A stretch of 64,000 nt of DNA from a bacterium. GTDB taxonomy: Bacteria; UBP7; UBA6624. This document shows positions 1 through 64,000 of the stretch, piece after piece (the first letter of the stretch is position 1; every line of letters begins with the position of its first letter). Under the pieces are notes generated by a model. That model saw only the letters and a list, made by a program, of their open reading frames with translations. It did no database searches and was not told where the DNA came from. A program made the position numbers and the translations under genes. The stretch lies in contig PBAU01000003.1 in the NCBI GenBank assembly GCA_002716355.1, positions 186,001 to 250,000 of the forward strand, written 5' to 3'.

Positions 1-221
1 AAAGCAACACATGGCTCTTCACCTGTCCCAATTTGAGCTAAAACACCGGTCTCTGCAATTGGATGCTCGTATTCAACATTAAGCTCATCTAATTTTTCCC
101 TTATAAGCTGACTGGTTTTAAACTCCTCATACATTGTTTCTGGATACTTATGAATCTCTCGCCTAATGGAAACAACCCACTCCTCTATATTTTTAGCTTC
201 TGATAAAAAATCTATCTTCAT
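1..221 (-). CDS. M20-family amidohydrolase/peptidase, N-terminal part only
   Basis: Only the first 73 codons are inside the window; the gene runs off the left edge. It starts with ATG at 221 (MKIDFLSEAKNIEEW). The N-terminus then gives IRREIHKYPETMYEEFKTSQ and a later ETGVLAQIG, which is the opening of the M20/M28-like amidohydrolase family (IAA-amino acid hydrolase, hippurate hydrolase, N-acyl-amino acid deacylase), with the R-R/E-H-x-x-P-E pattern. These enzymes are metal-dependent hydrolases of N-acyl amino acids. The metal ligands lie outside the window, so the substrate cannot be judged. The ATG shares one base with the nadE stop codon, so it is the promoter-distal gene of the long minus-strand operon. 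Confidence 0.75.
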   Translation of the reverse strand, partial: MKIDFLSEAKNIEEWVVSIRREIHKYPETMYEEFKTSQLIREKLDELNVEYEHPIAETGVLAQIGTGEEPCVA

Positions 222-1027
222 TAATCTTTCTCCTTAAAGGCACCTTTATTTTTGTAAACTGGTATATTTTTCATTTTATGTGAATTTTTAAAATTGAAAT
301 CAAGATACTTTTCAATAAGCTTAATCTCTTTTGCAGCAAGGGAACTCTTGTTGCTTTCGTACTTCTTTAAACCTGTCTTCATCACCCATTCAAGATCTTT
401 ATAAGATGCTCCTATCTGATCTTCATCAGTTCTTGAATCATCCCATAAGCCATCAGTTGGAGGTGCATCAATTATGGATTGATTGATGCCAAAAAACTTA
501 GCAAGATCCCATACTTCAGATTTGTAAAGATCTGCAATGGGAGCAATATCAACTCCACCATCTCCATATTTTGTATAAAAGCCAATACCGTAATCTTCAA
601 TTTTATTACCTGTTCCAACCACAATACCACTTTTAATTGCAGCAATATGATACAAACATGTCATTCTCAGCCTGGATCTTGTATTGGCTTCAGCATGCAG
701 GTTTGAAAATTTTCCTATTGGATCAGGGCTCAAAGAGGCAATAAAAGATTCGAATGGAGCAGTTAGATCAAGCTCCATCACTTGAACATTTGGATATTTT
801 TCAGAAAGCCATTCAAGATGAATTTTTGCCAATGATAGTTGTTTCTGATTTTGCCTAATCGGAATCGACAATGCATAAGTTGAAATACCTGTTGCTGCAG
901 CTAGGGTTGAAGCGACAGCTGAATCAACACCTCCAGAAACCCCGACAACTAAAGATTGAATTTCATTATCAGAACAATAATCCTTAATCCAGCAAGCAAT
1001 ATCCAATGACAACTTTTGATAATTCAT
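221..1027 (-). CDS. nadE: NAD synthetase
   Basis: The product is a 268-aa amidating ligase that converts deamido-NAD to NAD with ATP and an amine donor. The N-terminal ATP-pyrophosphatase loop is plain (VVGVSGGVDSAVAST, about residues 29-43). The middle carries GTGNKIEDYGIGFYTKYGDGG, with the family-typical acidic and GDGG stretch, followed by DIAPIADLYKSEVWDLAKF. No glutaminase (nitrilase) domain is attached, so the enzyme should use ammonia or a separate glutaminase. The open frame extends to a TTG two codons upstream, but the ATG at 1027 fits the NadE N-terminus better. It follows the glycosyltransferase gene after 23 bases and ends on the ATG of the M20 gene. Confidence 0.93.
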   Translation of the reverse strand: MNYQKLSLDIACWIKDYCSDNEIQSLVVGVSGGVDSAVASTLAAATGISTYALSIPIRQNQKQLSLAKIHLEWLSEKYPNVQVMELDLTAPFESFIASLSPDPIGKFSNLHAEANTRSRLRMTCLYHIAAIKSGIVVGTGNKIEDYGIGFYTKYGDGGVDIAPIADLYKSEVWDLAKFFGINQSIIDAPPTDGLWDDSRTDEDQIGASYKDLEWVMKTGLKKYESNKSSLAAKEIKLIEKYLDFNFKNSHKMKNIPVYKNKGAFKEKD

Positions 1028-1050
1028 AAACAATAAATATGATTCTAAAT

Positions 1051-2058
1051 CTATCTTTGTCCTAAGATTTTACTCTTAAACCTCCAGGAGAAACTATTTA
1101 AAATCAATCTAGATTTTTTTAATCTTAAATATAGCTCCCTGGCTTTAGAAACTGATGGTTTGCCAGTAACAATATTACCCTTCAAGCCTTGGTGTTTCAT
1201 TTTTTTCAAAAGAGAATTCGAAATCAATCCTCTTTTATTGACTTCAGAAAGTTTTAATTTTTCAATAATTGAAGCTAAATGTTCTGGATCTTCATGGTCT
1301 ACAAACCACCCACCGCCATTCTCAACAATAAAATCTCCTAAATGCTCTCCTTGCGTAACGATGACAGGTTTGCTGCAAATCATTGCGTCCAGTAAACGTG
1401 TCCTATATGCAATAGGGGCCTCGATGCTTTCCTTACTGTGCAGAGACACCCAAGCAAGTGCATTATTCACATAATCCAGATACTCTTTCTTGGCTGTAAA
1501 CCTGTTTATCTCTACTTTCTCAGAACTCAAACCCTTCATGGCGGCATTTCTAAAAAATGCACCATTGTATCTGTCTGAAAAAATAACACCCTTGTATTTT
1601 GTATCAGCAATACTCACAGCCTCAACAAACGTTTTAGGATCAAGCCAATCCCAGCCGCCACCACCCCAAATCAAATAAAGATTATTTTTTGGAGAAAAAG
1701 AGAAATTTGCTGGAACTGGAGGTATTACAGAAAAATCTTTTTTTGAAAATTCATCAACAATATCTGGGTACATGTTTTTTCTTAATTCAAATTGCATATC
1801 ATGTGCAAAAATAAAATGAGAACCAAGAAGAAGTGCGATCTTTTCTAACATTGCACTACTTTCCTGAATATGAATATCATCTGGAAACCTGTAGTAATTC
1901 TCTTGACAAATTGGTGTTAAAAAATCAACAATCCAAGGTTTTCCATCCCATATTTCTTTATTTGACATTAACAATCTTGGGGGGCCTACAACAAAAGAAT
2001 CATCATTTAACAATTCAGATAGCTGCAATTGTCTCCTGTCTTCGGCTTTTAAAACCAT
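1051..2058 (-). CDS. glycosyltransferase, GT4-like (group 1)
   Basis: A 335-aa protein with the two-lobed look of GT-B glycosyltransferases. A glycine-rich strand (YLIWGGGGWDWLDPKTFVEAV) in the middle is followed by sequence resembling the donor-binding lobe: VSLHSKESIEAPIAYRTRLLDAMICSKPVIVTQGEHLGDFIVENGGGWFV, where group 1 enzymes carry the E-x7-E region. No signal peptide or membrane segment is seen. The ATG at 2058 overlaps the end of the upstream GT2 gene by ten bases, so the two are probably translated together and act in the same envelope polysaccharide or glycolipid pathway. Donor and acceptor cannot be told. The family call rests on overall pattern, not on a single diagnostic motif. 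Confidence 0.7.
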   Translation of the reverse strand: MVLKAEDRRQLQLSELLNDDSFVVGPPRLLMSNKEIWDGKPWIVDFLTPICQENYYRFPDDIHIQESSAMLEKIALLLGSHFIFAHDMQFELRKNMYPDIVDEFSKKDFSVIPPVPANFSFSPKNNLYLIWGGGGWDWLDPKTFVEAVSIADTKYKGVIFSDRYNGAFFRNAAMKGLSSEKVEINRFTAKKEYLDYVNNALAWVSLHSKESIEAPIAYRTRLLDAMICSKPVIVTQGEHLGDFIVENGGGWFVDHEDPEHLASIIEKLKLSEVNKRGLISNSLLKKMKHQGLKGNIVTGKPSVSKARELYLRLKKSRLILNSFSWRFKSKILGQR

Positions 2059-3032
2059 AATTGATAAACTCGCTCTAATAGCTTTTTTGAAATCATCTTT
2101 GGAAAAGCTGGATTAACTGGATCTTCAAGCAAATGTCTAGTTTTTTTGAATGAATATTCATTCAAATCTGAAAAATTTCTTAATTCTGATATTTTTTCAA
2201 CATAACGAGAAATATTTCTTCTTGAATGCCAACAGCCATTCGCAATCTCACTAAAACCCATTTTTTGAGATTCTGATTCTCGTACTTTTGAAAAGCTCCA
2301 CGCTAAAGATAAATATTCAGAAAGAATGTTAGATGGTATATTTAAAAGTAAAGATAAAAAACTATTCCTCTCCATCATCCTTTCTCTAAAGCCAGATTCC
2401 CTTCCACTCGTATGTTGACCTGCGTGGCATATTGAAATGTCATTATCTCTAACAAAAAAAGTTTTAAAACCAAGCCTATTTGCCCTCCATCCAAATTCTG
2501 TATCTTCAAAATAACAAAAAAAATCAGTGCAAAAGCCACCGGCTTTTTCATAAGATTTTCGATCCATTAAAGAGCATGCTCCACAAGCAAATAAAGTTTC
2601 TGAATTATCTTTTGAAAATAGCTTTTTTCCGCAATTCAAAGAGAGCCCATACCCGAAAACATTCATCCCTCCACCATCAAACTCAACATGAGTTCCTTTT
2701 TTATTTAATATCCTGAAGCCAACAAAAGGTTCAAAGCTTTTGTACCTGTTTAATGAATCAAAAAAACCTTCAGAGACGCTTAAATCATCATTTAACAAAA
2801 GAACATGATCGGAATTACTGTTTCTTATCCCAAAATCACACGCTCCAGCAAAACCTAATCTTTTTTTTGTCTGAATGATGTTTAGCGATGAAGGTACATC
2901 TTTCCATAAAGGGTGGTGCCCATCTTTTATTATAAAAATCTTTTCTTTATCGAAACCCTGACGGACAAGTTGAGAGATCAATAAGTTAAGATTTTCTCCC
3001 CCTAGCATGCTTGGGATTAAAACATCAATCAT
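2049..3032 (-). CDS. glycosyltransferase family 2
   Basis: A 327-aa GT-A fold transferase. The N-terminus gives IDVLIPSMLGGENLNLLISQL, then KKRLGFAGACDFGIRNSN and the acidic HVLLLNDDLSVSEGFF, equivalent to the DDD/DxD nucleotide-sugar site of rhamnosyl- and mannosyltransferase-like GT2 enzymes. A later CYFEDTEFGWRANRLGFK holds the ED..-W-R catalytic region typical of that subgroup. The ATG at 3032 lies inside the acpS stop region; an in-frame TTG two codons earlier is possible. Paired with the following GT4 gene it should build a surface glycan. The sugar is unknown. Confidence 0.85.
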   Translation of the reverse strand: MIDVLIPSMLGGENLNLLISQLVRQGFDKEKIFIIKDGHHPLWKDVPSSLNIIQTKKRLGFAGACDFGIRNSNSDHVLLLNDDLSVSEGFFDSLNRYKSFEPFVGFRILNKKGTHVEFDGGGMNVFGYGLSLNCGKKLFSKDNSETLFACGACSLMDRKSYEKAGGFCTDFFCYFEDTEFGWRANRLGFKTFFVRDNDISICHAGQHTSGRESGFRERMMERNSFLSLLLNIPSNILSEYLSLAWSFSKVRESESQKMGFSEIANGCWHSRRNISRYVEKISELRNFSDLNEYSFKKTRHLLEDPVNPAFPKMISKKLLERVYQLWF

Positions 3033-3387
3033 TTTCAATCACCACAAATGCAATTGAACAACCTAAGCTATGAGAAATTGATAAATGACTTTTTTTATTT
3101 TTCATTTTTGATTTAATTTTTTCTGAAAAACAAAAAAATGGTTTTCCTTTTGGGTTGCTCAAAACACCTAGATCATTAGGTTTAAATGAGATTCCAGAAG
3201 CTTTATAAAATGCTTCCTTCGCAGCTATCCTTGAGGCTAATTTTTCAGCTGACCATTTTGAAGATCTTAAATCCTCTAGCTCTTTTGAATGTAAAGTTTT
3301 TTTTAACCTTTCCTCACTCCAATCAAGCCAATGAGCAATTTCTTTTTCGTAAACCAGATCAACGCCTACTCCGAAAACTTTTGACAT
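3025..3387 (-). CDS. acpS: holo-[acyl-carrier-protein] synthase
   Basis: A 120-aa protein that transfers 4'-phosphopantetheine from CoA to acyl carrier protein. The two signature motifs are present: GVGVDLVYEKEI at the N-terminus (metal-binding Asp) and KLASRIAAKEAFYKASG at about residues 58-74 (WxxKEAxxK-like). HLSISHS near the C-terminus is also conserved. The length matches the AcpS family (about 120-126 aa). It sits three bases downstream of the YbbR gene, where glmM is often found in other bacteria. Confidence 0.95.
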   Translation of the reverse strand: MSKVFGVGVDLVYEKEIAHWLDWSEERLKKTLHSKELEDLRSSKWSAEKLASRIAAKEAFYKASGISFKPNDLGVLSNPKGKPFFCFSEKIKSKMKNKKSHLSISHSLGCSIAFVVIEND

Positions 3388-3390
3388 AAA

Positions 3391-4608
3391 CTACTTCTTC
3401 TTTAAAGTTACATACTTAGGGCTGATGGTTTTTGTTGCAAGCCCAGATGGAAGAGCTACAACTATTTCTCTTTCGCATGAATCAACATCATTACAGGCGC
3501 TAACCTCAACATGAATTGATTCCAAAAGAGCTGCCTCTCTTCCTATCCATTTTGCTATCTGGTTAACTGGACCTCTTATCACTAAGCTTATATTTGAAGG
3601 AGAAGCGATATACCCGCCACCTATAACTTTCACAGGAATAAGTGATGATATTTCCAGATCACTAATTATCTGAGATACCTCAACTGCAACAATGACTTTT
3701 TTAGGGTTTGATGTTGTTTCAGCTGGAGAAAAAACATCAATCATTAATTCAAATGTTTCACTTCTTCCATCAAGAGAAATTGGATTTGTTGAAACTGAAT
3801 TTAAATTTCTAATAATTTTTACAGGACCTTCAATAATTATGGTTGAAGGGTCCACTGCAATAGAGCTTATAAAAAAACCACTTTCAAGCTGGCCGCTAAA
3901 ATCAGGCTGAATCGAAACAACCCTTTTGTCTCTAACAGTCTGTGCGACAACTTCAACTCTTACCTCTTCTGGCTCAAAAGTTAAACCCTGTATGAGGCGT
4001 CCATTTTCATCTCTTGCAACAGGTTTTAAATTTTTACTCTCAGATTCAACTATAGTACCTAAGTTCAGTTCAACCTCTATGTTTTTCAAATTATTCATAA
4101 GATCCAAAGGACCGCTAACAACAACGAAAGATGGATCCAATCGCCAATCAACTATCTGAACACCATTAGGAGCCTCTCCCCTCTTGTAAACCTCGACTGG
4201 AGACTCCTTTTCAAGCCATTTTTCAACCTGTATGCTTACTTTTTTTGAACCACCTACATGTTTTATACCTTGACCTTTTGGGGGCCTGACCAGAATTGTT
4301 GCTTCAGCAAGCCCACTCCCTTCAGGATACTTATCAAATCTAGCCTCTACAGCTACTGTATCAAGAAGAAGGTTATTAAGTCTTGTCCTGCCGCCAGACA
4401 GTTCTATTTCAAATTCCAAATCCCTAGAGTCAACTCTGTATTCCGAAGGAAGATTGACGGGCACAGCCTCAAAAACATAAGTTTCTCTTGCATTTGGATT
4501 GCCAGTAACCACCTGGACTTCAAGAAGCACTGCAAGAATAAAACACAAAATAAATAAAGACCACTCATTTGCATCTTTTGGAAGCCATTTTATTTTAGGT
4601 ATCTTCAT
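3391..4608 (-). CDS. YbbR/CdaR-like regulator of diadenylate cyclase
   Basis: A 405-aa single-pass membrane protein. An N-terminal helix (SLFILCFILAVLLEVQVV, about residues 17-34) is followed by an extracytoplasmic part with repeated YbbR-like beta modules. Recurrent patterns such as VEVYKRGEAPNGVQI, WRLDPSFVVVSGPLDLMNNL and IAVDPSTIIIEGPVKIIRNL show the '-P-x3-V-x-GP' repeat. Members of this family bind and modulate the membrane diadenylate cyclase CdaA in Firmicutes. The start codon overlaps the dacA stop by four bases, the classical cdaA-cdaR order, so the partner role is well supported by context. Confidence 0.85.
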   Translation of the reverse strand: MKIPKIKWLPKDANEWSLFILCFILAVLLEVQVVTGNPNARETYVFEAVPVNLPSEYRVDSRDLEFEIELSGGRTRLNNLLLDTVAVEARFDKYPEGSGLAEATILVRPPKGQGIKHVGGSKKVSIQVEKWLEKESPVEVYKRGEAPNGVQIVDWRLDPSFVVVSGPLDLMNNLKNIEVELNLGTIVESESKNLKPVARDENGRLIQGLTFEPEEVRVEVVAQTVRDKRVVSIQPDFSGQLESGFFISSIAVDPSTIIIEGPVKIIRNLNSVSTNPISLDGRSETFELMIDVFSPAETTSNPKKVIVAVEVSQIISDLEISSLIPVKVIGGGYIASPSNISLVIRGPVNQIAKWIGREAALLESIHVEVSACNDVDSCEREIVVALPSGLATKTISPKYVTLKKK

Positions 4609-5357
4609 ATTGTTCTCTCAATAAACTTAGTTAGCTCTTCTTCAATCATTTCGAAACTTAAATTTTGTTTTAATTGTCCCCCCTCTGAAAGTGAAACTGA
4701 TTGATTCTCCTCTGATACAACAATTGATAATGCTCCTGTTCCACCAGTAGCACTTTGTGCGGCTCTGTGCCTTGTGCCATAACCTTTATACTCAGCTCCT
4801 CCTGGGGGTAATGGGATAATAACCTGGGCTTTTCTTACCCTTCCTGACCTAACAACAACCGCTCCATCATGTAATGGACTTTGTGTTTGAAATATGGATT
4901 TAAGAAGACCTACAGTGACTTTTGAATCTAACTCAACCCCACCAAGCTCACCTAATATATTTTCCAACCTGTCACTTCCCTCAAAAACAATCAAAGCTCC
5001 TAATCTGCTTCTCTTGAATTCCCTTAAAGAGCCCATAACTGTTGACACCAAAGCGCTAGCATCTTCAGAATTTCCTAAAACCGAACCCTTAAACCAACCC
5101 TTAACAGATATCCCTTCTAGGCTTCTTCTTATTTCAGTCTGAAACAAGACCACAAAAAGAATTGGAAGCAGCATTCCGGCTCTTTCGACAATCCATGATA
5201 TAGCCAAAAAACCCATTGCTTCTAACGCTCTGGCAAGAAGCACAACGGCAATAATAGACCATGCTACCCTCAAGAACTTCTTGCTCCTCAATGGTCGCAA
5301 AACGGTATAAAAGAGAACTGTTACAAACAACGTCTCAACGATGGTTTTAAACAGCAT
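4605..5357 (-). CDS. dacA: diadenylate cyclase (c-di-AMP synthase), CdaA type
   Basis: A 250-aa membrane enzyme that makes c-di-AMP from two ATP. Three hydrophobic segments fill residues 1-75. They are followed by the DAC domain with both catalytic signatures, QSPLHDGAVVV (DGA motif) and YGTRHRAAQSATGGTGALSI (RHR motif). The order of membrane part, short linker, DAC domain is that of CdaA/DacA. It lies 23 bases after rpsI and overlaps the YbbR gene, so second-messenger synthesis appears to be cotranscribed with the ribosomal proteins. c-di-AMP usually controls osmolyte and potassium uptake and wall homeostasis. Confidence 0.95.
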   Translation of the reverse strand: MLFKTIVETLFVTVLFYTVLRPLRSKKFLRVAWSIIAVVLLARALEAMGFLAISWIVERAGMLLPILFVVLFQTEIRRSLEGISVKGWFKGSVLGNSEDASALVSTVMGSLREFKRSRLGALIVFEGSDRLENILGELGGVELDSKVTVGLLKSIFQTQSPLHDGAVVVRSGRVRKAQVIIPLPPGGAEYKGYGTRHRAAQSATGGTGALSIVVSEENQSVSLSEGGQLKQNLSFEMIEEELTKFIERTI

Positions 5358-5380
5358 GTATAAAGTTTACAACAAATCCT

Positions 5381-5785
5381 CTAACGTTTAGAGAATTGCG
5401 GTGCCTTTCTGGCTTTCTTTAAACCATACTTCTTTCTTTCTTTTGATCGAGAATCTCTTGTTAAGCATCCGGAATCTCTTAATGTTGTTCTCAAACTAGG
5501 ATCGACCTCACACAAAACCCTAGCGATAGCTAATTTTGAAGCTCCAGCCTGACCCCTTTGACCTCCACCTTTTACAGTTATTGAAATAGCCAATTCTCCT
5601 TCTGAATATTTCTCTTGTGCTATCTTTAAAGGAGTTAACATCTCTTCTTGTAATTCTCTTCTTGTAAAGTATTTCTCAAGAGGTTTCCCATTAACCCTTA
5701 AACCCTCTCTGCCAACACCATCTCTCAAAACAGCTACAGCTACAGAGCTTTTTCTCCTACCAACAGCGGAATACACTCTACTCAT
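5381..5785 (-). CDS. rpsI: 30S ribosomal protein S9
   Basis: 134 aa. It begins YSAVGRRKSSVAVAVLRDG and ends KYGLKKARKAPQFSKR, the S9 C-terminal tail that reaches the P-site tRNA. The GGGQRGQAGASKLAIARVL segment is also typical. The ATG overlaps the rplM stop by four bases. The normal rplM-rpsI pair has been joined onto the alpha operon here. Confidence 0.98.
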   Translation of the reverse strand: MSRVYSAVGRRKSSVAVAVLRDGVGREGLRVNGKPLEKYFTRRELQEEMLTPLKIAQEKYSEGELAISITVKGGGQRGQAGASKLAIARVLCEVDPSLRTTLRDSGCLTRDSRSKERKKYGLKKARKAPQFSKR

Positions 5786-6225
5786 GTTAAGTCAACCTCC
5801 TGTGGATTTTGAGCTTTATGCGGATGCATATCACCAGCATAAACCTTCAACCTCGCTAACCTTTCCTTACGATTAACAGATTTTGGCAACATTCCGTTAA
5901 CTGCATTCCTTATTAAAGCCTGAGGTTTTCTTTTCCTTAAAGATGAAACTGATTCCATCTTAAGGCCTCCAGGCGTTCCTGAATGCCTGTAATAAACTTT
6001 ATCTTCTTCCTTATTTCCCGTAAGGGCAACTTTTTCAGCATTCAAAACTACAACAAACGAACCATTGTCTATATGGGGAGACCTGTCTTTTTTGTCAGAT
6101 CCAATAAGTAATGCTGCTATCTTTGTAGCTGCTTTGCCCAAAATTTTATTATCAACATTCAAAACAAACCACTTTCTTTCTTCTTCAACTTTTAGATGAG
6201 ATGTTTTGGTTCCTTTATTTATCAT
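5782..6225 (-). CDS. rplM: 50S ribosomal protein L13
   Basis: 147 aa. Core L13 motifs are visible: WFVLNVDNKILGKAATKIA, then VYYRHSGTPGGLK and NAVNGMLPKSVNRKERLARLKVYAGDMHPH. The product is an early assembly protein of the 50S subunit. It overlaps rplQ by 11 bases at its start and rpsI by four at its end. Confidence 0.98.
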   Translation of the reverse strand: MINKGTKTSHLKVEEERKWFVLNVDNKILGKAATKIAALLIGSDKKDRSPHIDNGSFVVVLNAEKVALTGNKEEDKVYYRHSGTPGGLKMESVSSLRKRKPQALIRNAVNGMLPKSVNRKERLARLKVYAGDMHPHKAQNPQEVDLT

Positions 6226-6661
6226 TATCGTTCACCTCTTCTTTTTTTGTTGATTCTGAATCTGAAGCGCTAACACCCTCATCGATGTTATCCACCCATG
6301 TAACTATAGCCATCTGAGAAGAATCACCTAATCTGGTTTTGGTTTTCACGATTCTGAAAAAACCAGTAGATCTTGAAAGTTTAGAAACTATAGAGAACAA
6401 TCTTCTTGATGCTTTTTCCCCAAGCTGACCTGAAGGTAGTTTTTTCAAGATATATCTTATGTTATTTTTATCATTTGATTTTTTAGCTCTTGATGCAATT
6501 GAATCAACATAAGAGTTAATAACCTTAGCCTTTGCGAAAGTCGTTTCAATTTTTCCTTCAAGAATTAAAGATGCTGCAAAATTTCTTAAAAGAGAGTTGC
6601 GTGCACCTTTCGATCTGTTTTTTCCAAACCCTAATTTTCTTTTATGTAACAAATGTCTCAT
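6215..6661 (-). CDS. rplQ: 50S ribosomal protein L17 with acidic tail
   Basis: 148 aa. The N-terminus MRHLLHKRKLGFGKNRSKGARN is diagnostic for L17 (MRH-x7-L-R/G pattern). The conserved core ends around residue 120 at MAIVTWVDN. A further 25 or so residues are rich in Asp, Glu and Ser (IDEGVSASDSESTKKEEVND), longer than the usual L17 of about 120 aa. The gene starts one base after the rpoA stop. Confidence 0.97.
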   Translation of the reverse strand: MRHLLHKRKLGFGKNRSKGARNSLLRNFAASLILEGKIETTFAKAKVINSYVDSIASRAKKSNDKNNIRYILKKLPSGQLGEKASRRLFSIVSKLSRSTGFFRIVKTKTRLGDSSQMAIVTWVDNIDEGVSASDSESTKKEEVNDNDK

Positions 6662-6662
6662 C

Positions 6663-7655
6663 TTACTCTTCCCTTAAGCTCAGTCCTACTTTTGCCATCT
6701 TGTCCAAAACCTCTCTCTGGGCAACTTCTCCTACCCTGCTTAAAGATTTCAAACCTTTTCTTGTTACCATTTCCAAGCTATCTATAGTATCAATACCATT
6801 ATTCCTTAAAGCATTTTCAGTTCTTGGTCTCAGGCCAAGCTCAGACAGAGGCCTAAATGTCTTAACCTCATCCTCATCCTTTTTGGAATAAAGATCAAAG
6901 TCAACATGCCAATCATCAAATGATATTCTTTCAAAATGAGTTTTAAGCATCTCTGTTGCTTCTTTGAAAGCATCTTCACATCTATAACCATCTTTCACAG
7001 ACATTGAAAGTCTCAATCTTTGATAAGAGCCATCTTCACCAACTCTCTCCTGAACAGTTTCAGGAAAAACATTAATAACTGGACTATGAGAGCAGTCAAT
7101 ACGAATAACGCCAGCAGGAAAGCTTGATCTTGACTTCCAATCCTTGCTAACATCAGAAGGTCTTAATTGCGTTGCAGGAATGAATCCACGATTTTTCTTC
7201 ATTCCAATCTTTAAAGTAACCGCAGTCTCTTCTTCCAAATGAAATAAAACTTCATCAGGATTTACAACTTTAAAACCTGGATGAGCAGATATCATTCCAG
7301 CAGTCACAGGACCTGGCTTATTTGCCGTTAGCTCAACTGTAACCATTTCAGTTTCCTCATCAAGCACAAAACTTGCAGCTCTAATGTTCTGAGTTATCTC
7401 AATCACCGCCTCTCTAACACCAGGGAGATTTTGATATTCATGATAAACATGAAAAGATTTTTTCTCATGTTCACAATCTTTAAAATAGATAAAGGTCGCA
7501 GAGGTTCCTGATACGCTTGACATCAAAACCCTGCGATATGCAGTACCTACAGTCTCTCCCCAGCCTCTAACCAAGGGCCATAATTCAACTACAGCAGAAG
7601 AAGCATCTTCGCTTTCTTCAACTAAATTTATTTTTATTGGTTCAAATTCAATCAT
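6663..7655 (-). CDS. rpoA: DNA-directed RNA polymerase subunit alpha
   Basis: 330 aa, full length. The N-terminal dimerisation domain holds VRGWGETVGTAYRRVLMSS, and a linker leads to the C-terminal domain, with PLSELGLRPRTENALRNNGI and SLSRVGEVAQREVLDKM (two helix-hairpin-helix-like segments contacting UP elements and activators). It lies between rpsK and rplQ. The rpsD gene that often separates rpsK and rpoA is absent; only three bases lie between them. Confidence 0.98.
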   Translation of the reverse strand: MIEFEPIKINLVEESEDASSAVVELWPLVRGWGETVGTAYRRVLMSSVSGTSATFIYFKDCEHEKKSFHVYHEYQNLPGVREAVIEITQNIRAASFVLDEETEMVTVELTANKPGPVTAGMISAHPGFKVVNPDEVLFHLEEETAVTLKIGMKKNRGFIPATQLRPSDVSKDWKSRSSFPAGVIRIDCSHSPVINVFPETVQERVGEDGSYQRLRLSMSVKDGYRCEDAFKEATEMLKTHFERISFDDWHVDFDLYSKKDEDEVKTFRPLSELGLRPRTENALRNNGIDTIDSLEMVTRKGLKSLSRVGEVAQREVLDKMAKVGLSLREE

Positions 7656-7658
7656 TTT

Positions 7659-8060
7659 TTATTTCCTCTTTATACTACGATCTCTAGTGCCGTTATGCGG
7701 CCTAGGAGTTACATCCTTTATTGAAGTCACTTCAATTGGAGAACCTTGAAATGACCTGATCACAGGCTCCCTGCCCAAACCTGGGCCTTTGCTCATAATC
7801 GATAACTTCTTCATCTGAAATTGGCTTAAAGCCAAATCAATCAATTTTTCTGCAGCTTGCTGAGCTGAGAAAGCAGTTGCTTTCCTTGACCCTTTGTAGC
7901 CAATATGGCCACCTGAAGACCAAGAAAGAACGTTCCCGTCTACATCAGTCAAAGTTATAACAGTGTTGTTGTAAGTTGATGTTACAAATAATCTACCTAC
8001 CGGTACGCTAAGCTTTTTCTTCTTTTTAACTTTCGCTTTTACTTTTTTACCTTTTGCCAT
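7659..8060 (-). CDS. rpsK: 30S ribosomal protein S11
   Basis: 133 aa. A lysine-rich N-terminal arm (KGKKVKAKVKKKKK) precedes the S11 core: TSTYNNTVITLTDVDGNVLSWSS and SIMSKGPGLGREPVIRS, ending PHNGTRDRSIKRK as expected for this platform protein. The start overlaps the rpsM stop by one base. Confidence 0.98.
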   Translation of the reverse strand: MAKGKKVKAKVKKKKKLSVPVGRLFVTSTYNNTVITLTDVDGNVLSWSSGGHIGYKGSRKATAFSAQQAAEKLIDLALSQFQMKKLSIMSKGPGLGREPVIRSFQGSPIEVTSIKDVTPRPHNGTRDRSIKRK

Positions 8061-8425
8061 TACTTTCTCCTTATAGCACTTCTTCTAGATCCCTTATGCG
8101 ATCTAGCATTCTTTTGAGTTTTTTGACCTCTGCACGGCAAACCTTTTATTCTTCTGTTTCCCCTATAACACTTAATATCAATGAGCCTTTGAACATCTTT
8201 CTGAAGTTTCTCTCTGAGCTCAGCCCCTATAAGACAATCTTTTTCTATAACACCTCTTATATTAACCAAATCTGAATCACTAAGATCTTTAATTCGTGTC
8301 TCAGAAGAGATGCTAGATTTTTTTAAGATTTTCTTGGCGGTTGTAGGGCCAATTCCATAAATTGAAGTTAAACCTATCCATGCAACCTTGTTGTCTGGGA
8401 TTTCAAAACCTGCTATTCTTGCCAT
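8060..8425 (-). CDS. rpsM: 30S ribosomal protein S13
   Basis: 121 aa. It begins ARIAGFEIPDNKVAWIGLTS with YGIGPTTAKKILK following. The C-terminal tail GLPCRGQKTQKNARSHKG is the part that reaches the A and P site tRNAs. The order rpmJ-rpsM-rpsK is standard. Confidence 0.98.
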   Translation of the reverse strand: MARIAGFEIPDNKVAWIGLTSIYGIGPTTAKKILKKSSISSETRIKDLSDSDLVNIRGVIEKDCLIGAELREKLQKDVQRLIDIKCYRGNRRIKGLPCRGQKTQKNARSHKGSRRSAIRRK

Positions 8426-8434
8426 AAATACTCC

Positions 8435-8548
8435 TTATCCCTGCCTCTGCCTACATCTTCTATTTGGACATACAACATGAAGGACTCCTTTTCTTTTTAC
8501 TGTTCTGCATTTGTCACATATGCGTTTCACTGAACTTCTAACTTTCAT
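8435..8548 (-). CDS. rpmJ: 50S ribosomal protein L36
   Basis: A 37-aa protein read on the minus strand from ATG at 8548 to TAA at 8435. The translation starts [20 protein letters not shown] and ends [12 protein letters not shown]. It has the L36 zinc-ribbon spacing: CDKC early, then C at CPNRRC. The fourth ligand position is Cys rather than the more usual His. The ATG is 11 bases inside the end of infA. A clear Shine-Dalgarno (AAGGAG) for rpsM lies across its stop. Confidence 0.95.
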
Positions 8549-8807
8549 CTTCCTTCTCCTTTAAATCCTCTTCAATTGATTCATTTTCGTCATAATACCT
8601 ATAAATAATCCTTCCTTTGGTTGGGTCATAAGGAGATATCTCTAATTTAACCATATCTCCCGCCATTACCTGAATAAAAAATTTTCTTATTCTGCCTGCG
8701 ATATGGGAAGTAACTTTATGCTTGCCATTTACCTCAACCAAAAACCTACCTCCAGGAAGGGCCTTAATAACCTTTCCTTTTATCTCTATTTTGTTTTCAG
8801 ACTTCAT
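8538..8807 (-). CDS. infA: translation initiation factor IF-1 with C-terminal extension
   Basis: 89 aa against the usual 72. The OB-fold core is intact: [20 protein letters not shown] and [20 protein letters not shown], then [14 protein letters not shown]. After the normal end near residue 73, a run of acidic residues follows ([17 protein letters not shown]). IF-1 binds the 30S A site during initiation. It starts on the adk stop (one-base overlap) and runs into rpmJ. Confidence 0.97.
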
Positions 8808-9445
8808 TAAACCTTGACTCCATTGAATAGCTCATCAGCAATTTTTTGCTCTACTTCAGAAGGAGTGCCATTGCCATCAACTTTTACCAGCATGCCTTTA
8901 GAAGCATACAGGTCAATCAAAGGTTCAGTCTCTTCTCTGTAAACATTCAACCTGCTTTCTGCAACCTCATATGTATCATCTTTCCTATGAATAAGTCTTT
9001 CTTTGATTTCTTCAGATGGTGGGTTAAACTCAAGATGATAAATATTTCCTGTCTCAGGATCAAGCCTCCTGCCAGTTATTCTTTCCATAACCACATCATC
9101 ATCAACATCTATAAACAATACTTTATTAATTTCAACTTCTAAATTTAACATACTTGCTTGGTTTAAAGTCCTAGGGAAACCATCAAAAAGACAGCCGTTT
9201 TCAGATGTTTCTATTTTGCTTTTAAGCAACTTAAAAACCAAATCATCAGAAACTAAATTACCGTTTGAAACTACTTCCTGGACCTCTTTCCCCAATTCAG
9301 ACTTAGAGTTAATCTCATTTCGTATAATGTCGCCAGTTGAAATGTGTATCAAACCATAATTTTTTATAATCCTTTTAGCCTGCGTGCCTTTGCCAGCACC
9401 AGGAGCACCTAGTAATATCAAATTCATATTTTTCAAGTCACTCAT
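8807..9445 (-). CDS. adk: adenylate kinase
   Basis: A 212-aa nucleoside monophosphate kinase (ATP + AMP to 2 ADP). The P-loop is LLGAPGAGKGTQAKRI. The AMP-binding DGFPRT motif is present (CLFDGFPRTLNQASML), and the lid begins ERITGRRLDPETGNIYH. The lid has no Cys4 zinc site; it is the His/Ser/Asp type. An alternative start at MNLILLG, six codons in, is possible. The ATG used shares one base with the secY stop. Confidence 0.97.
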   Translation of the reverse strand: MSDLKNMNLILLGAPGAGKGTQAKRIIKNYGLIHISTGDIIRNEINSKSELGKEVQEVVSNGNLVSDDLVFKLLKSKIETSENGCLFDGFPRTLNQASMLNLEVEINKVLFIDVDDDVVMERITGRRLDPETGNIYHLEFNPPSEEIKERLIHRKDDTYEVAESRLNVYREETEPLIDLYASKGMLVKVDGNGTPSEVEQKIADELFNGVKV

Positions 9446-10728
9446 TATCTTGTTTTCATAAAGCCTTTATATTGCCTGCTTACAACATGTGCTTCAAGCT
9501 GTCTCATGGTGTCAAGGCTAACACCAACAACAATCAACAATCCGGTCCCACCTATAGCAAATGATGAAACCCCTGCAGCATTAGCAATTAATATTGGCAA
9601 AACAGCTATAAGGGCAAGCCATACACCACCTAGAAAAGTAATTTTTTCCTGGATCTGTTGAATGTATTCTTGAGTTTGCTTTCCAGGTCTTATTCCTGGT
9701 ATAAAGCCACCACCTTTTTTTAAATTCTTAGCTATGTCTTCAGGCTTGAAGCTTATTGAAGAATACAGAAAGGTAAAAAAGAAAGTTAATATCGCCAATG
9801 TAGCATAATAACCCCAGTTTGAAAGAAACTGTCCAATGCTAATTGCAAATGGGTGATCCTGAGGAAGGAAGTTAGCTATAGTTTGCGGTATCAAAAGTGC
9901 TGAAATCGCAAAAATTATAGGTATAACACCAGCAATATCTACCCTTACCGGCAGATAAGAAACTTGACCGCCAATAACACGCTGGCCGACAGTTCTTGTT
10001 GAATACCTAATAGGTATCCTCCTCTCTGCAAGTTGCATATAAACTATTACACCAATCATCAAAAGAACAAAAATGCCAAAAAGCAAGAATGGGCCAACCT
10101 GAGCAACATTTTGCTGAGCAATTTTAAATTGCTGAGCAAGAGCTGTTGGCAAACTCATAACTATCCCTGCAAAAATCAAAAGAGAGACACCGTTACCAAT
10201 ACCTCTTTCAGTCATCTCATCTCCCAACCACATCAGAAAAGAGGTTCCTGCAACCAATGTAATCATGATGACAAACAAATCTAAAGGATTTTCTCTAACA
10301 AGAATCTTTTGAGCTTTAAACAATGCCAAAAAACTATAAGACTGAATAAAAGCAATAAATATTGTCAGATATTTAGTCCATTTACCAATAAGTATCCTTC
10401 CTTCCATGCCTCTTTCTTTTTGAATCTCTTCTAAAGCAGGAAAGCAAAATGTCATAACCTGCATCATTATGCTAGCGTTAATATAAGGCATTATCCCTAA
10501 AGCAAAAATAGAAAACCTTTTGAGTGAACCACCGCTAAAAAGATCCAACAAACCCAAAACTCCACCAGAATTAAATAAATTCTGCAATGCGTCATTGTTT
10601 ATTCCTGGAAGAGGAACGTGTCCTCCAGCAGAAAATATCAACAAGCCCAAAGCGACAAAAGAAATTCGCTTCTTTAATTCTGGACTTGCCAATGCATCAT
10701 TGACTGCAGCCTGAGCCTGCTTTTTCAT
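9445..10728 (-). CDS. secY: preprotein translocase subunit SecY
   Basis: A 427-aa, ten-helix channel of the Sec translocon in the inner membrane. Typical pieces are FSAGGHVPLPGINNDAL (before TM2), LMWLGDEMTERGIGNGVSL, the cytosolic loop RRIPIRYSTRTVGQRVIGGQ, and FKPEDIAKNLKKGGGFIPGIRPGKQT in the C5 loop that contacts SecA and the ribosome. It follows rplO with a four-base overlap and precedes adk, the common spc-operon order. Confidence 0.98.
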   Translation of the reverse strand: MKKQAQAAVNDALASPELKKRISFVALGLLIFSAGGHVPLPGINNDALQNLFNSGGVLGLLDLFSGGSLKRFSIFALGIMPYINASIMMQVMTFCFPALEEIQKERGMEGRILIGKWTKYLTIFIAFIQSYSFLALFKAQKILVRENPLDLFVIMITLVAGTSFLMWLGDEMTERGIGNGVSLLIFAGIVMSLPTALAQQFKIAQQNVAQVGPFLLFGIFVLLMIGVIVYMQLAERRIPIRYSTRTVGQRVIGGQVSYLPVRVDIAGVIPIIFAISALLIPQTIANFLPQDHPFAISIGQFLSNWGYYATLAILTFFFTFLYSSISFKPEDIAKNLKKGGGFIPGIRPGKQTQEYIQQIQEKITFLGGVWLALIAVLPILIANAAGVSSFAIGGTGLLIVVGVSLDTMRQLEAHVVSRQYKGFMKTR

Positions 10729-11159
10729 TTTATAGTTACTTTCCCACCTGCTTTTTCAATTTTTTGAATAGCAGTTTTGCTTGCAGCATTTACAGTTAAT
10801 TCAATTTTCTTTTCAATTTTTCCATTTCCAAGCAATTTAACCAAGTTATTCTTTCTAATAAGTCCTTTTTTCAACAATTGCTTAATGGTAACTTTTTTAC
10901 CATCATCAAAAGCGGCATTTATATCTGAAAGATTAACAACCTGATAGACAGTTGAATTTCGATTTTTGAAACCACCTAAACTTCTTGCTTTTCTGTAATA
11001 GGGCAAACTGTCACCTGAAAACATTGTTGGCAACTTTCCTCCACTTCTTGACTTGGTCCCCTTCATACCTCTACCAGCAGTCTTGCCTCTTCTTGCAGCT
11101 TTACCACGTGCAACCCTGACACGATCTTTTTTGACTTTTACTAAATCTTTATAATCCAT
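10725..11159 (-). CDS. rplO: 50S ribosomal protein L15
   Basis: 144 aa. Glycine-rich N-terminus ARGKAARRGKTAGRGMKGTK, then GGFKNRNSTVYQVVNLSDI and the C-terminal LTVNAASKTAIQKIEKAGGK typical of L15. It directly follows rpsE with a one-base overlap, so the L30 gene (rpmD) that commonly lies between S5 and L15 is missing. Confidence 0.98.
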   Translation of the reverse strand: MDYKDLVKVKKDRVRVARGKAARRGKTAGRGMKGTKSRSGGKLPTMFSGDSLPYYRKARSLGGFKNRNSTVYQVVNLSDINAAFDDGKKVTIKQLLKKGLIRKNNLVKLLGNGKIEKKIELTVNAASKTAIQKIEKAGGKVTIK

Positions 11160-11680
11160 TATTCAGGCATCTCCTTCATAAACCAAATAGAGCTAACATC
11201 AACACCTCTCAAAGCAGCCAATTTTTTTGGATCTCGTAAAGATTTGAAACCATTCATTGTTGCTTTAGCGGCATTAAGAGGAGTTGCTGCACCTCTAATT
11301 TTGGTGTATATATTTTTAATACCAGCAACCTCACATAAAGCCCTGACTGTAGCACCAGCAATAACACCGGTTCCAGGTGGAGCAGGTATCAAATGTACTG
11401 TACTTGCACCTTGTTTTCCTTTAACTTCATGGGCGATTGTTCCATTAACAAGCGGTAATTTGTAAAGATTCTTCTCTGCAGAAGCTGCAGCTTTTCTTAT
11501 AGCTTGAGGAGTTTGAACAGCAGTTCCTAAACCTATTCCAGATCTTCCTTTTCCATCACCAACAACAACAAGAGCAGAGAACCTAAACCTCTTACCTCCA
11601 GCCACAGTTTTACTTACTCTTCTTATCTGAATAACTTTTTCCTGAAACTCTTTTTCTTTTTTTTCTGGTTTAAAATTCAT
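11159..11680 (-). CDS. rpsE: 30S ribosomal protein S5
   Basis: 173 aa. The double-stranded RNA-binding half has KVIQIRRVSKTVAGGKRFRF and VVGDGKGRSGIGLGTAVQTP. The C-terminal half has HLIPAPPGTGVIAGATVRAL and AGIKNIYTKIRGA, followed by NAAKATMNGF. The protein takes part in decoding accuracy. Start and stop overlap rplR and rplO by one base each. Confidence 0.98.
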   Translation of the reverse strand: MNFKPEKKEKEFQEKVIQIRRVSKTVAGGKRFRFSALVVVGDGKGRSGIGLGTAVQTPQAIRKAAASAEKNLYKLPLVNGTIAHEVKGKQGASTVHLIPAPPGTGVIAGATVRALCEVAGIKNIYTKIRGAATPLNAAKATMNGFKSLRDPKKLAALRGVDVSSIWFMKEMPE

Positions 11681-12039
11681 TAAAAATTAATAACTTCTCT
11701 AACTGCATCAGCTAAAGAAGCAACCCTCCCATGATATTTATAGCCGCCTCTATCAAAAACAACATTTTTGACACCTTTTTTAACAGCCCTTTTTGCAATT
11801 GTTTCACCTACTAATTTAGCTGCCTCTAAAGGCTTAACACTATTACATTTTTTTCTTAATTCTTTATCAATCGTTGAAGCAGAACATAATGTAGTTCTGC
11901 TGGTATCATCTATTATTTGAGCATAAATCTCTTTATGGCTTCTAAAGATAGTCAGCCTAGGATGTGATGCAGTCCCATGCAAAGATCTTCTTATCCTCTT
12001 ATGTCTTGCAATTCTTTTCAGTCTTCTAAAATCTTTCAT
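11680..12039 (-). CDS. rplR: 50S ribosomal protein L18
   Basis: 119 aa. It shows [34 protein letters not shown], split here over the typical L18 N-terminus, and [20 protein letters not shown] near the C-terminus, which are the 5S rRNA-binding signatures. The order rplF-rplR-rpsE is conserved. Confidence 0.98.
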
Positions 12040-12041
12040 CT

Positions 12042-12569
12042 TTAAGCCGCCTCAACAACTCTTCTCTTCTTTTTGTTGTAAGTTAAATCTTTTCTCTTGA
12101 TGCCTTGAAGCTTGTAAGGCTCAACAGGCCTGACCTGCATAACCTTATCGCAAAAGCCTCCAACATCTTGTTTGCAGATTCCAGAAATTTTTACTTCACC
12201 TTTCACAACCTCAACATCTACAAACTCAGGAATTTCCAAAATCACATCATGTGAATAACCAGCTTTTATTGTTAGTTTTTTTCCAGATACAGAAACCCTA
12301 TAACCAGGACCATCTGCAATAAGAGAGTAGCTAAAACCTTTAGAAACTCCAATAACAGCATTTTCTAATAAAGATCTAAAAGTACCATGAAACTTCTTTT
12401 GTGCCTTGCTTTCAACGATAATTTTATTTCCTTCCTTTTTGAAAGAAACGTTCTTGAATGTATTAACCTTCAAAACACCTTTAGGCCCTTTCACCTCTAC
12501 GAAAGAAGAAGAGTCAGTGACCTCTACGCCCATTGGGAGCAATATTGCTTTTCTACCTATTCTGCTCAT
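12042..12569 (-). CDS. rplF: 50S ribosomal protein L6
   Basis: 175 aa. It opens [16 protein letters not shown], followed by two similar L6 domains. The second ends with [17 protein letters not shown], close to the family signature (P-x-P-Y-K-x-K-G). It overlaps rpsH by four bases and is two bases from rplR. Confidence 0.98.
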
Positions 12570-12979
12570 ATTATCACCGCCACATACTCGCCACCCAAGC
12601 CTTTCTTTTTTGCTTCTCTGTCAGGTAAAAGACCTTGCGAGGTTGAAATCAAGCCAGTTCCCAAGCCATTTATAACTCTTTTAACTTCATCTCTTTTCAG
12701 GTAAACCCTTCGACTTGGTTTGCTTACTCTTTTTAGATTCTGAATCAATGGTATCCTGTCTCCAGAATCTGAAATAGTGTACTTCAAGCTAACAACCAAA
12801 AATTTACCAGGATGTTTTTCGCCTATTGTTTCATACCCATTAATCCAACCTTCAGAAGCAAGGACCTTCAAAATGTCTTCTCCAAAATTAAAATGGGGAA
12901 TCCTTGTTGAGCTGTGACTTCTGTTTCCAGCGTTCTTTATTCTTATTAATAAATCTGATATAGGGTCTGAATGTGTCAC
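12566..12979 (-). CDS. rpsH: 30S ribosomal protein S8
   Basis: 137 aa. It begins [19 protein letters not shown], as S8 does, and has [20 protein letters not shown] then [20 protein letters not shown], the rRNA-binding C-terminal signature (S-T-S/P-x-G). ATGA junctions join it to rpsN and rplF. Confidence 0.98.
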
Positions 12980-13161
12980 CAGCTTGCCTTCCTTACTCCT
13001 GGAATTTCACCATTGTGAGCCATTTCTCTAAAGCAAATCCTGCAGATCCCAAACATTCTCATGTAACCTCTGGGTCTACCACATATGCTGCATCTGTTAT
13101 AAGCTCTAACCGAGTATTTTTGTTTTCTCTTTTGTTTAGCAATCATTGATTTTTTTGCCAT
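12976..13161 (-). CDS. rpsN: 30S ribosomal protein S14, zinc (type Z)
   Basis: 61 aa, the short zinc-binding form. The four ligands are CSIC (residues about 24-27) and CRIC (about 39-42), with [12 protein letters not shown] between and [17 protein letters not shown] at the end. Organisms with this form depend on zinc for S14; a zinc-free paralogue, if any, is not in the window. Confidence 0.98.
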
Positions 13162-13694
13162 TATTCTTCCTTCTCCTTGAATGGAAGGCCTATTGACTCA
13201 AGAAGAGCCTCCCCGTCCTCATCTTTATCAGAAGTTGTTACAAAGGTTATAGAAAAACCCCTTACTCTGTTTCCTATTTTGTCAAAAGGTATTTCAGGAA
13301 ATACAGATTGCTCTTTTAATGCTACTGTAAGATTTCCATGACCATCCATGTTTCTTTCTAAGCCACGAAAATCTCTAACCCTTGGAATCACAACAGAGAT
13401 AAGCCTTGTGACGAAATCATTCATTTTTACACCACGCAATGTTACCTTTGCGCCTATTGGCTGACCTTCCCTTAGCTTGAAACCAGCAACAGACTTTCTT
13501 GCTTTTGTTATAACTGCCTTTTGGCCAGTCACCATCTCCAAATGCTCAACAACAGGATTCAAAAGTTTTTTATCTGCAGAAGCGTCCCCAACACCAACAT
13601 TAACAACAACTTTTTCTAAAGCTGGAAGAGACATAACATTCTCTCTTCCTAACTTTTCTTTTAGCTGATCTATTAAATCTTCTGTTAACCTCAT
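13161..13694 (-). CDS. rplE: 50S ribosomal protein L5
   Basis: 177 aa. [19 protein letters not shown] and [20 protein letters not shown] match the L5 core, with [13 protein letters not shown] and FPEIPFDKI for the 5S rRNA and tRNA contacts. It is one-base overlapped with both rplX and rpsN. Confidence 0.98.
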
Positions 13695-14002
13695 TAGAAA
13701 GTCACTCCTGATTTTTTAGATAATCTATTTTTTGTTCCATCTTTTCCAATTTTTACCGATACTCTTGTTGCTTTGCCTTTTGAGTCGATTGGCATTAAAT
13801 TTGACACATGTATTGGTCTAGATATTTCATCTTTTGAACCCTCTGAGCCTTCTTCTCCGCTCTTTTTTCTGTGCCTTACAAGCAAACCTAAACCCTTAAC
13901 AATTGCTCTTTTGCCCTTTATCAAAGCCACTTCACCTTCCTGTCCAGAATCATTTCCAGCAATTACTTTAACTTTATCTCCTACCTTTATCCTCTTTACC
14001 AT
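13694..14002 (-). CDS. rplX: 50S ribosomal protein L24
   Basis: 102 aa. The KOW motif is clear: IKVGDKVKVIAGNDSGQEGE at the N-terminus, with VKGLGLLVRHRKK following. An acidic/Ser-rich insert (SGEEGSEGSKDE) lies before RPIHVSNLMPID. It starts on the last base of rplN. Confidence 0.97.
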   Translation of the reverse strand: MVKRIKVGDKVKVIAGNDSGQEGEVALIKGKRAIVKGLGLLVRHRKKSGEEGSEGSKDEISRPIHVSNLMPIDSKGKATRVSVKIGKDGTKNRLSKKSGVTF

Positions 14003-14370
14003 TAAAGAACCTCCGGTGCTAACGAAATAATTTTTGCAAAAAGTTTTTGTCTAAGTTCCCTTCCAACGGGACCAAATATTCTTGTGCCTCTAGGTGTGCC
14101 ATCTTCATTCAATAACACACATGCATTATCGTCAAATCTAATATTGCTTCCATCTTTTCTTTTTGTCTTAGAAACAGTTCTAACAACAACAGCTCTAACA
14201 ATTTGTTTCTTCTTAACCATGCCTTCTGGCAAAGCTGATTTGATGGAACAAACAACAACATCACCAATATGAGCGTATCTTTTTCTAGTTCCTCCAAGAA
14301 CACGTATGCATTGGAGCCTTCTTGCACCAGAATTATCGGCACAATTCAAAATACTTTCTTGCTGAATCAC
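14002..14370 (-). CDS. rplN: 50S ribosomal protein L14
   Basis: 122 aa. It begins [20 protein letters not shown] and has [13 protein letters not shown] near the C-terminus, both diagnostic. It lies in the standard rpsQ-rplN-rplX order, with a four-base overlap to rpsQ. Confidence 0.98.
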
Positions 14371-14612
14371 TTCTTTCCCTCTAAAATTTTATTAATTTTG
14401 AAACTTTTTCTTTTAGAAACAGGAAGACATGAGATGATTTCAACAAAATCACCTATCTTTGAGCTTCCTTTTTCATCATGAACTAAATATTTTTTAGATC
14501 TCAATAATCTTTTTTTAAATTTTGGATGAACAGTTTGTCTTGTAACTAAAACTTTAACACTCTTCTCTCCGCTCAGCTTTATAACTTTACCCTGCAATTT
14601 TTGCTGTGTCAT
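14367..14612 (-). CDS. rpsQ: 30S ribosomal protein S17
   Basis: 81 aa. It shows [20 protein letters not shown], then [19 protein letters not shown] and [20 protein letters not shown], the OB-fold S17 signature (G-D-x-V-x-I-x-E/S-x-R/L-P-x-S-K). Overlaps rpmC and rplN by four bases each. Confidence 0.97.
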
Positions 14613-14812
14613 TTTGAATTTCTCCCAATTAAAGTTCTAGCTCTAGCTATTTTCTTTTTTAAAGATCTAATTTTTCCAGCTGGAGCAGTACCTGATCTAG
14701 CTGAGTCAAATCTAATCTCCATTAATTCCTTTTTTGCTTTCCTTATCTCTTCCACTAATTTTGAATTCTTCATTGAAGAAAGCTTATCGAACTCTTTTTT
14801 CTTTATTGCCAT
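14609..14812 (-). CDS. rpmC: 50S ribosomal protein L29
   Basis: 67 aa, a two-helix protein at the peptide tunnel exit. The core KLVEEIRKAKKELMEIRFDS and KIRSLKKKIARARTLI fit L29 (normally KKx-I-A-R-x-x-T-x-L). It overlaps rplP by ten bases. Confidence 0.96.
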   Translation of the reverse strand: MAIKKKEFDKLSSMKNSKLVEEIRKAKKELMEIRFDSARSGTAPAGKIRSLKKKIARARTLIGRNSK

Positions 14813-15240
14813 GGTTTACCTTCTCCGCTTTTTAAGGTGATTACACTAACAGGAATACTTATCTTGTGTCTAACTTTTGACAAAGCATTTTTTGCTTGTT
14901 GGCTAGGAACGCCTGCAACTTCAAAAAGAACCTGTCCCCTCTTGATTCTTGCTTCATATCTTTCAACAGCACCTTTACCTTTACCCATTCTTGCTTCTAA
15001 AGGATGCTTAGTTATAGGCAAATCAGGAAAAACCCTTGTCCACATTTTTGCCTTATCTCCCACACGTCTCCTTATCAAAACACGAATAGCCTCTATCTGT
15101 CTAGATGTCATTCTTCCATTACCATTAGCTCTGACTCCAAACTCACCAAAAGCAAGCTTGTTTCCTCTGATTGACTTACCTCTATTCCTTCCCCTGAAGG
15201 CTTTTAAATATTTCCATCTTTTTGGTTGAAGTAAAGGCAT
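14803..15240 (-). CDS. rplP: 50S ribosomal protein L16
   Basis: 145 aa. The N-terminus MPLLQPKRWKYLKAFRGRNRG is followed by FGEFGVRANGNGRMTSRQIEA, then FPDLPITKHPLEARMGKGKG, all L16 hallmarks. The N-terminal arm differs slightly from the usual K-R-x-K-Y/H-R-K start. It is one-base overlapped with rpsC. Confidence 0.98.
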   Translation of the reverse strand: MPLLQPKRWKYLKAFRGRNRGKSIRGNKLAFGEFGVRANGNGRMTSRQIEAIRVLIRRRVGDKAKMWTRVFPDLPITKHPLEARMGKGKGAVERYEARIKRGQVLFEVAGVPSQQAKNALSKVRHKISIPVSVITLKSGEGKPWQ

Positions 15241-15908
15241 TAGTCCTCATCCTCCCGATGTATCCATACTTTTACACCTAATATTCCATATTTAGTCCAA
15301 GCTTCAGCAAAACCAAAATCAACATTTGCTCTCAAGGTGTGTCTAGGTATTGAACCTTCAGAATACTTCATAGTTCTTGCTATCTCAGCACCATCAACTC
15401 TTCCTGCAATCTCAAGCTTACAACCTTTTGCTCCTGCAGCAATAGCAGCATCAACAACCTGTTTCATAATTCGTCTAGTTGACTTTCTAGCTTCAAGCTG
15501 TCTTCTAACAGAGTCAGCAACAACATTTGCATATATGTCAGGCTCTCTTATCTCAACTGCTTTTATTGTTATTCTCTGATCTGGCAAAAGACCTTTGAGA
15601 TGTGTTACAGTCGCATCTATCGAAGCCCCTTTTTTTCCAATAAGGGCTCCTGGTCTAGCAGTGTGTACTGCAATTTCTACAACATCAGAACCCCTTGGAG
15701 CAACAGTTCTGATTATTTCAACCTTTTGAATAGCAGAGTCCTTATGCCTCTTGGCAATAACCCTTCTTATCACAGCATCAGCTTCAATCAATTTAGCATA
15801 ATCTTTATTTTTCTGAGGGAACCAAGTGGCATTCCAGCCTCTACCAGTTTTAGTAGCCTTATGGTAAACACCTACTCTAAAACCATTAGCATTTATCTTA
15901 TTACCCAT
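15240..15908 (-). CDS. rpsC: 30S ribosomal protein S3
   Basis: 222 aa from ATG at 15908; the frame is open three codons further but [13 protein letters not shown] is the normal S3 start. The KH domain carries VEIAVHTARPGALIGKKGAS (GxxG loop). The C-terminal domain has GCKLEIAGRVDGAEIARTMK and HTLRANVDFGFAEAWTKYGI. It overlaps rplV by eight bases. Confidence 0.98.
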   Translation of the reverse strand: MGNKINANGFRVGVYHKATKTGRGWNATWFPQKNKDYAKLIEADAVIRRVIAKRHKDSAIQKVEIIRTVAPRGSDVVEIAVHTARPGALIGKKGASIDATVTHLKGLLPDQRITIKAVEIREPDIYANVVADSVRRQLEARKSTRRIMKQVVDAAIAAGAKGCKLEIAGRVDGAEIARTMKYSEGSIPRHTLRANVDFGFAEAWTKYGILGVKVWIHREDED

Positions 15909-16260
15909 TAGCTTCACCTGTACCTAAAATAATTTCAACATTTGTAGTTCTTTTTTTGTATTTATGAGCCATGCCTCTCATGACCGGTCTGAATCTTTTC
16001 ATTGCAACACCTTTACCAACGTTTATACAAGAAACAAAAAGGCTTGCACTTGGAAGCTCTAAATTATGTTCAGCATTTGCAATGGCTTCATTTAAAAGCT
16101 TCAGCAATAACCTGCTTGCTTTATCGTTTTGACTTGTAAGCCTCAATATTGCATCAGAAACAGCCATACCTCTTACTCTGTGAGCAGCACGATTTATCAT
16201 TTGTGGCTTACAGCGCAAATTCAAACCTTTTGATCTTGGCATTACTTTACTGCTCATCAT
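15901..16260 (-). CDS. rplV: 50S ribosomal protein L22
   Basis: 119 aa. It shows [20 protein letters not shown], then [20 protein letters not shown], and the C-terminal strand [20 protein letters not shown], which contains the tunnel-loop region of L22. It begins at ATGATG overlapping the rpsS stop. Confidence 0.97.
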
Positions 16261-16520
16261 TCTGCATCCTTCTTCTTTTTATGACCACCGAATCTTCTTG
16301 TTAATGCAAATTCACCCAATTTATGTCCAACCATTGATTCGCTAACATAAACCTTGTCAAATCTTCTTCCGTTATGAACCTCAAACGTTAAGCCAACCAT
16401 TTCTGGATGTATGGTAGATCTTCTAGACCAAGTTCTTATAGGGTCTCTAGATCCACTTGCCTTGGCTTTAACAATTTTCTTAACCAAGCTTGGTTCAATA
16501 TAAGGTGATTTTTTAGCCAT
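16257..16520 (-). CDS. rpsS: 30S ribosomal protein S19
   Basis: 87 aa. [20 protein letters not shown], then [20 protein letters not shown] and [15 protein letters not shown], the S19 signature. One-base overlap with rplB and four-base overlap with rplV. Confidence 0.98.
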
Positions 16521-17344
16521 TATTTTTTCCTTCTAGACCTTAAGATGTGCTTATCGCTCGGTCTGCTTCTTCTTGTTTTTGGACCTCTAGCAACCTTACC
16601 CCAAGGTGTTCTTAAAATTTTTCCTTTTTGTCGACCTTCACCACCACCGTTTGGATGATCACAAGGATTCATAATCATTCCTCTTACTGACGGCCTCCAG
16701 CCCTTATGTCTCTTTCTTCCTGCATTTCCCCATTTTTCCAAATTGTGTTCAACATTAGAAAGTCTTCCAATTGTTGCACAACAAGTCAAAGGTACCTTTC
16801 TCAACTCTCCACTTGGGAGTTCTATAAAACCCCAACCAGCTTCTTTGTTTTTCAATATTGCAAAACTGCCAGCGCTTCTTGCCAGCAAGCCACCTTGCCC
16901 GGGTCTCAATTCAACAGAATGAATAAATGAACCCGTTCTTATTGATGATAAAGGCATTGTGTTTCCAGGCCTATTTGGAGCTTTATCAGCAGAAACAACC
17001 ATTTGTCCGGCCTCTAGTCCTGTGGGTGCCAAAATATAACTTTTCTCACCATCTGTATAACAGATCAAAGCTATGAAAGCAGTTCTATTTGGGTCGTATT
17101 CAATTTGAACAACTTTGGCTGGAACATCTTTTTTCTTTCTTCTAAAATCTATCATTCTGTACTTGTTCTTATTCCCACCGCCTCTATGCCTTGTTGTAAT
17201 TCTTCCAAGGTTATTCCTGCCACTATTTTTCTTCTTACCCTTAACAAGAGAACCACCACCTGGCTTATCAGCAAGATGACTCTTGTCTATTCGAACGATA
17301 GACCTAAGAGAAGGTGTTGTTGGTTTATATCTTTTTATAGCCAT
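16520..17344 (-). CDS. rplB: 50S ribosomal protein L2
   Basis: 274 aa, full length. It contains [40 protein letters not shown] and, in the C-terminal half, [20 protein letters not shown] with the conserved His needed near the peptidyl transferase centre. It sits two bases after rplW. Confidence 0.99.
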
Positions 17345-17346
17345 AA

Positions 17347-17658
17347 TTATCCGGGTTGAAAGTGACTCATCAAATCTTCATCAGAAGCAATCCTGACAAT
17401 AGCCTTGATTCTTCTGGAAGTCTGACCGTAAGTAACCCCTCCTTTAGATGTTCTTCTTGCTCTTTTTTTACCAGGATTTTTTAAAATCCTAACAGAAAGA
17501 ACTTTTTTTATCTTTAATTCTTTTTTCACAGCATCTCTTACATCTGTTTTTGTTGCTCTTGCTGATATTTGAAAAGTATAAGCATTTTCATTCATTGCCA
17601 GATCCATTGTTTTTTCTGAAATTATGGGCTTGATTAAAACGTCTGATAAAGCTATCAT
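17347..17658 (-). CDS. rplW: 50S ribosomal protein L23
   Basis: 103 aa from the ATG at 17658; a TTG two codons upstream is in frame, but the ATG makes an ATGA overlap with the rplD stop and has GAGGAG about seven bases upstream. Core: DVLIKPIISEKTMDLAMNEN, TFQISARATKTDVRDAVKKE and KVLSVRILKNPGKKRARR. L23 docks SRP and trigger factor at the tunnel exit. Confidence 0.96.
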   Translation of the reverse strand: MIALSDVLIKPIISEKTMDLAMNENAYTFQISARATKTDVRDAVKKELKIKKVLSVRILKNPGKKRARRTSKGGVTYGQTSRRIKAIVRIASDEDLMSHFQPG

Positions 17659-18281
17659 TTCCAAATCTCCTCAATTTTCTTCAATGCTTCAGAAGATATA
17701 AGTACATTTTTGTACCTTAACAAATCTCCAATATTAACCCTTTCACCACCATAAAACCTAACATTCTTTACGTTTCTGAAAGAACAGCTTGCAGTATCCT
17801 GTTTTTCATTATGCAAAACCAAAGTTTTACCTTCTAGTCCATTTTTGTCCAAAAGAGAAATCGCATTCTTAACAGATGCATTTTTCCATTTTGGAATTTC
17901 AACAAATTTAACCTCACCGTCGGAAAGCTTCTTGCTTAAAGCGGACATCAGCGCCTTCCTTCCTGCTTTTTTGTTTATTTTTAATACTGGATTTCGAGAT
18001 TGAGGGCCATGTATAGCTCCTCCACCTACTCTCTGACCTGCAGTTCTAGCTCCAGCTCTAGCGTTACCTGTACCTTTTTGCCTGTAAAGCTTTCTTGTTG
18101 AAGCTCTTACGTCAGATCTATTTTTTGAGGAACCAGCTAAATCTTTTCCATTATTAACCTGGACACGATAAGCCAAGCTGACAAGAGAAGGATTCCATTC
18201 AACATCAAAAATGCCTTTTGGAAGAGTGATTTTCTTTAACTCTTTGCCAGCTTTGTCATACAGTCCTGATTTAACTGGCAT
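17655..18281 (-). CDS. rplD: 50S ribosomal protein L4
   Basis: 208 aa. The extended loop is well kept: STRKLYRQKGTGNARAGART and GGGAIHGPQSRNPVLKINKK. In several bacteria L4 also represses the S10 operon by attenuation. No S10-leader-like hairpin could be picked out upstream of rpsJ here, because rpsJ directly follows rpsG. Confidence 0.97.
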   Translation of the reverse strand: MPVKSGLYDKAGKELKKITLPKGIFDVEWNPSLVSLAYRVQVNNGKDLAGSSKNRSDVRASTRKLYRQKGTGNARAGARTAGQRVGGGAIHGPQSRNPVLKINKKAGRKALMSALSKKLSDGEVKFVEIPKWKNASVKNAISLLDKNGLEGKTLVLHNEKQDTASCSFRNVKNVRFYGGERVNIGDLLRYKNVLISSEALKKIEEIWK

Positions 18282-19038
18282 CTTTCTTCTCCTTTTCTTG
18301 TTCTTTAACCTCTGGTGTATCTATATTTTCTGTTGTATTAACATCTTCTGTCTTAACATCTTCTTTTTTTAAAGTTGGATCCTCTATATCAGATGGCAAT
18401 TCTTGTTGGGGGTATATCCTAACCAAAGAACCCCTTCCACCAGGAACAGATCCCTCTATAGCAACTATGCCATTATCGATATCCCAATCGATAATCTCAG
18501 AATTCCTTTGGACGTTAACAGAGCTACCATGCCTCCCAGGCATTTTCTGTCCTGGGAAAATTCTAGCAGGACCCATAGCACCAGCTGATAAAGGCCTTCT
18601 TGAAACCCCTCTTGCACCGTGAGAGCTTGCTCCACCTTTAAAATTATGCCTTTTCATAACTCCAGTAAACCCTTTACCTTTTGACCTTCCGACAACCGTA
18701 ACTTTTTCTCCTATATGCAAATAGCTAGAAATTTCTTGCCCTAATTCAAAAGATGATGAATCTTCGACTTTTACTTCGTTCAAATTCTTATAAGCAATCT
18801 CTGAATCATTGATGGCTTTTTTCTGATGCCCAAAAGCAGGCTTGCTTAATTTAGATGAAGGGCAAGGTTCATAACCAACCTGAACTGCCTCGTAACCATC
18901 TGAATCAATTGTCTTTTTTGAAATAATCCTTGAAGGCAATATTTCCAATAGTGTAACTCCATGCCTTGAGCCAGAATCTGTATTTATAGTGGTCATGCCC
19001 ATTTTTCTTCCAACGACAAACAATCTTGAGGTTTTCAT
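18271..19038 (-). CDS. rplC: 50S ribosomal protein L3 with long charged tail
   Basis: 255 aa against the usual 205-215. The core is clear: GRKMGMTTINTDSG at the start, VVGRSKGKGFTGVMKRHNFK, SHGARGVSRRPLSAGAMGPA and GQKMPGRHGS. After about residue 215 comes a Lys/Glu/Asp/Thr-rich extension with an internal near-repeat (KKEDVKTEDVNTTENID). The tail is low-complexity and probably disordered; its role is unknown. Overlaps rplD by 11 bases and rpsJ by four. Confidence 0.97.
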   Translation of the reverse strand: MKTSRLFVVGRKMGMTTINTDSGSRHGVTLLEILPSRIISKKTIDSDGYEAVQVGYEPCPSSKLSKPAFGHQKKAINDSEIAYKNLNEVKVEDSSSFELGQEISSYLHIGEKVTVVGRSKGKGFTGVMKRHNFKGGASSHGARGVSRRPLSAGAMGPARIFPGQKMPGRHGSSVNVQRNSEIIDWDIDNGIVAIEGSVPGGRGSLVRIYPQQELPSDIEDPTLKKEDVKTEDVNTTENIDTPEVKEQEKEKKDAS

Positions 19039-19352
19039 CTCTTCACACTCACATGTATCCCTTCTGGGAAACGCATATTAACTATTTCTGATAAATCATC
19101 TTGTACATAATCACTAAATATAACTAATCTTTTGTGAATCCTTAATTCAAACTGCTCTCTTGAATCTTTGTCGACATGCACACTTCTGCATATTGTGAAA
19201 ATCTTCTTCCTTGTGGGGAATGGAACAGGGCCACTAACGGTTATGTTTTTAGTTTTAGCCATTCGTGCAAGCTCACCTGCCCAATGATCTAAAAGCCTAT
19301 AGTCATAAGATCTTAAAACCAATTTCAATGAATTTTCTCCTTTAACAACCAT
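19035..19352 (-). CDS. rpsJ: 30S ribosomal protein S10
   Basis: 105 aa. It contains SLKLVLRSYDYRLLDHWAGE, GPVPFPTRKKIFTICRSVHV and SREQFELRIHKRLVIF, the S10/NusE core. It also acts in transcription antitermination as NusE. It follows rpsG after two bases, whereas fusA and tuf normally lie between these two genes. Confidence 0.98.
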   Translation of the reverse strand: MVVKGENSLKLVLRSYDYRLLDHWAGELARMAKTKNITVSGPVPFPTRKKIFTICRSVHVDKDSREQFELRIHKRLVIFSDYVQDDLSEIVNMRFPEGIHVSVKR

Positions 19353-19354
19353 AA

Positions 19355-19819
19355 TTAACCAAAGCTAGCAAACGTTCTGTTTGCTTCAGCCATCCTCAAA
19401 ACATCAGTTTTCTTCTTGTACGCCCCACCACGCTCATGATATGCATCAACAATCTCCTGCGCAAGTTTTTCAGCAAAACCTCTTTCTCTCCTGGATCTAG
19501 CATAAGTAACTAGCCATCTTATAGCCAATGACTTCTGCCTTCTTGGTCTAACTTCAACAGGAACTTGCAGATTAGCACCTCCGATCCTTTTACTCTTAAC
19601 TTCAACTTCAGGAGTTATATTCTTGATTGCCTTGATCAAAACATTCATAGGATCTTGTTCTGTTACTTTCTGAACTTTATTCAATGCCCCATAAACAAGC
19701 TTTTCAGCAACAGACATCTTTCCGCCCTTCATTACCTTCCTAATAATTCTGGATACATCACGGTTCTGATAAACAGTATCCAATGGAACGTCTCTTATAA
19801 CAGCTTTATTCTTCCTCAT
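19355..19819 (-). CDS. rpsG: 30S ribosomal protein S7
   Basis: 154 aa. It shows [20 protein letters not shown] and [20 protein letters not shown] (the L-Q-V-P-V-E-V-x-P signature), ending [18 protein letters not shown]. Joined to rpsL by a four-base overlap. Confidence 0.98.
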
Positions 19820-20187
19820 GATTCTTTCTTTGCTCCATAAAGACTTCTACTGCTTTTTCTCTTAGCAACACCTTCAGTGTCTCTTGTTCCTCTTATAACT
19901 TTATATCTAACTCCAGGTAAATCCTTTGGTCTTCCACCCCTTACGAGAACTATGTGGTGTTCTTGTAGGTTATGGCCTTCTCCAGGTATGTAAGCTGTTA
20001 GCTCTGCACCGTTTGAAAGCCTAACTCTGCAAACTTTTCTTAAAGCAGAATTAGGCTTCTTTGGAGTAACTGTCATAACACGCAGAACAACTCCTCTCTT
20101 GAAAGGATTTCCACCTAACAAAGGAGCTCCAGAACGTCTCTTTAATCTCTTTCTATCTTTTCTAACTAGCTGACTAATAGTCGGCAT
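19816..20187 (-). CDS. rpsL: 30S ribosomal protein S12, first gene of the superoperon
   Basis: 123 aa. The start [20 protein letters not shown] and the conserved [20 protein letters not shown] and [17 protein letters not shown] are plain. The lysine classically altered in streptomycin resistance (in [10 protein letters not shown]) is the wild-type Lys. A strong Shine-Dalgarno (GGAGG) stands about six bases before the ATG. It is the first gene of the run of more than 35 minus-strand genes ending at the left edge. Confidence 0.98.
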
Positions 20188-20272
20188 AACCTACCTCCAA
20201 AAAATGTGTACACAATTTCCCATTATATTACAAGTTTTAATTCAAACGGTAATGAAAATCGGTTTTTATAGA
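20188..20272 (-). promoter_or_regulatory. probable promoter/leader of the ribosomal superoperon
   Basis: This 85-base gap separates ileS from rpsL. On the minus strand a consensus-like TATAAT lies at 20227-20222. A poor -35 (around ACCGTT) is 17 bases upstream, so the -35 assignment is weak. Downstream is the perfect ten-base palindrome TGTGTACACA (20205-20214) at about the expected transcription start, then GGAGG and the rpsL ATG. A short leader of some 30 bases is inferred. Confidence 0.5.
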
Positions 20273-23101
20273 TTAAATAGCCTTAATGCACCGATTGCAA
20301 ATTTCATTAGACTCATTTTCTTTGACAAAAAGCCAGCATCTGGGACATTTTTCAAAATGAGATTTCGAAACGGAAATAACTATATCTTCCTGCTTGCTTG
20401 AAAAGGGATGAATCTCCTCACGGTAATCATCTAGCAAATTAATATCCACACCACTGACGTTGAATATCCCATTCAAGTAAGGCTTGCTTGCGACAAGGGC
20501 ATCTTTTTCATCTTCGTTGACATAACACGTTATCCAAGACTCTAAAGGTTGCGATATAACTTCTTTTTCTTTAGCAATTTCAATTGCTTTTTGGACCTCT
20601 TTTGCTATTTTAAATACTGCATCATTAATATATGTGCCTGAATTAAATTTAGCAAAATACTTATCACTTGGATCAAGGTCTACAAAATGAATGGAAGACT
20701 CAGATGATGGTTTATTTTTCCATGAGTGCCATGACTCTTCTGTCGTAAATGGCAAAATTGGAGATATCCAAATTAATATCCTGCGTAACAAGATAGAACT
20801 GACGGTAAGTGCAGATTTTCTAGAGTTGCTCTCATCTTTATCAGCATAAACCCTGTCTTTAATCGCATTTAAATAACCGGAAGAAAGCTCACCTATGAAC
20901 AATCCAAAATCCTCTGAAAAGCCATGAAGGTCATAATTGTCTAGCAATTCAGACCATTTATCTTCCCTCTCAAAAAAGGTTGCCAAGGCCCATTTGTCAT
21001 AATTGTTTAAAGAAACATCGTCTGAGTGTTTGAAATCATTCAGGATACCCAAAAGAAACCTAATAGTGTTTCTGATCTTCCTATACCTTCCACTCACTTT
21101 AACCAAAACATCCTTTCCGGCTTTAACAGGTGATGAAAAATCAGCACTTACTGACCAAAGTCTGAGTATATCTGCACCTAAATCATTACAAACTTTAATT
21201 GGGTCAACAACGTTGCCTACACTTTTGCTCATTTTCAAGCCTTTTTCATCAACAACAAAAGCATGGGTAAGGCAATCCTTAAACGGCAACGAGCCTGTCC
21301 CTGAAACTGCAGGTATTATGGAGAGCTGAAACCAACCTCTGTATTGGTCATCTCCTTCTAGATACAAATCTGCTGGATAGCTTAAACCTCTTTCCATAAC
21401 AACAGATCTATGACTTGAACCAGATTCAAACCATACATCAAATATATCATTAAGCTTTTCTAGCTTTTTACCTTGGAATTTTTTTGGCCTTAAGCTGTTT
21501 GGAGCAAGTTTTTCACAATCATACTCATCATCAAACCATATACCACTGCCCTTTTCAGAAACCAAATCAACAATATGCTCAACTACTTTAGGGGTACACA
21601 AAACATCACCGGTTTCAGGATCTTCAAATGCAGGAATCGCTATTCCCCATTTTCTCTGCCTGCTGATACACCAATCAGGTCTACCCTCAATCATTTTGTT
21701 CATTCTTGTCTGACCCCATTCTGGAACCCATTTACCTTTTGAAACCAAATCAAGAACCTTCCCCCTTAAACTCTCGTCTGAAAGGTCATTGTCCATCTTT
21801 ACAAACCATTGTGGAGTGGCCCTAAAAATAATGGGTTTCTTTGTTCTCCAACAATGAGCAACGCTATGTGAAATTGTTCCTGACCAAAGCAAGGTTTTGC
21901 TTTTCTTTAAAGAAGCAAGAATCTTTTCCTGTGCATCAAAAATATTAACACCACATAAGTCCAAAAGATCTTTGCTTAGCTCTTTAACTCCCAACTCTTC
22001 CTGAAAAGCTTCCTTTTTAAAATAATTACCTTTTGAATCAACAGGGCAAACTATCCTGAGTTTCCATTTTAAAGCTGCCAAAAAATCATCAGGGCCATGA
22101 CCTGGAGCAGTATGAACCAAGCCAGTCCCATCTTCCATGCTGACATAATCCATTGCAACAACCTTGCCTTCAGAATCAGCAAATGGCAACTCATAACTAA
22201 AGGAAAGCAAATCTTTTCCCTTAACCATCATTACAGCTTCCCCTAACTCAACCTTCTCTTTCCAATTTGCTTCAAGCTTAGATGCCAAAATAACAAAATC
22301 CTTGCCATAGGGGTAAACTCCATAATCTTCATTTTCATTGACGGCTACAGCAACATTACTAGGCAGTGTCCAAGGTGTTGTTGTCCAAATCAATAAGTTC
22401 AAGCTCCCAGATAATTTCTTTTTCAGTGGAGATGGAATACTTGGGTCCAAAACTTTAAAGGCGACTACGATCGAATGGTCTTCCCTATCTTCATATTCAA
22501 GTTCCGCTTCAGCCAAGGCAGACTCAGCAGCCCAACTCCAATGAACTGGCTTTGAAGATCTTTCAATCAAACCTTTTGACAACATCAATCTGAAAGTTTC
22601 TAAAACACCAGCCTCATACTCTGGATCAGTTGTCAAATAAGGATTCTCCCAATCACCCAAGACACCCAACCTTTCAAATTGACCTTTCTGTCTCTCCATG
22701 TATTTCATAGCAAGGTAATAGCACTTCATCCTGAATTTTGAAATCGTCATCTCTTCAGGGATTCTTCCACCAAGATTCTTTATGACTTTATGTTCCACAG
22801 GAAGACCATGACAATCCCATCCAGGAACAAATGGAACCGAGTAACCCTGAATCCACTTATACCTCATCACTATATCCTTCAATATCTTATTCATGGCCGT
22901 ACCCACATGAATGTCTCCATTTGCATACGGAGGACCATCATGCAAAACAAAAGATGGTGAATCTTTTCTTAACTCCTGCCTTCTTGAATAAAGATTTATA
23001 CCTTTCCAAAAATCAAGCCAGCCCGGCTCCTGCTTCGATAAACCTGCGCGCATAGGGAAATCCGTTTCCGGCAATATCAATGTCTCTTTCCAATTTTTCA
23101 A
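20273..23101 (-). CDS. ileS: isoleucyl-tRNA synthetase
   Basis: A 942-aa class I synthetase charging tRNA-Ile. The HIGH-type motif is HGPPYANGDIHVGTAMNKIL, followed by the editing (CP1) domain. The KMSKS loop is GLKMSKSVGNVVDPIKV, and the C-terminal zinc ribbon is CPRCW...CNRC. A frequent IleS feature, GWDCHGLPVEHKV, is present. The start appears to be TTG (MKNWKETLILPETDFPMRA), with GAGG a dozen bases upstream. It is separated by 85 bases from rpsL and by 81 bases from the aldo/keto reductase gene, in which nothing distinct was seen. Confidence 0.98.
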   Translation of the reverse strand: MKNWKETLILPETDFPMRAGLSKQEPGWLDFWKGINLYSRRQELRKDSPSFVLHDGPPYANGDIHVGTAMNKILKDIVMRYKWIQGYSVPFVPGWDCHGLPVEHKVIKNLGGRIPEEMTISKFRMKCYYLAMKYMERQKGQFERLGVLGDWENPYLTTDPEYEAGVLETFRLMLSKGLIERSSKPVHWSWAAESALAEAELEYEDREDHSIVVAFKVLDPSIPSPLKKKLSGSLNLLIWTTTPWTLPSNVAVAVNENEDYGVYPYGKDFVILASKLEANWKEKVELGEAVMMVKGKDLLSFSYELPFADSEGKVVAMDYVSMEDGTGLVHTAPGHGPDDFLAALKWKLRIVCPVDSKGNYFKKEAFQEELGVKELSKDLLDLCGVNIFDAQEKILASLKKSKTLLWSGTISHSVAHCWRTKKPIIFRATPQWFVKMDNDLSDESLRGKVLDLVSKGKWVPEWGQTRMNKMIEGRPDWCISRQRKWGIAIPAFEDPETGDVLCTPKVVEHIVDLVSEKGSGIWFDDEYDCEKLAPNSLRPKKFQGKKLEKLNDIFDVWFESGSSHRSVVMERGLSYPADLYLEGDDQYRGWFQLSIIPAVSGTGSLPFKDCLTHAFVVDEKGLKMSKSVGNVVDPIKVCNDLGADILRLWSVSADFSSPVKAGKDVLVKVSGRYRKIRNTIRFLLGILNDFKHSDDVSLNNYDKWALATFFEREDKWSELLDNYDLHGFSEDFGLFIGELSSGYLNAIKDRVYADKDESNSRKSALTVSSILLRRILIWISPILPFTTEESWHSWKNKPSSESSIHFVDLDPSDKYFAKFNSGTYINDAVFKIAKEVQKAIEIAKEKEVISQPLESWITCYVNEDEKDALVASKPYLNGIFNVSGVDINLLDDYREEIHPFSSKQEDIVISVSKSHFEKCPRCWLFVKENESNEICNRCIKAI

Positions 23102-23182
23102 AATACAAAAACCTCACGAAACCTGAATGGCTTTATGAAAGGTTAATTCTAATCTTTTAAACAAGCATAAATACCAAGGAAT

Positions 23183-24121
23183 CTATTTACCGAGAATAGA
23201 AGTGATTTTTCCAATCAAATCTTTTGACATGTCGAAATCAACATTAGAAATGTTTTCCTTAAGCTGTTCAAGATTGGTTACACCAATGATAGCACTGCTT
23301 ACTTCTTTCTTTCGTAATATCCAAGAGAGAGCTAGCTGTGGCAAGGTGCAACCAACATCCTTTGCAATCAATTCAAGCTTCTCTATTTTTTGAAAAGTTT
23401 CTTCATTCATGTATGGATTTAAAAACTCAGTGGACTCTGCCCTTGTTCCTTTTGGAATTGATCCTGAATTATATTTTCCAGTCAGCATACCGCCAGCCAA
23501 TGGGCTCCACACTGTCAAACCCATACCAAGACTTGAAGCAGTTAACATCTGATCTTCTTCTATGCCTCTTTCCAACATGTTGTAATGAGGCTGCTCAACC
23601 TGTGGCGAATACCCATTAAATTTTTCTGCAAAAGCACATGCATTTCTCATCTGTTCAGAAGCCCAAACGCTGGTGCCCCAATAATGAATCATTCCGTTGC
23701 TTACAAGATCACTCATCGCTCTAACTGTTTCTTCAAGCGGAGTCTCATCGTCATAACGGTGACAAAAATAAATATCCAAATAATCTGTACCCAATCGCTC
23801 AAGTGACTTTTCACAAGATTCAATAATGTGCTTCCTGCTGAGCCCCCTATCGTTTACGTTTTCAGACATGGTTCCAAAAACCTTGCTAGATATCACAAGG
23901 TCACTTCTTTTCATTTCAGTTATAGCCTTCCCTAAGACAATTTCTGATTTTCCTTGAGAGTAAACATCAGCAGTGTCAAAAAAATTGATACCATTTTCAA
24001 ATGCAAAATGAACACATTCAATTGCTGTTTTATCATCAACAGAACCGCCTTGAGTAAGCCAACCACCTAAAGAAACAGCAGAGACCTTTAAACCCGATTG
24101 ACCTAAATTACGATATTCCAT
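23183..24121 (-). CDS. aldo/keto reductase, Kv-beta-like
   Basis: A 312-aa NADPH-dependent oxidoreductase of the AKR fold. Catalytic tetrad positions are visible: Asp and Tyr in FFDTADVYSQGKSE, Lys in VISSKVFG and His in YFCHRYDDETPLEE. The C-terminal cofactor segment reads SAIIGVTNLEQLKENI. The opening MEYRNLGQSGLKVSAVSLG and ECVHFAFENGINFFDTAD place it near the voltage-gated potassium channel beta-subunit/YghZ group; substrates cannot be inferred. ATG at 24121 is preferred over the in-frame ATG four codons upstream because it matches the family start. It also lies seven bases after a TATGAT box, which would give a leaderless transcript. Confidence 0.9.
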   Translation of the reverse strand: MEYRNLGQSGLKVSAVSLGGWLTQGGSVDDKTAIECVHFAFENGINFFDTADVYSQGKSEIVLGKAITEMKRSDLVISSKVFGTMSENVNDRGLSRKHIIESCEKSLERLGTDYLDIYFCHRYDDETPLEETVRAMSDLVSNGMIHYWGTSVWASEQMRNACAFAEKFNGYSPQVEQPHYNMLERGIEEDQMLTASSLGMGLTVWSPLAGGMLTGKYNSGSIPKGTRAESTEFLNPYMNEETFQKIEKLELIAKDVGCTLPQLALSWILRKKEVSSAIIGVTNLEQLKENISNVDFDMSKDLIGKITSILGK

Positions 24122-24184
24122 AACCAGAATCATAACAATATATGGTTATGATTTCTTTCAAAGAAAGAAGAAGGTGGTGTCATC
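24122..24184. promoter_or_regulatory. divergent promoter region with perfect 9-bp inverted repeat
   Basis: Between the AKR gene (minus) and the phosphodiesterase gene (plus) is AATCATAAC (24128-24136), an eight-base spacer, and GTTATGATT (24145-24153), a perfect inverted repeat. Each arm contains an outward-facing TATGAT, at 24134-24129 for minus and 24147-24152 for plus. Minus: seven bases to the AKR ATG. Plus: about 26 bases of leader with AAGGTGG before the ATG at 24185. No convincing -35 hexamers are seen for either direction. The repeat could be a symmetric promoter, an operator, or both. Confidence 0.5.
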
Positions 24185-25087
24185 ATGAATCTATTGTTTG
24201 TATTATTTTTATTTGTGGCGCCAAGTTTAGAAAAATACTTTTCATATGACTTGCCCAAAGAAAAAAAAGCCCTTGTGATCGGTATAGATGGCTTACGTCC
24301 AGACTCAATGACTCACGCAAAAACCCCCAATATAGATTTCCTTATAGATAATGGGTCTGTCTCTTTTAATGCTTATGCTGGTGGCAATCTTGGAACCGAA
24401 ACTGAACAGGTTACATCAAGTGGTCCTGGCTGGTCCTCAATATTGACTGGAGTATGGACCAACAAACATGGCGTTACAGACAACAGCTTTAAAAATCAAA
24501 ACTACAAAGAGTATCCGCATTTTTTCAAAAGAATAAAAGATTTTGATCCAAATTTATACCTAGTTTCATTTGTGCAATGGACACCAATACATACACATAT
24601 CCTTTCAGACGCTGACGAATTTGGCAACGGCAGTGATGAGTATGTCTCTGAAATGGGAGCAAAAAGCATCAAGACCGGCAAGTCAGATGTTGTTTTCTTG
24701 CATTTTGATGATGTGGATCATGCTGGACATGCTTACAGATACGGTAATGATTATCCTGAATATATAGCATCAATTGAAAAAACAGACAAACTGATTGGTT
24801 TTGTATTAGATGAAATCAGAAAAAAGGAAAAAGAGGATTGGTTAATTGTTGTTACGACTGACCATGGAGGAATAAATTACGGACATGGAGGGCAATCGAT
24901 TGATGAGAGAACTATATTTTTCATTAGCTCTGGAGCCGGGCTGCCTATAAAAACATTTGACAAAGGGCCTGGCATGACAGCTGTTGCACCAACTGTTTTT
25001 CGCCACTTGGGCATAACTATAAAACCTGAATGGGGCTGGGAATCTAAACCTTTCCCAAGCCTAGAGAAAGGAGAAAGAGATGAATAA
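24185..25087 (+). CDS. secreted alkaline-phosphatase-superfamily phosphodiesterase
   Basis: 300 aa. A short hydrophobic N-terminus (NLLFVLFLFVAPSLEKY) looks like a signal peptide. The mature part begins ALVIGIDGLRPDSMTHAKTP, the metal-binding Asp and first segment of type I phosphodiesterase/nucleotide pyrophosphatase enzymes. Further metal ligands fit HFDDVDHAGHAYRYG, then TTDHGGINYGHGG (D-H...H). A Thr/Ser nucleophile probably lies in GWSSILTGVWTNKHGV. Enzymes of this fold cleave phosphodiester, pyrophosphate or sulfate esters; the substrate is not determinable. A Shine-Dalgarno (AAGGTGG) precedes the ATG, and the end overlaps the next gene by eight bases. Confidence 0.8.
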   Translation: MNLLFVLFLFVAPSLEKYFSYDLPKEKKALVIGIDGLRPDSMTHAKTPNIDFLIDNGSVSFNAYAGGNLGTETEQVTSSGPGWSSILTGVWTNKHGVTDNSFKNQNYKEYPHFFKRIKDFDPNLYLVSFVQWTPIHTHILSDADEFGNGSDEYVSEMGAKSIKTGKSDVVFLHFDDVDHAGHAYRYGNDYPEYIASIEKTDKLIGFVLDEIRKKEKEDWLIVVTTDHGGINYGHGGQSIDERTIFFISSGAGLPIKTFDKGPGMTAVAPTVFRHLGITIKPEWGWESKPFPSLEKGERDE

Positions 25088-28000
25088 AAAAATACTTATT
25101 GGGCTAACTGCATTTTTACTTATATTTACCAACTGCAAAAACCAAAACACAACAGATGAAAACCAACTTGCATCACTTGCAAAAGCTGCAGAAGCAACAG
25201 ACAGGCCTAGAGATCCATGGGTTTTCAGGTCTGTCCTGAACGAAAAACCAAGAATGATAACAATTGCCTTGAATGAAAGACTATGGGTGGCATACGACAC
25301 CAAGTATGGAAGCATCTACAAGGCTTGGTATGGTGGCGTGAATTTCAATGGAGCTGTATACACAACATCTCATGGCCCCCAGCCTACCAGCCAAGGTTCT
25401 TCTTACATAAATGGATTGGAAGACAGCAGTGTTTGGTATTTAAATGGTCAAGAAATTGAAGATAAAGATTTTTCCTTTAAGGGTTACTCATTCCTTGATG
25501 ATGCTGTTGTGCTAAGTTACGAAATCAGCAGTTCTGAATCTGAAGTTATAAAGATTTTGGAAAGGCCTGAAGTGGTGATTACAAAATCAGGATCACTTGC
25601 ATTAAAGAGAATTTTTGAGGTTCAAGGTGCTCAAGATATAAAAGTTGAACTTGAAACACCAATCCAGTCAACCTTGGACGCAAATGGCTTAAGCATAAAC
25701 TCCCCTTATACGCTAGAGCAAACATCCACATCCTCATATGAATGGGGAGAAAAAATAAACTACATTGCAAAAATACAACTGAATAAAAACAAGAGAACAA
25801 CAGTAACCACTTTCTTCGACCTTAGGGTTGGAGAAGAAGGAGCTGCAAAAGAAGAAGTCAAAAAAACAGTGCCTTTAGACCCACAGGCAAACATCAACTT
25901 TTCAAATAAGAAAATAAATATAGACGGTCAGGTTGACGAATCATGGCAGTCTGAAGAATACCTAAAGATAGATAATCTTATATATGGAGAAAACGAAATC
26001 GAAGGTGCCTTTAAGATGCTATGGGACAATGAATTCTTGTACATACTTCACAAAATAACAGATGATAATGTAACCGAGCTTGATGGTGTTGACTTTTTCA
26101 TCGACTCAAGAAGAGAAAGAGGGTCTGAGTATGACTCAAATGATTCATACTACTCTCTAATAATGGAAGATTTGGCAAAGCTTGATGTCTCCAACACAAA
26201 AACCAATGCAAAGGTTATCGTGAGGCAAAATGATGAAGGGTATGTTGTTGAGTCGTCAATCCCATGGTCTGACCTAAACGTAAGTCCTTTCGATGGGATG
26301 AAAATGGGGTTTTCAACACATCTCAACAATGTTGGTTCAAGCACGAGCTCTAAATACTCTTGGAAATCAGTATCAAATGACCTTTTCGAAAATCCTGCAT
26401 CATTTGCATCAATAAAGCTAGTTGATCCAAAAAACAATTCAATAGAAACAAATGCTGAAGGTTTCGCAAAAGGCATACTTGTAAATATGTACAAGGTTGG
26501 CGTATCGCTTTCGAATGTTCCTGAAATAGCTGAAAACCAAAATCCAAACATATCAAAAATAATGCCTAGCTTAGATCATCTTGCTAAAAGAGGAAGTTTT
26601 CATGGGATTGATGACAGCTTTGTGATTAATGCCAAAGCTTTTGTTAACATTCAAGAGAAAGGCGAATACGAATTCAGGATAACAAGCGATGATGGGTCAA
26701 AGCTTCACATAAACAATGAACTACTAATAGAAAATGACGATCTTCAAGGCCCAACTCCAAAAAACGGAAAGGTCACTCTTGATATAGGTATGCATGAAAT
26801 ATTCATCGAACATTTTGAAAACACTGGTGGGGAAGCTCTTTTATTAGAGTGGAAGAAACCCAACTCATCAGAATTTGAAACGATTACAAAAGAAAATCTG
26901 CTTGTGAGAAGTGACAGCATCATGGAAACAGATGATGAGATCAAGGATGTAATAATAAAAAGCCCCATAAGCACTGGAGTGAAGAAAGCCATTCCTGGAG
27001 ATGGTAGCATTCTGACTGATGTCCATCCAAGCTATGACCTGTTTACAGCTAGACCTGAAACCTTTGAGCCAAAGGTTGGCGGAATGGACTGGCTTCCTGA
27101 CGGAAGGCTGATCATCTGCAATTGGGAACCTGATGGTGGAGTCTATATTCTTGATGGCATACAGGGCGATGATAGAGAAAAGATAACTGTCAAAAGAATA
27201 GCGGCAGGATTGGCAGAGCCGTTAGGTGTCAAGGTTGTTGATGGAAGAATATTCATTCTACAAAAGCAAGAGCTGACCGAATTGATAGACCATGATGGTG
27301 ATGAACTAATCGATGAATACAAGACAGTTGCAAATGGCTGGGGAGTAACATCGAACTTCCATGAATTTGCATTTGGGCTTGTCTATAAGGATGGGTATTT
27401 CTACGGAACACTTGCAACAGCCATAAATCCTGGAGGGGCAAGCACGCAACCCCAAAACCATGACAGGGGAACTGTCGTCAAGATATCAATGGATGGGGAT
27501 TATGAATTCATAGCAAGAGGCTTGAGGACACCAAATGGAATCGGTCTTGGTGTTGATGGTGAAATATTCGTTGCAGACAATCAAGGTGACTGGCTGCCAT
27601 CATCAAAGATAGTCCACATAAGCGAAGGTGCATTCCTTGGAAACAGGAGCGTGAGACCTGAAATAGATATTAATCTTGAAGAGAAACCACCCTTGGTTTG
27701 GCTTCCCCAAAACGAAATTGGAAATTCACCAAGCACCCCAAGCATACTCAATGATGGGCCTTATGCGGGACAGATGATGCATGGTGAAGTGACGCATGGA
27801 GGGCTCAAAAGGGTCTTTGTGGAAAAGGTGAACGGTGAGTACCAAGGTGCCCTATTCAGGTTCACGCAAGGTTTGGAGGCAGGAGTAAACAGGCTCACAA
27901 TCGGTCCGGACGGAGGAATCTACATAGGCGGAATCGGCAATGGCGGAAACTGGGGGCAGGCAGGAAAGAAATGGTTTGGCTTGCAAAGGCTCAAATACAA

Positions 28001-28373
28001 CGGCAAAACAACATTCGAGATGCTTGCAATAAGAATCAAGAACAACGGAATGGAAATTGAGTTCACCGAACCGCTTTCGGAAACTTCAGGAAACAATCCT
28101 GAAGATTATGCAATACAGCAATTCTGGTACAAGCCAACCGAAAAATACGGGGGGCCAAAAATGGATCTTGAAGACATTGAGGTCAAATCAGTGACAATTG
28201 ACGAATCAAGGACAAAAGCATTCTTGCAGATTGAAGGGCTTAAGGAAGGCCATGTGGTCTACTTCAAGCTCAACAGCCACATTAAAAACAATGATGGCGA
28301 GAGGCTCTGGACAACAGAGTCTTGGTACACGCTCAACAACATGCCACTTATAAAACAAGGAGAAAAAAAATGA
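25080..28373 (+). CDS. large lipoprotein: CBM9-like, PA14 and beta-propeller regions
   Basis: 1097 aa. A lipoprotein signal peptide is present (LTAFLLIFTNC; Cys at about residue 19). Residues about 45-260 resemble the N-terminal part of planctomycete/verrucomicrobial PQQ-like dehydrogenase proteins (WVFRSVLNEKPRMI, GAVYTTSHGPQPTSQ). Residues about 270-450 look like a CBM9-type sugar-binding domain (INIDGQVDESW, VVESSIPWSDLN). About 465-610 is a PA14-like domain (EYEFRITSDDGSKLHINNEL). From about 650 a propeller of the sorbosone-dehydrogenase type follows (GMDWLPDGRLIICNW, RGLRTPNGIGLGVDGEIFVA). No cytochrome c CxxCH was found. It probably binds or oxidises glycans at the cell surface. The 3' part is richer in GC than the 5' part. 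Confidence 0.75.
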   Translation: MNKKILIGLTAFLLIFTNCKNQNTTDENQLASLAKAAEATDRPRDPWVFRSVLNEKPRMITIALNERLWVAYDTKYGSIYKAWYGGVNFNGAVYTTSHGPQPTSQGSSYINGLEDSSVWYLNGQEIEDKDFSFKGYSFLDDAVVLSYEISSSESEVIKILERPEVVITKSGSLALKRIFEVQGAQDIKVELETPIQSTLDANGLSINSPYTLEQTSTSSYEWGEKINYIAKIQLNKNKRTTVTTFFDLRVGEEGAAKEEVKKTVPLDPQANINFSNKKINIDGQVDESWQSEEYLKIDNLIYGENEIEGAFKMLWDNEFLYILHKITDDNVTELDGVDFFIDSRRERGSEYDSNDSYYSLIMEDLAKLDVSNTKTNAKVIVRQNDEGYVVESSIPWSDLNVSPFDGMKMGFSTHLNNVGSSTSSKYSWKSVSNDLFENPASFASIKLVDPKNNSIETNAEGFAKGILVNMYKVGVSLSNVPEIAENQNPNISKIMPSLDHLAKRGSFHGIDDSFVINAKAFVNIQEKGEYEFRITSDDGSKLHINNELLIENDDLQGPTPKNGKVTLDIGMHEIFIEHFENTGGEALLLEWKKPNSSEFETITKENLLVRSDSIMETDDEIKDVIIKSPISTGVKKAIPGDGSILTDVHPSYDLFTARPETFEPKVGGMDWLPDGRLIICNWEPDGGVYILDGIQGDDREKITVKRIAAGLAEPLGVKVVDGRIFILQKQELTELIDHDGDELIDEYKTVANGWGVTSNFHEFAFGLVYKDGYFYGTLATAINPGGASTQPQNHDRGTVVKISMDGDYEFIARGLRTPNGIGLGVDGEIFVADNQGDWLPSSKIVHISEGAFLGNRSVRPEIDINLEEKPPLVWLPQNEIGNSPSTPSILNDGPYAGQMMHGEVTHGGLKRVFVEKVNGEYQGALFRFTQGLEAGVNRLTIGPDGGIYIGGIGNGGNWGQAGKKWFGLQRLKYNGKTTFEMLAIRIKNNGMEIEFTEPLSETSGNNPEDYAIQQFWYKPTEKYGGPKMDLEDIEVKSVTIDESRTKAFLQIEGLKEGHVVYFKLNSHIKNNDGERLWTTESWYTLNNMPLIKQGEKK

Positions 28374-29707
28374 TTAACTTATTGCTTATAGCTTTACTGG
28401 CAGAACCATGGATAACCCTATTCGATGGTGAAACCATGAACGGATGGAGAGGCTTCGGGAGAGATGATGTCCCCAAAGGATGGACTGTTGAGGATGGCGC
28501 AATACATTTCACGCCAGGCATAGAGGGTGGAGACATCATCACTGTCGACAAGTTCTGCGACTTTGAACTCGAAGTCGAATGGAAGATATCAAAGAACGGA
28601 AACAGCGGAATATTCTTCCGTTCCACGGAAGATTATGGCGTCCCTTGGCAGACAGCTCCAGAATACCAGATCCTTGACAACACGGGACACTGGGACGGAA
28701 AGAGCGAATACACGTCAGCAGGTTCAAACTATGCCCTGCACAAGCCTGTAATGGACATGACAAAACCGGTTGGTGAATGGAACCAGGCAAAGATCATTGC
28801 GAAAGGCAATCATGTTGAACATTGGATGAACGGCATGAAAATCGTAGAATATGAACTGCATTCGGAAAGCTGGAACAAGCTGGTTTCCGAAAGCAAGTTC
28901 AACTCAATGGCAGATTACGGAAAAAGGGATTGCGGTCACATCGACTTCCAGGACCATGGCGACAACGTCTGGTACAGGAACATCAGGATCAAGCCGCTTA
29001 TCGACAAGCATGGCGCGACAACACCGATCCCGCAAGAGGACCAATGGGCCCAGCCCTGGTGGCCATTGAGGCATATAGAGAAACTCCAGTACATCCAGGC
29101 AAACAGCGACAGGGAGCTTGTTTTCATGGGTGACTCAATCACCCATGGCTGGGAAAACCCCGGCATCAATGACATATGGCAAGAGGCCTTTTCCGAATAC
29201 AAGCCGTACAACATCGGCTTTTCGGGCGATAGGACAGAGCATCTGCTTTGGAGGATCCAAAATGGCGAGATGATGGGACTCAACCCAAAGCTTTCAGTGA
29301 TCATGATCGGAACAAACAATTCACATGGCGGACATGGCCCTGAATTGATCCGTGATGGGATAGAAAAGATTGTCAGAACCCTTAGAGACATGTTCCCGGA
29401 TATGAAAATATTGCTTTTGGGGATATTCCCATGTGGAGAGAAGCCAGACTACAATCCGGATTTTGACTGGCTTGAGAAGGGGACGCAGCCAAGGAAGGTG
29501 AATGAGGCCACAAATGCAGAGATTCTCAAATTGGCTGATGGCAAAATGGTACACTACCTTGACATCGGAAAGAACTTCATGGAAGATGACGGATTGACAA
29601 TATCATCTGAAATCATGCACGACTTCGTTCACCTTACCGAAAAAGGATACCAGATTTGGGCTGATTCAGTAATTGAAAAAATTGAAGAAATAACAAAGGA
29701 AAACTAA
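28370..29707 (+). CDS. DUF1080 (3-keto-disaccharide hydrolase-like) fused to SGNH/GDSL hydrolase
   Basis: 445 aa from ATG at 28370, which overlaps the previous stop by four bases and has AGGAG just upstream. A short hydrophobic start (INLLLIALLA) may be a signal peptide. Residues about 14-215 form a DUF1080/LamG-like beta-sandwich: WITLFDGETMNGWRGFG, then DFELEVEWKISKNGNSGIFF and NNVWYRNIRIKPL-like ending. From about residue 240 an SGNH esterase carries all blocks: LVFMGDSITHGWE (Ser), IGFSGDRTEHLLWR (Gly), MIGTNNS (Asn) and HDFVHLTEKGYQIWA (Asp/His). The pair suggests attack on acylated or modified sugars outside the cytoplasm. Base composition is clearly higher in GC than the window average. 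Confidence 0.85.
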   Translation: MINLLLIALLAEPWITLFDGETMNGWRGFGRDDVPKGWTVEDGAIHFTPGIEGGDIITVDKFCDFELEVEWKISKNGNSGIFFRSTEDYGVPWQTAPEYQILDNTGHWDGKSEYTSAGSNYALHKPVMDMTKPVGEWNQAKIIAKGNHVEHWMNGMKIVEYELHSESWNKLVSESKFNSMADYGKRDCGHIDFQDHGDNVWYRNIRIKPLIDKHGATTPIPQEDQWAQPWWPLRHIEKLQYIQANSDRELVFMGDSITHGWENPGINDIWQEAFSEYKPYNIGFSGDRTEHLLWRIQNGEMMGLNPKLSVIMIGTNNSHGGHGPELIRDGIEKIVRTLRDMFPDMKILLLGIFPCGEKPDYNPDFDWLEKGTQPRKVNEATNAEILKLADGKMVHYLDIGKNFMEDDGLTISSEIMHDFVHLTEKGYQIWADSVIEKIEEITKEN

Positions 29708-29912
29708 TAATTTTCTGGTAAGAAAAAGTTCATATCTGAACTCTCTTCAATAACCCTCTGTCTATTAAGCACAGGAAATGCTGTAACATCAAGATTAAAT
29801 TTAACACCTGAAATTTCATCTGGGATATTTTTGTCTTGAATCCAGCTTGTTCAATACCTAGATCCAAACCGCCGCAACCAGCAAAAAGGCCTATATGGGT
29901 TAATTTACTCAC
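29704..29912 (-). pseudogene. remnant of a C5-cytosine DNA methyltransferase, internally deleted and frameshifted
   Basis: From GTG at 29912, which overlaps the M60-like gene stop (GTGA), the minus strand reads MSKLTHIGLFAGCGGLDLGI and then EQAGFKT. This is the start of a Dcm-type methyltransferase, whose motif I is the F-x-G-x-G loop that binds S-adenosylmethionine. Such enzymes exceed 300 aa, yet this frame stops at 29730. An A5 run near 29829-29825 marks a possible frameshift. In the next frame a well-formed tail (NIPDEISGVKFNLDVTAFP, ending MNFFLPENY) runs to TAG at 29706-29704, overlapping the end of the plus-strand DUF1080-SGNH gene. Most of the gene, including the catalytic PCQ motif, is missing. 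The origin of the tail is unknown. Confidence 0.7.
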
Positions 29913-31228
29913 TGGCTAAAAAAATAATTCTCAAATACAGGATAATCTTTTAGTTCATTTTCTACTGAATCAGAAACAGGAACTCCCCAATATTCAAAGA
30001 ATGGGGCAAGATTATGCTCTGTTTCCATTGAAAGGTATTTGACGAACCAGTCAATCTTCTCAAAGTTGTCCTTTGGCCTTGTCGTGAATGTCATATACCT
30101 TTGGAACATCCTTGTGTATGGTTCCCATCCAAAAGCCTCCTTGACCATCAGCATCGTTTCAAGCGCAACCCAGACATTCCAGTTTTCAAGCTTTGCTCCA
30201 TTCTCAAAATGCTTCCTTCTCCTCTCTTCTCTGGCCTCAGGGCTTATCGCACTATGGCCGCCATCTTCCATGCCAACAACTTTCTCCAGGACATAAATGC
30301 TGAAGAGGTTGCAGGATGTTTCAGTCGTTCCGTCAAGCACCCAATCCATCCATTGGTGGTTGTGGCCCAACTCATGGAAAAAACCCCAATCGCCTTGTGT
30401 TGAAAGCCTTTCATAATTGACAAGGTTTGCAGCAACGCCTTCCGTATAGGCCATCATCGGGTACCCGGAATGCATCCATCCCATGGATATCTCATCATCT
30501 ATCGCTATCCTTTCAGCTCTCGCCCTACTCTCTCTATCAAATCCAGCAAGGTCGGCATCGGCATCAAGCACCCTATCCCAAAACTCCATCAGCCGGATTG
30601 GGTCTTCCATATTCCTCACATGTGTTGAGCGAAGCGTCAATATCATCTTGCTTGTCTCCAATTCAGCCCAAGGTGCAGGGTTCTTGCTGTGCTCTTCAAT
30701 CCATTCCTCATTTGTCATCTCACCCAAGACAAAATGGGGAGCTTTCACTGCGTTTGAGACAGTCACCTCAAAATCGCCAAGAGTGCTTCCTGTTGGGATA
30801 AGCATGTATATCAAACCTCCATATTTATTGTGGAATTCAATTGAAGCCATGTTCCTGGAAATCTTCCTGACATCCTCCTTAACCAATTCCTTTCTGGCCG
30901 TAACAATCGGATCCCTTTTAGGGTTTTCCTTTCTTGAAAGATCATCAAGATGGACACCTATAAGAACCTTCACTCCTTTGTTAAGCACATCCACTGGAAC
31001 AGTGACCATGATCTTTTCACCTGGAACTGCATACATGCCAGTGCTTTTCATCTCGTCACGCCATGGCTGACCATAAGCGTATTGCCAATGGGGCTGTTCA
31101 AAATCACCATTAACGATCAATGTCTTTGATGTTCTCTCACTTCCTTCAGGAACATCTCCTGGGAAATTCAGGTTTTCAAAACCCATCAAAAACAAAACAA
31201 CAAACAAATAAATATTTCTAACTTTCAT
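29909..31228 (-). CDS. secreted M60-like (mucin/glycoprotein) zinc metallopeptidase
   Basis: 439 aa from the second ATG at 31228. The first ATG at 31234 sits only one or two bases after AGGAG, too close. The N-terminus NIYLFVVLFLMGFENLNF is signal-peptide-like. A beta-rich N-terminal half (PGEKIMVTVPVDVLNKGVKV) precedes the catalytic part. GDWGFFHELGHNHQW is an HExxH zinc site; GTTETSCNLFSIYV lies downstream where the third ligand Glu is expected. This is the peptidase M60 pattern (PF13402), whose members cut mucins and other glycoproteins. It is coupled upstream to the PfkB kinase gene and downstream to the methyltransferase remnant. Confidence 0.85.
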   Translation of the reverse strand: MKVRNIYLFVVLFLMGFENLNFPGDVPEGSERTSKTLIVNGDFEQPHWQYAYGQPWRDEMKSTGMYAVPGEKIMVTVPVDVLNKGVKVLIGVHLDDLSRKENPKRDPIVTARKELVKEDVRKISRNMASIEFHNKYGGLIYMLIPTGSTLGDFEVTVSNAVKAPHFVLGEMTNEEWIEEHSKNPAPWAELETSKMILTLRSTHVRNMEDPIRLMEFWDRVLDADADLAGFDRESRARAERIAIDDEISMGWMHSGYPMMAYTEGVAANLVNYERLSTQGDWGFFHELGHNHQWMDWVLDGTTETSCNLFSIYVLEKVVGMEDGGHSAISPEAREERRRKHFENGAKLENWNVWVALETMLMVKEAFGWEPYTRMFQRYMTFTTRPKDNFEKIDWFVKYLSMETEHNLAPFFEYWGVPVSDSVENELKDYPVFENYFFSQ

Positions 31229-32211
31229 AACCATTCTCCTATCTTAACTTTTTCTTTATAAACACCGCCAATTTGCGAAACGGTCAATCCGGAAATGTTC
31301 TTTGCGATATTGCAGCACTGCTCGATCCCAAGACCTTGCGTCAAGCCATAAAGGAAACCACCAGCATACGCATCACCTGCACCTGTTGTGTCCACAGCCT
31401 CAACCTCCTTTATGCCAACAGAAACAATTTCACCCTTGTGGAAAACCTGTGATCCCTTGTTGCCCTTCTTCATCACAACCGTCTCAAGGCTTGCCCTTTG
31501 CATAAGACTCTCAACAGAATCGATTCCGAACTTGGAAAAGAAAGCGTTTGACTCATCCTCATTCAAGAAGATTATGTCTGCATGGCCAGAAACCAATTCC
31601 CATAATGTATCACCAGTTGAATCAATCACTATCTTGTCTGAAAGATCAAAGGACACAAGGCCGCCATTCCTTTTCACTTCAGACATTGCATCCTTTACTG
31701 CATTTTCGTTTGGCTTGTTCATAACCGTGTAGCCTCCAAAATGGCCTATCTTGGTGTTTGAGCATTGTTTCATGAAATTTTCCATTTGGTAAGGCTGGTC
31801 TGCCACACCATAATGCACGACAAGCGTCCTTTCAGCCAGTGGCGGAGTTATGAGGCATAGGCATTTTCCCGTGGAGCCCTGCTCTGATGTTTTGATGTCA
31901 TGGGCTCCGCAAAGCTTGTCGAATCCTGAAGAGTACATCTTGCCGAACTCATCGTTGCCGACAGTGCCGTTGTAAAGGGCATTGCCTCCCAGCAAGCCAA
32001 CAGTTGCAATGGTGTTTGCCACAGAACCTCCGCTATCGGTTTTCATGCCATATGTTTTTGCAGCCTCAAAGACCTTCTCCCATTGGCTGTTGTCAACAAC
32101 CGACCAATCGCCATCCTTCATCCCAAAGCTTTCAAGAAGGCTGCTGTCGGGAAGCTCTATCAAGACATCCATCAATGCATTTCCAACCCCTATGACGTCA
32201 TATTTTTTCAT
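31225..32211 (-). CDS. PfkB-family sugar/nucleoside kinase (adenosine kinase-like)
   Basis: 328 aa. The N-terminus YDVIGVGNALMDVLIELPDS is of the ribokinase/adenosine kinase type. The glycine-rich GGSVANTIATVGLLGGNALY and the catalytic C-terminal signature VEAVDTTGAGDAYAGGFLYG (DTxGAGD, base Asp) are intact. Candidate substrates are adenosine or a hexose; the closest look is to bacterial 'adenosine kinase' proteins. It shares ATGA with rluD, and its stop overlaps the start region of the peptidase gene. Codon use is GC-richer than in the ribosomal block. Confidence 0.87.
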   Translation of the reverse strand: MKKYDVIGVGNALMDVLIELPDSSLLESFGMKDGDWSVVDNSQWEKVFEAAKTYGMKTDSGGSVANTIATVGLLGGNALYNGTVGNDEFGKMYSSGFDKLCGAHDIKTSEQGSTGKCLCLITPPLAERTLVVHYGVADQPYQMENFMKQCSNTKIGHFGGYTVMNKPNENAVKDAMSEVKRNGGLVSFDLSDKIVIDSTGDTLWELVSGHADIIFLNEDESNAFFSKFGIDSVESLMQRASLETVVMKKGNKGSQVFHKGEIVSVGIKEVEAVDTTGAGDAYAGGFLYGLTQGLGIEQCCNIAKNISGLTVSQIGGVYKEKVKIGEWL

Positions 32212-33155
32212 AAGGGCAATCCTACTTTTTCAGCAAAGGCAGACAGCTGTTTTGGAACGCTTGCCTCAAAGATGCAATCCTTGCCTGTTTCTGGATGCAC
32301 AAACTGAAGCCTTTTTGCAACAAGCGCAAACCCATCCCAATCAATCCCTGCTGATTCCCTTTTGGCTTTCCTTCCTGAATAAAGGTCATCATTGACTATC
32401 GGGAAACCTGATTCAGAAAGATGGACACGGATTTGATGGGTCCGCCCGGTTTCCAGGTTCAATTCAACCAATGAAAAGCCATTTCCCTCATTGGTTGAGC
32501 TTACATGCGTGACAGCATCCCTTCCCTCTTCCACCCTTGTTGTGAATTTCTTGCGATTCTTCGGATGCCTTGCTATTTTTGTAGATATGGTTTTCGGCAA
32601 GTTGACTGATTCACCTGCGACAATCGCAAAATATGTCCTTTTCACTTTCCTATTTCTGATCATCTCCTGCAAGTCATGATGCGTCTTCTCTCTCTTTGAA
32701 ACAACCATTAAGCCATGTGTTCCCCTGTCAAGCCTGTGAACCAGCCCTTCTCTGTATTTTTCTCCCGGCAATTCGCCAAACCTGTGCTTCAGTCCTTCTG
32801 CCAGTGTCAAGCCTCTTGTCCCTGCTCCAGAATGGCAGACAACACCCCACGGCTTTTCAACAATAGCCAAGAAATCATCCTCATAAACAACCTCGAAATC
32901 AACATGGCCTATTTCCCTCTCTTGTGGCTCGTTGTTAAGTTCAGGCCATGAAAACACGTCTCCAACATTTACTTTGGAGCTTGGCTTGAGAACTTTATTT
33001 CCATTCACTGTGACCTTGCCGCCCTTTATTTGCTCTTTGGACCACGATCTTGAAGAGCCGGTTGTCTTAGATATGAGCACATCTAGCCTCAATTCCTCAT
33101 TACTGACCTTTTCTCCTGCGGAGAATATCAAATTAGAATCTGTATCCTTAGTCAT
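32208..33155 (-). CDS. rluD: 23S rRNA pseudouridine synthase, RluD family
   Basis: 315 aa from ATG at 33155; upstream in-frame codons exist but would extend into the opposing bshC. An S4 domain (LRLDVLISKTTGSSRSWSKE, KVTVNGNKVLKPSSKVNVGD) is followed by the pseudouridine synthase domain with motif II LVHRLDRGTHGLMVVSK (catalytic Asp) and LETGRTHQIRVHLSESGFPI. The family modifies U1911/1915/1917 in helix 69 (RluD) or related sites; the exact paralogue is not certain. Its start codon overlaps the bshC start codon on the other strand by two bases. Confidence 0.93.
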   Translation of the reverse strand: MTKDTDSNLIFSAGEKVSNEELRLDVLISKTTGSSRSWSKEQIKGGKVTVNGNKVLKPSSKVNVGDVFSWPELNNEPQEREIGHVDFEVVYEDDFLAIVEKPWGVVCHSGAGTRGLTLAEGLKHRFGELPGEKYREGLVHRLDRGTHGLMVVSKREKTHHDLQEMIRNRKVKRTYFAIVAGESVNLPKTISTKIARHPKNRKKFTTRVEEGRDAVTHVSSTNEGNGFSLVELNLETGRTHQIRVHLSESGFPIVNDDLYSGRKAKRESAGIDWDGFALVAKRLQFVHPETGKDCIFEASVPKQLSAFAEKVGLPL

Positions 33156-33169
33156 GAATGATAAGTATA
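33153..33169 (-). promoter_or_regulatory. -10-like box for a leaderless rluD transcript
   Basis: On the minus strand TATACT occupies 33169-33164, preceded by TATG, and is followed by eight bases and the rluD ATG. Transcription would begin on or one to two bases before the start codon. The box lies within codons 4-6 of bshC. No clear -35 was seen. Confidence 0.4.
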
Positions 33170-34710
33170 CATACAAGCCAATCAATAATGCATTGGTGGA
33201 AGCCTATATCAACAATGAACTGTCATCAATTTTTGATTCAAACCCTAGCAACAAAGATGATTGGGCAAGAAAGGCGAAAGAGCTTCAAGGTGAAGAGTCA
33301 AGAATCGACTGGACAGATGCAGACAATTTGAATTCCAAAATACAACTGGAAACCCCCTCAAAAACAAAATTCAAGATACACTGCGGGCAACAGATCAGGC
33401 TTCTTTGCGGACCTGTTTTCCTTTATTACAAATGCCTGACCACCCTTGGCATAAAAAGGAAATTGAAAAAATGGGGAATCGAGGCCGGAAGCATTTTCTG
33501 GTCAGAAAACGAGGATGACGATTGGGATGAGTTGAGAAAATCAAGATGGCTCTCAAGAGATCTTCAATTAATAAAAACAAGCCTTAAAGGGTCAAAAGAA
33601 AAAAGGATGATGAACCAATACAGCTACAGTGAACCTTCAGATTCACTTTCAGAAATCTTGAATCATGACCATGATTGCACATGGTCAAGACCTTTCATCA
33701 AGAACATGAAAGAATCCTTTGAAGGCAAAAGCTTTGTTTCTGCAAATGAGAAATACCTTACAGAGAACTATCTGAAAGAGCTTGAAATGAGCTTTGTCCC
33801 TTCAAGCCTGGAAAGCATAAAGGAATCCGGATCAAGAATCCTCGCAGAGTTTGTTAATAAACATAAGCAGATAACCGACTCAATCATCAAATCACATAAA
33901 AAGATGAAAGGGCTTGGTTTTGACATATCCTTCAAAAGCAATCCATCAAAACTGAATGTCTTTGAGCTTGGACAGGGAAAAAGATACAGGATAAACATAG
34001 AGGGAGACTTTGCTGTTAGCGAGTCTGGCAAAAAATGGAGACTGGATGAATTGGGTAAAGATATAGAAAAACATCCAGGTTCATTCGGTCCTAACGTTGT
34101 TTCCAGAACACTTATAAAAGATTACGTGTTCAATGGAATTGCAGTTGTTGTAGGGCCAGGGGAAATAGCATACAGGTCTCTTTTTCAGGAAGTTTACGAT
34201 ATCCTAGGGGTCACAAGACCGATCATCATACCAAGATACTCAGCATCAATAGTTCCAGAAAAATACTCAGAACTCATTGAGATAATCAATGATTTCGAAC
34301 TGATTAAAAAAGACCCAAAGAAAGCAGTTGAGAAATATGGAATTGAAAAAAACAAAGAGCTTTTTGAAAGCTTCAATCAGTTCCAGGATGACATGAATCA
34401 AAAATCAAAACCATTCCTTGAAGATTTATCCAAGAAGATACCATCGATAAAACCATTGTCTGAAAGGGTTTCCAAGCAGATATCCTCCCCGTTGGACAAG
34501 CTGAAAGGTCAAACATTCAGGGAGATTGAACCTCATGCATTCAACCAAATAAATGAATTGAGGAAAATAATGTGGCCGGAAGGAAAATCGCAAGAAAGGA
34601 TGCTAAGCCTACCGGCAATCGAATACCTTTTCAGCAAAAGCATGAAAGAATATGAACTATTGGAGAAATTTGAAAAATGCAAAGACCGAAAATTGATAAT
34701 CTACCGTTAA
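33154..34710 (+). CDS. bshC: bacillithiol biosynthesis cysteine ligase-like enzyme BshC
   Basis: 518 aa, near the family's usual 540. It adds cysteine to glucosaminyl-malate, the last step of bacillithiol synthesis. The start MNDKYTYKPINNALVEAYIN with LSSIFDSNPSNKDDWARKAK mirrors the N-terminus of BshC. IHCGQQIRLLCGPVFLYYK is the G-Q-Q...G nucleotide-like loop. Later GIAVVVGPGEIAYRSLFQEV and the C-terminal INELRKIMWPEGKSQERMLS are typical, following a coiled-coil region. The open frame extends 74 codons upstream, but that part is antisense to rluD. The end overlaps bshB1 by 34 bases. Confidence 0.9.
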   Translation: MNDKYTYKPINNALVEAYINNELSSIFDSNPSNKDDWARKAKELQGEESRIDWTDADNLNSKIQLETPSKTKFKIHCGQQIRLLCGPVFLYYKCLTTLGIKRKLKKWGIEAGSIFWSENEDDDWDELRKSRWLSRDLQLIKTSLKGSKEKRMMNQYSYSEPSDSLSEILNHDHDCTWSRPFIKNMKESFEGKSFVSANEKYLTENYLKELEMSFVPSSLESIKESGSRILAEFVNKHKQITDSIIKSHKKMKGLGFDISFKSNPSKLNVFELGQGKRYRINIEGDFAVSESGKKWRLDELGKDIEKHPGSFGPNVVSRTLIKDYVFNGIAVVVGPGEIAYRSLFQEVYDILGVTRPIIIPRYSASIVPEKYSELIEIINDFELIKKDPKKAVEKYGIEKNKELFESFNQFQDDMNQKSKPFLEDLSKKIPSIKPLSERVSKQISSPLDKLKGQTFREIEPHAFNQINELRKIMWPEGKSQERMLSLPAIEYLFSKSMKEYELLEKFEKCKDRKLIIYR

Positions 34711-35450
34711 ATCCATTAGAGCCAGGATTGGATCTTTTGGCGATTGGAGCGCATCCAGACGATATTGAACTCTCCTGCGGCGGCATTTTGGCTAAATCAG
34801 CCAAACTTGGACACAGTACAGGCGTGCTTGATTTAACGAGAGGGGAAAAAGGAACAAGGGGAAATAAAGAAATTCGTCAAAAAGAATGTGATGAAGCAGC
34901 AAAAATTCTCAACTTGAAAATTAGATTAAACATGGAATGGCCTGATGCTTCAATACATGATACCGAAAAAAACAGAAAAGAGCTCGCCTATGTCATAAGG
35001 ATTCTTAGACCTAAGCTAGTCATTACACATCACTGGAACTGTAGGCATCCAGATCATATTGGTGCAAGCAAAGTTGTCGAAAGAACATGTATGCTTTCAG
35101 GATTGAAAAAATACCTAAATGAAGATGAGCAGGCACCTCCAGAATGGAGACCTGACAGGGTTTTGTTTTTTGGAGGTTGGCACAACAAACACCCAAGTGC
35201 AATTGTTGATATTACAGAATATTTCAACCAAAAACTAAAAGCTGTTTTTGCACACAAAAGCCAATTCTTCAATGAGGATTCACCTGATCCTGAAACCTTG
35301 CTTTCTGACCCGAAGTTTGAATCCTGGATGCATCAAAGATCCAGATATTGGGGTCAAAAGATAGGAAAGGAGTACGCAGAACCAATAACATGCAAGGGTG
35401 AAATACCATTAAATGACCCTGTTGAAACTTTTTTAAACGCTCCTTGGTAA
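34677..35450 (+). CDS. bshB1: bacillithiol biosynthesis deacetylase BshB1 (PIG-L family)
   Basis: 257 aa. A zinc deacetylase removing acetate from GlcNAc-malate. The metal motif is LLAIGAHPDDIELSCGGILA (A-H-P-D-D), followed by DLTRGEKGTRGNKEIRQKEC, and HHWNCRHPDHIGASKVVERT supplies the H-P-D-H site. The run continues VDITEYFNQKLKAVFAHKSQF, as in BshB1. The ATG at 34677 lies inside bshC; no later ATG or GTG before the AHPDD motif is convincing. Confidence 0.93.
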   Translation: MQRPKIDNLPLNPLEPGLDLLAIGAHPDDIELSCGGILAKSAKLGHSTGVLDLTRGEKGTRGNKEIRQKECDEAAKILNLKIRLNMEWPDASIHDTEKNRKELAYVIRILRPKLVITHHWNCRHPDHIGASKVVERTCMLSGLKKYLNEDEQAPPEWRPDRVLFFGGWHNKHPSAIVDITEYFNQKLKAVFAHKSQFFNEDSPDPETLLSDPKFESWMHQRSRYWGQKIGKEYAEPITCKGEIPLNDPVETFLNAPW

Positions 35451-36577
35451 AGAAACCTACAGTATTCATCACCTGCCATCCAACTGCGGGTGGATCAGGA
35501 ATCATCGCAACTGAACTTGCTGCAAACCTTGCTGCAAACGGGGCAAACACCCATCTTTTCTCTTATGGTGAACCTTTTAGGTTTTCATCTCTAGAGGATT
35601 CAAGTGTCACTGTTCATAAGCCAAAAGATCTCAACTATCCATTATTCAAAGAACATCATCCATATGCAATGACACTTGTTCAAAGCCTTCTTTCAGCTGC
35701 TGAAAAATCTCCACCAGACATACTGCATGCTCATTACGCTTTTCCTTTTGCTCTTGTCAACCATCTAGTTCAAAAAATACTCCTAAGAAGAAACATACCA
35801 ACGAGAAACATCGTTACCCTTCATGGGTCTGATACGAACCTTTTAGGAACAGACCCTGCTTACGGTCAGATAATCAAAGATTCTTTGGAAATGTCAGATT
35901 CAATTACTGCAGTTAGTGAATCTCTCGCACTGGAAAGCTATGCAACATTTGATTTAGATAAAAAAATAAAAGTTATAAATAATTTTGTAGACACTGAAAG
36001 ATTCACACCAAACAGAAAATCTCATCCAGCCATTGCTGCCGCAAAGTCAAGAGGAGAAAAGGTTGTTTTGCATATTAGCAATTTCAGAAAAGCAAAAAAT
36101 CCTCAACTTGTAATAAAAACATTTACTGAAATTGCAGCGTTGACTCCATCAAAATTAATATTGGCAGGTTCTGGTCCTGAATTAGAGAAATGTATAGACC
36201 TTGCAAAGAAAACAGGTATAAAAAACCATGTCGAAACATTGGGTGAAATCAAAAACATAGAAACTGTTTATCCTCATGCAGATGTTTTGCTCAATCTTAG
36301 CACCATTGAATCTTTTGGCTTAACAATCCTTGAATCTTTGTCATGTGGGGTTCCTGTTGTTGCAACAAAAGTTGGAGGAGTGCAAGAAGTATTAGGCCAA
36401 AAAGGAGATTTCTTCAAAACAACATCAAGCAAGAATCCAAAAGAAATAGCTAGGTTGGCACTCTCTGTAATCGGAAAAGGAAGGTTTCAAGCCAGACAAA
36501 GAGCAAAATTCTTCAGCAAAGAAAAGATAATAAAAAACTATCTTGATCTTTACGAAAAAGCATTAGCTAAAAATTAA
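35444..36577 (+). CDS. bshA: GlcNAc-malate synthase BshA (GT4 family)
   Basis: 377 aa, TTG start overlapping the bshB1 stop by seven bases. First step of bacillithiol synthesis: UDP-GlcNAc + L-malate. The N-terminus ITCHPTAGGSGIIATELAAN has the BshA-specific G-G-S-G-x-x-A/G-x-E-L loop. VTLHGSDTNLLGTDPAYGQI and AVSESLALESYATF fit the acceptor lobe, and LSTIESFGLTILESLSCGVP gives the E-x7-E donor motif. The stop overlaps the convergent moeB gene by four bases. Confidence 0.93.
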   Translation: MVKKPTVFITCHPTAGGSGIIATELAANLAANGANTHLFSYGEPFRFSSLEDSSVTVHKPKDLNYPLFKEHHPYAMTLVQSLLSAAEKSPPDILHAHYAFPFALVNHLVQKILLRRNIPTRNIVTLHGSDTNLLGTDPAYGQIIKDSLEMSDSITAVSESLALESYATFDLDKKIKVINNFVDTERFTPNRKSHPAIAAAKSRGEKVVLHISNFRKAKNPQLVIKTFTEIAALTPSKLILAGSGPELEKCIDLAKKTGIKNHVETLGEIKNIETVYPHADVLLNLSTIESFGLTILESLSCGVPVVATKVGGVQEVLGQKGDFFKTTSSKNPKEIARLALSVIGKGRFQARQRAKFFSKEKIIKNYLDLYEKALAKN

Positions 36578-37716
36578 TATTCAGGAATCTCTGAATCTAT
36601 CTCTCTAGACCAAGCAAGAATCCCGCCTTTTAGATTATTAACATCTAAAAAACCTGCACTCTTCAAAAAATTTACGACATTGGCAGACCTCATTCCAGAC
36701 TTGCAATAAACAACAATTCTCTTTGATGGATCAATCTCGTTTAACCTTTTTGGAATTTCATTCATGGGGATCCAATGCGAATTTTCTATTTTAGCAATGG
36801 CTACCTCCTCTTTTTCCCTAACATCTAAAAGAACATGCTCTTTTTTGTTTTCCCTGTAAGCAAAAAGATCACTTACTGTAATCTCATTGACAGCATTGAG
36901 TTCAAACCCTAAAGGAGAACCACAAAAAAACTCATAATCTATTAGATCTTTTATAGATGGATTTGATCCACATAATTTACAGTTTTCATCTTTTCCCAGC
37001 TTCAAATGCTTCATCTCCATTGTCAAAGAGTCAAATATAGCGACTTTTCCTACAAGCGGCTCCCCTACTCCGGTTATTATTTTTATTGCCTCTAGAGCCT
37101 GTATGCTTCCTATTATTCCAACATGTGCACCCATAACCCCAGCGTCAGCACAACTTGGAACCTCTCCTGGTTTTGGTGGTTCTGGAAACATGCACCTATA
37201 ACAAGGACCCTCATCATGGCAAAAAACTGAGACTTGCGCGTCAAAACGAAAAACAGATGCATGTACATTTAATTTATTTGTTAATCTGCAAGCGTCATTA
37301 ACTAAATACCTTGTTGGAAAATTATCCGAACCATCCAGGATAATGTCATAACAACCAATAATTTCTTTTGCATTAGAAGAGTCTAGCTTCAAGTCGTGTA
37401 CCTCAACATCAACATTGGGATTAAGGTTTTCAAGATGTTTTTTTGCTGCTTCTGTTTTCTTGAATCCCAAATCTTTAACACTGTACATAACTTGCCTATG
37501 CACGTTGGAAAGGTCAACTTTGTCAAAATCACATATTCCCAACTTTCCTATTCCAGCAGAAGCCAAATATATTGAAGCAGGGCTGCCAAGCCCACCTAGA
37601 CCAATAATCAAAACGGATGCATTTTTTAATTTTTCCTGACCTTGTTTGGATATTTCAGGAATCGCCATTTGGCGACTGTAACGAATCAGCTCTTCCTTAG
37701 AAAAATCACCAATCAT
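36574..37716 (-). CDS. MoeB/ThiF-type adenylyltransferase with C-terminal rhodanese domain
   Basis: 380 aa. An E1-like domain (residues about 1-250) carries VLIIGLGGLGSPASIYLASA (ATP loop) and DFDKVDLSNVHRQVMYS. The zinc ligands are CYRCMFP and CKLCG, and the thioester region is GEVPSCADAGVMGAHVGIIG. A rhodanese domain (about 275-380) has HVLLDVREKEE and the active-site loop VVYCKSGMRSANVV. Such proteins adenylate and sulfurate the C-terminus of ubiquitin-like sulfur carriers (MoaD, ThiS, CysO-like). No sulfur carrier gene is nearby, so the pathway (molybdopterin, thiamine or other) is open. It starts within the last codons of the dehydrogenase gene. Confidence 0.9.
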   Translation of the reverse strand: MIGDFSKEELIRYSRQMAIPEISKQGQEKLKNASVLIIGLGGLGSPASIYLASAGIGKLGICDFDKVDLSNVHRQVMYSVKDLGFKKTEAAKKHLENLNPNVDVEVHDLKLDSSNAKEIIGCYDIILDGSDNFPTRYLVNDACRLTNKLNVHASVFRFDAQVSVFCHDEGPCYRCMFPEPPKPGEVPSCADAGVMGAHVGIIGSIQALEAIKIITGVGEPLVGKVAIFDSLTMEMKHLKLGKDENCKLCGSNPSIKDLIDYEFFCGSPLGFELNAVNEITVSDLFAYRENKKEHVLLDVREKEEVAIAKIENSHWIPMNEIPKRLNEIDPSKRIVVYCKSGMRSANVVNFLKSAGFLDVNNLKGGILAWSREIDSEIPEY

Positions 37717-38791
37717 TTTTGTTTGAGTCTTGTCTGATAGCAGCAGCTCTTAATCTCTCTCTTGCCAATTCTGCACTAGCCTGTCTAGTAGTCAGTTTAT
37801 CATCTGCTTCAACTCTTGAAAAAATCTCATCTAGGCTTTCGGCTATTTTGCCAACTTTTTCTAATGCCAAATTCTCATTCCATGATCCATTCCTCTCCAA
37901 ATCAACATTTATCAAACCACCTGCATTAATAACATAATCAGGAGAGTAAAGTATTCCGTTCCTCTTCAAGCTAAGAGCGTCTTCTTTCTTTGCAAGCTGA
38001 TTGTTAGCTGCACCTGCAACAACCTTGCATTTAAGCAAAGGTATCGTGTGGCTATTTAAGGTTCCACCTAGAGCACAAGGGGCATAAACATCTATATCTT
38101 GAAGCATCCATTCATCTGCATTGCAAGCTTTACACCCAAGTTCAGAAACCGCTTTTTCAACCATTTCTTTGTTTATGTCTGTAACTACAACACTTGCACC
38201 AGCATTCCTTAACTTTTGAATCAAGCTCCAGCCAACATGCCCAATACCCTGCACAAGAACTTTAACATCATCTAGAGTCTTTCTTTTCAGTTGATGCTTG
38301 ACTGCCACTTGCAAGCCTAAAAAAACACCCTGAGCTGTAAAAGGTGAAGGGTCTCCGGATCCACCAATCTCGATTGGAAGACCAGTTACATGACTTGTCT
38401 CTTTTTTGACAGCAACCATATCATCAACAGAAGTTCCAACATCCTCAGCTGTAATATAAGAGCCACTTAAAGATTCAACCGCCTTTCCAAAAGCAGAAAA
38501 CATTTGCTTTCTTTTTTCTTGATCAGTTGGAGCAGGACCTAAAATTACTGTTTTGCCGCCCCCTAAAGAAAGGCCTGCGCATGCAGCTTTGTAAGTCATA
38601 CCTCTACTCAATCTCAAGACATCAGTCAAAGCTTCATCCTCATTTTGGTAGGTCCATAATCTAGTCCCTCCAAGGGCTGGACCCAATAAAGTATCATGAA
38701 TTGCAATAATAGCCCTAAGGCCAGTCGCCTCATCATTAAAAAAATGCACACCGTCATGATTCTTGTGAGACTCTTTTCCAAAAACTGTCAT
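37706..38791 (-). CDS. leucine/amino-acid dehydrogenase (Glu/Leu/Phe/Val family)
   Basis: 361 aa from ATG at 38791, chosen because AAGGAG lies ten bases upstream and the protein then begins TVFGKESHKNHDGVHFFNDE. The substrate domain has GPALGGTRLWTY and YKAACAGLSLGGGKTVILGP (catalytic Lys). The NAD domain has VLVQGIGHVGWSLIQKLRNA. The G-G-G-K motif with the preceding 'LGGTR' is typical of leucine/valine dehydrogenases, which deaminate branched-chain amino acids reversibly. With the type III glutamine synthetase in this window it suggests nitrogen handling by reductive amination. Confidence 0.88.
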   Translation of the reverse strand: MTVFGKESHKNHDGVHFFNDEATGLRAIIAIHDTLLGPALGGTRLWTYQNEDEALTDVLRLSRGMTYKAACAGLSLGGGKTVILGPAPTDQEKRKQMFSAFGKAVESLSGSYITAEDVGTSVDDMVAVKKETSHVTGLPIEIGGSGDPSPFTAQGVFLGLQVAVKHQLKRKTLDDVKVLVQGIGHVGWSLIQKLRNAGASVVVTDINKEMVEKAVSELGCKACNADEWMLQDIDVYAPCALGGTLNSHTIPLLKCKVVAGAANNQLAKKEDALSLKRNGILYSPDYVINAGGLINVDLERNGSWNENLALEKVGKIAESLDEIFSRVEADDKLTTRQASAELARERLRAAAIRQDSNKNDW

Positions 38792-38813
38792 AACCAAAAA
38801 CTCCTTAAAAAAC

Positions 38814-39644
38814 TTAATCCTCAACCAAAAATATTTTTCTTACCCAAATACTTGAAGGCTCTGCCTTCATAAAGGAAGACAGCGCTGAAGAAGATTCTAT
38901 CGGAAGGCCCACCTTTAATGCATCTATTTTTTTTCCAAGCCTGCCTTCAAAGGCCAATAACATATCTTGAATAATTGAAAAATTACCTTCTTCTTCCGGA
39001 TGGATGGCGCATAGGTTTGTATTCCATAATTTAATACCTTCAGACCATAAAGAAATATGCAGCAAGCCAACTAGCTTATTATTTCTATATGCCCCTACGG
39101 GAGCAACATGAGAATCACAAAGCTTAGACCAGTAATTAAAAAAAGTTTCTTTTTCCTCTTTTAAGCCTGCTCTTTTTTCTCTTGACCTTATATTTTGTAA
39201 ATTTGCCAAAGAATAAACTGCTTCAAAATCTCCAATATCCAAAGAAGAGACAGAAGAGCTAGCGCTAATTGGAAAAAGTGTGTCTGTGAAATCAAATACA
39301 AATTCACAAACATCCCCAACATCAATCAAATTGTCTACAACATTATGCATTCTTGGAGCAGGAGCCGCACAAGTTATCCAACATTTCCTGTCTGGATTAA
39401 GCATACTCCATGCTTCTTCAAGTTCAAATTGTGTTAAATCTTGCCCTCCCCAAAAATGAATGGAATCAGTGCCATTTACAGAACGTCTACCACAAAGAAA
39501 CCTTGGTTTCTCTTTTGCATCTAGAAAGAAATCCCATTCATGACTTTTCCACCTTTCCAAAAGCGAGACCTTTTTTTTCTCTTCAGAATACCTGTTCCAA
39601 CCCGGAAACGGTGCTGGCAAATTGCTAATATCAAAATTCTTCAC
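38814..39644 (-). CDS. protein of unknown function, possibly GNAT-like
   Basis: 276 aa from a GTG at 39644 that overlaps the epimerase stop (GTGA) and has GGGGAAG upstream; the open frame continues further but inside the epimerase. Not recognised with certainty. The N-terminal half is rich in Trp and has a conserved-looking WITCAAPAPRMHNVVDNLID. The C-terminal half (VAPVGAYRNNKLVGLLHISL, ALKVGLPIESSSALSSFM) has the strand pattern of an acyl-CoA N-acyltransferase but lacks a clear pyrophosphate loop. Position between a sugar epimerase and an amino acid dehydrogenase gives no firm clue. Confidence 0.55.
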   Translation of the reverse strand: MKNFDISNLPAPFPGWNRYSEEKKKVSLLERWKSHEWDFFLDAKEKPRFLCGRRSVNGTDSIHFWGGQDLTQFELEEAWSMLNPDRKCWITCAAPAPRMHNVVDNLIDVGDVCEFVFDFTDTLFPISASSSVSSLDIGDFEAVYSLANLQNIRSREKRAGLKEEKETFFNYWSKLCDSHVAPVGAYRNNKLVGLLHISLWSEGIKLWNTNLCAIHPEEEGNFSIIQDMLLAFEGRLGKKIDALKVGLPIESSSALSSFMKAEPSSIWVRKIFLVED

Positions 39645-40594
39645 AATATTCTTCCCCTTGTTGAATAAATTGGATCTTTCCAATTTTTAATTGAACCATC
39701 TTTTAAGCATCTTTTTATCTCTTTGATCCCATCAGGAATGGAATACCTTGATTCGTAATTCCAATTTTTTTTAATCTTCTCAAAAGAAACCTTATAACTT
39801 CTTGCATCTCTATCTACGGGATGAATATTTATGTCAACACCTTCTATCTCCTCTCCAAGTAAATAAGCAATCTGCTTTACTTTTAAGTTTTGAGCAGTTG
39901 AGCCAACATTGAAAACACCATTCACCTTGTTCTTATCGAGGGTTATAGCCATGAAAAATGCCCTGGCTGCATCCTTCACATCAAGAAGCGGCCTCCATTG
40001 GTCTCCACCAAACAGCATTACTTTTCCATTTTGAAAAGCATGGCAGGTTAACAGGTTAACAACAAGATCACATCTTGTCCTGCCTGAAGCTCCAAACAAA
40101 GTGCTTAACCTCAAAGCGCACCCTCCCTCAAGAGACAAAACATCATCTTCAGAATCAAGCTTGGTTCTCGCATAAAGTGTTAAAGGGTTTGGTTTCGAAT
40201 CTTCATCCACCATTCCGTCTTGAGCTCCATAAACAGAACAGGAACTTGCAAAAGCAAGCCTGCTTATTCCAAATTCCTTGCAAATCTTAACTATATTTTT
40301 TGTAGATTCATAATTGTCTTGAGCGCATTTTTTTGGATCAAGATCACAGCTAGGGTCCCCACTTGTGCCAGCAAGGTGAACAACTGAATCAGAGCCTATT
40401 GCACTTTTTTTTAAAAGTTCTAAATCTCCAACATCACCCTCAATTAAATCAATCTTGCTAAGATGTTTTCTAATTCCATAGTCTCCATAAGATAAATCAT
40501 CAAGGATAGTAACAGAAAAACCTTTCTTCAAAAGCAAAGGCACCAAAGAGCTTCCAATATAGCCTGCACCACCAGTAACAAGAACCTTTCTCAA
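39641..40594 (-). CDS. NAD-dependent nucleotide-sugar epimerase/dehydratase
   Basis: 317-aa extended short-chain dehydrogenase. The cofactor loop is VLVTGGAGYIGSSLVPLLLK, the acidic NAD-specific residue follows in TILDDLSYGD, and the catalytic YxxxK is LYARTKLDSEDD, with FASSCSVYG as the Ser/Thr strand. The last third holds QWRPLLDVKDAARAFFMAIT. It acts on a UDP-, GDP- or dTDP-sugar. Next to wzt/wzm it probably supplies a sugar for O-antigen. It starts two bases after the wzt stop. Confidence 0.88.
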   Translation of the reverse strand: MRKVLVTGGAGYIGSSLVPLLLKKGFSVTILDDLSYGDYGIRKHLSKIDLIEGDVGDLELLKKSAIGSDSVVHLAGTSGDPSCDLDPKKCAQDNYESTKNIVKICKEFGISRLAFASSCSVYGAQDGMVDEDSKPNPLTLYARTKLDSEDDVLSLEGGCALRLSTLFGASGRTRCDLVVNLLTCHAFQNGKVMLFGGDQWRPLLDVKDAARAFFMAITLDKNKVNGVFNVGSTAQNLKVKQIAYLLGEEIEGVDINIHPVDRDARSYKVSFEKIKKNWNYESRYSIPDGIKEIKRCLKDGSIKNWKDPIYSTRGRIL

Positions 40595-40596
40595 GT

Positions 40597-41814
40597 TTAA
40601 AAAGGGCCCTCCCAGGAACCTCCAGGATCGATTAAACCCATGGTCATCCTCTCCCCTCCATCAAGAACAGTAAACCTATAACCTTTTTCCCTTTGGTCAC
40701 TAGGCTGCATTAAATTCCCCTCTTCAAAAACACCTACAGACAAAAAGAATTCCCTTCTTAGGAAAGGTAATTTTTGTATTCTGTATTTATACTTCCAAGG
40801 ACCATCTCCAGGTATTGAAACTGTGTGTAATATAGGGCCTATTAACGATTGTCCATAATCTCCATGAAACTGAATGGCTATAACTGCTGTGCTATCTTTG
40901 ATTGGAGCTCTTGATCCAAGCTCTATAACTAGTTCCATCGGCTCTCCATGCCTGAAGAGATGAGTTTCACTTCCTGTTGCATCTAAAAATTTCACATTAT
41001 CAATTGCAATAGGGCCATCTCCCCATCTTTGTATCCCTTCCTTGGTCCTAGTCAAATCTCCACCAGAAACAGCCAATCTTTCCCTGTACCTATCCAATAT
41101 TTGGTGCTTGTCTCCAAGGCCTTCTATCTTCCCATCCTCTAGCCATAACAATCTTTCTGAAAAATATCTAATTATGGTTAAGTTATGACTTACAAAAACT
41201 ATAGTTTTCCCTTCTGCTTTAAGTTCATTTAGTTTCGTAAAGCATTTTTGCTGAAAAGACAAATCACCAACCCCTATAACTTCATCCAATAAAAAAACAT
41301 CGGGATCAAGTGCTATGGCTATTGAGAAAGCCAAACGCAAAACCATACCCATTGAATATGTTTTTATTTGAGCATCGGCAAATTTTTCCAATTCAGCAAA
41401 TTTAAAAATAGAATCTTCTTTTTCTTTGATATCCTTCCCACTCATTCCTAGCAAGGAAGCATTTAGATGAATATTTTCTCGACCAGTTAACTCTGGATGA
41501 AAACCAGCACCAAGCTCTAGTAAACTTGCAACTTTTCCTCCAATTTCAATAGAGCCAGAATCAGATGCATAAATGCCTGCCAAAAGCTTTAATAATGTTG
41601 ATTTTCCAGCTCCATTTCTACCAATTAAGCCAATAATCTCTCCTGGCTTGATGCTTAAAGAGAGATCATCAAGAACTTTAAAGGAAGTTTTTTTACTCTT
41701 GATTCCAGCAAGCTTGTCTCGAAAACTCCTCTTTGAGCCTTGTGAAAAAGTTTTTACAAGATTTGAGACCTTTATCTCCCCTTGTTCTATTTTCGTTTTT
41801 TTCACGCTAGCCAT
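40597..41814 (-). CDS. wzt: O-antigen/polysaccharide ABC exporter, ATP-binding subunit
   Basis: 405 aa from ATG at 41814, eight bases after GAGGAA. The ATPase part has Walker A IGLIGRNGAGKSTLLKLLAG, the Q-loop region SLLELGAGFHPELTGRENIH, signature TYSMGMVLRLAFSIAI and Walker B DPDVFLLDEVIGVGD, with a switch His in FVSHNL. GAGFHPELTGRENI is typical of TagH/Wzt. A C-terminal domain (about 250-405), beta-rich, resembles the Wzt carbohydrate-binding domain that reads the terminal cap of the O-chain. It couples to the Wzm permease upstream. Confidence 0.92.
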   Translation of the reverse strand: MASVKKTKIEQGEIKVSNLVKTFSQGSKRSFRDKLAGIKSKKTSFKVLDDLSLSIKPGEIIGLIGRNGAGKSTLLKLLAGIYASDSGSIEIGGKVASLLELGAGFHPELTGRENIHLNASLLGMSGKDIKEKEDSIFKFAELEKFADAQIKTYSMGMVLRLAFSIAIALDPDVFLLDEVIGVGDLSFQQKCFTKLNELKAEGKTIVFVSHNLTIIRYFSERLLWLEDGKIEGLGDKHQILDRYRERLAVSGGDLTRTKEGIQRWGDGPIAIDNVKFLDATGSETHLFRHGEPMELVIELGSRAPIKDSTAVIAIQFHGDYGQSLIGPILHTVSIPGDGPWKYKYRIQKLPFLRREFFLSVGVFEEGNLMQPSDQREKGYRFTVLDGGERMTMGLIDPGGSWEGPF

Positions 41815-41815
41815 T

Positions 41816-42646
41816 TCATATTTCCTCAGCAAATCTAGATTCAGATTTCATAAAAACACAATAACCCCAAACCAACAAAACCAAGCCTAGACCAAAAGCC
41901 ATTGCAAGTGATCCAGGATTAGGGTTAGATAAATCCAAAAGAACGTCTCTATATCCTTTGATAACATGCGTCATTGGGTTAAGGTAATAAATTTGATGGA
42001 TGATTTCAGCGCTTCTTTCATTCAGAAAACCTAAACTCTGAAATTTCTCTAATGTGGGAGGAGCATAAAGAACTGGGGTTCCGAAAAAAAGAACAGTCAT
42101 GAATGTATTTGCAAGCTGCTCTGTATCTCTATAAAAAACATTCATTGTAGATAGCAACAAGCCAACACCAAGTGTTATCATGAGATGCAGTAAAAGTATA
42201 ACTGGCAAATAAAAAAGCGGCAAAAGCTCAAGACCGGAACCATGATCTGGCCACCATTTAAGCAAACATGCCAAAATCAAAATCGCCAACATCATCAAAA
42301 AATGAACAGCTTCAGCTAATACAGAAGCCAAAGGCAAAACAATCCTTGGGAAGGCAACCTGCTTCAACAATCCTCCTGCTTGAACTATTGAAGGTGTTGA
42401 TTTTGTAACACCTCCAGAAAAGAAATTGAAAGCAAATAAACCGATGATCAAAAGAAATGGATAAGTTGTTCCCCCCATTCCAAATTTGTCAGTAAGCAGA
42501 ACCCCAAAAACAGCATAATAAACAAAAAACATTGTCAAAGGCTGTACAAGAGACCATAAAAAACCCAAGCCAGTATTCCTATACCTTAAACGAAGGTCTC
42601 TAAGGGTTAAATTTTTCAAAAGCTCTGTATATTCAAAAATTTTCAT
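41816..42646 (-). CDS. wzm: O-antigen/polysaccharide ABC exporter, permease subunit
   Basis: 276 aa with six predicted membrane helices. The N-terminal ELLKNLTLRDLRLRYRNTGL and GFLWSLVQPLTMFFVYYAVF are hallmarks of ABC-2 (Wzm/TagG) permeases. It has YLNPMTHVIKGYRDVLLD near the C-terminus. It moves lipid-linked polysaccharide to the periplasmic face of the inner membrane. It precedes wzt with no gap. Confidence 0.93.
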   Translation of the reverse strand: MKIFEYTELLKNLTLRDLRLRYRNTGLGFLWSLVQPLTMFFVYYAVFGVLLTDKFGMGGTTYPFLLIIGLFAFNFFSGGVTKSTPSIVQAGGLLKQVAFPRIVLPLASVLAEAVHFLMMLAILILACLLKWWPDHGSGLELLPLFYLPVILLLHLMITLGVGLLLSTMNVFYRDTEQLANTFMTVLFFGTPVLYAPPTLEKFQSLGFLNERSAEIIHQIYYLNPMTHVIKGYRDVLLDLSNPNPGSLAMAFGLGLVLLVWGYCVFMKSESRFAEEI

Positions 42647-42649
42647 AAA

Positions 42650-43489
42650 TTAAAAAACAACCCTCACACCGCCATCAGCCTTCCAGCTTAAATCACTAAA
42701 AACATAAATGTTTTTGGCATAACCAGAAAAATCATCTGATTTTATCAGCAGATCTCCCTCTATTGCAGAAATGTTAAAAAAATTTTCAAAAATCTTAACT
42801 GAAGCATTTTTAGAGGAAACCATCAGATCCTTAAAATACAAAGTGAACCCAGAGATTCTCAAAAATGAATTCTTATCATCTATATACATGAAAAAATCAT
42901 CACCTTGAATGTCAAGAACATCATCCTTGAAAACATACTGAAAATACTCTAAATCAGATGAAGAAACAATGTCATTCGATTCATAATTCCAATAATAAAG
43001 AGGGGCTTTTGATTGAAAGGAAAAAAAATCACCTTTCAAGCTTGGTGAACCATACAAAAAAACATTTGAATCTTCAATGATAATTTTTTCTGCATTTAAT
43101 GCATGATCCAAATAACTTGCTTGTTCAAAAGGGCCTTCTAATGTAATTTTTCCTGACTTGTCAAAAACCGCCTTGCCATATGAGTGAAAATTAAAAAAAG
43201 AAGCATTGACATCAACACCCTTTTCCATTACCATTCTTGACTTCAAAAAACTTCCTTCCGGGGCTGAAAAAAAATATTCATCTTTATAAGTGCCATTTAA
43301 GCCTTCAGAAAAAGCAAAAAAACCTTTTCCGTCTGATGAAACATAACAAGACTGTGCTTCAAAATCATTTCTGATTATTTGAATCTGGCTATTGTTTTCA
43401 CATGATGCAATAAATGATCCATCGGCAGCCATAGAAACATTGCCATAACCTTTAATCAAGGTGTCCAAAAACAAAAAAAAATAAATCAA
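42650..43489 (-). CDS. hypothetical exported protein, OstA/LptA-like beta repeats
   Basis: 279 aa. After a hydrophobic start (IYFFLFLDTLIKGYG) the protein is almost all short beta strands ending in D/N, such as ILEDSNVFLYGSPSLKGDFF-like runs: KIIIEDSNVFLYGSPSLKG, DVLDIQGDDFFMYIDD and GDLLIKSDDFSGYAKNIYVF. This periodic pattern is what OstA/LptC/LptA-type LPS-transport proteins show, but no decisive motif is present. The location between coaD and wzm supports an envelope role. Its ATG overlaps the coaD stop by four bases. Confidence 0.5.
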   Translation of the reverse strand: MIYFFLFLDTLIKGYGNVSMAADGSFIASCENNSQIQIIRNDFEAQSCYVSSDGKGFFAFSEGLNGTYKDEYFFSAPEGSFLKSRMVMEKGVDVNASFFNFHSYGKAVFDKSGKITLEGPFEQASYLDHALNAEKIIIEDSNVFLYGSPSLKGDFFSFQSKAPLYYWNYESNDIVSSSDLEYFQYVFKDDVLDIQGDDFFMYIDDKNSFLRISGFTLYFKDLMVSSKNASVKIFENFFNISAIEGDLLIKSDDFSGYAKNIYVFSDLSWKADGGVRVVF

Positions 43490-43992
43490 TCTTTCTCTTG
43501 GATCCTTTTTTTAATGTTTTCAAGAATAGAAGCAGGAACCTGTTTTGAAAAATCTCCCCCCAGCAAAGCAACTTCTTTAATAAGCCTTGAAGAAACGAAT
43601 GACCATTTTGAATCTGCAACCATGAATATGGTTTCGCACCCCTTTAGCAATTGACTATTCATTAAACTCATTTGCAATTCATACTCATAATCGCTAACAG
43701 CTCTCAATCCCCTGACTATCACACTGATTTCATTTTTTCTCATCCAGTCAGTTATCAAGCCGTCAACAACATGGACTTTAACCCTGTCAAAATCATTTCC
43801 TGAAAGCTCCTCACAAGCAGCAGATAATATCATTTTCTTTCTTTCTTCAGAGGAGAACCAACATTTTTTTGCAGGATTTTTTGCAATCAATACATGAACA
43901 ACATCAAAACAAGAAACACTTCTTTTTAAAATGTTTAAATGACCCCTTGTTACAGGGTCAAAAGTTCCTGAATACACTACCTCTTTAGCCAT
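43486..43992 (-). CDS. coaD: pantetheine-phosphate adenylyltransferase
   Basis: 168 aa. CoA biosynthesis, adding AMP to 4'-phosphopantetheine. The nucleotidyltransferase motif is VVYSGTFDPVTRGHLNILKR (T/HxGH type), with VHVLIAKNPAKKCWFSSEER, VIVRGLRAVSDYEYELQMSL and WSFVSSRLIKEVALLGGD, all CoaD hallmarks. Length is typical. It overlaps rsmD by eight bases; rsmD-coaD is a widespread pair. Confidence 0.97.
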   Translation of the reverse strand: MAKEVVYSGTFDPVTRGHLNILKRSVSCFDVVHVLIAKNPAKKCWFSSEERKKMILSAACEELSGNDFDRVKVHVVDGLITDWMRKNEISVIVRGLRAVSDYEYELQMSLMNSQLLKGCETIFMVADSKWSFVSSRLIKEVALLGGDFSKQVPASILENIKKRIQEKD

Positions 43993-44548
43993 TTTTAAAA
44001 TTAAAAAAATTCAAACTTTCATTTCCATGTTCTATTTTTTGCACTAGGTCTAAATTGTAAAGCTTAGGCAATGATATTTTATTTGGCCATCTGCATACAA
44101 GCGTTGTCTGTTTTTTAACAAGATTTTGAGATGACTTTAAAACCTCACTGCCTAAATCTAAATTTTTAAAGGGCGGATCGCAACAAATGAGATCAAAAGA
44201 CAAGCCAGACTCTTCTAAGGACTTGGGTAACGAACCGTAAACCATGCTGTACCTATCCTGTGAAACCTTCAGATTAATTAAATTTTCACGAATAACACGC
44301 TGGCTAGCAGTATCTTTTTCAAAAAAAACAACATGTTTTGCCCTATTGCTCAGCATGCTTATACCCCATATGCCACTACCAGCAAACAAATCAGCAACAT
44401 TTTTTCCATCAAGATTATTAAACTTATCGGATATCACCTGTCTCCACCTACCAGTCAAAGGCCTTAAACTTGATCGTTGATAAAAAAACACCTTTCTTGA
44501 ATTTAGCTCTCCACCATGTATCTTTAAATATTTTTTAATCTTTCTCAT
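43985..44548 (-). CDS. rsmD: 16S rRNA (guanine966-N2)-methyltransferase
   Basis: 187 aa. The N-terminus has LRPLTGRWRQVISDKFNNLD (usual R-P-T/L-x-x-R-V-R/Q-E), SAM motif I VADLFAGSGIWGISMLSNRA and the N6/N2-methyltransferase motif DLICCDPPFKN (DPPF/Y). It modifies G966 of 16S rRNA. The ATG lies 25 bases from the divergent rpmB; see the promoter entry. Confidence 0.93.
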   Translation of the reverse strand: MRKIKKYLKIHGGELNSRKVFFYQRSSLRPLTGRWRQVISDKFNNLDGKNVADLFAGSGIWGISMLSNRAKHVVFFEKDTASQRVIRENLINLKVSQDRYSMVYGSLPKSLEESGLSFDLICCDPPFKNLDLGSEVLKSSQNLVKKQTTLVCRWPNKISLPKLYNLDLVQKIEHGNESLNFFNFKNG

Positions 44549-44573
44549 AATCTAATAGTATAATTATCTCCTT
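44549..44573. promoter_or_regulatory. 25-bp bidirectional promoter, both transcripts probably leaderless
   Basis: The whole gap between rsmD (minus) and rpmB (plus) is 25 bases. AGTATAAT at 44557-44564 contains TATAAT reading right (44559-44564) and TATACT reading left (44562-44557). The distance from the box to the rpmB ATG is nine bases, and to the rsmD ATG eight bases, so both starts would fall at or near the 5' end of their mRNA. No plus-strand Shine-Dalgarno precedes rpmB. No clear -35 boxes were found. Confidence 0.5.
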
Positions 44574-44792
44574 ATGTCAAGAAAAGATCAAATAACCGGA
44601 AAACAAGGTAAAAGTGGGAATATCGTAAGTCACTCACACAGAAAGTCTAAAAGAAGATTTTCAATAAACTTAATTAAAAAAAGAGTTTGGGATGAAGAAA
44701 AGGGGCATTACGTCATATTAAGAGTTTCAAATAAAACACTTAGAACAATTAAGAAAAAAGGCCTTTCTTCAACAGTAAAAGATAATAGTTAG
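44574..44792 (+). CDS. rpmB: 50S ribosomal protein L28
   Basis: 72 aa. It shows ITGKQGKSGNIVSHSHRKSK and RRFSINLIKKRVWDEEKGHY, then LRVSNKTLRTIKKKGL, the L28 pattern (G-x-x-V-S-H-S-x-x-K-x-x-R-R-F). No zinc cysteines are present. It opens a plus-strand operon with a SurA-like gene, miaB and a TolC-family gene. Confidence 0.96.
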   Translation: MSRKDQITGKQGKSGNIVSHSHRKSKRRFSINLIKKRVWDEEKGHYVILRVSNKTLRTIKKKGLSSTVKDNS

Positions 44793-44801
44793 ATAACCTT
44801 T

Positions 44802-46331
44802 ATGGGCAAAAAATTCAAACATATTGAAAAGAAAATTACCCTGGTGGGAACAATAAGAAAGTACTCAAGACCTTTCTTTATAACAACAGGTTTAATTTTT
44901 ATAGTTTCTATTTTTTGGAATTACGGTACAACATTTACAAAATCAACAAAAATCAGTGACGAGGCACTTCAGCAACAATTAGAAATTGCTCCATCGGTGG
45001 TTGACGGAGAGGCTGTTGATGAAAATTCAGTAAGCCGTCTTGTTGGTGCAAAAGTTCAACAATGGAGAATGCAAAATCCGTCTTCTGCTCCTGGCATCAT
45101 GGATATGATTCAATTTAGGGTAGAAAGCATTGATGAGATAATCGAAAGAAAAGTTCTTTTGAATGAGGCAAAAATCCAAAAAATAAAAATTAAAGATAGC
45201 TCTATCTCCGAAAGGAAAGAGAGAGACCTAGAAAGTTTTTTCATAGAGAAAGATCAAGAAGGTAATTTTTTCGAAAAATTCAAAAATAGAAAAGAGGCAA
45301 AAAAAGCATTTTTCAACAGAATTTCATCATTAGGGATGTCTGAAACCGATTACTTAAACTTAATCAAAGAAGATTTAATGATTGAAGAGATTGAAGTTTC
45401 AATATCTATGACAGCACAATCTGAATCAGAAACATACAAAAAAGATGCTGAAAGCATGATTCAAAACATGCTAGATGAAGGAAAAGATCTTACTGAAATA
45501 TCTCTTGAGCTAAACGGAAGGCTAGGAATAAGGACAATAGCAAGCAGATGGCTAACAAGATCTGAAGCAGATTCCTTAATGATTCCTTTTGAGGAATTGA
45601 ACCAAGAAAAAATAGCAAAATATCAATCAGGCAATGAAACAATTTTCTCCAAAGGCCTTGAATACAGGGAAGCTTCTGGTAAAGACTATGAAGATTTTGT
45701 TAAATCAAAAAAAGATCAAAAAAATAAAGAAGTCAACCTTGAGCAAATTGCCGTGGAAGCAGATTACTCAAAAGATTATGAAGCAGTTCGTATCCAAAGC
45801 ATACAAGTTTCAGCACCACTAAATGAATTTTACAGCGATATAAAAAACAAAATAACCTTGTCTCATGACATCATCATCAATGACAAAATTTATTCAATCT
45901 ACAAAGACCTTTTGCTTGGTGATTATGACTCATCTGGAGCCAAAAGCTTAGAAAGCTCAAAAGAAGAAAATGCTAGGAATGAGTATCTTGCATTATGCGC
46001 ATGGAGCTTTTTGCTAAAAAGCAAAATGTCAGAAACAGAAACAGATCAAGCTTCTTTGACTCAATCCCAATTATGCTCAACAAATCTTTTAGAGCTAGCC
46101 CCTTTTGACCCATACAACATCTTACTAGCAGCAAGAATAGAGCTCGAAGTCGGAAATCAAGAAAAAGCAATTAGCCTAATTGCAGAAGCTAAAGACTTTC
46201 GTGGGCAAAATTTAAACATATCCTTCCAGATATCCTCACTCTTTAGGGAGGCTGGAAATGAGGAAATGGCTCTTGCAGAAGATGAAGAAAGAAATAAAAT
46301 AATAGGAAACCTAAACAATAAATTATTTTGA
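44802..46331 (+). CDS. membrane-anchored SurA/PpiD N-domain-like protein with helical C-terminus
   Basis: 509 aa. One transmembrane helix (FFITTGLIFIVSIFWNYG, about residues 25-42) is followed by a periplasmic part. SVVDGEAVDENSVSRLVGAK and ESIDEIIERKVLLNEAKIQK resemble the SurA N-terminal chaperone domain, with the 'G-x-x-V/I' start and the 'L-I-x-x-x-L-L' helix. A canonical parvulin isomerase domain (H-I-L/ G-G-D-L-G-x motifs) was not seen. The C-terminal 130 residues look like TPR-type helical repeats (AFDPYNILLAARIELEVGNQ-like region). It probably helps outer-membrane protein folding; this is inferred. Overlaps miaB by four bases. Confidence 0.6.
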   Translation: MGKKFKHIEKKITLVGTIRKYSRPFFITTGLIFIVSIFWNYGTTFTKSTKISDEALQQQLEIAPSVVDGEAVDENSVSRLVGAKVQQWRMQNPSSAPGIMDMIQFRVESIDEIIERKVLLNEAKIQKIKIKDSSISERKERDLESFFIEKDQEGNFFEKFKNRKEAKKAFFNRISSLGMSETDYLNLIKEDLMIEEIEVSISMTAQSESETYKKDAESMIQNMLDEGKDLTEISLELNGRLGIRTIASRWLTRSEADSLMIPFEELNQEKIAKYQSGNETIFSKGLEYREASGKDYEDFVKSKKDQKNKEVNLEQIAVEADYSKDYEAVRIQSIQVSAPLNEFYSDIKNKITLSHDIIINDKIYSIYKDLLLGDYDSSGAKSLESSKEENARNEYLALCAWSFLLKSKMSETETDQASLTQSQLCSTNLLELAPFDPYNILLAARIELEVGNQEKAISLIAEAKDFRGQNLNISFQISSLFREAGNEEMALAEDEERNKIIGNLNNKLF

Positions 46332-47611
46332 ATAAAAAATATCACATACGAACTTTTGGATGCCAGATGAATACAGCCGATTCAGATTCAATTGCAGGAA
46401 TGCTTGATGATTTTGGATTTGAAAAATCAACAGAAGAAAAAGCAGATATAGTTCTTTATAACACCTGTGCTGTCAGAGAGAAAGCTGAACAAAGAATGAG
46501 GTCTGAACTTGGTAGCGTAAGGATACGAAAAGAAAGCAATCCTGAAGTAAAAATAGGAATACTTGGCTGCGCTGCGGAAAGCTTAAAAGAAAAATTAGAA
46601 AAAGAAGAATGGATTGACATTGTGCAAGATGGGAAAAATCTTGAGAAAATGAAAGAAGCAGTAATGAAAATTCTTCCAGACGAATACGAAACCACTCAGG
46701 ATTCTTTTGGCTTACATAGAAGTGGTGAGAATTCAGGAATGATACCTGTAATCAGAGGATGCTCTTATATGTGCTCCTACTGTATTGTTCCAAGAACAAG
46801 AGGCCTGCAAAGATCAATACCTTTAAAAGAAATACTAAAAGATGTCGAGCTATCTATTGAAAAAGGTTCAAAAGAAATATACCTACTAGGTCAAAATTTT
46901 CTTTCCTATGGCAGAGACCTTTCAAAAAAAACATCTCCAGAAGAAATGATATCTACCGTGCATGATTCATTTCCTGAGCTTAAAAGAATAAGGTTCCTAA
47001 CAAGCCATCCTCACGACTTAACAAAAAACTTTCTGCAAACAATGAATTCCCTTCCGCGTGTTGCAAGATATCTCCATTTGCCATTTCAATCTGGAAGCGA
47101 TACTGTTCTAAAGGCAATGAGGAGAATAACCACAAGGCAAACTGTTATTGAAAAATCACAATGGGTAAGAGAGATCTGGAAAGATGCGACTCTTTCCACT
47201 GATATCATTGTTGGCTTTCCGACCGAAACAGAAAAAAACCACAAAGAAACAATTTCCCTGCTTGAAGAGGTTCAGTATGATTTTGCATACTCTTTCCTAT
47301 ATTCACCGAGACCTCAAACTAAAGCATTCCCTCTAGGGGATCCAATACCTCATAAAGAAAAAGTTAAAAGGCTTTCCGAGGTAACAAAAGTTTTAAATTC
47401 AATCTGGTTTGAAAAAAATAAAAAATACCTAGGAAAAACAGTTGAAGTTTTAGTGGAAAACAAAGAAGGCAAAAGCGAAAATAGATGGACAGGCAGATCG
47501 GAAGGCTTCCATCTTGTTCATTTTGATTCAAACACAAATCCAATAGGCAAATATGTTAAAGTAAAAATCACAAAAACAGGATCAACGTTCCTTGGAGGAG
47601 AGCTTGTTTAA
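46328..47611 (+). CDS. miaB: tRNA-2-methylthio-N6-dimethylallyladenosine synthase
   Basis: 427 aa, TTG start in a TTGA overlap. The UPF0004 domain begins YHIRTFGCQMNTADSDSIAG, followed by YNTCAVREKAEQR and GILGCAAE (three Cys for the auxiliary [4Fe-4S] cluster). The radical SAM triad is GCSYMCSYCIVPRTRG (C-x3-C-x2-C). A TRAM domain closes the protein (KTVEVLVENKEGKSENRWTG). The 'GCQMN' and 'NTCAVRE' motifs favour MiaB over MtaB or RimO. Confidence 0.95.
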   Translation: MNKKYHIRTFGCQMNTADSDSIAGMLDDFGFEKSTEEKADIVLYNTCAVREKAEQRMRSELGSVRIRKESNPEVKIGILGCAAESLKEKLEKEEWIDIVQDGKNLEKMKEAVMKILPDEYETTQDSFGLHRSGENSGMIPVIRGCSYMCSYCIVPRTRGLQRSIPLKEILKDVELSIEKGSKEIYLLGQNFLSYGRDLSKKTSPEEMISTVHDSFPELKRIRFLTSHPHDLTKNFLQTMNSLPRVARYLHLPFQSGSDTVLKAMRRITTRQTVIEKSQWVREIWKDATLSTDIIVGFPTETEKNHKETISLLEEVQYDFAYSFLYSPRPQTKAFPLGDPIPHKEKVKRLSEVTKVLNSIWFEKNKKYLGKTVEVLVENKEGKSENRWTGRSEGFHLVHFDSNTNPIGKYVKVKITKTGSTFLGGELV

Positions 47612-48938
47612 ATTTTTTATTCTTTTGTTGCTGCCAATGCAGTTACAAGAGGCTCTTCAGTTACACCCTTCCGTTATCACTGCAAAAAAAAATGTTGAAT
47701 TATCAGAATTGAATTTTGCACAATCTGAATATCAAACATTTTCACCTCTTTTATCAACAAGTGGGTCTCACAGCAACAATGAAAGCAGTGTAAATTTTGA
47801 TACAAGTGAATCAAGCAGCCTTAATGCTTCAATTTCATGGCTCACAAGAAGAGGTTATTCGCTCAGTTTTTCATTGCGCAATAATGAATCTGTCTATGAT
47901 AGTTCAATAGGTGGAATAACTGACAACTATTCACTTTCTTCAGGTTTCTCGCTTAGCTATCCTCTTTTTTCTGAAAAAAGAAAATTAAGATTAAGCAATA
48001 CAGACATATCAGCATTCAACACTCTGAAAACTCATATAGACTACCAAGCGACCCTAAACCAATCAGCATATGATGTAATTTCAAGATTTTGGGATTGCTT
48101 GATTCTTGAAGAAAACTTAGCTCTGACAAGGCTTTCATTAAAAGAAAGCCAGCAACAACAATCTCAAATAGAAGCAAGAATAAACACTGGCACACTTGCT
48201 GAAAGTGAAATCTACAGTTACATAAACAGAACACTCCAGCAAGAAGCTTCAGTAATTGATGCAGAAATAAGATTACAAGAATGCAATGAACAAGCAAACC
48301 TTCTTTTTGGGAGGGAGGTTCCTAAAGAATGGTTTGAACTAGTGAAATCAATTGATTTTCAAGAAGACATTTCATATCCTGAAAAGGCATACAAAACAAC
48401 GGATGTTGAGAAAAGTGAAATCGATCTGAAAGTTGGAAAAATCAATCTAGAAAATTCATATTCTCAGGATATGGCTGATTTTGATCTCTCGTTAAGTTAT
48501 GGCTTGAATGCTAATTCAACAACCCAAACAAGCTTTAGCGATCTGGAGAACCCAAACTGGAATATTGGATTGACATGGTCAAAAAGATTAGGGAACAAAA
48601 ACTACAACCAAAAAGAATCAGAGATAAATTTCGAGAACCTCAATCTCTTTCTGGAGAGAACAATGGACAATGCACTTCTTACAGAAAGAAGCCTAGTTAA
48701 CCAAATCATCTCTATAGAAAAACTTGTTACAGCTTCTGAATCAGGAGTAAAAGCTGCAGAAAAAGCTTACGAAGGAACTAAAGCAAGATGGGAAGTTGGA
48801 CTAACAACAAACCTTGAACTTTTCACTTTAGAAAATTCATTAATGTCTGCAAGGATGTCCTTGCTTACAACAAAAAAGAATCTCTTATTAGCAAAAGCAA
48901 ATCTTGCAAGATTTAGAGGAAATATTGTTTCAAAATGA
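47604..48938 (+). CDS. TolC-family outer-membrane efflux protein
   Basis: 444 aa from a TTG at 47604, which has GGAGGA five bases upstream inside miaB. A short signal peptide (FKFFILLLLPMQL) leads into LQEALQLHPSVITAKKNVEL, the usual TolC/OEP opening. Two similar halves of long coiled-coil helices (RLSLKESQQQQSQIEARINT, AEKAYEGTKARWEVGLTTNL) alternate with amphipathic strands. VGLTTNLELFTLENSLMSAR is the typical OEP 'G-x-x-x-x-x-D/E-L-L' repeat. No inner-membrane pump or adaptor gene adjoins it, so its cargo is unknown. Confidence 0.88.
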   Translation: MFKFFILLLLPMQLQEALQLHPSVITAKKNVELSELNFAQSEYQTFSPLLSTSGSHSNNESSVNFDTSESSSLNASISWLTRRGYSLSFSLRNNESVYDSSIGGITDNYSLSSGFSLSYPLFSEKRKLRLSNTDISAFNTLKTHIDYQATLNQSAYDVISRFWDCLILEENLALTRLSLKESQQQQSQIEARINTGTLAESEIYSYINRTLQQEASVIDAEIRLQECNEQANLLFGREVPKEWFELVKSIDFQEDISYPEKAYKTTDVEKSEIDLKVGKINLENSYSQDMADFDLSLSYGLNANSTTQTSFSDLENPNWNIGLTWSKRLGNKNYNQKESEINFENLNLFLERTMDNALLTERSLVNQIISIEKLVTASESGVKAAEKAYEGTKARWEVGLTTNLELFTLENSLMSARMSLLTTKKNLLLAKANLARFRGNIVSK

Positions 48939-48977
48939 AGGAAGGAGAAGAAGGGTAGAAATAAATCGTCAAACTTG

Positions 48978-49262
48978 TCACCAAGTGCTGGCTGGCAAAT
49001 TTTTCTCGCCATAAATCCATCTCCCTCTCACAAGAATTTCAGAGATATAAGAATTAGAAACCCTGGTTGCGTCAATCAAAAAAACATGCCTGTTTCCAGA
49101 AACATCTTTTTCAAAACGTTTTGTGAAATTGTTTAAATCCTTGAGTTCAATCCATTGATCTGAAAAAAGGATTACAGACAAGAGCGAATCATTTTCCTCC
49201 AAAAGATAAGCTGCTTCAACACAAGACCCATCAAGGATTTCTTTCGCAATTTTTTCAATCAT
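48978..49262 (-). CDS. small protein of unknown function downstream of mgtE
   Basis: 94 aa. Not recognised. It begins IEKIAKEILDGSCVEAAYLL and ends YISEILVRGRWIYGEKN. The alternation of an N-terminal helix, strand (SLLSVILFSDQW), helix and a terminal 'E-I-L-x-x-G-x-x-I/L-Y' is reminiscent of MNT-type minimal nucleotidyltransferases, but the G-S-x10-D-x-D catalytic motif is absent. Its ATG overlaps the mgtE stop by four bases, so it is cotranslated with the magnesium transporter. Confidence 0.6.
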   Translation of the reverse strand: MIEKIAKEILDGSCVEAAYLLEENDSLLSVILFSDQWIELKDLNNFTKRFEKDVSGNRHVFLIDATRVSNSYISEILVRGRWIYGEKNLPASTW

Positions 49263-50611
49263 AACAATCCAATAATCAACGATGTATAAATGGTTACTCC
49301 GGTTATATCACAAATAGTTGAAATTAATGGTGCGCTCGCAATAGCAGGGTCAATTCTCCTCAAAGACATCAATAATGGTGTCCCTGTCCCAACTATACTG
49401 CCAGTCATTATTGCAGCTACAAGGCTTAAGCCGACCACCTTAAGCTGATTGAGCTCAAGAGACTGATTTGAAAAAAAATAAGAGATAGTGAAGACAAAGA
49501 AAGCACAGCACAAAGCCATAGCAAAGCCAACTTTTAACTGCTTTAAAACAAACCTCCATGGCTTTTCGGCTGAAAGCCTATTTGTGGCAAGAGCTCGAAC
49601 AACTATTACCGAAGACTGATTTCCAATTGCACCTCCCAAAGCCATTATCAATGGCAAAAACGCAATAAGCAAAACAAAATTCTCAATCGAATGACCTTTC
49701 GTCTCTAAAATTCTTCCTGTTAAGAAACTTCCGACCAGAGTCAAAAAAAGCCATGACATCCTTCTTAAAGCAATCCTCCAAGTTGTTTGGTTCACAGTCA
49801 GCTCCTCCTCGGAGAGACCAGCTAGCAAAAACACATCTTCAGTTGCTTCCTCTTGAACCATGTCAACAATATCATCTGGACTCAAAGCACCACAAAGTGT
49901 CCCTTCTTCATCGGTTACAGGAACCATCAAAAGACCATACTGTTCAAATACCTTAATCGCCTCTTCTTTATCTGAAGAAATTGAAACTGAAACAATTTCG
50001 TCTATAAAAACATCAGAAATAGGAAGACTTTCATCTGAATCACTAAGTTTTTTGAGGGTTGCGAAGCCTAAAAGCTTCCTATCGTCATCTACAACATAAA
50101 CAATATTTGAAAAATCATCATCAAAGCCAACAAGCTTTTCCAATGCATCTTTCACATTATCTTTTATATTTACAAACGCTGGCAAAACATCCATCCTTCC
50201 AGCTGCAGTATCTTCATCAAAATTCAAAAGATCACTTATTAAATGATTCTGCTTTTTAAGTTTTGAGGTTATCTCTTCCTTTGTAACATCCGGAAGAAAT
50301 CGGATAACAGCAGTTGCTATATCAGCTGGTAATTTGCGTAAAATTTTCATAGAATGATCTGTTTTCAATCTTGAAATCTGCTGTGCCAAAACATCCTCAT
50401 CCACTTTTTCAAGTATCAACTGCGGTCTAGGAGTTTTTAAAATTAAATCAAATAGCTTCTGCCTATTTTCTTTTTCCAATAGCGGAAAAACACTAGCAAT
50501 TTCACCAGGATGATATTTGAGTATAAATCTTCTTTTTCTTTGAATGCTCTTGTAACCTAATATCTTTTCCAAAGCTGCTAAAAGAATTGAATTACGCAAT
50601 TTGCCAGACAT
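49259..50611 (-). CDS. mgtE: magnesium transporter MgtE
   Basis: 450 aa. An N-terminal superhelical domain (HPGEIASVFPLLEKENRQKL, LPADIATAVIRFLPDVTKEE) is followed by two CBS motifs (DALEKLVGFDDDFSNIVYVV, and VFEQYGLLMVPVTDEEG) and five membrane helices, starting at RRMSWLFLTLVGSFLTG. Conserved family pieces are FLPLIMALGGAIGNQSSVIV and the terminal RIDPAIASAPLISTICDITG. The CBS part senses Mg2+ and gates the channel. GGAG stands about eight bases before the ATG. Confidence 0.95.
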   Translation of the reverse strand: MSGKLRNSILLAALEKILGYKSIQRKRRFILKYHPGEIASVFPLLEKENRQKLFDLILKTPRPQLILEKVDEDVLAQQISRLKTDHSMKILRKLPADIATAVIRFLPDVTKEEITSKLKKQNHLISDLLNFDEDTAAGRMDVLPAFVNIKDNVKDALEKLVGFDDDFSNIVYVVDDDRKLLGFATLKKLSDSDESLPISDVFIDEIVSVSISSDKEEAIKVFEQYGLLMVPVTDEEGTLCGALSPDDIVDMVQEEATEDVFLLAGLSEEELTVNQTTWRIALRRMSWLFLTLVGSFLTGRILETKGHSIENFVLLIAFLPLIMALGGAIGNQSSVIVVRALATNRLSAEKPWRFVLKQLKVGFAMALCCAFFVFTISYFFSNQSLELNQLKVVGLSLVAAIMTGSIVGTGTPLLMSLRRIDPAIASAPLISTICDITGVTIYTSLIIGLL

Positions 50612-50742
50612 GAATCAAGCTCCATTCAAATTGGCAAAAAAATAAAATTTTCCAGAAAACAATTTAATTTTGTACATTTTTATATGATTTTAGTTTTAAA
50701 AAAATACATTTACCCATTTTTAATACATAAAATGTAATCATT
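50612..50742. promoter_or_regulatory. divergent promoter region mgtE/exbB
   Basis: 131 bases, very AT-rich, no gene. For the plus strand TTTACC (50709-50714) and TGTAAT (50733-50738) or TAAAAT (50728-50733) are candidates. The exbB ATG at 50743 has no Shine-Dalgarno, so a leaderless or very short leader is possible. For mgtE no strong -10 was recognised. Low-confidence assignment. Confidence 0.3.
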
Positions 50743-51423
50743 ATGATTAATCCAATTTCTTTATTTTTAAATAATTTCTTAACATCAGGAGGTCTAGGTG
50801 GATCAATCATCCTTCTAGTAATAATCCTTCTTTCAGTCTACGGCCTTGCAATAGTTTTCGAAAGAAGAAAAACATTTGCAAAAATACCCAAAGGTGGCGG
50901 CAAAGATGTCGTAAGGCGAATAATTAGCGCTTTGGAGATAAATGATATAGCTGAAGCAAAGGTGCAAACATCCTCAAGAAAAGATGTTTATTCTAGAATG
51001 CTAAAAACTGTTCTTGAATCAAGGGAATGCAGCAAGGCCATATTTGAGGAAAACATTTCAAAAACATTTCTCAAAATTTCATCTGATCTTGAAAGAAACC
51101 TGGCAAGCCTTGCAACAATTGTTGAATTTTCACCACTTATAGGTCTGCTTGGAACAATTGTAGGTTTAATGAAGATTTTTGGGAGCATCTCTGAAGGTGG
51201 GTTAGGACACCATGAAGAACTTGCAGGAGGTATATCGACCGCCCTTATAACAACAGCCGCAGGTCTTATAGTTGCAATATTCTTTGGAATAATACTCAGA
51301 TCTTACAAATCAAAAATCGAAGACATTTCAATGAATATTGAAAATTGTGTTTCAGATGTGGTTTCACATCCGTCATTTTTTCAAAAAAAAACAAATGACG
51401 GAATGGAGAATTCAAATAATTGA
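50743..51423 (+). CDS. exbB: MotA/TolQ/ExbB proton-channel protein
   Basis: 226 aa. The first helix (SIILLVIILLSVYGLAIVFE, about residues 21-40) is followed by a cytoplasmic stretch (KTFAKIPKGGGKDVVRR) and two C-terminal helices: LATIVEFSPLIGLLGTIVGL, the ExbB/TolQ signature with P-x-x-G-L-x-G-T-V/I, and GGISTALITTAAGLIVAIFF. It makes the inner-membrane motor with ExbD that energises the TonB-like protein two genes on. ExbB rather than TolQ is preferred because of the downstream TonB-like gene. Confidence 0.9.
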   Translation: MINPISLFLNNFLTSGGLGGSIILLVIILLSVYGLAIVFERRKTFAKIPKGGGKDVVRRIISALEINDIAEAKVQTSSRKDVYSRMLKTVLESRECSKAIFEENISKTFLKISSDLERNLASLATIVEFSPLIGLLGTIVGLMKIFGSISEGGLGHHEELAGGISTALITTAAGLIVAIFFGIILRSYKSKIEDISMNIENCVSDVVSHPSFFQKKTNDGMENSNN

Positions 51424-51830
51424 AAACTAGATTCAAAAACAAATCTGAAAATACAGAGCTAAAAATAGCCTGGACCCCTTTGATTGATATGGTTTTTATA
51501 CTACTTCTTTTTTTCGCCGTCACAACAACATGGGCCTCAAAAGAAGCTGGAATGAATATGGAATTACCAAACGCTGGCTCAGGAACACAGCAAAACAATA
51601 GCCAGATAATCTATGTGGATGAATTAGGAAGAATATACATAAACAATCAAGATACACCCCTTTCAATTTCTGATTTTCTAAATGAGCTAAATCGTTTTGA
51701 GAAAGATCAACCATGGGAAATAAGAGCTAACAAAAATGTCCCTTATGAAAAAGTTATCATTGTGCTTGACAATTTAAGAAAAGAAAAATATATGAATGTA
51801 ATACTCGCAGTTGAACCTAACAGAAATTGA
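51420..51830 (+). CDS. exbD: ExbD/TolR-family biopolymer transport protein
   Basis: 136 aa, TTG start overlapping the exbB stop (TTGA). The single N-terminal helix carries IAWTPLIDMVFILLLFFAVT, with the essential membrane Asp in P-L-I-D-M-V-F. The periplasmic domain ends DQPWEIRANKNVPYEKVIIV and LDNLRKEKYMNVILAVEP, as in ExbD. It also overlaps the next gene by four bases. Confidence 0.92.
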   Translation: MKTRFKNKSENTELKIAWTPLIDMVFILLLFFAVTTTWASKEAGMNMELPNAGSGTQQNNSQIIYVDELGRIYINNQDTPLSISDFLNELNRFEKDQPWEIRANKNVPYEKVIIVLDNLRKEKYMNVILAVEPNRN

Positions 51831-52867
51831 AAAAACTAACTGAAATAGAAAAAAATATAATTCCAAAATCATTAAGGACACCTCTTAGGATTTCTATTTT
51901 CCTTCATGTTATATTGATTTCTTTTCTAGCTTTTATAAAATTTCCATTGCCTGAACCCCCTCCATTAATTTTGAAAATATCAGAAGAGCAAACAACAGAA
52001 AACGAAAAAGAAAAAGAAAATAACGAACCTGAGAAAGAACAAGAGGATTCACAAGGCCATGGTTCGAAAGAATTAAACACAGAAAGCAAAAAAGCAACAA
52101 ACAAAAAACCAACACAAGGCCAAATATACATAGTGAAATCTGGTGACAGTGTTGGAAAGATTGCTTCAGAGGCTGGAGTCAGCATTCAAGATATGAAAAA
52201 ATTCAACCCATGCGATCTTGGTAACAATCCATCACTGATAATTAAACCGGGAGATAGATTGATGATACCAGGAGCAGGAAGAAAAGAACCTGGGCCATGC
52301 AAAACAAAACAAGAAGAAAAAAACTCAAAAGAAATAACTGAAGAGGATCTTATAGAAACAATTTTAAAAACAACAGAAAACGCAGTTGAGGAGACAGTTG
52401 AGGAGACAGTTGAGGAGACAGTTGAGATAGACCCTTGCGCTGCTGATCAACCTTATGATGAAAGCTGCTGGCCATTAGACAAAGAAAGGCCAAAACCTCT
52501 TGTTACAAAATTAGCTGGATATGAGAATGTTGGCGGTTGGTTCAAGCAGCCAATAAAAGACAACAACGGTAAATTAATGGGGAGAGCTGAATTTGGAACC
52601 TCTTCATCACCATTAAATATTCCAAAAAATCTTACTGATGGTGATGGGCTTGCTAAAGGCACATCTGTAGTAATTGAAATGGAATTTTCAGAAAACGGAG
52701 AAGCCCAATCAGAACCAAAGATAATTTTGACAAGCGGATATGAATCACTCGACAAAAGAGCAATAGCCTGGATGAAGAAAACAACATTTAAAGACAGCTT
52801 CAATCGGCACCAAATGGAAAACGGTGGCATCCTGAGAATTCAATTCTATTTTCCAGGTGCCTCATGA
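51827..52867 (+). CDS. TonB-like energy transducer with a periplasmic LysM domain
   Basis: 346 aa, TTG start (TTGA overlap with exbD). Order: cytoplasmic N-terminus; one transmembrane helix (IFLHVILISFLAFIKFPL, about residues 29-46) followed by PLPEPPP; a Glu/Lys-rich linker (about 52-96); a LysM domain (about 99-149: YIVKSGDSVGKIASEAGVSI ... LIIKPGDRLMIP); a second acidic linker with VEET repeats (about 187-201); and a TonB C-terminal domain (about 260-345: FSENGEAQSEPKIILTSGYE, SLDKRAIAWMKKTTF). The usual Pro-Lys/Pro-Glu spacer is replaced by charged linkers and the LysM, which should hold it to peptidoglycan. Target receptors are not in the window. Confidence 0.8.
   Translation: MKKLTEIEKNIIPKSLRTPLRISIFLHVILISFLAFIKFPLPEPPPLILKISEEQTTENEKEKENNEPEKEQEDSQGHGSKELNTESKKATNKKPTQGQIYIVKSGDSVGKIASEAGVSIQDMKKFNPCDLGNNPSLIIKPGDRLMIPGAGRKEPGPCKTKQEEKNSKEITEEDLIETILKTTENAVEETVEETVEETVEIDPCAADQPYDESCWPLDKERPKPLVTKLAGYENVGGWFKQPIKDNNGKLMGRAEFGTSSSPLNIPKNLTDGDGLAKGTSVVIEMEFSENGEAQSEPKIILTSGYESLDKRAIAWMKKTTFKDSFNRHQMENGGILRIQFYFPGAS
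52385..52426 (+). repeat. 12-bp tandem repeat inside the LysM-TonB gene
   Basis: Three perfect copies of GTTGAGGAGACA (52385-52420) plus half a copy. It encodes V-E-E-T repeats in the linker between the LysM and TonB domains. A unit of 12 bases keeps the frame, so copy number can change linker length without breaking the protein. Confidence 0.9.
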
Positions 52868-54747
52868 TTTTATCTCTTTTCTTAAGCCTGATCCTTAATC
52901 CGATCTCTATTGAAAATCAATTTATACAAATAAGAGTAAACCCGGGCCCATACGAGGAAGCCAGGTTTGGACTTGACACCACGCAAGGAAACCCAGAAGA
53001 ACCTAATGATGATGGAAAGAAATTAATATACGGAGCAAAAATGCCATGGTCTAGCTTTGCGATAATAAAAATAGATGAAAAAACATTCATTTTTGGTGGG
53101 CCTTCAAGAAGTGATAGAAAAAATTCTTTTGCGAACCTGCCAACCGGCAAAAAAATATCCGAACCCTATATTGAAGATGAAAAAATAATTTCAATTTGGG
53201 AATTTTCTGGAGTTGAGATTAGTCAAATTCTATCTTTTGAAAAAGGCTACTCCACAAACCTTAAAGATGCAATGGGTATTAGCTATATTGCAAAATCAAC
53301 TGACGAAAAAGAACATAGTGTTGGAATTACATTAATCCTTGACACTATGCTTGGAGAAAATGACGGAGCGCCACTAAGGGCAGAAGGAGCACAGGGGCTC
53401 ATTGAGTCAGAAATATGTTTTGAAAAGTCCGAATTACCAGAATTTTGGCAAGCTTGGGACACTGAAGATCAAGCAACAATCAAAGCTGAAGGCAGGCTAA
53501 AGATCAAAAATAAAGAAAACCCAAGAAAGCTAGTGTTAGCAAATTGGGGCAAGCTTGCAAAAACAAATTGGGATATAGAGTGTCAGCCAGGGGCAAGTTT
53601 TGTAAGAGATGGAGAATTTGAAGATGAAAAAGACACTGCTGTTGCTATAATTTGGGACTCAATCATCGTTAACAACAAAACGCAAGAATTTCATACTACA
53701 TATGGAATAGCAGATGCCCCAGCTCCTCCAGAATGCAAACCTCTATCTGCATACATAAGCGGCAAACCTTTTGAGATAGGAAGCAATGAAGAAAAATCTT
53801 TTTTTGGAAACTGGACAACTGATAAAGATTATCCTGTACAACCAAAAGAAGCAACTCTAAAAGTTTACTCTGATGATGGCTTAAAGGTGATAAATCCAGA
53901 AAAAGCAATAAATCTTCAAGAATACCCAAACGGATACCATTCATTCAAAATTTTCAACCCTGGAATAAATAAAAACAATGCTACCTATACTTTAAAAATA
54001 GAGTCGCCTGAAGGTTTTGAATGCACAACAACAAACAAAGTGAAAATATCAAAGCCTGCCAATTTAGAAATGAAGCTTATGCAAAAACCAACAATATCAT
54101 CAATTTCCGGCATACGACATGACCCTACAAAATTTTATGCAAGCTTAACTATTGAAAATTCTGGAGAAAGCAACTCTGAAAAAGGAAGTATAGAAATCCA
54201 AACAAGTCAAAAATTATCAATTTCATCAGATTTAAAAATTGATTTCGATAGCATTCCCCCAAAAGGGAAAAAAACTTTTTCATGGCTTGTCTCAATTGCT
54301 CCTGAGTCATCAGGATCAGCTTCATTAAATTGGATTTTGAACCATAAGAATGAAGAAAGAACATCTAAAAAAATTGAATTTGATATACCTTCTCTCAACC
54401 AACATATGAGAATAAAGTCAATACAAAGAAATTTTTCCAACTCTCTCGTAACGGCAGTGAAAATGAAGCCATTTTCAACTTTTTGGGGCCAATGGGAGCT
54501 TCCCGGAAAATGCTTATTTGCTGGAAATGGAGGTATAGAAAAACATGGATATACCGTTGAAACAAAATGCCATGAAAATATAGTTGAAGTTTTAATTTCA
54601 GGCAATGGAGATGAATTACCGCCTTTAGTTGGTCTTTTTAGAGTATTTCATTCTGGAAATCATGAAAAAAACTGGAATCGAATAAAAAATTGTATTAACA
54701 TTAATAAGACAAGTGAATGTCAAACATTAGAGGAGATATGGGAATGA
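52864..54747 (+). CDS. large secreted protein of unknown function in the ExbBD-TonB operon
   Basis: 627 aa. A signal peptide (ILSLFLSLILNPISI) is followed by a beta-rich protein with no cytoplasmic enzyme motif. The first half (about 20-300) contains GKKLIYGAKMPWSSFAIIKI and KEHSVGITLILDTMLGENDG and may be one domain. Residues about 330-520 look like two Ig/CARDB-type modules (FYASLTIENSGESNSEKGSI, PPKGKKTFSWLVSIAPESSG). Few cysteines are present, near the C-terminus. ATGA overlap with the LysM-TonB gene suggests the same envelope function. No family is recognised. Confidence 0.65.
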   Translation: MILSLFLSLILNPISIENQFIQIRVNPGPYEEARFGLDTTQGNPEEPNDDGKKLIYGAKMPWSSFAIIKIDEKTFIFGGPSRSDRKNSFANLPTGKKISEPYIEDEKIISIWEFSGVEISQILSFEKGYSTNLKDAMGISYIAKSTDEKEHSVGITLILDTMLGENDGAPLRAEGAQGLIESEICFEKSELPEFWQAWDTEDQATIKAEGRLKIKNKENPRKLVLANWGKLAKTNWDIECQPGASFVRDGEFEDEKDTAVAIIWDSIIVNNKTQEFHTTYGIADAPAPPECKPLSAYISGKPFEIGSNEEKSFFGNWTTDKDYPVQPKEATLKVYSDDGLKVINPEKAINLQEYPNGYHSFKIFNPGINKNNATYTLKIESPEGFECTTTNKVKISKPANLEMKLMQKPTISSISGIRHDPTKFYASLTIENSGESNSEKGSIEIQTSQKLSISSDLKIDFDSIPPKGKKTFSWLVSIAPESSGSASLNWILNHKNEERTSKKIEFDIPSLNQHMRIKSIQRNFSNSLVTAVKMKPFSTFWGQWELPGKCLFAGNGGIEKHGYTVETKCHENIVEVLISGNGDELPPLVGLFRVFHSGNHEKNWNRIKNCININKTSECQTLEEIWE

Positions 54748-55382
54748 AAAAAATAACCTTGCTATTGATATTATCAATAATGAACATTGCAAACCTAAAA
54801 GGACTAGATGTAAGAGATCTATCTGAAGATCACCCTGCATACAACACCGTAATATACCTTATCGAAGAAGGTTTTTTAAGCACTTTTGACGGTGATGAAT
54901 TCAGAGGTGAGGAGTCTATAACTAGACTTGAGGTAGCAATGTTAGTTGACAAAATACTCAAACATGTTTCTTCCGGTGAGAAAAATCCAACAGCCCAAGA
55001 AGCTGATGCTATACGTTTATTGGCAGAAGAATTCAAAACAAACATCATAAGAATTGATGACAAGCTTTACGCTTTTGAGCAAAGAATCAAACTTCTGGAA
55101 AACGAGCAGTCTAAAGTTGTTGATGATTTTCTAGCAATCAAAATTGAAGTTGATGAAAAGCTAGCTAAATTCGAAAGTGACTTGGAATCATTACGACAAG
55201 GGTTAGAGAATCGATCCATACAGGAAGAAACAAAATTAATGCTTGATGAAATGAGCCTTAGATTAGCTGACCTTGAAACAAGAATGTCAGATTACGATAA
55301 AAAAAATGCAGATGGGTCAACAGCGCTTGAATCAAAATATGTATTTTGGCTTTTTGGACTGCTTGCTTTGGCATCCAGCTAA
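54744..55382 (+). CDS. SLH-domain-like coiled-coil protein with C-terminal hydrophobic tail
   Basis: 212 aa from ATG at 54744, with GAGGAG about ten bases upstream and ATGA overlap. A signal peptide (KKITLLLILSIMNIANLKG) leads to one SLH-like module: DVRDLSEDHPAYNTVIYLIE, EGFLSTFDGDEFRGEESITR and LEVAMLVDKIL. A long helix with heptad pattern follows (about 95-190), and the end is VFWLFGLLALASS. This resembles the periplasm-spanning, peptidoglycan- or cell-wall-polymer-binding SLH tethers, although the C-terminal element here is a helix, not a barrel. With LysM-TonB next door it may link the cell layers. Confidence 0.65.
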   Translation: MKKITLLLILSIMNIANLKGLDVRDLSEDHPAYNTVIYLIEEGFLSTFDGDEFRGEESITRLEVAMLVDKILKHVSSGEKNPTAQEADAIRLLAEEFKTNIIRIDDKLYAFEQRIKLLENEQSKVVDDFLAIKIEVDEKLAKFESDLESLRQGLENRSIQEETKLMLDEMSLRLADLETRMSDYDKKNADGSTALESKYVFWLFGLLALASS

Positions 55383-55388
55383 ACAAAT

Positions 55389-56285
55389 TTGAAAGTCCTG
55401 GTTACTGGTGGTGCTGGATTCATTGGGCACACAATATCTAAAAAATATATTGAAAAAGGTTACGACGTAACAATACTAGACAATCTTTCAACAGGGAAAA
55501 AAGAAAATATACCAGATGGTGCTAATTTTATATTTGGTGATATATGTGATTCAGAAATTATAAAAAAATTAGGATCATTTGACCTTTTAAGCCATCATGC
55601 AGCTCAAACAAGTGTAACTTTCTCTGTTAAAAATCCTTTAATTGATGCAAGGAACAATGTGTTTGGAACAATATCTTTACTTGAAAGCATGAAAGGGAAA
55701 GTGAATCAAATCATATTTGCAAGCACAGGTGGAGCGATATACGGCAATATAAAAAAAATAGCAACAGAAAAACATGCAAAAAATCCAAAATCACCATATG
55801 CGTTAAACAAAATGACTGGAGAAAAAATAGTTACCATGTGGGCCAAGCAAAACAAAACAAAAGCAACAATACTTAGATATTCAAATGTTTATGGTCCAGG
55901 TCAAGACCCTCATGGTGAATCTGGAGTTATAGCAATATGGATGAAAAACATACTTGAAAAAAAACCATGCATCATATATGGAGATGGCAACTCAGTAAGA
56001 GATTATATATATGTAGAAGATGTTGCAAATGCAAATCTTTTATCAATCAATAAAGAAGGAATTTTCAATATTGGCACAGGTGTTGGAACGTCTACAAATG
56101 AACTATTTCAAATATTGAAACCTCAAGAAAAAGCAACTTATCAAAAAGCAAGAGATGGAGAAATAGAAAGAAGTGTTTTAGATTCATCAAAAGCAAAAAA
56201 AAGTTTTTTTTGGGAGTCTAAAACTAGAATACAAGATGGAATACGTTTAACATTTTCAAAAGAAAAAAGGAGAAAGAATAAATAA
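55389..56285 (+). CDS. NAD-dependent nucleotide-sugar epimerase (UDP-glucose 4-epimerase-like)
   Basis: 298 aa, TTG start. KVLVTGGAGFIGHTISKKYI is the NAD loop, followed by TILDNLSTGKKENIPDGANF, the GalE-like acidic strand, and DLLSHHAAQTSVTFSVKNPL, FASTGGAIYGN and SPYALNKMTGEKI (Y-x3-K). DYIYVEDVANANLLSI is also typical. It is the second epimerase in the window and is not closely similar to the one at 39641. Its product sugar is unknown. Confidence 0.88.
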   Translation: MKVLVTGGAGFIGHTISKKYIEKGYDVTILDNLSTGKKENIPDGANFIFGDICDSEIIKKLGSFDLLSHHAAQTSVTFSVKNPLIDARNNVFGTISLLESMKGKVNQIIFASTGGAIYGNIKKIATEKHAKNPKSPYALNKMTGEKIVTMWAKQNKTKATILRYSNVYGPGQDPHGESGVIAIWMKNILEKKPCIIYGDGNSVRDYIYVEDVANANLLSINKEGIFNIGTGVGTSTNELFQILKPQEKATYQKARDGEIERSVLDSSKAKKSFFWESKTRIQDGIRLTFSKEKRRKNK

Positions 56286-57235
56286 TGAGTAAAAAAGTTG
56301 GTTTTGTTGGGGCAGGTTTTGTAGGAGCAGAAGCTGCAAGGCAAGTAATGTCTGAAGGTATTGCGAATGTAGCACTTGTTGATATAGCTGGAGATATGGC
56401 AAAAGGAAAAGCTTTAGATTTAACAGAAGCTGCTCCAATACTCAAAACAGCTAAAAACGCAATCGGCGGTAGTGACTATAAGCTACTACAGGGTTCAGAT
56501 GTAATTGTAGTAACGGCAGGGATTCCAAGAAAGCCTGGAATGAGCAGAGATGATCTTCTTAAAACCAACATACTCATAACAAAAGAAGTATGTAATGGCA
56601 TTAAAAAATATGCTCCAGGAAGCATTGTGATAATGGTTACAAACCCATTAGATGCAATAGTTTATGTTGCACAAAAATTTTTAGAAGGAACATGTAAAGT
56701 TATTGGCATGGCTGGAGCTTTAGATAGTGCAAGATTTAGAACATTTCTTTCAATGGAAACAGGAGTTTCTTCAGACGATATACAAGCAATGGTCCTTGGG
56801 AGCCATGGTGATGCAATGGTTCCACTTGTTAGCTCAGCATCAATATCGGGAATACCAGCTAAAGAACTTATAAACGATAAACGTCTAGATGAAATTGTTG
56901 AAAGAACCCAAAAAGGTGGAGGAGAGATTGTTGCACTCTTAAAAACAGGTAGTGCGTACTATGCTCCTGGCATATCTGTTGCAAGTATGGTGAAAGCGAT
57001 CATATTAGATGAAAATAAGATAATTCCAACATGCACACAACTCAATGGCGAATATGGAGAGTCTGGCATATTCATGGGAGTCCCTGCAATTCTTGGTTCG
57101 AATGGGGTCAAAAAAATAATAGAAGTTTCTCTTTCGGAAAAAGAAAAAAACCTTTGGGGCAACAGTCTAGATCACGTTAAAGAACTCATGAATGTTTCTG
57201 ATTCGATAATCAAAAATGAAAAAATACAATTTTGA
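56285..57235 (+). CDS. mdh: malate dehydrogenase
   Basis: 316 aa. NAD loop VGFVGAGFVGAEAARQVMSE; substrate loop TAGIPRKPGMSRDDLLKTN, where Arg (not Gln) marks malate rather than lactate specificity; VTNPLDAIVYVAQKF; and catalytic VLGSHGDAMVPL. It is an LDH-like tetrameric MDH, an enzyme of the TCA cycle. AGGAG lies upstream of the ATG, inside the end of the epimerase gene. Confidence 0.95.
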   Translation: MSKKVGFVGAGFVGAEAARQVMSEGIANVALVDIAGDMAKGKALDLTEAAPILKTAKNAIGGSDYKLLQGSDVIVVTAGIPRKPGMSRDDLLKTNILITKEVCNGIKKYAPGSIVIMVTNPLDAIVYVAQKFLEGTCKVIGMAGALDSARFRTFLSMETGVSSDDIQAMVLGSHGDAMVPLVSSASISGIPAKELINDKRLDEIVERTQKGGGEIVALLKTGSAYYAPGISVASMVKAIILDENKIIPTCTQLNGEYGESGIFMGVPAILGSNGVKKIIEVSLSEKEKNLWGNSLDHVKELMNVSDSIIKNEKIQF

Positions 57236-58040
57236 CAACCTTTCATTAACACATTTTTCATCTGGAACAATTTCTTTAGATGGCGGTGCAATGTTTGGAG
57301 TTGTTCCAAAGAACCTATGGAGCAAAGTCTATCCATGCGATGAACAAAACAGAATAAAACTCGGCATGAATCTTCTATTGATACAAGATGACAGTCAGAA
57401 CACTTTGATAGATACTGGTTGCTTGGGGATAAATAACACCAAACTGAAAAATATATACAACATAAAAAATAAAAATCCATTTGAAAAACTAGGTATATCT
57501 GAAGATGAGATCGACCACGTTGTATTAACGCATCTTCACTTCGATCATGCTGGCGGAGCAACAATGTTTAATGGTAAAAAATGGATTCCAAGATTCAAAA
57601 ACGCTACCTACTGGATAGACAAAACCGAATGGCAAAGAGCAAGCAATCCAAATGAAAGAGAAAAGGCTTCATACTACCCTGAAACCTTTTTACCACTTTT
57701 GGAAGAAGGGAAGGTTCAATTAATTTCTGGAAATAAAGAAATTATTAAAAATATATTTTTCATAAATGCTCCAGGCCACACTCCTGGCCACAGGATAATA
57801 AAAATCAAAAATGGACAAAAAGAAATGTATTATCTTGCCGATCTTGTGCCGACCGCAAAACATTTGCCAATTCCATGGATAATGTCCTATGATTTAGAAC
57901 CATTAAAAACGCTTGAAACAAGAAAAAAAATTTATCCTGAATTCATTAATAAAAATGTAAGATTATTTTTCGAACATGATGAAGAACCAACTTCAGGATT
58001 TGCAAAAGAAGAAAATAAAAAAATAACATTTTATAAATAA
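57216..58040 (+). CDS. metallo-beta-lactamase-fold hydrolase
   Basis: 274 aa. The dinuclear zinc motif is VVLTHLHFDHAGGATMF (H-x-H-x-D-H), with the third His in NAPGHTPGHRIIKI, the bridging Asp in MYYLADLVPTAKHLP and a terminal His in LFFEHDEEP. The N-terminus is ISLDGGAMFGVVPKNLWSKV. The family includes quorum-quenching lactonases and N-acyl hydrolases; the 'DGGAMFG' start fits the AttM/AiiA-like lactonase-fold group, but the substrate is not predictable. It begins 20 bases inside mdh. Confidence 0.85.
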   Translation: MKKYNFDNLSLTHFSSGTISLDGGAMFGVVPKNLWSKVYPCDEQNRIKLGMNLLLIQDDSQNTLIDTGCLGINNTKLKNIYNIKNKNPFEKLGISEDEIDHVVLTHLHFDHAGGATMFNGKKWIPRFKNATYWIDKTEWQRASNPNEREKASYYPETFLPLLEEGKVQLISGNKEIIKNIFFINAPGHTPGHRIIKIKNGQKEMYYLADLVPTAKHLPIPWIMSYDLEPLKTLETRKKIYPEFINKNVRLFFEHDEEPTSGFAKEENKKITFYK

Positions 58041-58190
58041 TTTTTTTATCGAAAATATATATTTTTTTATAATTTTTTATCAAAATATTTTTTATTTTTA
58101 AATTTATTTATCTTTATAGGTCTAAAAATTCATATTTTTTATTTTTTATGAAATGATAACCGTATATTTATTTAAGGGGTTATATAAATT
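58041..58190 (+). promoter_or_regulatory. AT-rich leader upstream of glnN
   Basis: 150 bases, almost wholly A and T, with runs of six or seven T and the palindrome AAATATATATTT. No ORF is seen. A possible -10, TATATT, follows ACCG near 58160, and AAGGGG stands about 12 bases before the glnN ATG as a Shine-Dalgarno. No sigma-54 type GG-N10-GC element was recognised. The T-runs may end transcription from the upstream operon. Confidence 0.4.
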
Positions 58191-60284
58191 ATGGACTATT
58201 CAACTAATTTTGGAAGCTTAACATTCAATAAAAAAGCAATGAAAAACTATATGCAAAAAAATACTTATAAAAAAATGTTAAAAATATTAGAGGGTGAAAA
58301 TGCAATGGATTCAAAAACTGCTAACGAAGTCGCTGAAGCAATGAAAACATGGGCTATCGAAAATGAATGCACTCATTACTGCCATTGGTTTCAACCTCTA
58401 ACAGGAAGCACTGCTGAAAAACATGATTCTTTTTACGATCCTGACAATAATGAAAATTTAATTACAAACTTCTCAGGAAAACTTCTTGTTAGAGGTGAAC
58501 CGGATGCAAGCTCATTTCCTTCAGGAGGAATCAGAGACACTTATGAGGCAAGAGGATACACAGCTTGGGATACTTCAAGCCCTGCTTTTATAAACAGAAA
58601 TGAAACAGGGGCAACCTTATGCATACCCACAGCTTTTGTCTCTTGGACAGGTGAAGCCTTGGATAAAAAAACACCTTTATTGAGATCAATAAATGCTGTA
58701 AATATTCAAGCGATGCGAATGCTTAAAATATTTGGAAATGACAAAGGGGTTAAAAAAACCATAACAACACTAGGATGCGAACAAGAGTTTTTTCTAATTG
58801 ATGAATCTTTTGTTGAAGAAAGAGAAGATTTGCTTCTATGTGGAACCACTTTAATTGGTAAAGAAGCTCCAAAAGGTCATCAATTAGATGATCATTATTT
58901 CGGAACAATGAAAGAAAGGGTTTTGGCTTATTACCATGACGTTGAATATCAATTACTAGACCTCGGTGTTCCTTTCAAAACAAGACATAATGAGGTTGCC
59001 CCAGCCCAATTTGAACTGGCTCCTACATTCGAAAATGCAAATGTTGCAACAGACCATCAAATGATAACCATGCATGTTTTAAAGAAAACTGCAAAAGACC
59101 ATGGCTTTTGCTGCCTTCTTCATGAAAAACCATTTGCAAGAATTAACGGATCTGGAAAACATAACAACTGGTCAATATCTACAGATACTGGATTGAACCT
59201 TCTTGACCCAACGGAAAAAACACATGAAAACATTCAGTTTTTAACATTCCTTTGTTCCATAATTCAAGCTGTTGACAAACATGCTGATCTTCTCAGAGCA
59301 TCAATCGCTTCAGCTGGCAATGACCTTAGGCTTGGCGGAAATGAAGCTCCACCTGCAATAATATCAATATTTCTAGGAGAAATGCTTACAGACATACTAG
59401 AACAAATAGAAAAAGGCAAAGTAAGCTCAACGAAAAAAGGTGGCATCATGAATCTTGGCTCAACAACTATTGCAGAAATATCTAGACATAGTGGTGATAG
59501 AAATAGAACAAGCCCATTTGCATTTACTGGCAATAAATTTGAATTCCGAGCACCCGGTTCAGCTTGCTCAATAGCATGGCCAAATACAGTTCTAAATACA
59601 ATAATCGCAGAATCAATAGATGAAATTGCTACAAAAATTGAACTAGAAATGAAATCTTTAAATTTAGAAAAAGCTGTTTACAAAGTCTTAAAAGAAGTCA
59701 TTACAAAACATAAGAAAGTATGCTTTGATGGTGATGGATACAGTCAAAATTGGGAAAAAGAAGCAATAGGTAGAGGTTTGCCAAACCTAAAGACTTGCGC
59801 TGACGCACTACCTTGTTTAAAGTCAAAAAAAGCATTAGATGTTTTTGAAAAATATGATGTGTTAACAAATGTTGAACTTAAAGCAAGAGTAGAAATTCTT
59901 GAAGAACAGTATGTTACAAACAAAGAAATAGAAGCAAGGACTCTGATTTCAATGATGAGTACTCAAATCATTCCTGCTGCTGAAGTATACCAATTTGAAC
60001 TTGCAAAGAACCTCAACACTGTATCATCAGCACTGGCCTCGAAAAATAAAACTAAAATCCAGCAAGCAAAATTAAACAACCTAACAAACATCATTGAGGA
60101 ATCCTTGGATCTTGTTCAAAGGTTGATACAGCAAGAAAAAAAACACCTCTCCCCTTCTGATATAAAAAATTCCATAATACCTTTAATGGATAAAATCAGA
60201 AGTTGTAGTGATGAGTTAGAAGGAATTATTCCAGATGACCTATGGCCTATTCCAAAATACTCAGAAATACTATTCTTGTTTTAA
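58191..60284 (+). CDS. glnN: type III glutamine synthetase
   Basis: 697 aa, the length of GSIII enzymes. Conserved stretches include THYCHWFQPLTGSTAEKHDS, GEPDASSFPSGGIRDTYEAR, GYTAWDTSSPAF, GCEQEFFLID (metal Glu), FKTRHNEVAPAQFELAP and LHEKPFARINGSGKHNNWSI (catalytic core), then FRAPGSACSIAWPNTVLN. It condenses ammonia with glutamate. GSIII occurs in Bacteroidota, cyanobacteria, spirochaetes and others. It stands alone, with its own leader, between the MBL gene and the convergent rsmH. Confidence 0.96.
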   Translation: MDYSTNFGSLTFNKKAMKNYMQKNTYKKMLKILEGENAMDSKTANEVAEAMKTWAIENECTHYCHWFQPLTGSTAEKHDSFYDPDNNENLITNFSGKLLVRGEPDASSFPSGGIRDTYEARGYTAWDTSSPAFINRNETGATLCIPTAFVSWTGEALDKKTPLLRSINAVNIQAMRMLKIFGNDKGVKKTITTLGCEQEFFLIDESFVEEREDLLLCGTTLIGKEAPKGHQLDDHYFGTMKERVLAYYHDVEYQLLDLGVPFKTRHNEVAPAQFELAPTFENANVATDHQMITMHVLKKTAKDHGFCCLLHEKPFARINGSGKHNNWSISTDTGLNLLDPTEKTHENIQFLTFLCSIIQAVDKHADLLRASIASAGNDLRLGGNEAPPAIISIFLGEMLTDILEQIEKGKVSSTKKGGIMNLGSTTIAEISRHSGDRNRTSPFAFTGNKFEFRAPGSACSIAWPNTVLNTIIAESIDEIATKIELEMKSLNLEKAVYKVLKEVITKHKKVCFDGDGYSQNWEKEAIGRGLPNLKTCADALPCLKSKKALDVFEKYDVLTNVELKARVEILEEQYVTNKEIEARTLISMMSTQIIPAAEVYQFELAKNLNTVSSALASKNKTKIQQAKLNNLTNIIEESLDLVQRLIQQEKKHLSPSDIKNSIIPLMDKIRSCSDELEGIIPDDLWPIPKYSEILFLF

Positions 60285-60302
60285 TTTACACAGGCAGCAA
60301 AA

Positions 60303-61229
60303 TCAAATTTTGTTGAATTTAAAAACTCGCAACTTTGCAGATCTGACTTGAGGCATTCTCGCTAACTCTGACTCATTAGGTTGAATCGGTTTCTTTGTAA
60401 CAATCTCTCCAAAACCCATTCTTTCCATTTTTTTATAAAAAGTCTTCACCTGTCTGTCTTCAGCACTATGCCACGTTAAAAAAACACCAATGCCACCCGC
60501 CCTGATTATTTCTAAAATTGAATTAAGCAATAGATCAAGCTCTTGTGATTCCCTGTTAACTTCTCTCCTTAAAGCCATGAAAATCTTTGTAGAAGGATGG
60601 ATTCTTTTAACGCCATTCTCAAAAAGAACTTCTGAAAGATGTTTACATGGCATTGAAGAAATATGCCTGTTTCTTACAATCTCATTTGTAATTTTTTTAT
60701 AACCCTTAATGCCACTTTCTTTGAAAATCTTATTTAATTGAGCTTCAGAGTATGAATTTAGTATTTCAGATGCTGTTAGAGTATTTTCACTTTTGTCAAA
60801 CCTCATATCAGCTTCTTCAACTCCATGAAATGACATATCTTCTCTATAAAGCTGGTCTAATCTAGCTCCAAGGTCAGCAAAAACAATATCACATTTCTTC
60901 CAACCTATTTTTTTCATAATTTTTTTTATCTGACTGTGTCTTGATTGAAAACATTGAAATTCAAACTTATTTAAACTGTCTTGTGGCGAATCTATATTTT
61001 TGAAAATTTTATTAAGTCTTTTTTGGGCTCTTTCAATTGACTCTTTATCCATGTCTAAACCAAGAACAGAACATCCACATTTCAAAAAAACTTCAGAATG
61101 CCCTCCATCCCCCAAAGTAGCATCAACAACCCTCAATGAACGTTCATTCAAGTAACCAGAATCACAAATCAAAGAATCAACAAACTGTTTAATTTCCACA
61201 GTCATTGCAGAAGGATGATAGCTAATCAT
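60303..61229 (-). CDS. rsmH: 16S rRNA (cytosine1402-N4)-methyltransferase
   Basis: 308 aa from ATG at 61229, which overlaps the stop of the PPC-domain gene; the frame is open ten codons further. YHPSAMTVEIKQFVDSL fits the N-terminus (H-x-P-V-x-x-x-E). SAM motif VVDATLGDGGHSEVFLKCG, LGLDMDKESIERAQ, IVFADLGARLDQLY (usual D-L-G-x-S-S) and GGIGVFLTWHSAEDRQVKTF (S-F/W-H-S-x-E-D-R) are present. In most bacteria rsmH follows mraZ; here it is convergent to glnN and divergent from mraZ. Confidence 0.95.
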   Translation of the reverse strand: MISYHPSAMTVEIKQFVDSLICDSGYLNERSLRVVDATLGDGGHSEVFLKCGCSVLGLDMDKESIERAQKRLNKIFKNIDSPQDSLNKFEFQCFQSRHSQIKKIMKKIGWKKCDIVFADLGARLDQLYREDMSFHGVEEADMRFDKSENTLTASEILNSYSEAQLNKIFKESGIKGYKKITNEIVRNRHISSMPCKHLSEVLFENGVKRIHPSTKIFMALRREVNRESQELDLLLNSILEIIRAGGIGVFLTWHSAEDRQVKTFYKKMERMGFGEIVTKKPIQPNESELARMPQVRSAKLRVFKFNKI

Positions 61230-61632
61230 GCCAAAGCCACAACCCTCTTTCTTGATCAAAAAATCTAACCTTCTGATTTGAAGACTTCATAACCATGAAT
61301 TCACAAACAAACACCTCGCAGCCTTTCAGGACATGCCCTCCGTAAGTTTGACCTTTTTTATCAGATAAACTTATATGAAAATGTGGAAAAATAGCATCTT
61401 CAGTATTTGAATCAGATTTTAATGATATGTTCCCCGACAAAGAAACGATTTCTAAATCCTCCTCTATAAAAATTTCTTCATATCTCTCTTTTTTTTGGTT
61501 ATACCAAGCTATATTTGCCTGTTTCAAAGCACCTATACCTAAGATCCAACATGATTTAATTTTTTTATTTTTTGCAAAATCAAGAAGAGATTCAAGAAGG
61601 TCACATCCATTTTTCAAAGAATACATTTTCAT
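61222..61632 (-). CDS. PPC/DUF296-domain protein
   Basis: 136 aa. The fold signature is LKNGCDLLESLLDFAKNKKI, then ILGIGALKQANIAWYN, EIVSLSGNISLKSDS (E-I/V-x-S-L-S-G), PHFHISLSDKKGQTYGGHVL and CEVFVCEFMV. This matches the single-domain 'plants and prokaryotes conserved' (PPC/DUF296) family. Prokaryotic members form trimers with a conserved His/zinc-like site; their role is unknown. It starts one base over the lpxK stop and ends over the rsmH start. Confidence 0.8.
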   Translation of the reverse strand: MKMYSLKNGCDLLESLLDFAKNKKIKSCWILGIGALKQANIAWYNQKKERYEEIFIEEDLEIVSLSGNISLKSDSNTEDAIFPHFHISLSDKKGQTYGGHVLKGCEVFVCEFMVMKSSNQKVRFFDQERGLWLWHD

Positions 61633-62570
61633 TACATCATATTTTCATTTAAAAATTTTAAAAAATCATTTGGAAGCTCAATTTTCCTAACCCTTATCCA
61701 ACAAGGAAAACCTTTTAATTGCCATCTTGAGGCATCTTTTTTTGTAATAATTACACCACCGTAAGATCTAGCATTCATAATAACAAGATTCTTCCATTTA
61801 GGAGAAATGGCATGATCGGGTATATTAAGATTAAAACAATCAATACCTTCACTCTTCAATTCCTCTTCCAAACTTTTAGAATTTGCTATGCCGGCAGCTA
61901 AAGGCAGCCTTGTTGATGGAGGATCTGTCGGTTCCCATTTTTCATCTAACCAATCATTACCATTTGATTTAATTTTAAATTTTTTAATAGAAGGTGCCCA
62001 TCTTTTAACTTCTGAAAAATCTGCATTTGGCATGGACAGCAAACAATCAGCACGAGAGTAAGAGCTTCCCCATTCTCTCAATAAGCCTTTTGGGAAAGGT
62101 ATCGATGCCTTATTGCCTGAAATAGAAACTATATTCAGGTCAACTTCTATTGATGCCCACTGAAAACCATCTTCTAAAATAACTACGTCACATCCAATTT
62201 TTGACAACTCTTCACAAAGATAATCCTTATCTTTTCCAATTGCAATAATCAAACCAGGAACCTCTTTTTTTATCAAGCTTGCTTCATCTCCAACTTCAAT
62301 ATCACAAAAATCCTGTCCAGGGCCAAAAATTTTATTATCCCATTTCCTCTTACCACCATAACCTAAAAGTACAATCCCCACATTTTTATACTTTTCTACT
62401 AAATATCTTGAAATCAGTATTGAAATTGGTGTTTTGCCTGCCCCGCCTGCTTGAACAGATCCGATACTAATGACCTTAGAAGAAAGTCTTATTGGCTTTT
62501 TCCCATAGTGCCTTCGTAGAGATTCCCTCAAGAAAGAATAAAAAATTTCCATTAATCCAGTTTTTTTCAT
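61632..62570 (-). CDS. lpxK: tetraacyldisaccharide 4'-kinase (lipid A biosynthesis)
   Basis: 312 aa. The P-loop SIGSVQAGGAGKTPISILIS (LpxK pattern G-N/S-x-x-x-G-G-x-G-K-T-P), GIVLLGYGGKRKWDN, VGDEASLIKKEVP and VVILEDGFQWASIEVDLNIV (D-G-x-Q) are family hallmarks. It phosphorylates the lipid A precursor at the 4' position on the inner membrane. This is direct evidence for lipid A, and so for an outer membrane. AGGAAG precedes the ATG by nine bases, and a TAAAAT lies just upstream. Confidence 0.95.
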   Translation of the reverse strand: MKKTGLMEIFYSFLRESLRRHYGKKPIRLSSKVISIGSVQAGGAGKTPISILISRYLVEKYKNVGIVLLGYGGKRKWDNKIFGPGQDFCDIEVGDEASLIKKEVPGLIIAIGKDKDYLCEELSKIGCDVVILEDGFQWASIEVDLNIVSISGNKASIPFPKGLLREWGSSYSRADCLLSMPNADFSEVKRWAPSIKKFKIKSNGNDWLDEKWEPTDPPSTRLPLAAGIANSKSLEEELKSEGIDCFNLNIPDHAISPKWKNLVIMNARSYGGVIITKKDASRWQLKGFPCWIRVRKIELPNDFLKFLNENMM

Positions 62571-62657
62571 TAATTACTACTTCCTATTTTAGACAGGCTT
62601 GATTAACTTTTATATATTTTTCCTAACTAAAAATGGAATAAAAAACACTCTAAATAC

Positions 62658-62687
62658 TTGACAGGGGTAATTATGACGTTATATACT
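62658..62687 (+). promoter_or_regulatory. sigma-70-type promoter of mraZ
   Basis: TTGACA at 62658-62663, an 18-base spacer, and TATACT at 62682-62687 (or TATATA at 62680-62685 with a 16-base spacer). It is the best consensus promoter seen in the window. Transcription should begin near 62694. One GTGGGT follows at 62690-62695; MraZ operators of other bacteria have repeated GTGGG boxes, so a single copy is only suggestive. Confidence 0.7.
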
Positions 62688-62708
62688 AGTGGGTGAAATT
62701 TGAAGAAA

Positions 62709-63215
62709 ATGGCAATTATTGGCACACAAATCACAATCGACAAAAATGGAAGATTTGTCGTCCCCTCTGATAAAAGAAGAATTTTTGACAATTCAAGAAA
62801 TATCGTTATCGTTCTGGATGATGCAGATGAAATAAGACGAAGAGTTTTAATTTATTCTGGAAAAAGCCATTTAACTCATTTAAATCATCTAAGAAGCCTT
62901 GCATCCAAAGGCTTTTTGACAAAATCTGGAGAAAGGTTGACAAAGGCAGAGAGCTTAAGGGTTGTTTCAATGTATGAAGAAAATGCTATTGTTAGAAGAA
63001 TAGATCCGTCTGGAAGGATGTCACTGCCTTTAGAGATTCTTGGATTAGCAGGGATTAAAGATATCGCGTACATTGGAGGAGTGCAAAGAATTGCGCTTTA
63101 TTCTCCTCCAATATGGAAACAACTTGTAGAGGAAAGAGAACATTTATTGAAATCTCTTAGCTACGAACAAAGAGTTGAATTGGCTGAAATACCTTTTGAA
63201 GGCCATGTTGAATAA
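62709..63215 (+). CDS. mraZ: MraZ transcriptional regulator
   Basis: 168 aa from ATG at 62709. An in-frame TTG at 62700 would leave only about six bases of leader after the predicted transcription start, so the ATG is preferred. Two SpoVT/AbrB-like halves carry the D-x-x-G-R motif: IGTQITIDKNGRFVVPSDKR, and VRRIDPSGRMSLPLEILGLA, followed by IAYIGGVQRIALYSPPIW. MraZ forms a ring and represses the dcw cell-division cluster. The first half has an unusual insertion (DDADEIRRRVLIYSG). Confidence 0.88.
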   Translation: MAIIGTQITIDKNGRFVVPSDKRRIFDNSRNIVIVLDDADEIRRRVLIYSGKSHLTHLNHLRSLASKGFLTKSGERLTKAESLRVVSMYEENAIVRRIDPSGRMSLPLEILGLAGIKDIAYIGGVQRIALYSPPIWKQLVEEREHLLKSLSYEQRVELAEIPFEGHVE

Positions 63216-63240
63216 AAAATTATGCTAAAAAGGAGGCATT

Positions 63241-63354
63241 ATGAACAATAACAGAAAACCAGGAACGTTAGATTTCTTTTTCGAGCTACTAGTTCCTGTA
63301 TTTTTTTTAGTAATACTAACTGGTTACTTCATTGTTTCAACACTAGTTGTTTAA
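63241..63354 (+). CDS. 37-aa single-helix membrane microprotein
   Basis: ATG at 63241, TAA at 63352-63354, with a very good AAGGAGG seven bases before the ATG. The peptide begins MNNNRKPGTLDFFFELLVPV and ends in a hydrophobic helix (FFLVILTGYFIVSTLVV). The short basic N-terminus suggests an N-in topology. It lies between mraZ and murE, where ftsL would be expected, but it has no coiled coil and is far shorter than FtsL (about 100 aa). Not recognised. Confidence 0.7.
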   Translation: MNNNRKPGTLDFFFELLVPVFFLVILTGYFIVSTLVV

Positions 63355-63459
63355 ATGGTGAAAGATATACCAAAATGGGCTGTAACAATAGCTATTAGCA
63401 CTATTGTTGCGAGCGGGATTCTTTTCCTAGCAGGGTCAATCATGGAGGCTTTAATTTAA
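63355..63459 (+). CDS. 34-aa single-helix membrane microprotein
   Basis: ATG at 63355 immediately follows the stop of the first microprotein (TAA-ATG), TAA at 63457-63459. The peptide begins MVKDIPKWAVTIAISTIVAS and ends GILFLAGSIMEALI, a single hydrophobic helix of about 20 residues. GTTGTTTAA upstream gives no Shine-Dalgarno, so translation is probably by coupling. murE starts on the next base after its stop. No family recognised. Confidence 0.65.
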   Translation: MVKDIPKWAVTIAISTIVASGILFLAGSIMEALI

Positions 63460-64000
63460 TTGAATGTAAAAGAATTAATCTCCACGATTGATTGTCTGTA
63501 TCAAGGGGATCTGGATAGTCAAATTTCAAAAATAAAAGAAGATTCCAAAAAAGTACAAAAGAAAGATATATTTATAACGCATGCGGGCATACGCGCACAC
63601 GCAATAGAAGCACAAAGAAAAGGTGCATCAACAGTACTCACTCCAATATTCTTCAAAAACCTAAAGGTAAATCAGATAATTGGAGACACAGCAAAATTGA
63701 AAAAAGACTTAATGAAAAAAGTCTACAAAGAAGCAATCAACAATATGAAAATTATTGGAATAACTGGTACAGACGGAAAAACAACAACCTCACTGCTCAC
63801 AAATAGCATCATCAATCAATCAAAAAGATCAGCCTCTATAGGCACGTTGGGGGTAAGAGGCAATGATATAGACATCAAAACACAACTCACCACTCCTCAA
63901 GCTTCTGATTTACTAAATACTTTAAATAAGCTATACCAAAAAAAATACAAATATGCAACTCTTGAATGCTCATCACATGGCTTGTTTCAAGACAGGATAG
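63460..64000 (+). CDS. murE: UDP-N-acetylmuramyl-tripeptide synthetase, N-terminal part
   Basis: TTG at 63460, open to the right edge (180 codons). The N-terminal domain has SKKVQKKDIFITHAGIRAHA (usual D-S-R-x-V-x-x-G-D-L/I-F) and AQRKGASTVL. The ATP loop is KIIGITGTDGKTTTSLLTNS. It continues SIGTLGVRGND, LTTPQASDLLNTLNKLYQKK and YATLECSSHGLFQDRI, which matches MurE (T-T-P, E-x-S-S-H). It adds the third amino acid (diaminopimelate or lysine) to the peptidoglycan stem. The substrate-specificity motif lies beyond the window. Confidence 0.93.
   Translation, partial: MNVKELISTIDCLYQGDLDSQISKIKEDSKKVQKKDIFITHAGIRAHAIEAQRKGASTVLTPIFFKNLKVNQIIGDTAKLKKDLMKKVYKEAINNMKIIGITGTDGKTTTSLLTNSIINQSKRSASIGTLGVRGNDIDIKTQLTTPQASDLLNTLNKLYQKKYKYATLECSSHGLFQDRI

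Follow-up and report, generated by a model that had tools for sequence, protein, structure and literature searches.

The dcw cluster usually reads mraZ-rsmH-ftsL-ftsI-murE, and the FtsL encoded there is normally poorly conserved and pairs with FtsB via a leucine-zipper coiled coil. In a survey of dcw clusters FtsL was assigned mainly by its position and was split into 36 orthologous groups, and gene losses, probably without any gains since the last bacterial common ancestor, were inferred (PMC8871954). The FtsL of Chlamydia, identified by its position, is with 95 aa the shortest FtsL for which we found a report, and it still carries a leucine zipper (PMC4643143).

The window analyzed here is a stretch of 64,000 nucleotides (G000:C3:186001-250000) from a 1.26 Mb MAG of the phylum UBP7 with a completeness of 86.6%, and its last part covers the beginning of such a cluster (Table 1). 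Its coordinates confirm the initial annotation, in which mraZ is followed by an ORF of 37 codons (pep1) with the motif AAGGAGG, which ends four bases ahead of the start codon, by an ORF of 34 codons (pep2) at TAAATG and by murE on the very next base, with no PBP gene ahead of murE. The statement that rsmH is encoded on the opposite strand is also borne out, as the protein matches its Pfam model. Past the start of murE the operon continues as murE-murF-mraY-murD-murC-murB-FtsZ-like-yggS-uppP-ftsK-lgt, where murE (as a partial protein), the FtsZ-like gene and ftsK were checked with profiles and the names of the other mur genes, yggS, uppP and lgt are a reading of the translations and the gene order. 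No ftsW, murG, ftsQ or ftsA was found within this murE-to-lgt stretch. Among the window proteins compared with Pfam, LpxK matches its model, and between lpxK and rsmH the minus strand encodes a PCC (PPC) domain protein (61222-61632) overlapping the start of rsmH. The PCC (PPC) family comprises DNA-binding regulators of plants and prokaryotes, and the lpxK-PPC pairing is kept in the more distant relative G002 described below.

Table 1: Features of the mraZ-murE region and rsmH in the window (positions are those of the window).
Feature	Position	Strand	Evidence and remarks
Promoter-like site TTGACA-18-TATACT	62658..62687	+	Just 5' of mraZ; consensus scan, 11/12 matches; candidate by sequence likeness alone
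mraZ, 171 aa, TTG start	62700..63215	+	Pfam MraZ PF02381, 1.1e-7; identity 93% in G001, 38% in G002
Shine-Dalgarno AAGGAGG of pep1	63230..63236	+	Read from sequence; also in G001; AAGGAG in G002
pep1, 37 aa, predicted single-helix membrane microprotein	63241..63354	+	Conserved in 3/3 UBP7 genomes; purifying selection; AlphaFold2 helix
pep2, 34 aa, predicted single-helix peptide, genus-restricted	63355..63459	+	TAA/ATG junction with pep1; 82% identity in G001; absent from G002
GGAGG, probable murE ribosome-binding site, within pep2 3' end	63444..63448	+	Read from sequence; kept in G001
murE 5' part, TTG start	63460..64000	+	Mur ligase PF08245, 8.5e-14; whole protein 475 aa, extends beyond the window
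rsmH	60303-61229 (ATG) or 60303-61259 (TTG)	-	Pfam Methyltransf_5, 2e-51; outside the cluster in the window's genus, 3' of lpxK

To compare the locus we used two relatives, G001 from the same genus as the window's genome (G000) and G002 from another genus of the same family, all other genomes being related at domain level only; the three MAGs are incomplete (86.6, 62 and 78%). A scan of GTDB contigs with the pep1 profile returned exactly two, UBP7_UBA7824 (DLTY01) and NIOZ-UU106 (JACNFQ01), and as both are UBP7-named relatives the lineage is the candidate phylum UBP7. The literature on this phylum is almost nil and we found no papers mentioning UBA7824 or NIOZ-UU106. The peptide pair reported between mraZ and murE is kept by G001, which shows the same array as the window (mraZ-pep1-pep2-murE), and G002 keeps pep1 but not pep2 in the order mraZ-rsmH-pep1-murE. 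There the genes overlap, as the ATGATG at the beginning of pep1 contains the rsmH stop and the last base of the pep1 TAG is also the first of the murE GTG. In all three genomes pep1 is located directly 5' of murE (G002) or of pep2-murE (G000 and G001). Since rsmH is in its usual place in G002 with pep1 next to it, the ftsL-ftsI slot is taken by pep1 alone, and the window's genus has merely moved its rsmH, so that the idea of the peptides standing in place of rsmH had to be dropped.

The pep1 sequence of the window (MNNNRKPGTLDFFFELLVPVFFLVILTGYFIVSTLVV) is 76% identical to that of G002, compared to 35–53% for the other cluster proteins between these genera. The codons of G000 and G002 show 21 synonymous and 9 nonsynonymous differences, with 8, 4 and 27 differences at codon positions 1, 2 and 3, and none of 20000 neutral simulations with an equal number of random changes resulted in so few amino acid changes without a stop. 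When 20 aligned protein pairs were compared in sliding windows of 37 columns, the 28 identities of pep1 were reached only by parts of FtsK, SecG, UppP and Lgt, and in MraY, MurE, SEDS and PBP2 no such window was found. Judged by these comparisons pep1 is a genuine conserved coding gene under strong purifying selection, and because it occupies the ftsL-ftsI slot and is conserved above nearly all of its neighbours, it is probably a true, so far unrecognized component of the machinery for the cell wall or for division. Microprotein families of this kind may be missed by gene callers that use length cut-offs.

The initial annotation had treated the two peptides as a pair, which holds for pep1, present in all three genomes and under purifying selection, but not for pep2 as an equally solid case. 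No pep2 was detected in G002, and between G000 and G001, where pep1 and pep2 overlap in TAATG in the latter genome, its codons show 5 synonymous and 6 nonsynonymous differences (dN/dS about 0.33). In the simulations 395 of 20000 neutral runs were equally conservative, which is a modest signal of selection, and part of the conservation at the 3' end may reflect the murE ribosome-binding site located there. Searches against Pfam, NCBIfam and PDB gave no usable match. We therefore regard pep2 as less certain than pep1 and as a genus-level addition.

According to its hydropathy pep1 has a hydrophobic core (residues 14–32) followed by five residues, with K/R only at positions 5–6, and from the positive-inside rule it is predicted to be bitopic with the N-terminus inside. 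AlphaFold2 predicts one helix for residues 7–36 (pLDDT 87), an expected result that is uninformative on a partner. Between G000 and G002 the substitutions in the helix are conservative and spread over its faces, and the predicted cytoplasmic tail of 12 residues is partly conserved. As the whole helix and not just one face is conserved, we read this as burial inside a complex.

Such conservation also bears on the idea of pep1 as a leader or arrest peptide, in which the nascent helix would regulate the translation of murE and the product itself would have no function. A short, hydrophobic peptide with strongly conserved amino acids that is translationally coupled to the next gene would suit this idea, yet the conservation extends along the whole chain instead of forming a C-terminal stall motif, pep2 stands between pep1 and murE in G000 and G001, a scan of the window gave no Rfam element, and no terminator-like site was found. 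We consider a leader peptide highly improbable.

Against Pfam, NCBIfam and PDB sequences no relative of pep1 was found, and when 386 genomes were searched with its profile, matches at E < 1e-24 were confined to the three from UBP7. The weak matches in 28 other genomes, with a best E-value of 3.7e-4, were dismissed as chance, since about 0.0004 × 386, or 0.14, matches as good as the best one are expected in such a search. This best match corresponds to helix 1 of an apparent AEC-type transporter in the domain-level genome G062 (L050 1507-2412, NVLAPVFLLVLTGYLFG), a resemblance within chance that could nevertheless hint at the origin of pep1. One-helix microproteins are common in transporter, respiratory and secretion complexes, and pep1 might be a subunit of such a complex that is unrelated to the wall and located in the dcw operon by chance. 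The transporter match would point in this direction if it were not within chance, and pep1 stays linked with rsmH or mraZ and with murE in genera that differ widely in G+C content (37% in the window, 54% in the G002 contig), making an unrelated complex very unlikely.

The closest described counterpart by position is FtsL. Both occupy the same dcw slot and are small bitopic membrane proteins, and pep1 shares with FtsL, by prediction, the short N-terminal cytoplasmic tail, the single transmembrane helix and the N-in orientation. In the position test used for FtsL, pep1 lies 3' of rsmH in G002, while the other side is undefined as ftsI is missing. However, FtsL has 95–121 aa compared to 37 aa, it carries a periplasmic coiled coil or leucine zipper, for which pep1 with its five residues past the core leaves no room (73 residues in the FtsL of genome G010), and it is poorly conserved whereas pep1 is highly conserved. 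No similarity of pep1 to models or structures of FtsL, FtsB/DivIC or FtsI was detected in Pfam, NCBIfam or PDB, and it also lacks the transpeptidase domain of FtsI (PBP3), the transpeptidases of G000 being MrdA-like and PBP1A-like. Without a coiled coil or similarity and with the opposite conservation pattern, pep1 was not filed as FtsL. Of the earlier description as reduced FtsL-like the slot and the predicted membrane helix stand, and the coiled coil, the similarity and the FtsL-style variability do not. That pep1 is a vestige of ftsL, or of the membrane segment of FtsI, which lost its periplasmic part during descent would agree with its exact location between rsmH and murE in G002, with its predicted N-in topology, with FtsL being recognized mainly by position and with a dcw history of losses and no gains (PMC8871954), but the same missing features, together with a length far below the shortest reported FtsL (PMC4643143), make it quite unlikely. 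We class pep1 as a new microprotein family which is not demonstrably FtsL.

The division and wall synthesis genes of the three genomes were compiled. Each genome has one SEDS protein, which scores nearly equally as RodA (166 bits) and FtsW (164 bits), and no second SEDS was detected in any of them. G000 and G002 each encode one class B and one class A PBP, and the single transpeptidase match in G001 scores like class A enzymes. The class B PBP fits PBP2/MrdA (363 bits, under the model cut-off of 455) and its gene is part of an mreB operon ending in secG. In this operon (L027 5638-9879) three proteins of 204, 179 and 119 aa without a Pfam match occupy the mreC/mreD positions between mreB and the PBP2 gene, with secG following the latter. 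Neither an FtsI-type PBP nor FtsA nor POTRA_1/FtsQ was found in the three genomes. A match above the cut-off of the FtsA profile in G000 was rejected as it is, by its position, the mreB of the PBP2 operon. Also rejected was a strong DivIC match on contig C12 of G000, because a second enolase, an apparent second lpxK and yggS and a G+C content of 28–30% identify this contig as contamination; C12 (L034, L045 and L046) also carries gyrase genes, and the gene matched there is an ordinary ftsB. No ftsB was found beside the native enolase in G000 or G001. The search for ftsI and ftsB, which had been proposed along with the initial annotation, hence ended with FtsI found in 0/3 genomes and FtsB only on the contaminant contig. 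FtsL and FtsB vary so strongly that failing to detect them with profiles says little about their absence. For a given gene the chance of being missed in each of the three genomes owing to incompleteness is about 0.011, so that FtsI and FtsW are likely, if not proven, to be absent.

One clear match to the tubulin family is present per UBP7 genome and it is always located at the ftsZ position, just past the window in G000 (L002 8160-9158, corresponding to G000:C3 256759-257757) and at L023 9199-10197 and L022 6422-7444 in the relatives; G002 has two additional sub-threshold matches elsewhere. The UBP7 proteins reach 56 bits against TIGR00065 with its cut-off of 295. A predicted model of low confidence (pLDDT 59) matches FtsZ folds in its GTPase half, and the profile could be aligned with solved FtsZ structures. 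Compared to the FtsZ from M. jannaschii the T7-loop N-x-D-x-x-D is changed to N-L-D-K-A-N in G000 and E-I-D-P-G-H in G002. The second aspartate of this loop, on which GTP hydrolysis depends in other FtsZs, is lost in all three proteins, which also carry GYGSGSA or GGATGSA in place of the GGGTGTG signature. By sequence, UBP7 thus has a single clear FtsZ homologue, and an extremely divergent one.

With FtsI, FtsW and FtsA apparently gone and FtsQ and FtsB not found, division has to rely on either the single SEDS-PBP2 pair or the class A PBP. We tentatively favour, at somewhat less than an even chance, that pep1 serves the remaining peptidoglycan synthase(s) as a transmembrane cofactor and stands where FtsL would. 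As an N-in bitopic helix it would pack against a multi-helix inner-membrane partner, for which the SEDS/PBP2 pair and the PBP1A-type enzyme, each the only one of its kind, are the candidates, and would be obligatory for the division synthase in a stabilizing or activating role; partner, topology and role are all inferred. In the window's genus pep2 would be a younger accessory helix translationally coupled to pep1 and murE. The suggestion of a new wall or division subunit in the initial annotation is plausible from the gene position and the conservation, with ftsL and ftsI absent from the cluster.

A role in precursor synthesis would agree just as well with the position ahead of murE. Here pep1 would either belong to MraY as a membrane subunit or anchor the soluble Mur ligases, MurE first, to the membrane beside MraY, which would suit its location immediately ahead of murE (overlapping it in G002), the continuation of the operon with murF-mraY-murD-murC-murB and the partly conserved cytoplasmic tail. 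On the other hand this tail is very short, the identities of MraY and MurE between the genera (37–41%) are far under that of pep1, and other bacteria are not known to need such a subunit, so we consider this role unlikely. Going back to the synthase cofactor, one can extend it to a scenario for the whole phylum, in which UBP7 would have kept peptidoglycan and a degenerate FtsZ, lost FtsA, FtsQLB, FtsW and FtsI and gained the ultraconserved pep1 in the dcw cluster as a replacement of FtsQLB acting on a single SEDS-PBP2 or PBP1A for both growth and division. We regard this full scenario as rather improbable. In relation to the no-gain view of the survey (PMC8871954) pep1 would represent either a gene gain in the dcw cluster or an extreme reduction of FtsL, in a phylum that seems to do without FtsW/FtsI and FtsQLB. 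It is a tiny candidate for how a bacterium with a minimal set of proteins controls the synthesis of its septal wall.

Clostridioides difficile has no functional FtsW/FtsI and uses a class A PBP for division (PMC10693644), and it resembles UBP7 in having one RodA-PBP2-type pair and a class A PBP but no FtsW/FtsI and no FtsA. In contrast to UBP7, where none of these was found and pep1 is present instead, it keeps SpoVE/SpoVD and orthologues of FtsL, FtsQ and FtsB with sporulation roles. The loss of ftsI and ftsW is tolerated by P. limnophila (PMC6952346). Partners that are essential to such enzymes can be small membrane proteins. For the cofactor itself the actinobacterial CofA (DUF3566) is the closest precedent, as it binds and stabilizes PBP1a via its transmembrane domain (PMC7205459). 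CofA has 114 aa and two helices and is encoded near gyrase genes, whereas pep1 has one helix and its partner is only proposed. Together with the cases of C. difficile and P. limnophila, this small membrane protein led us to favour a cofactor role for pep1, and the helix-helix contact of CofA with a PBP may, by analogy, serve as a model for it.
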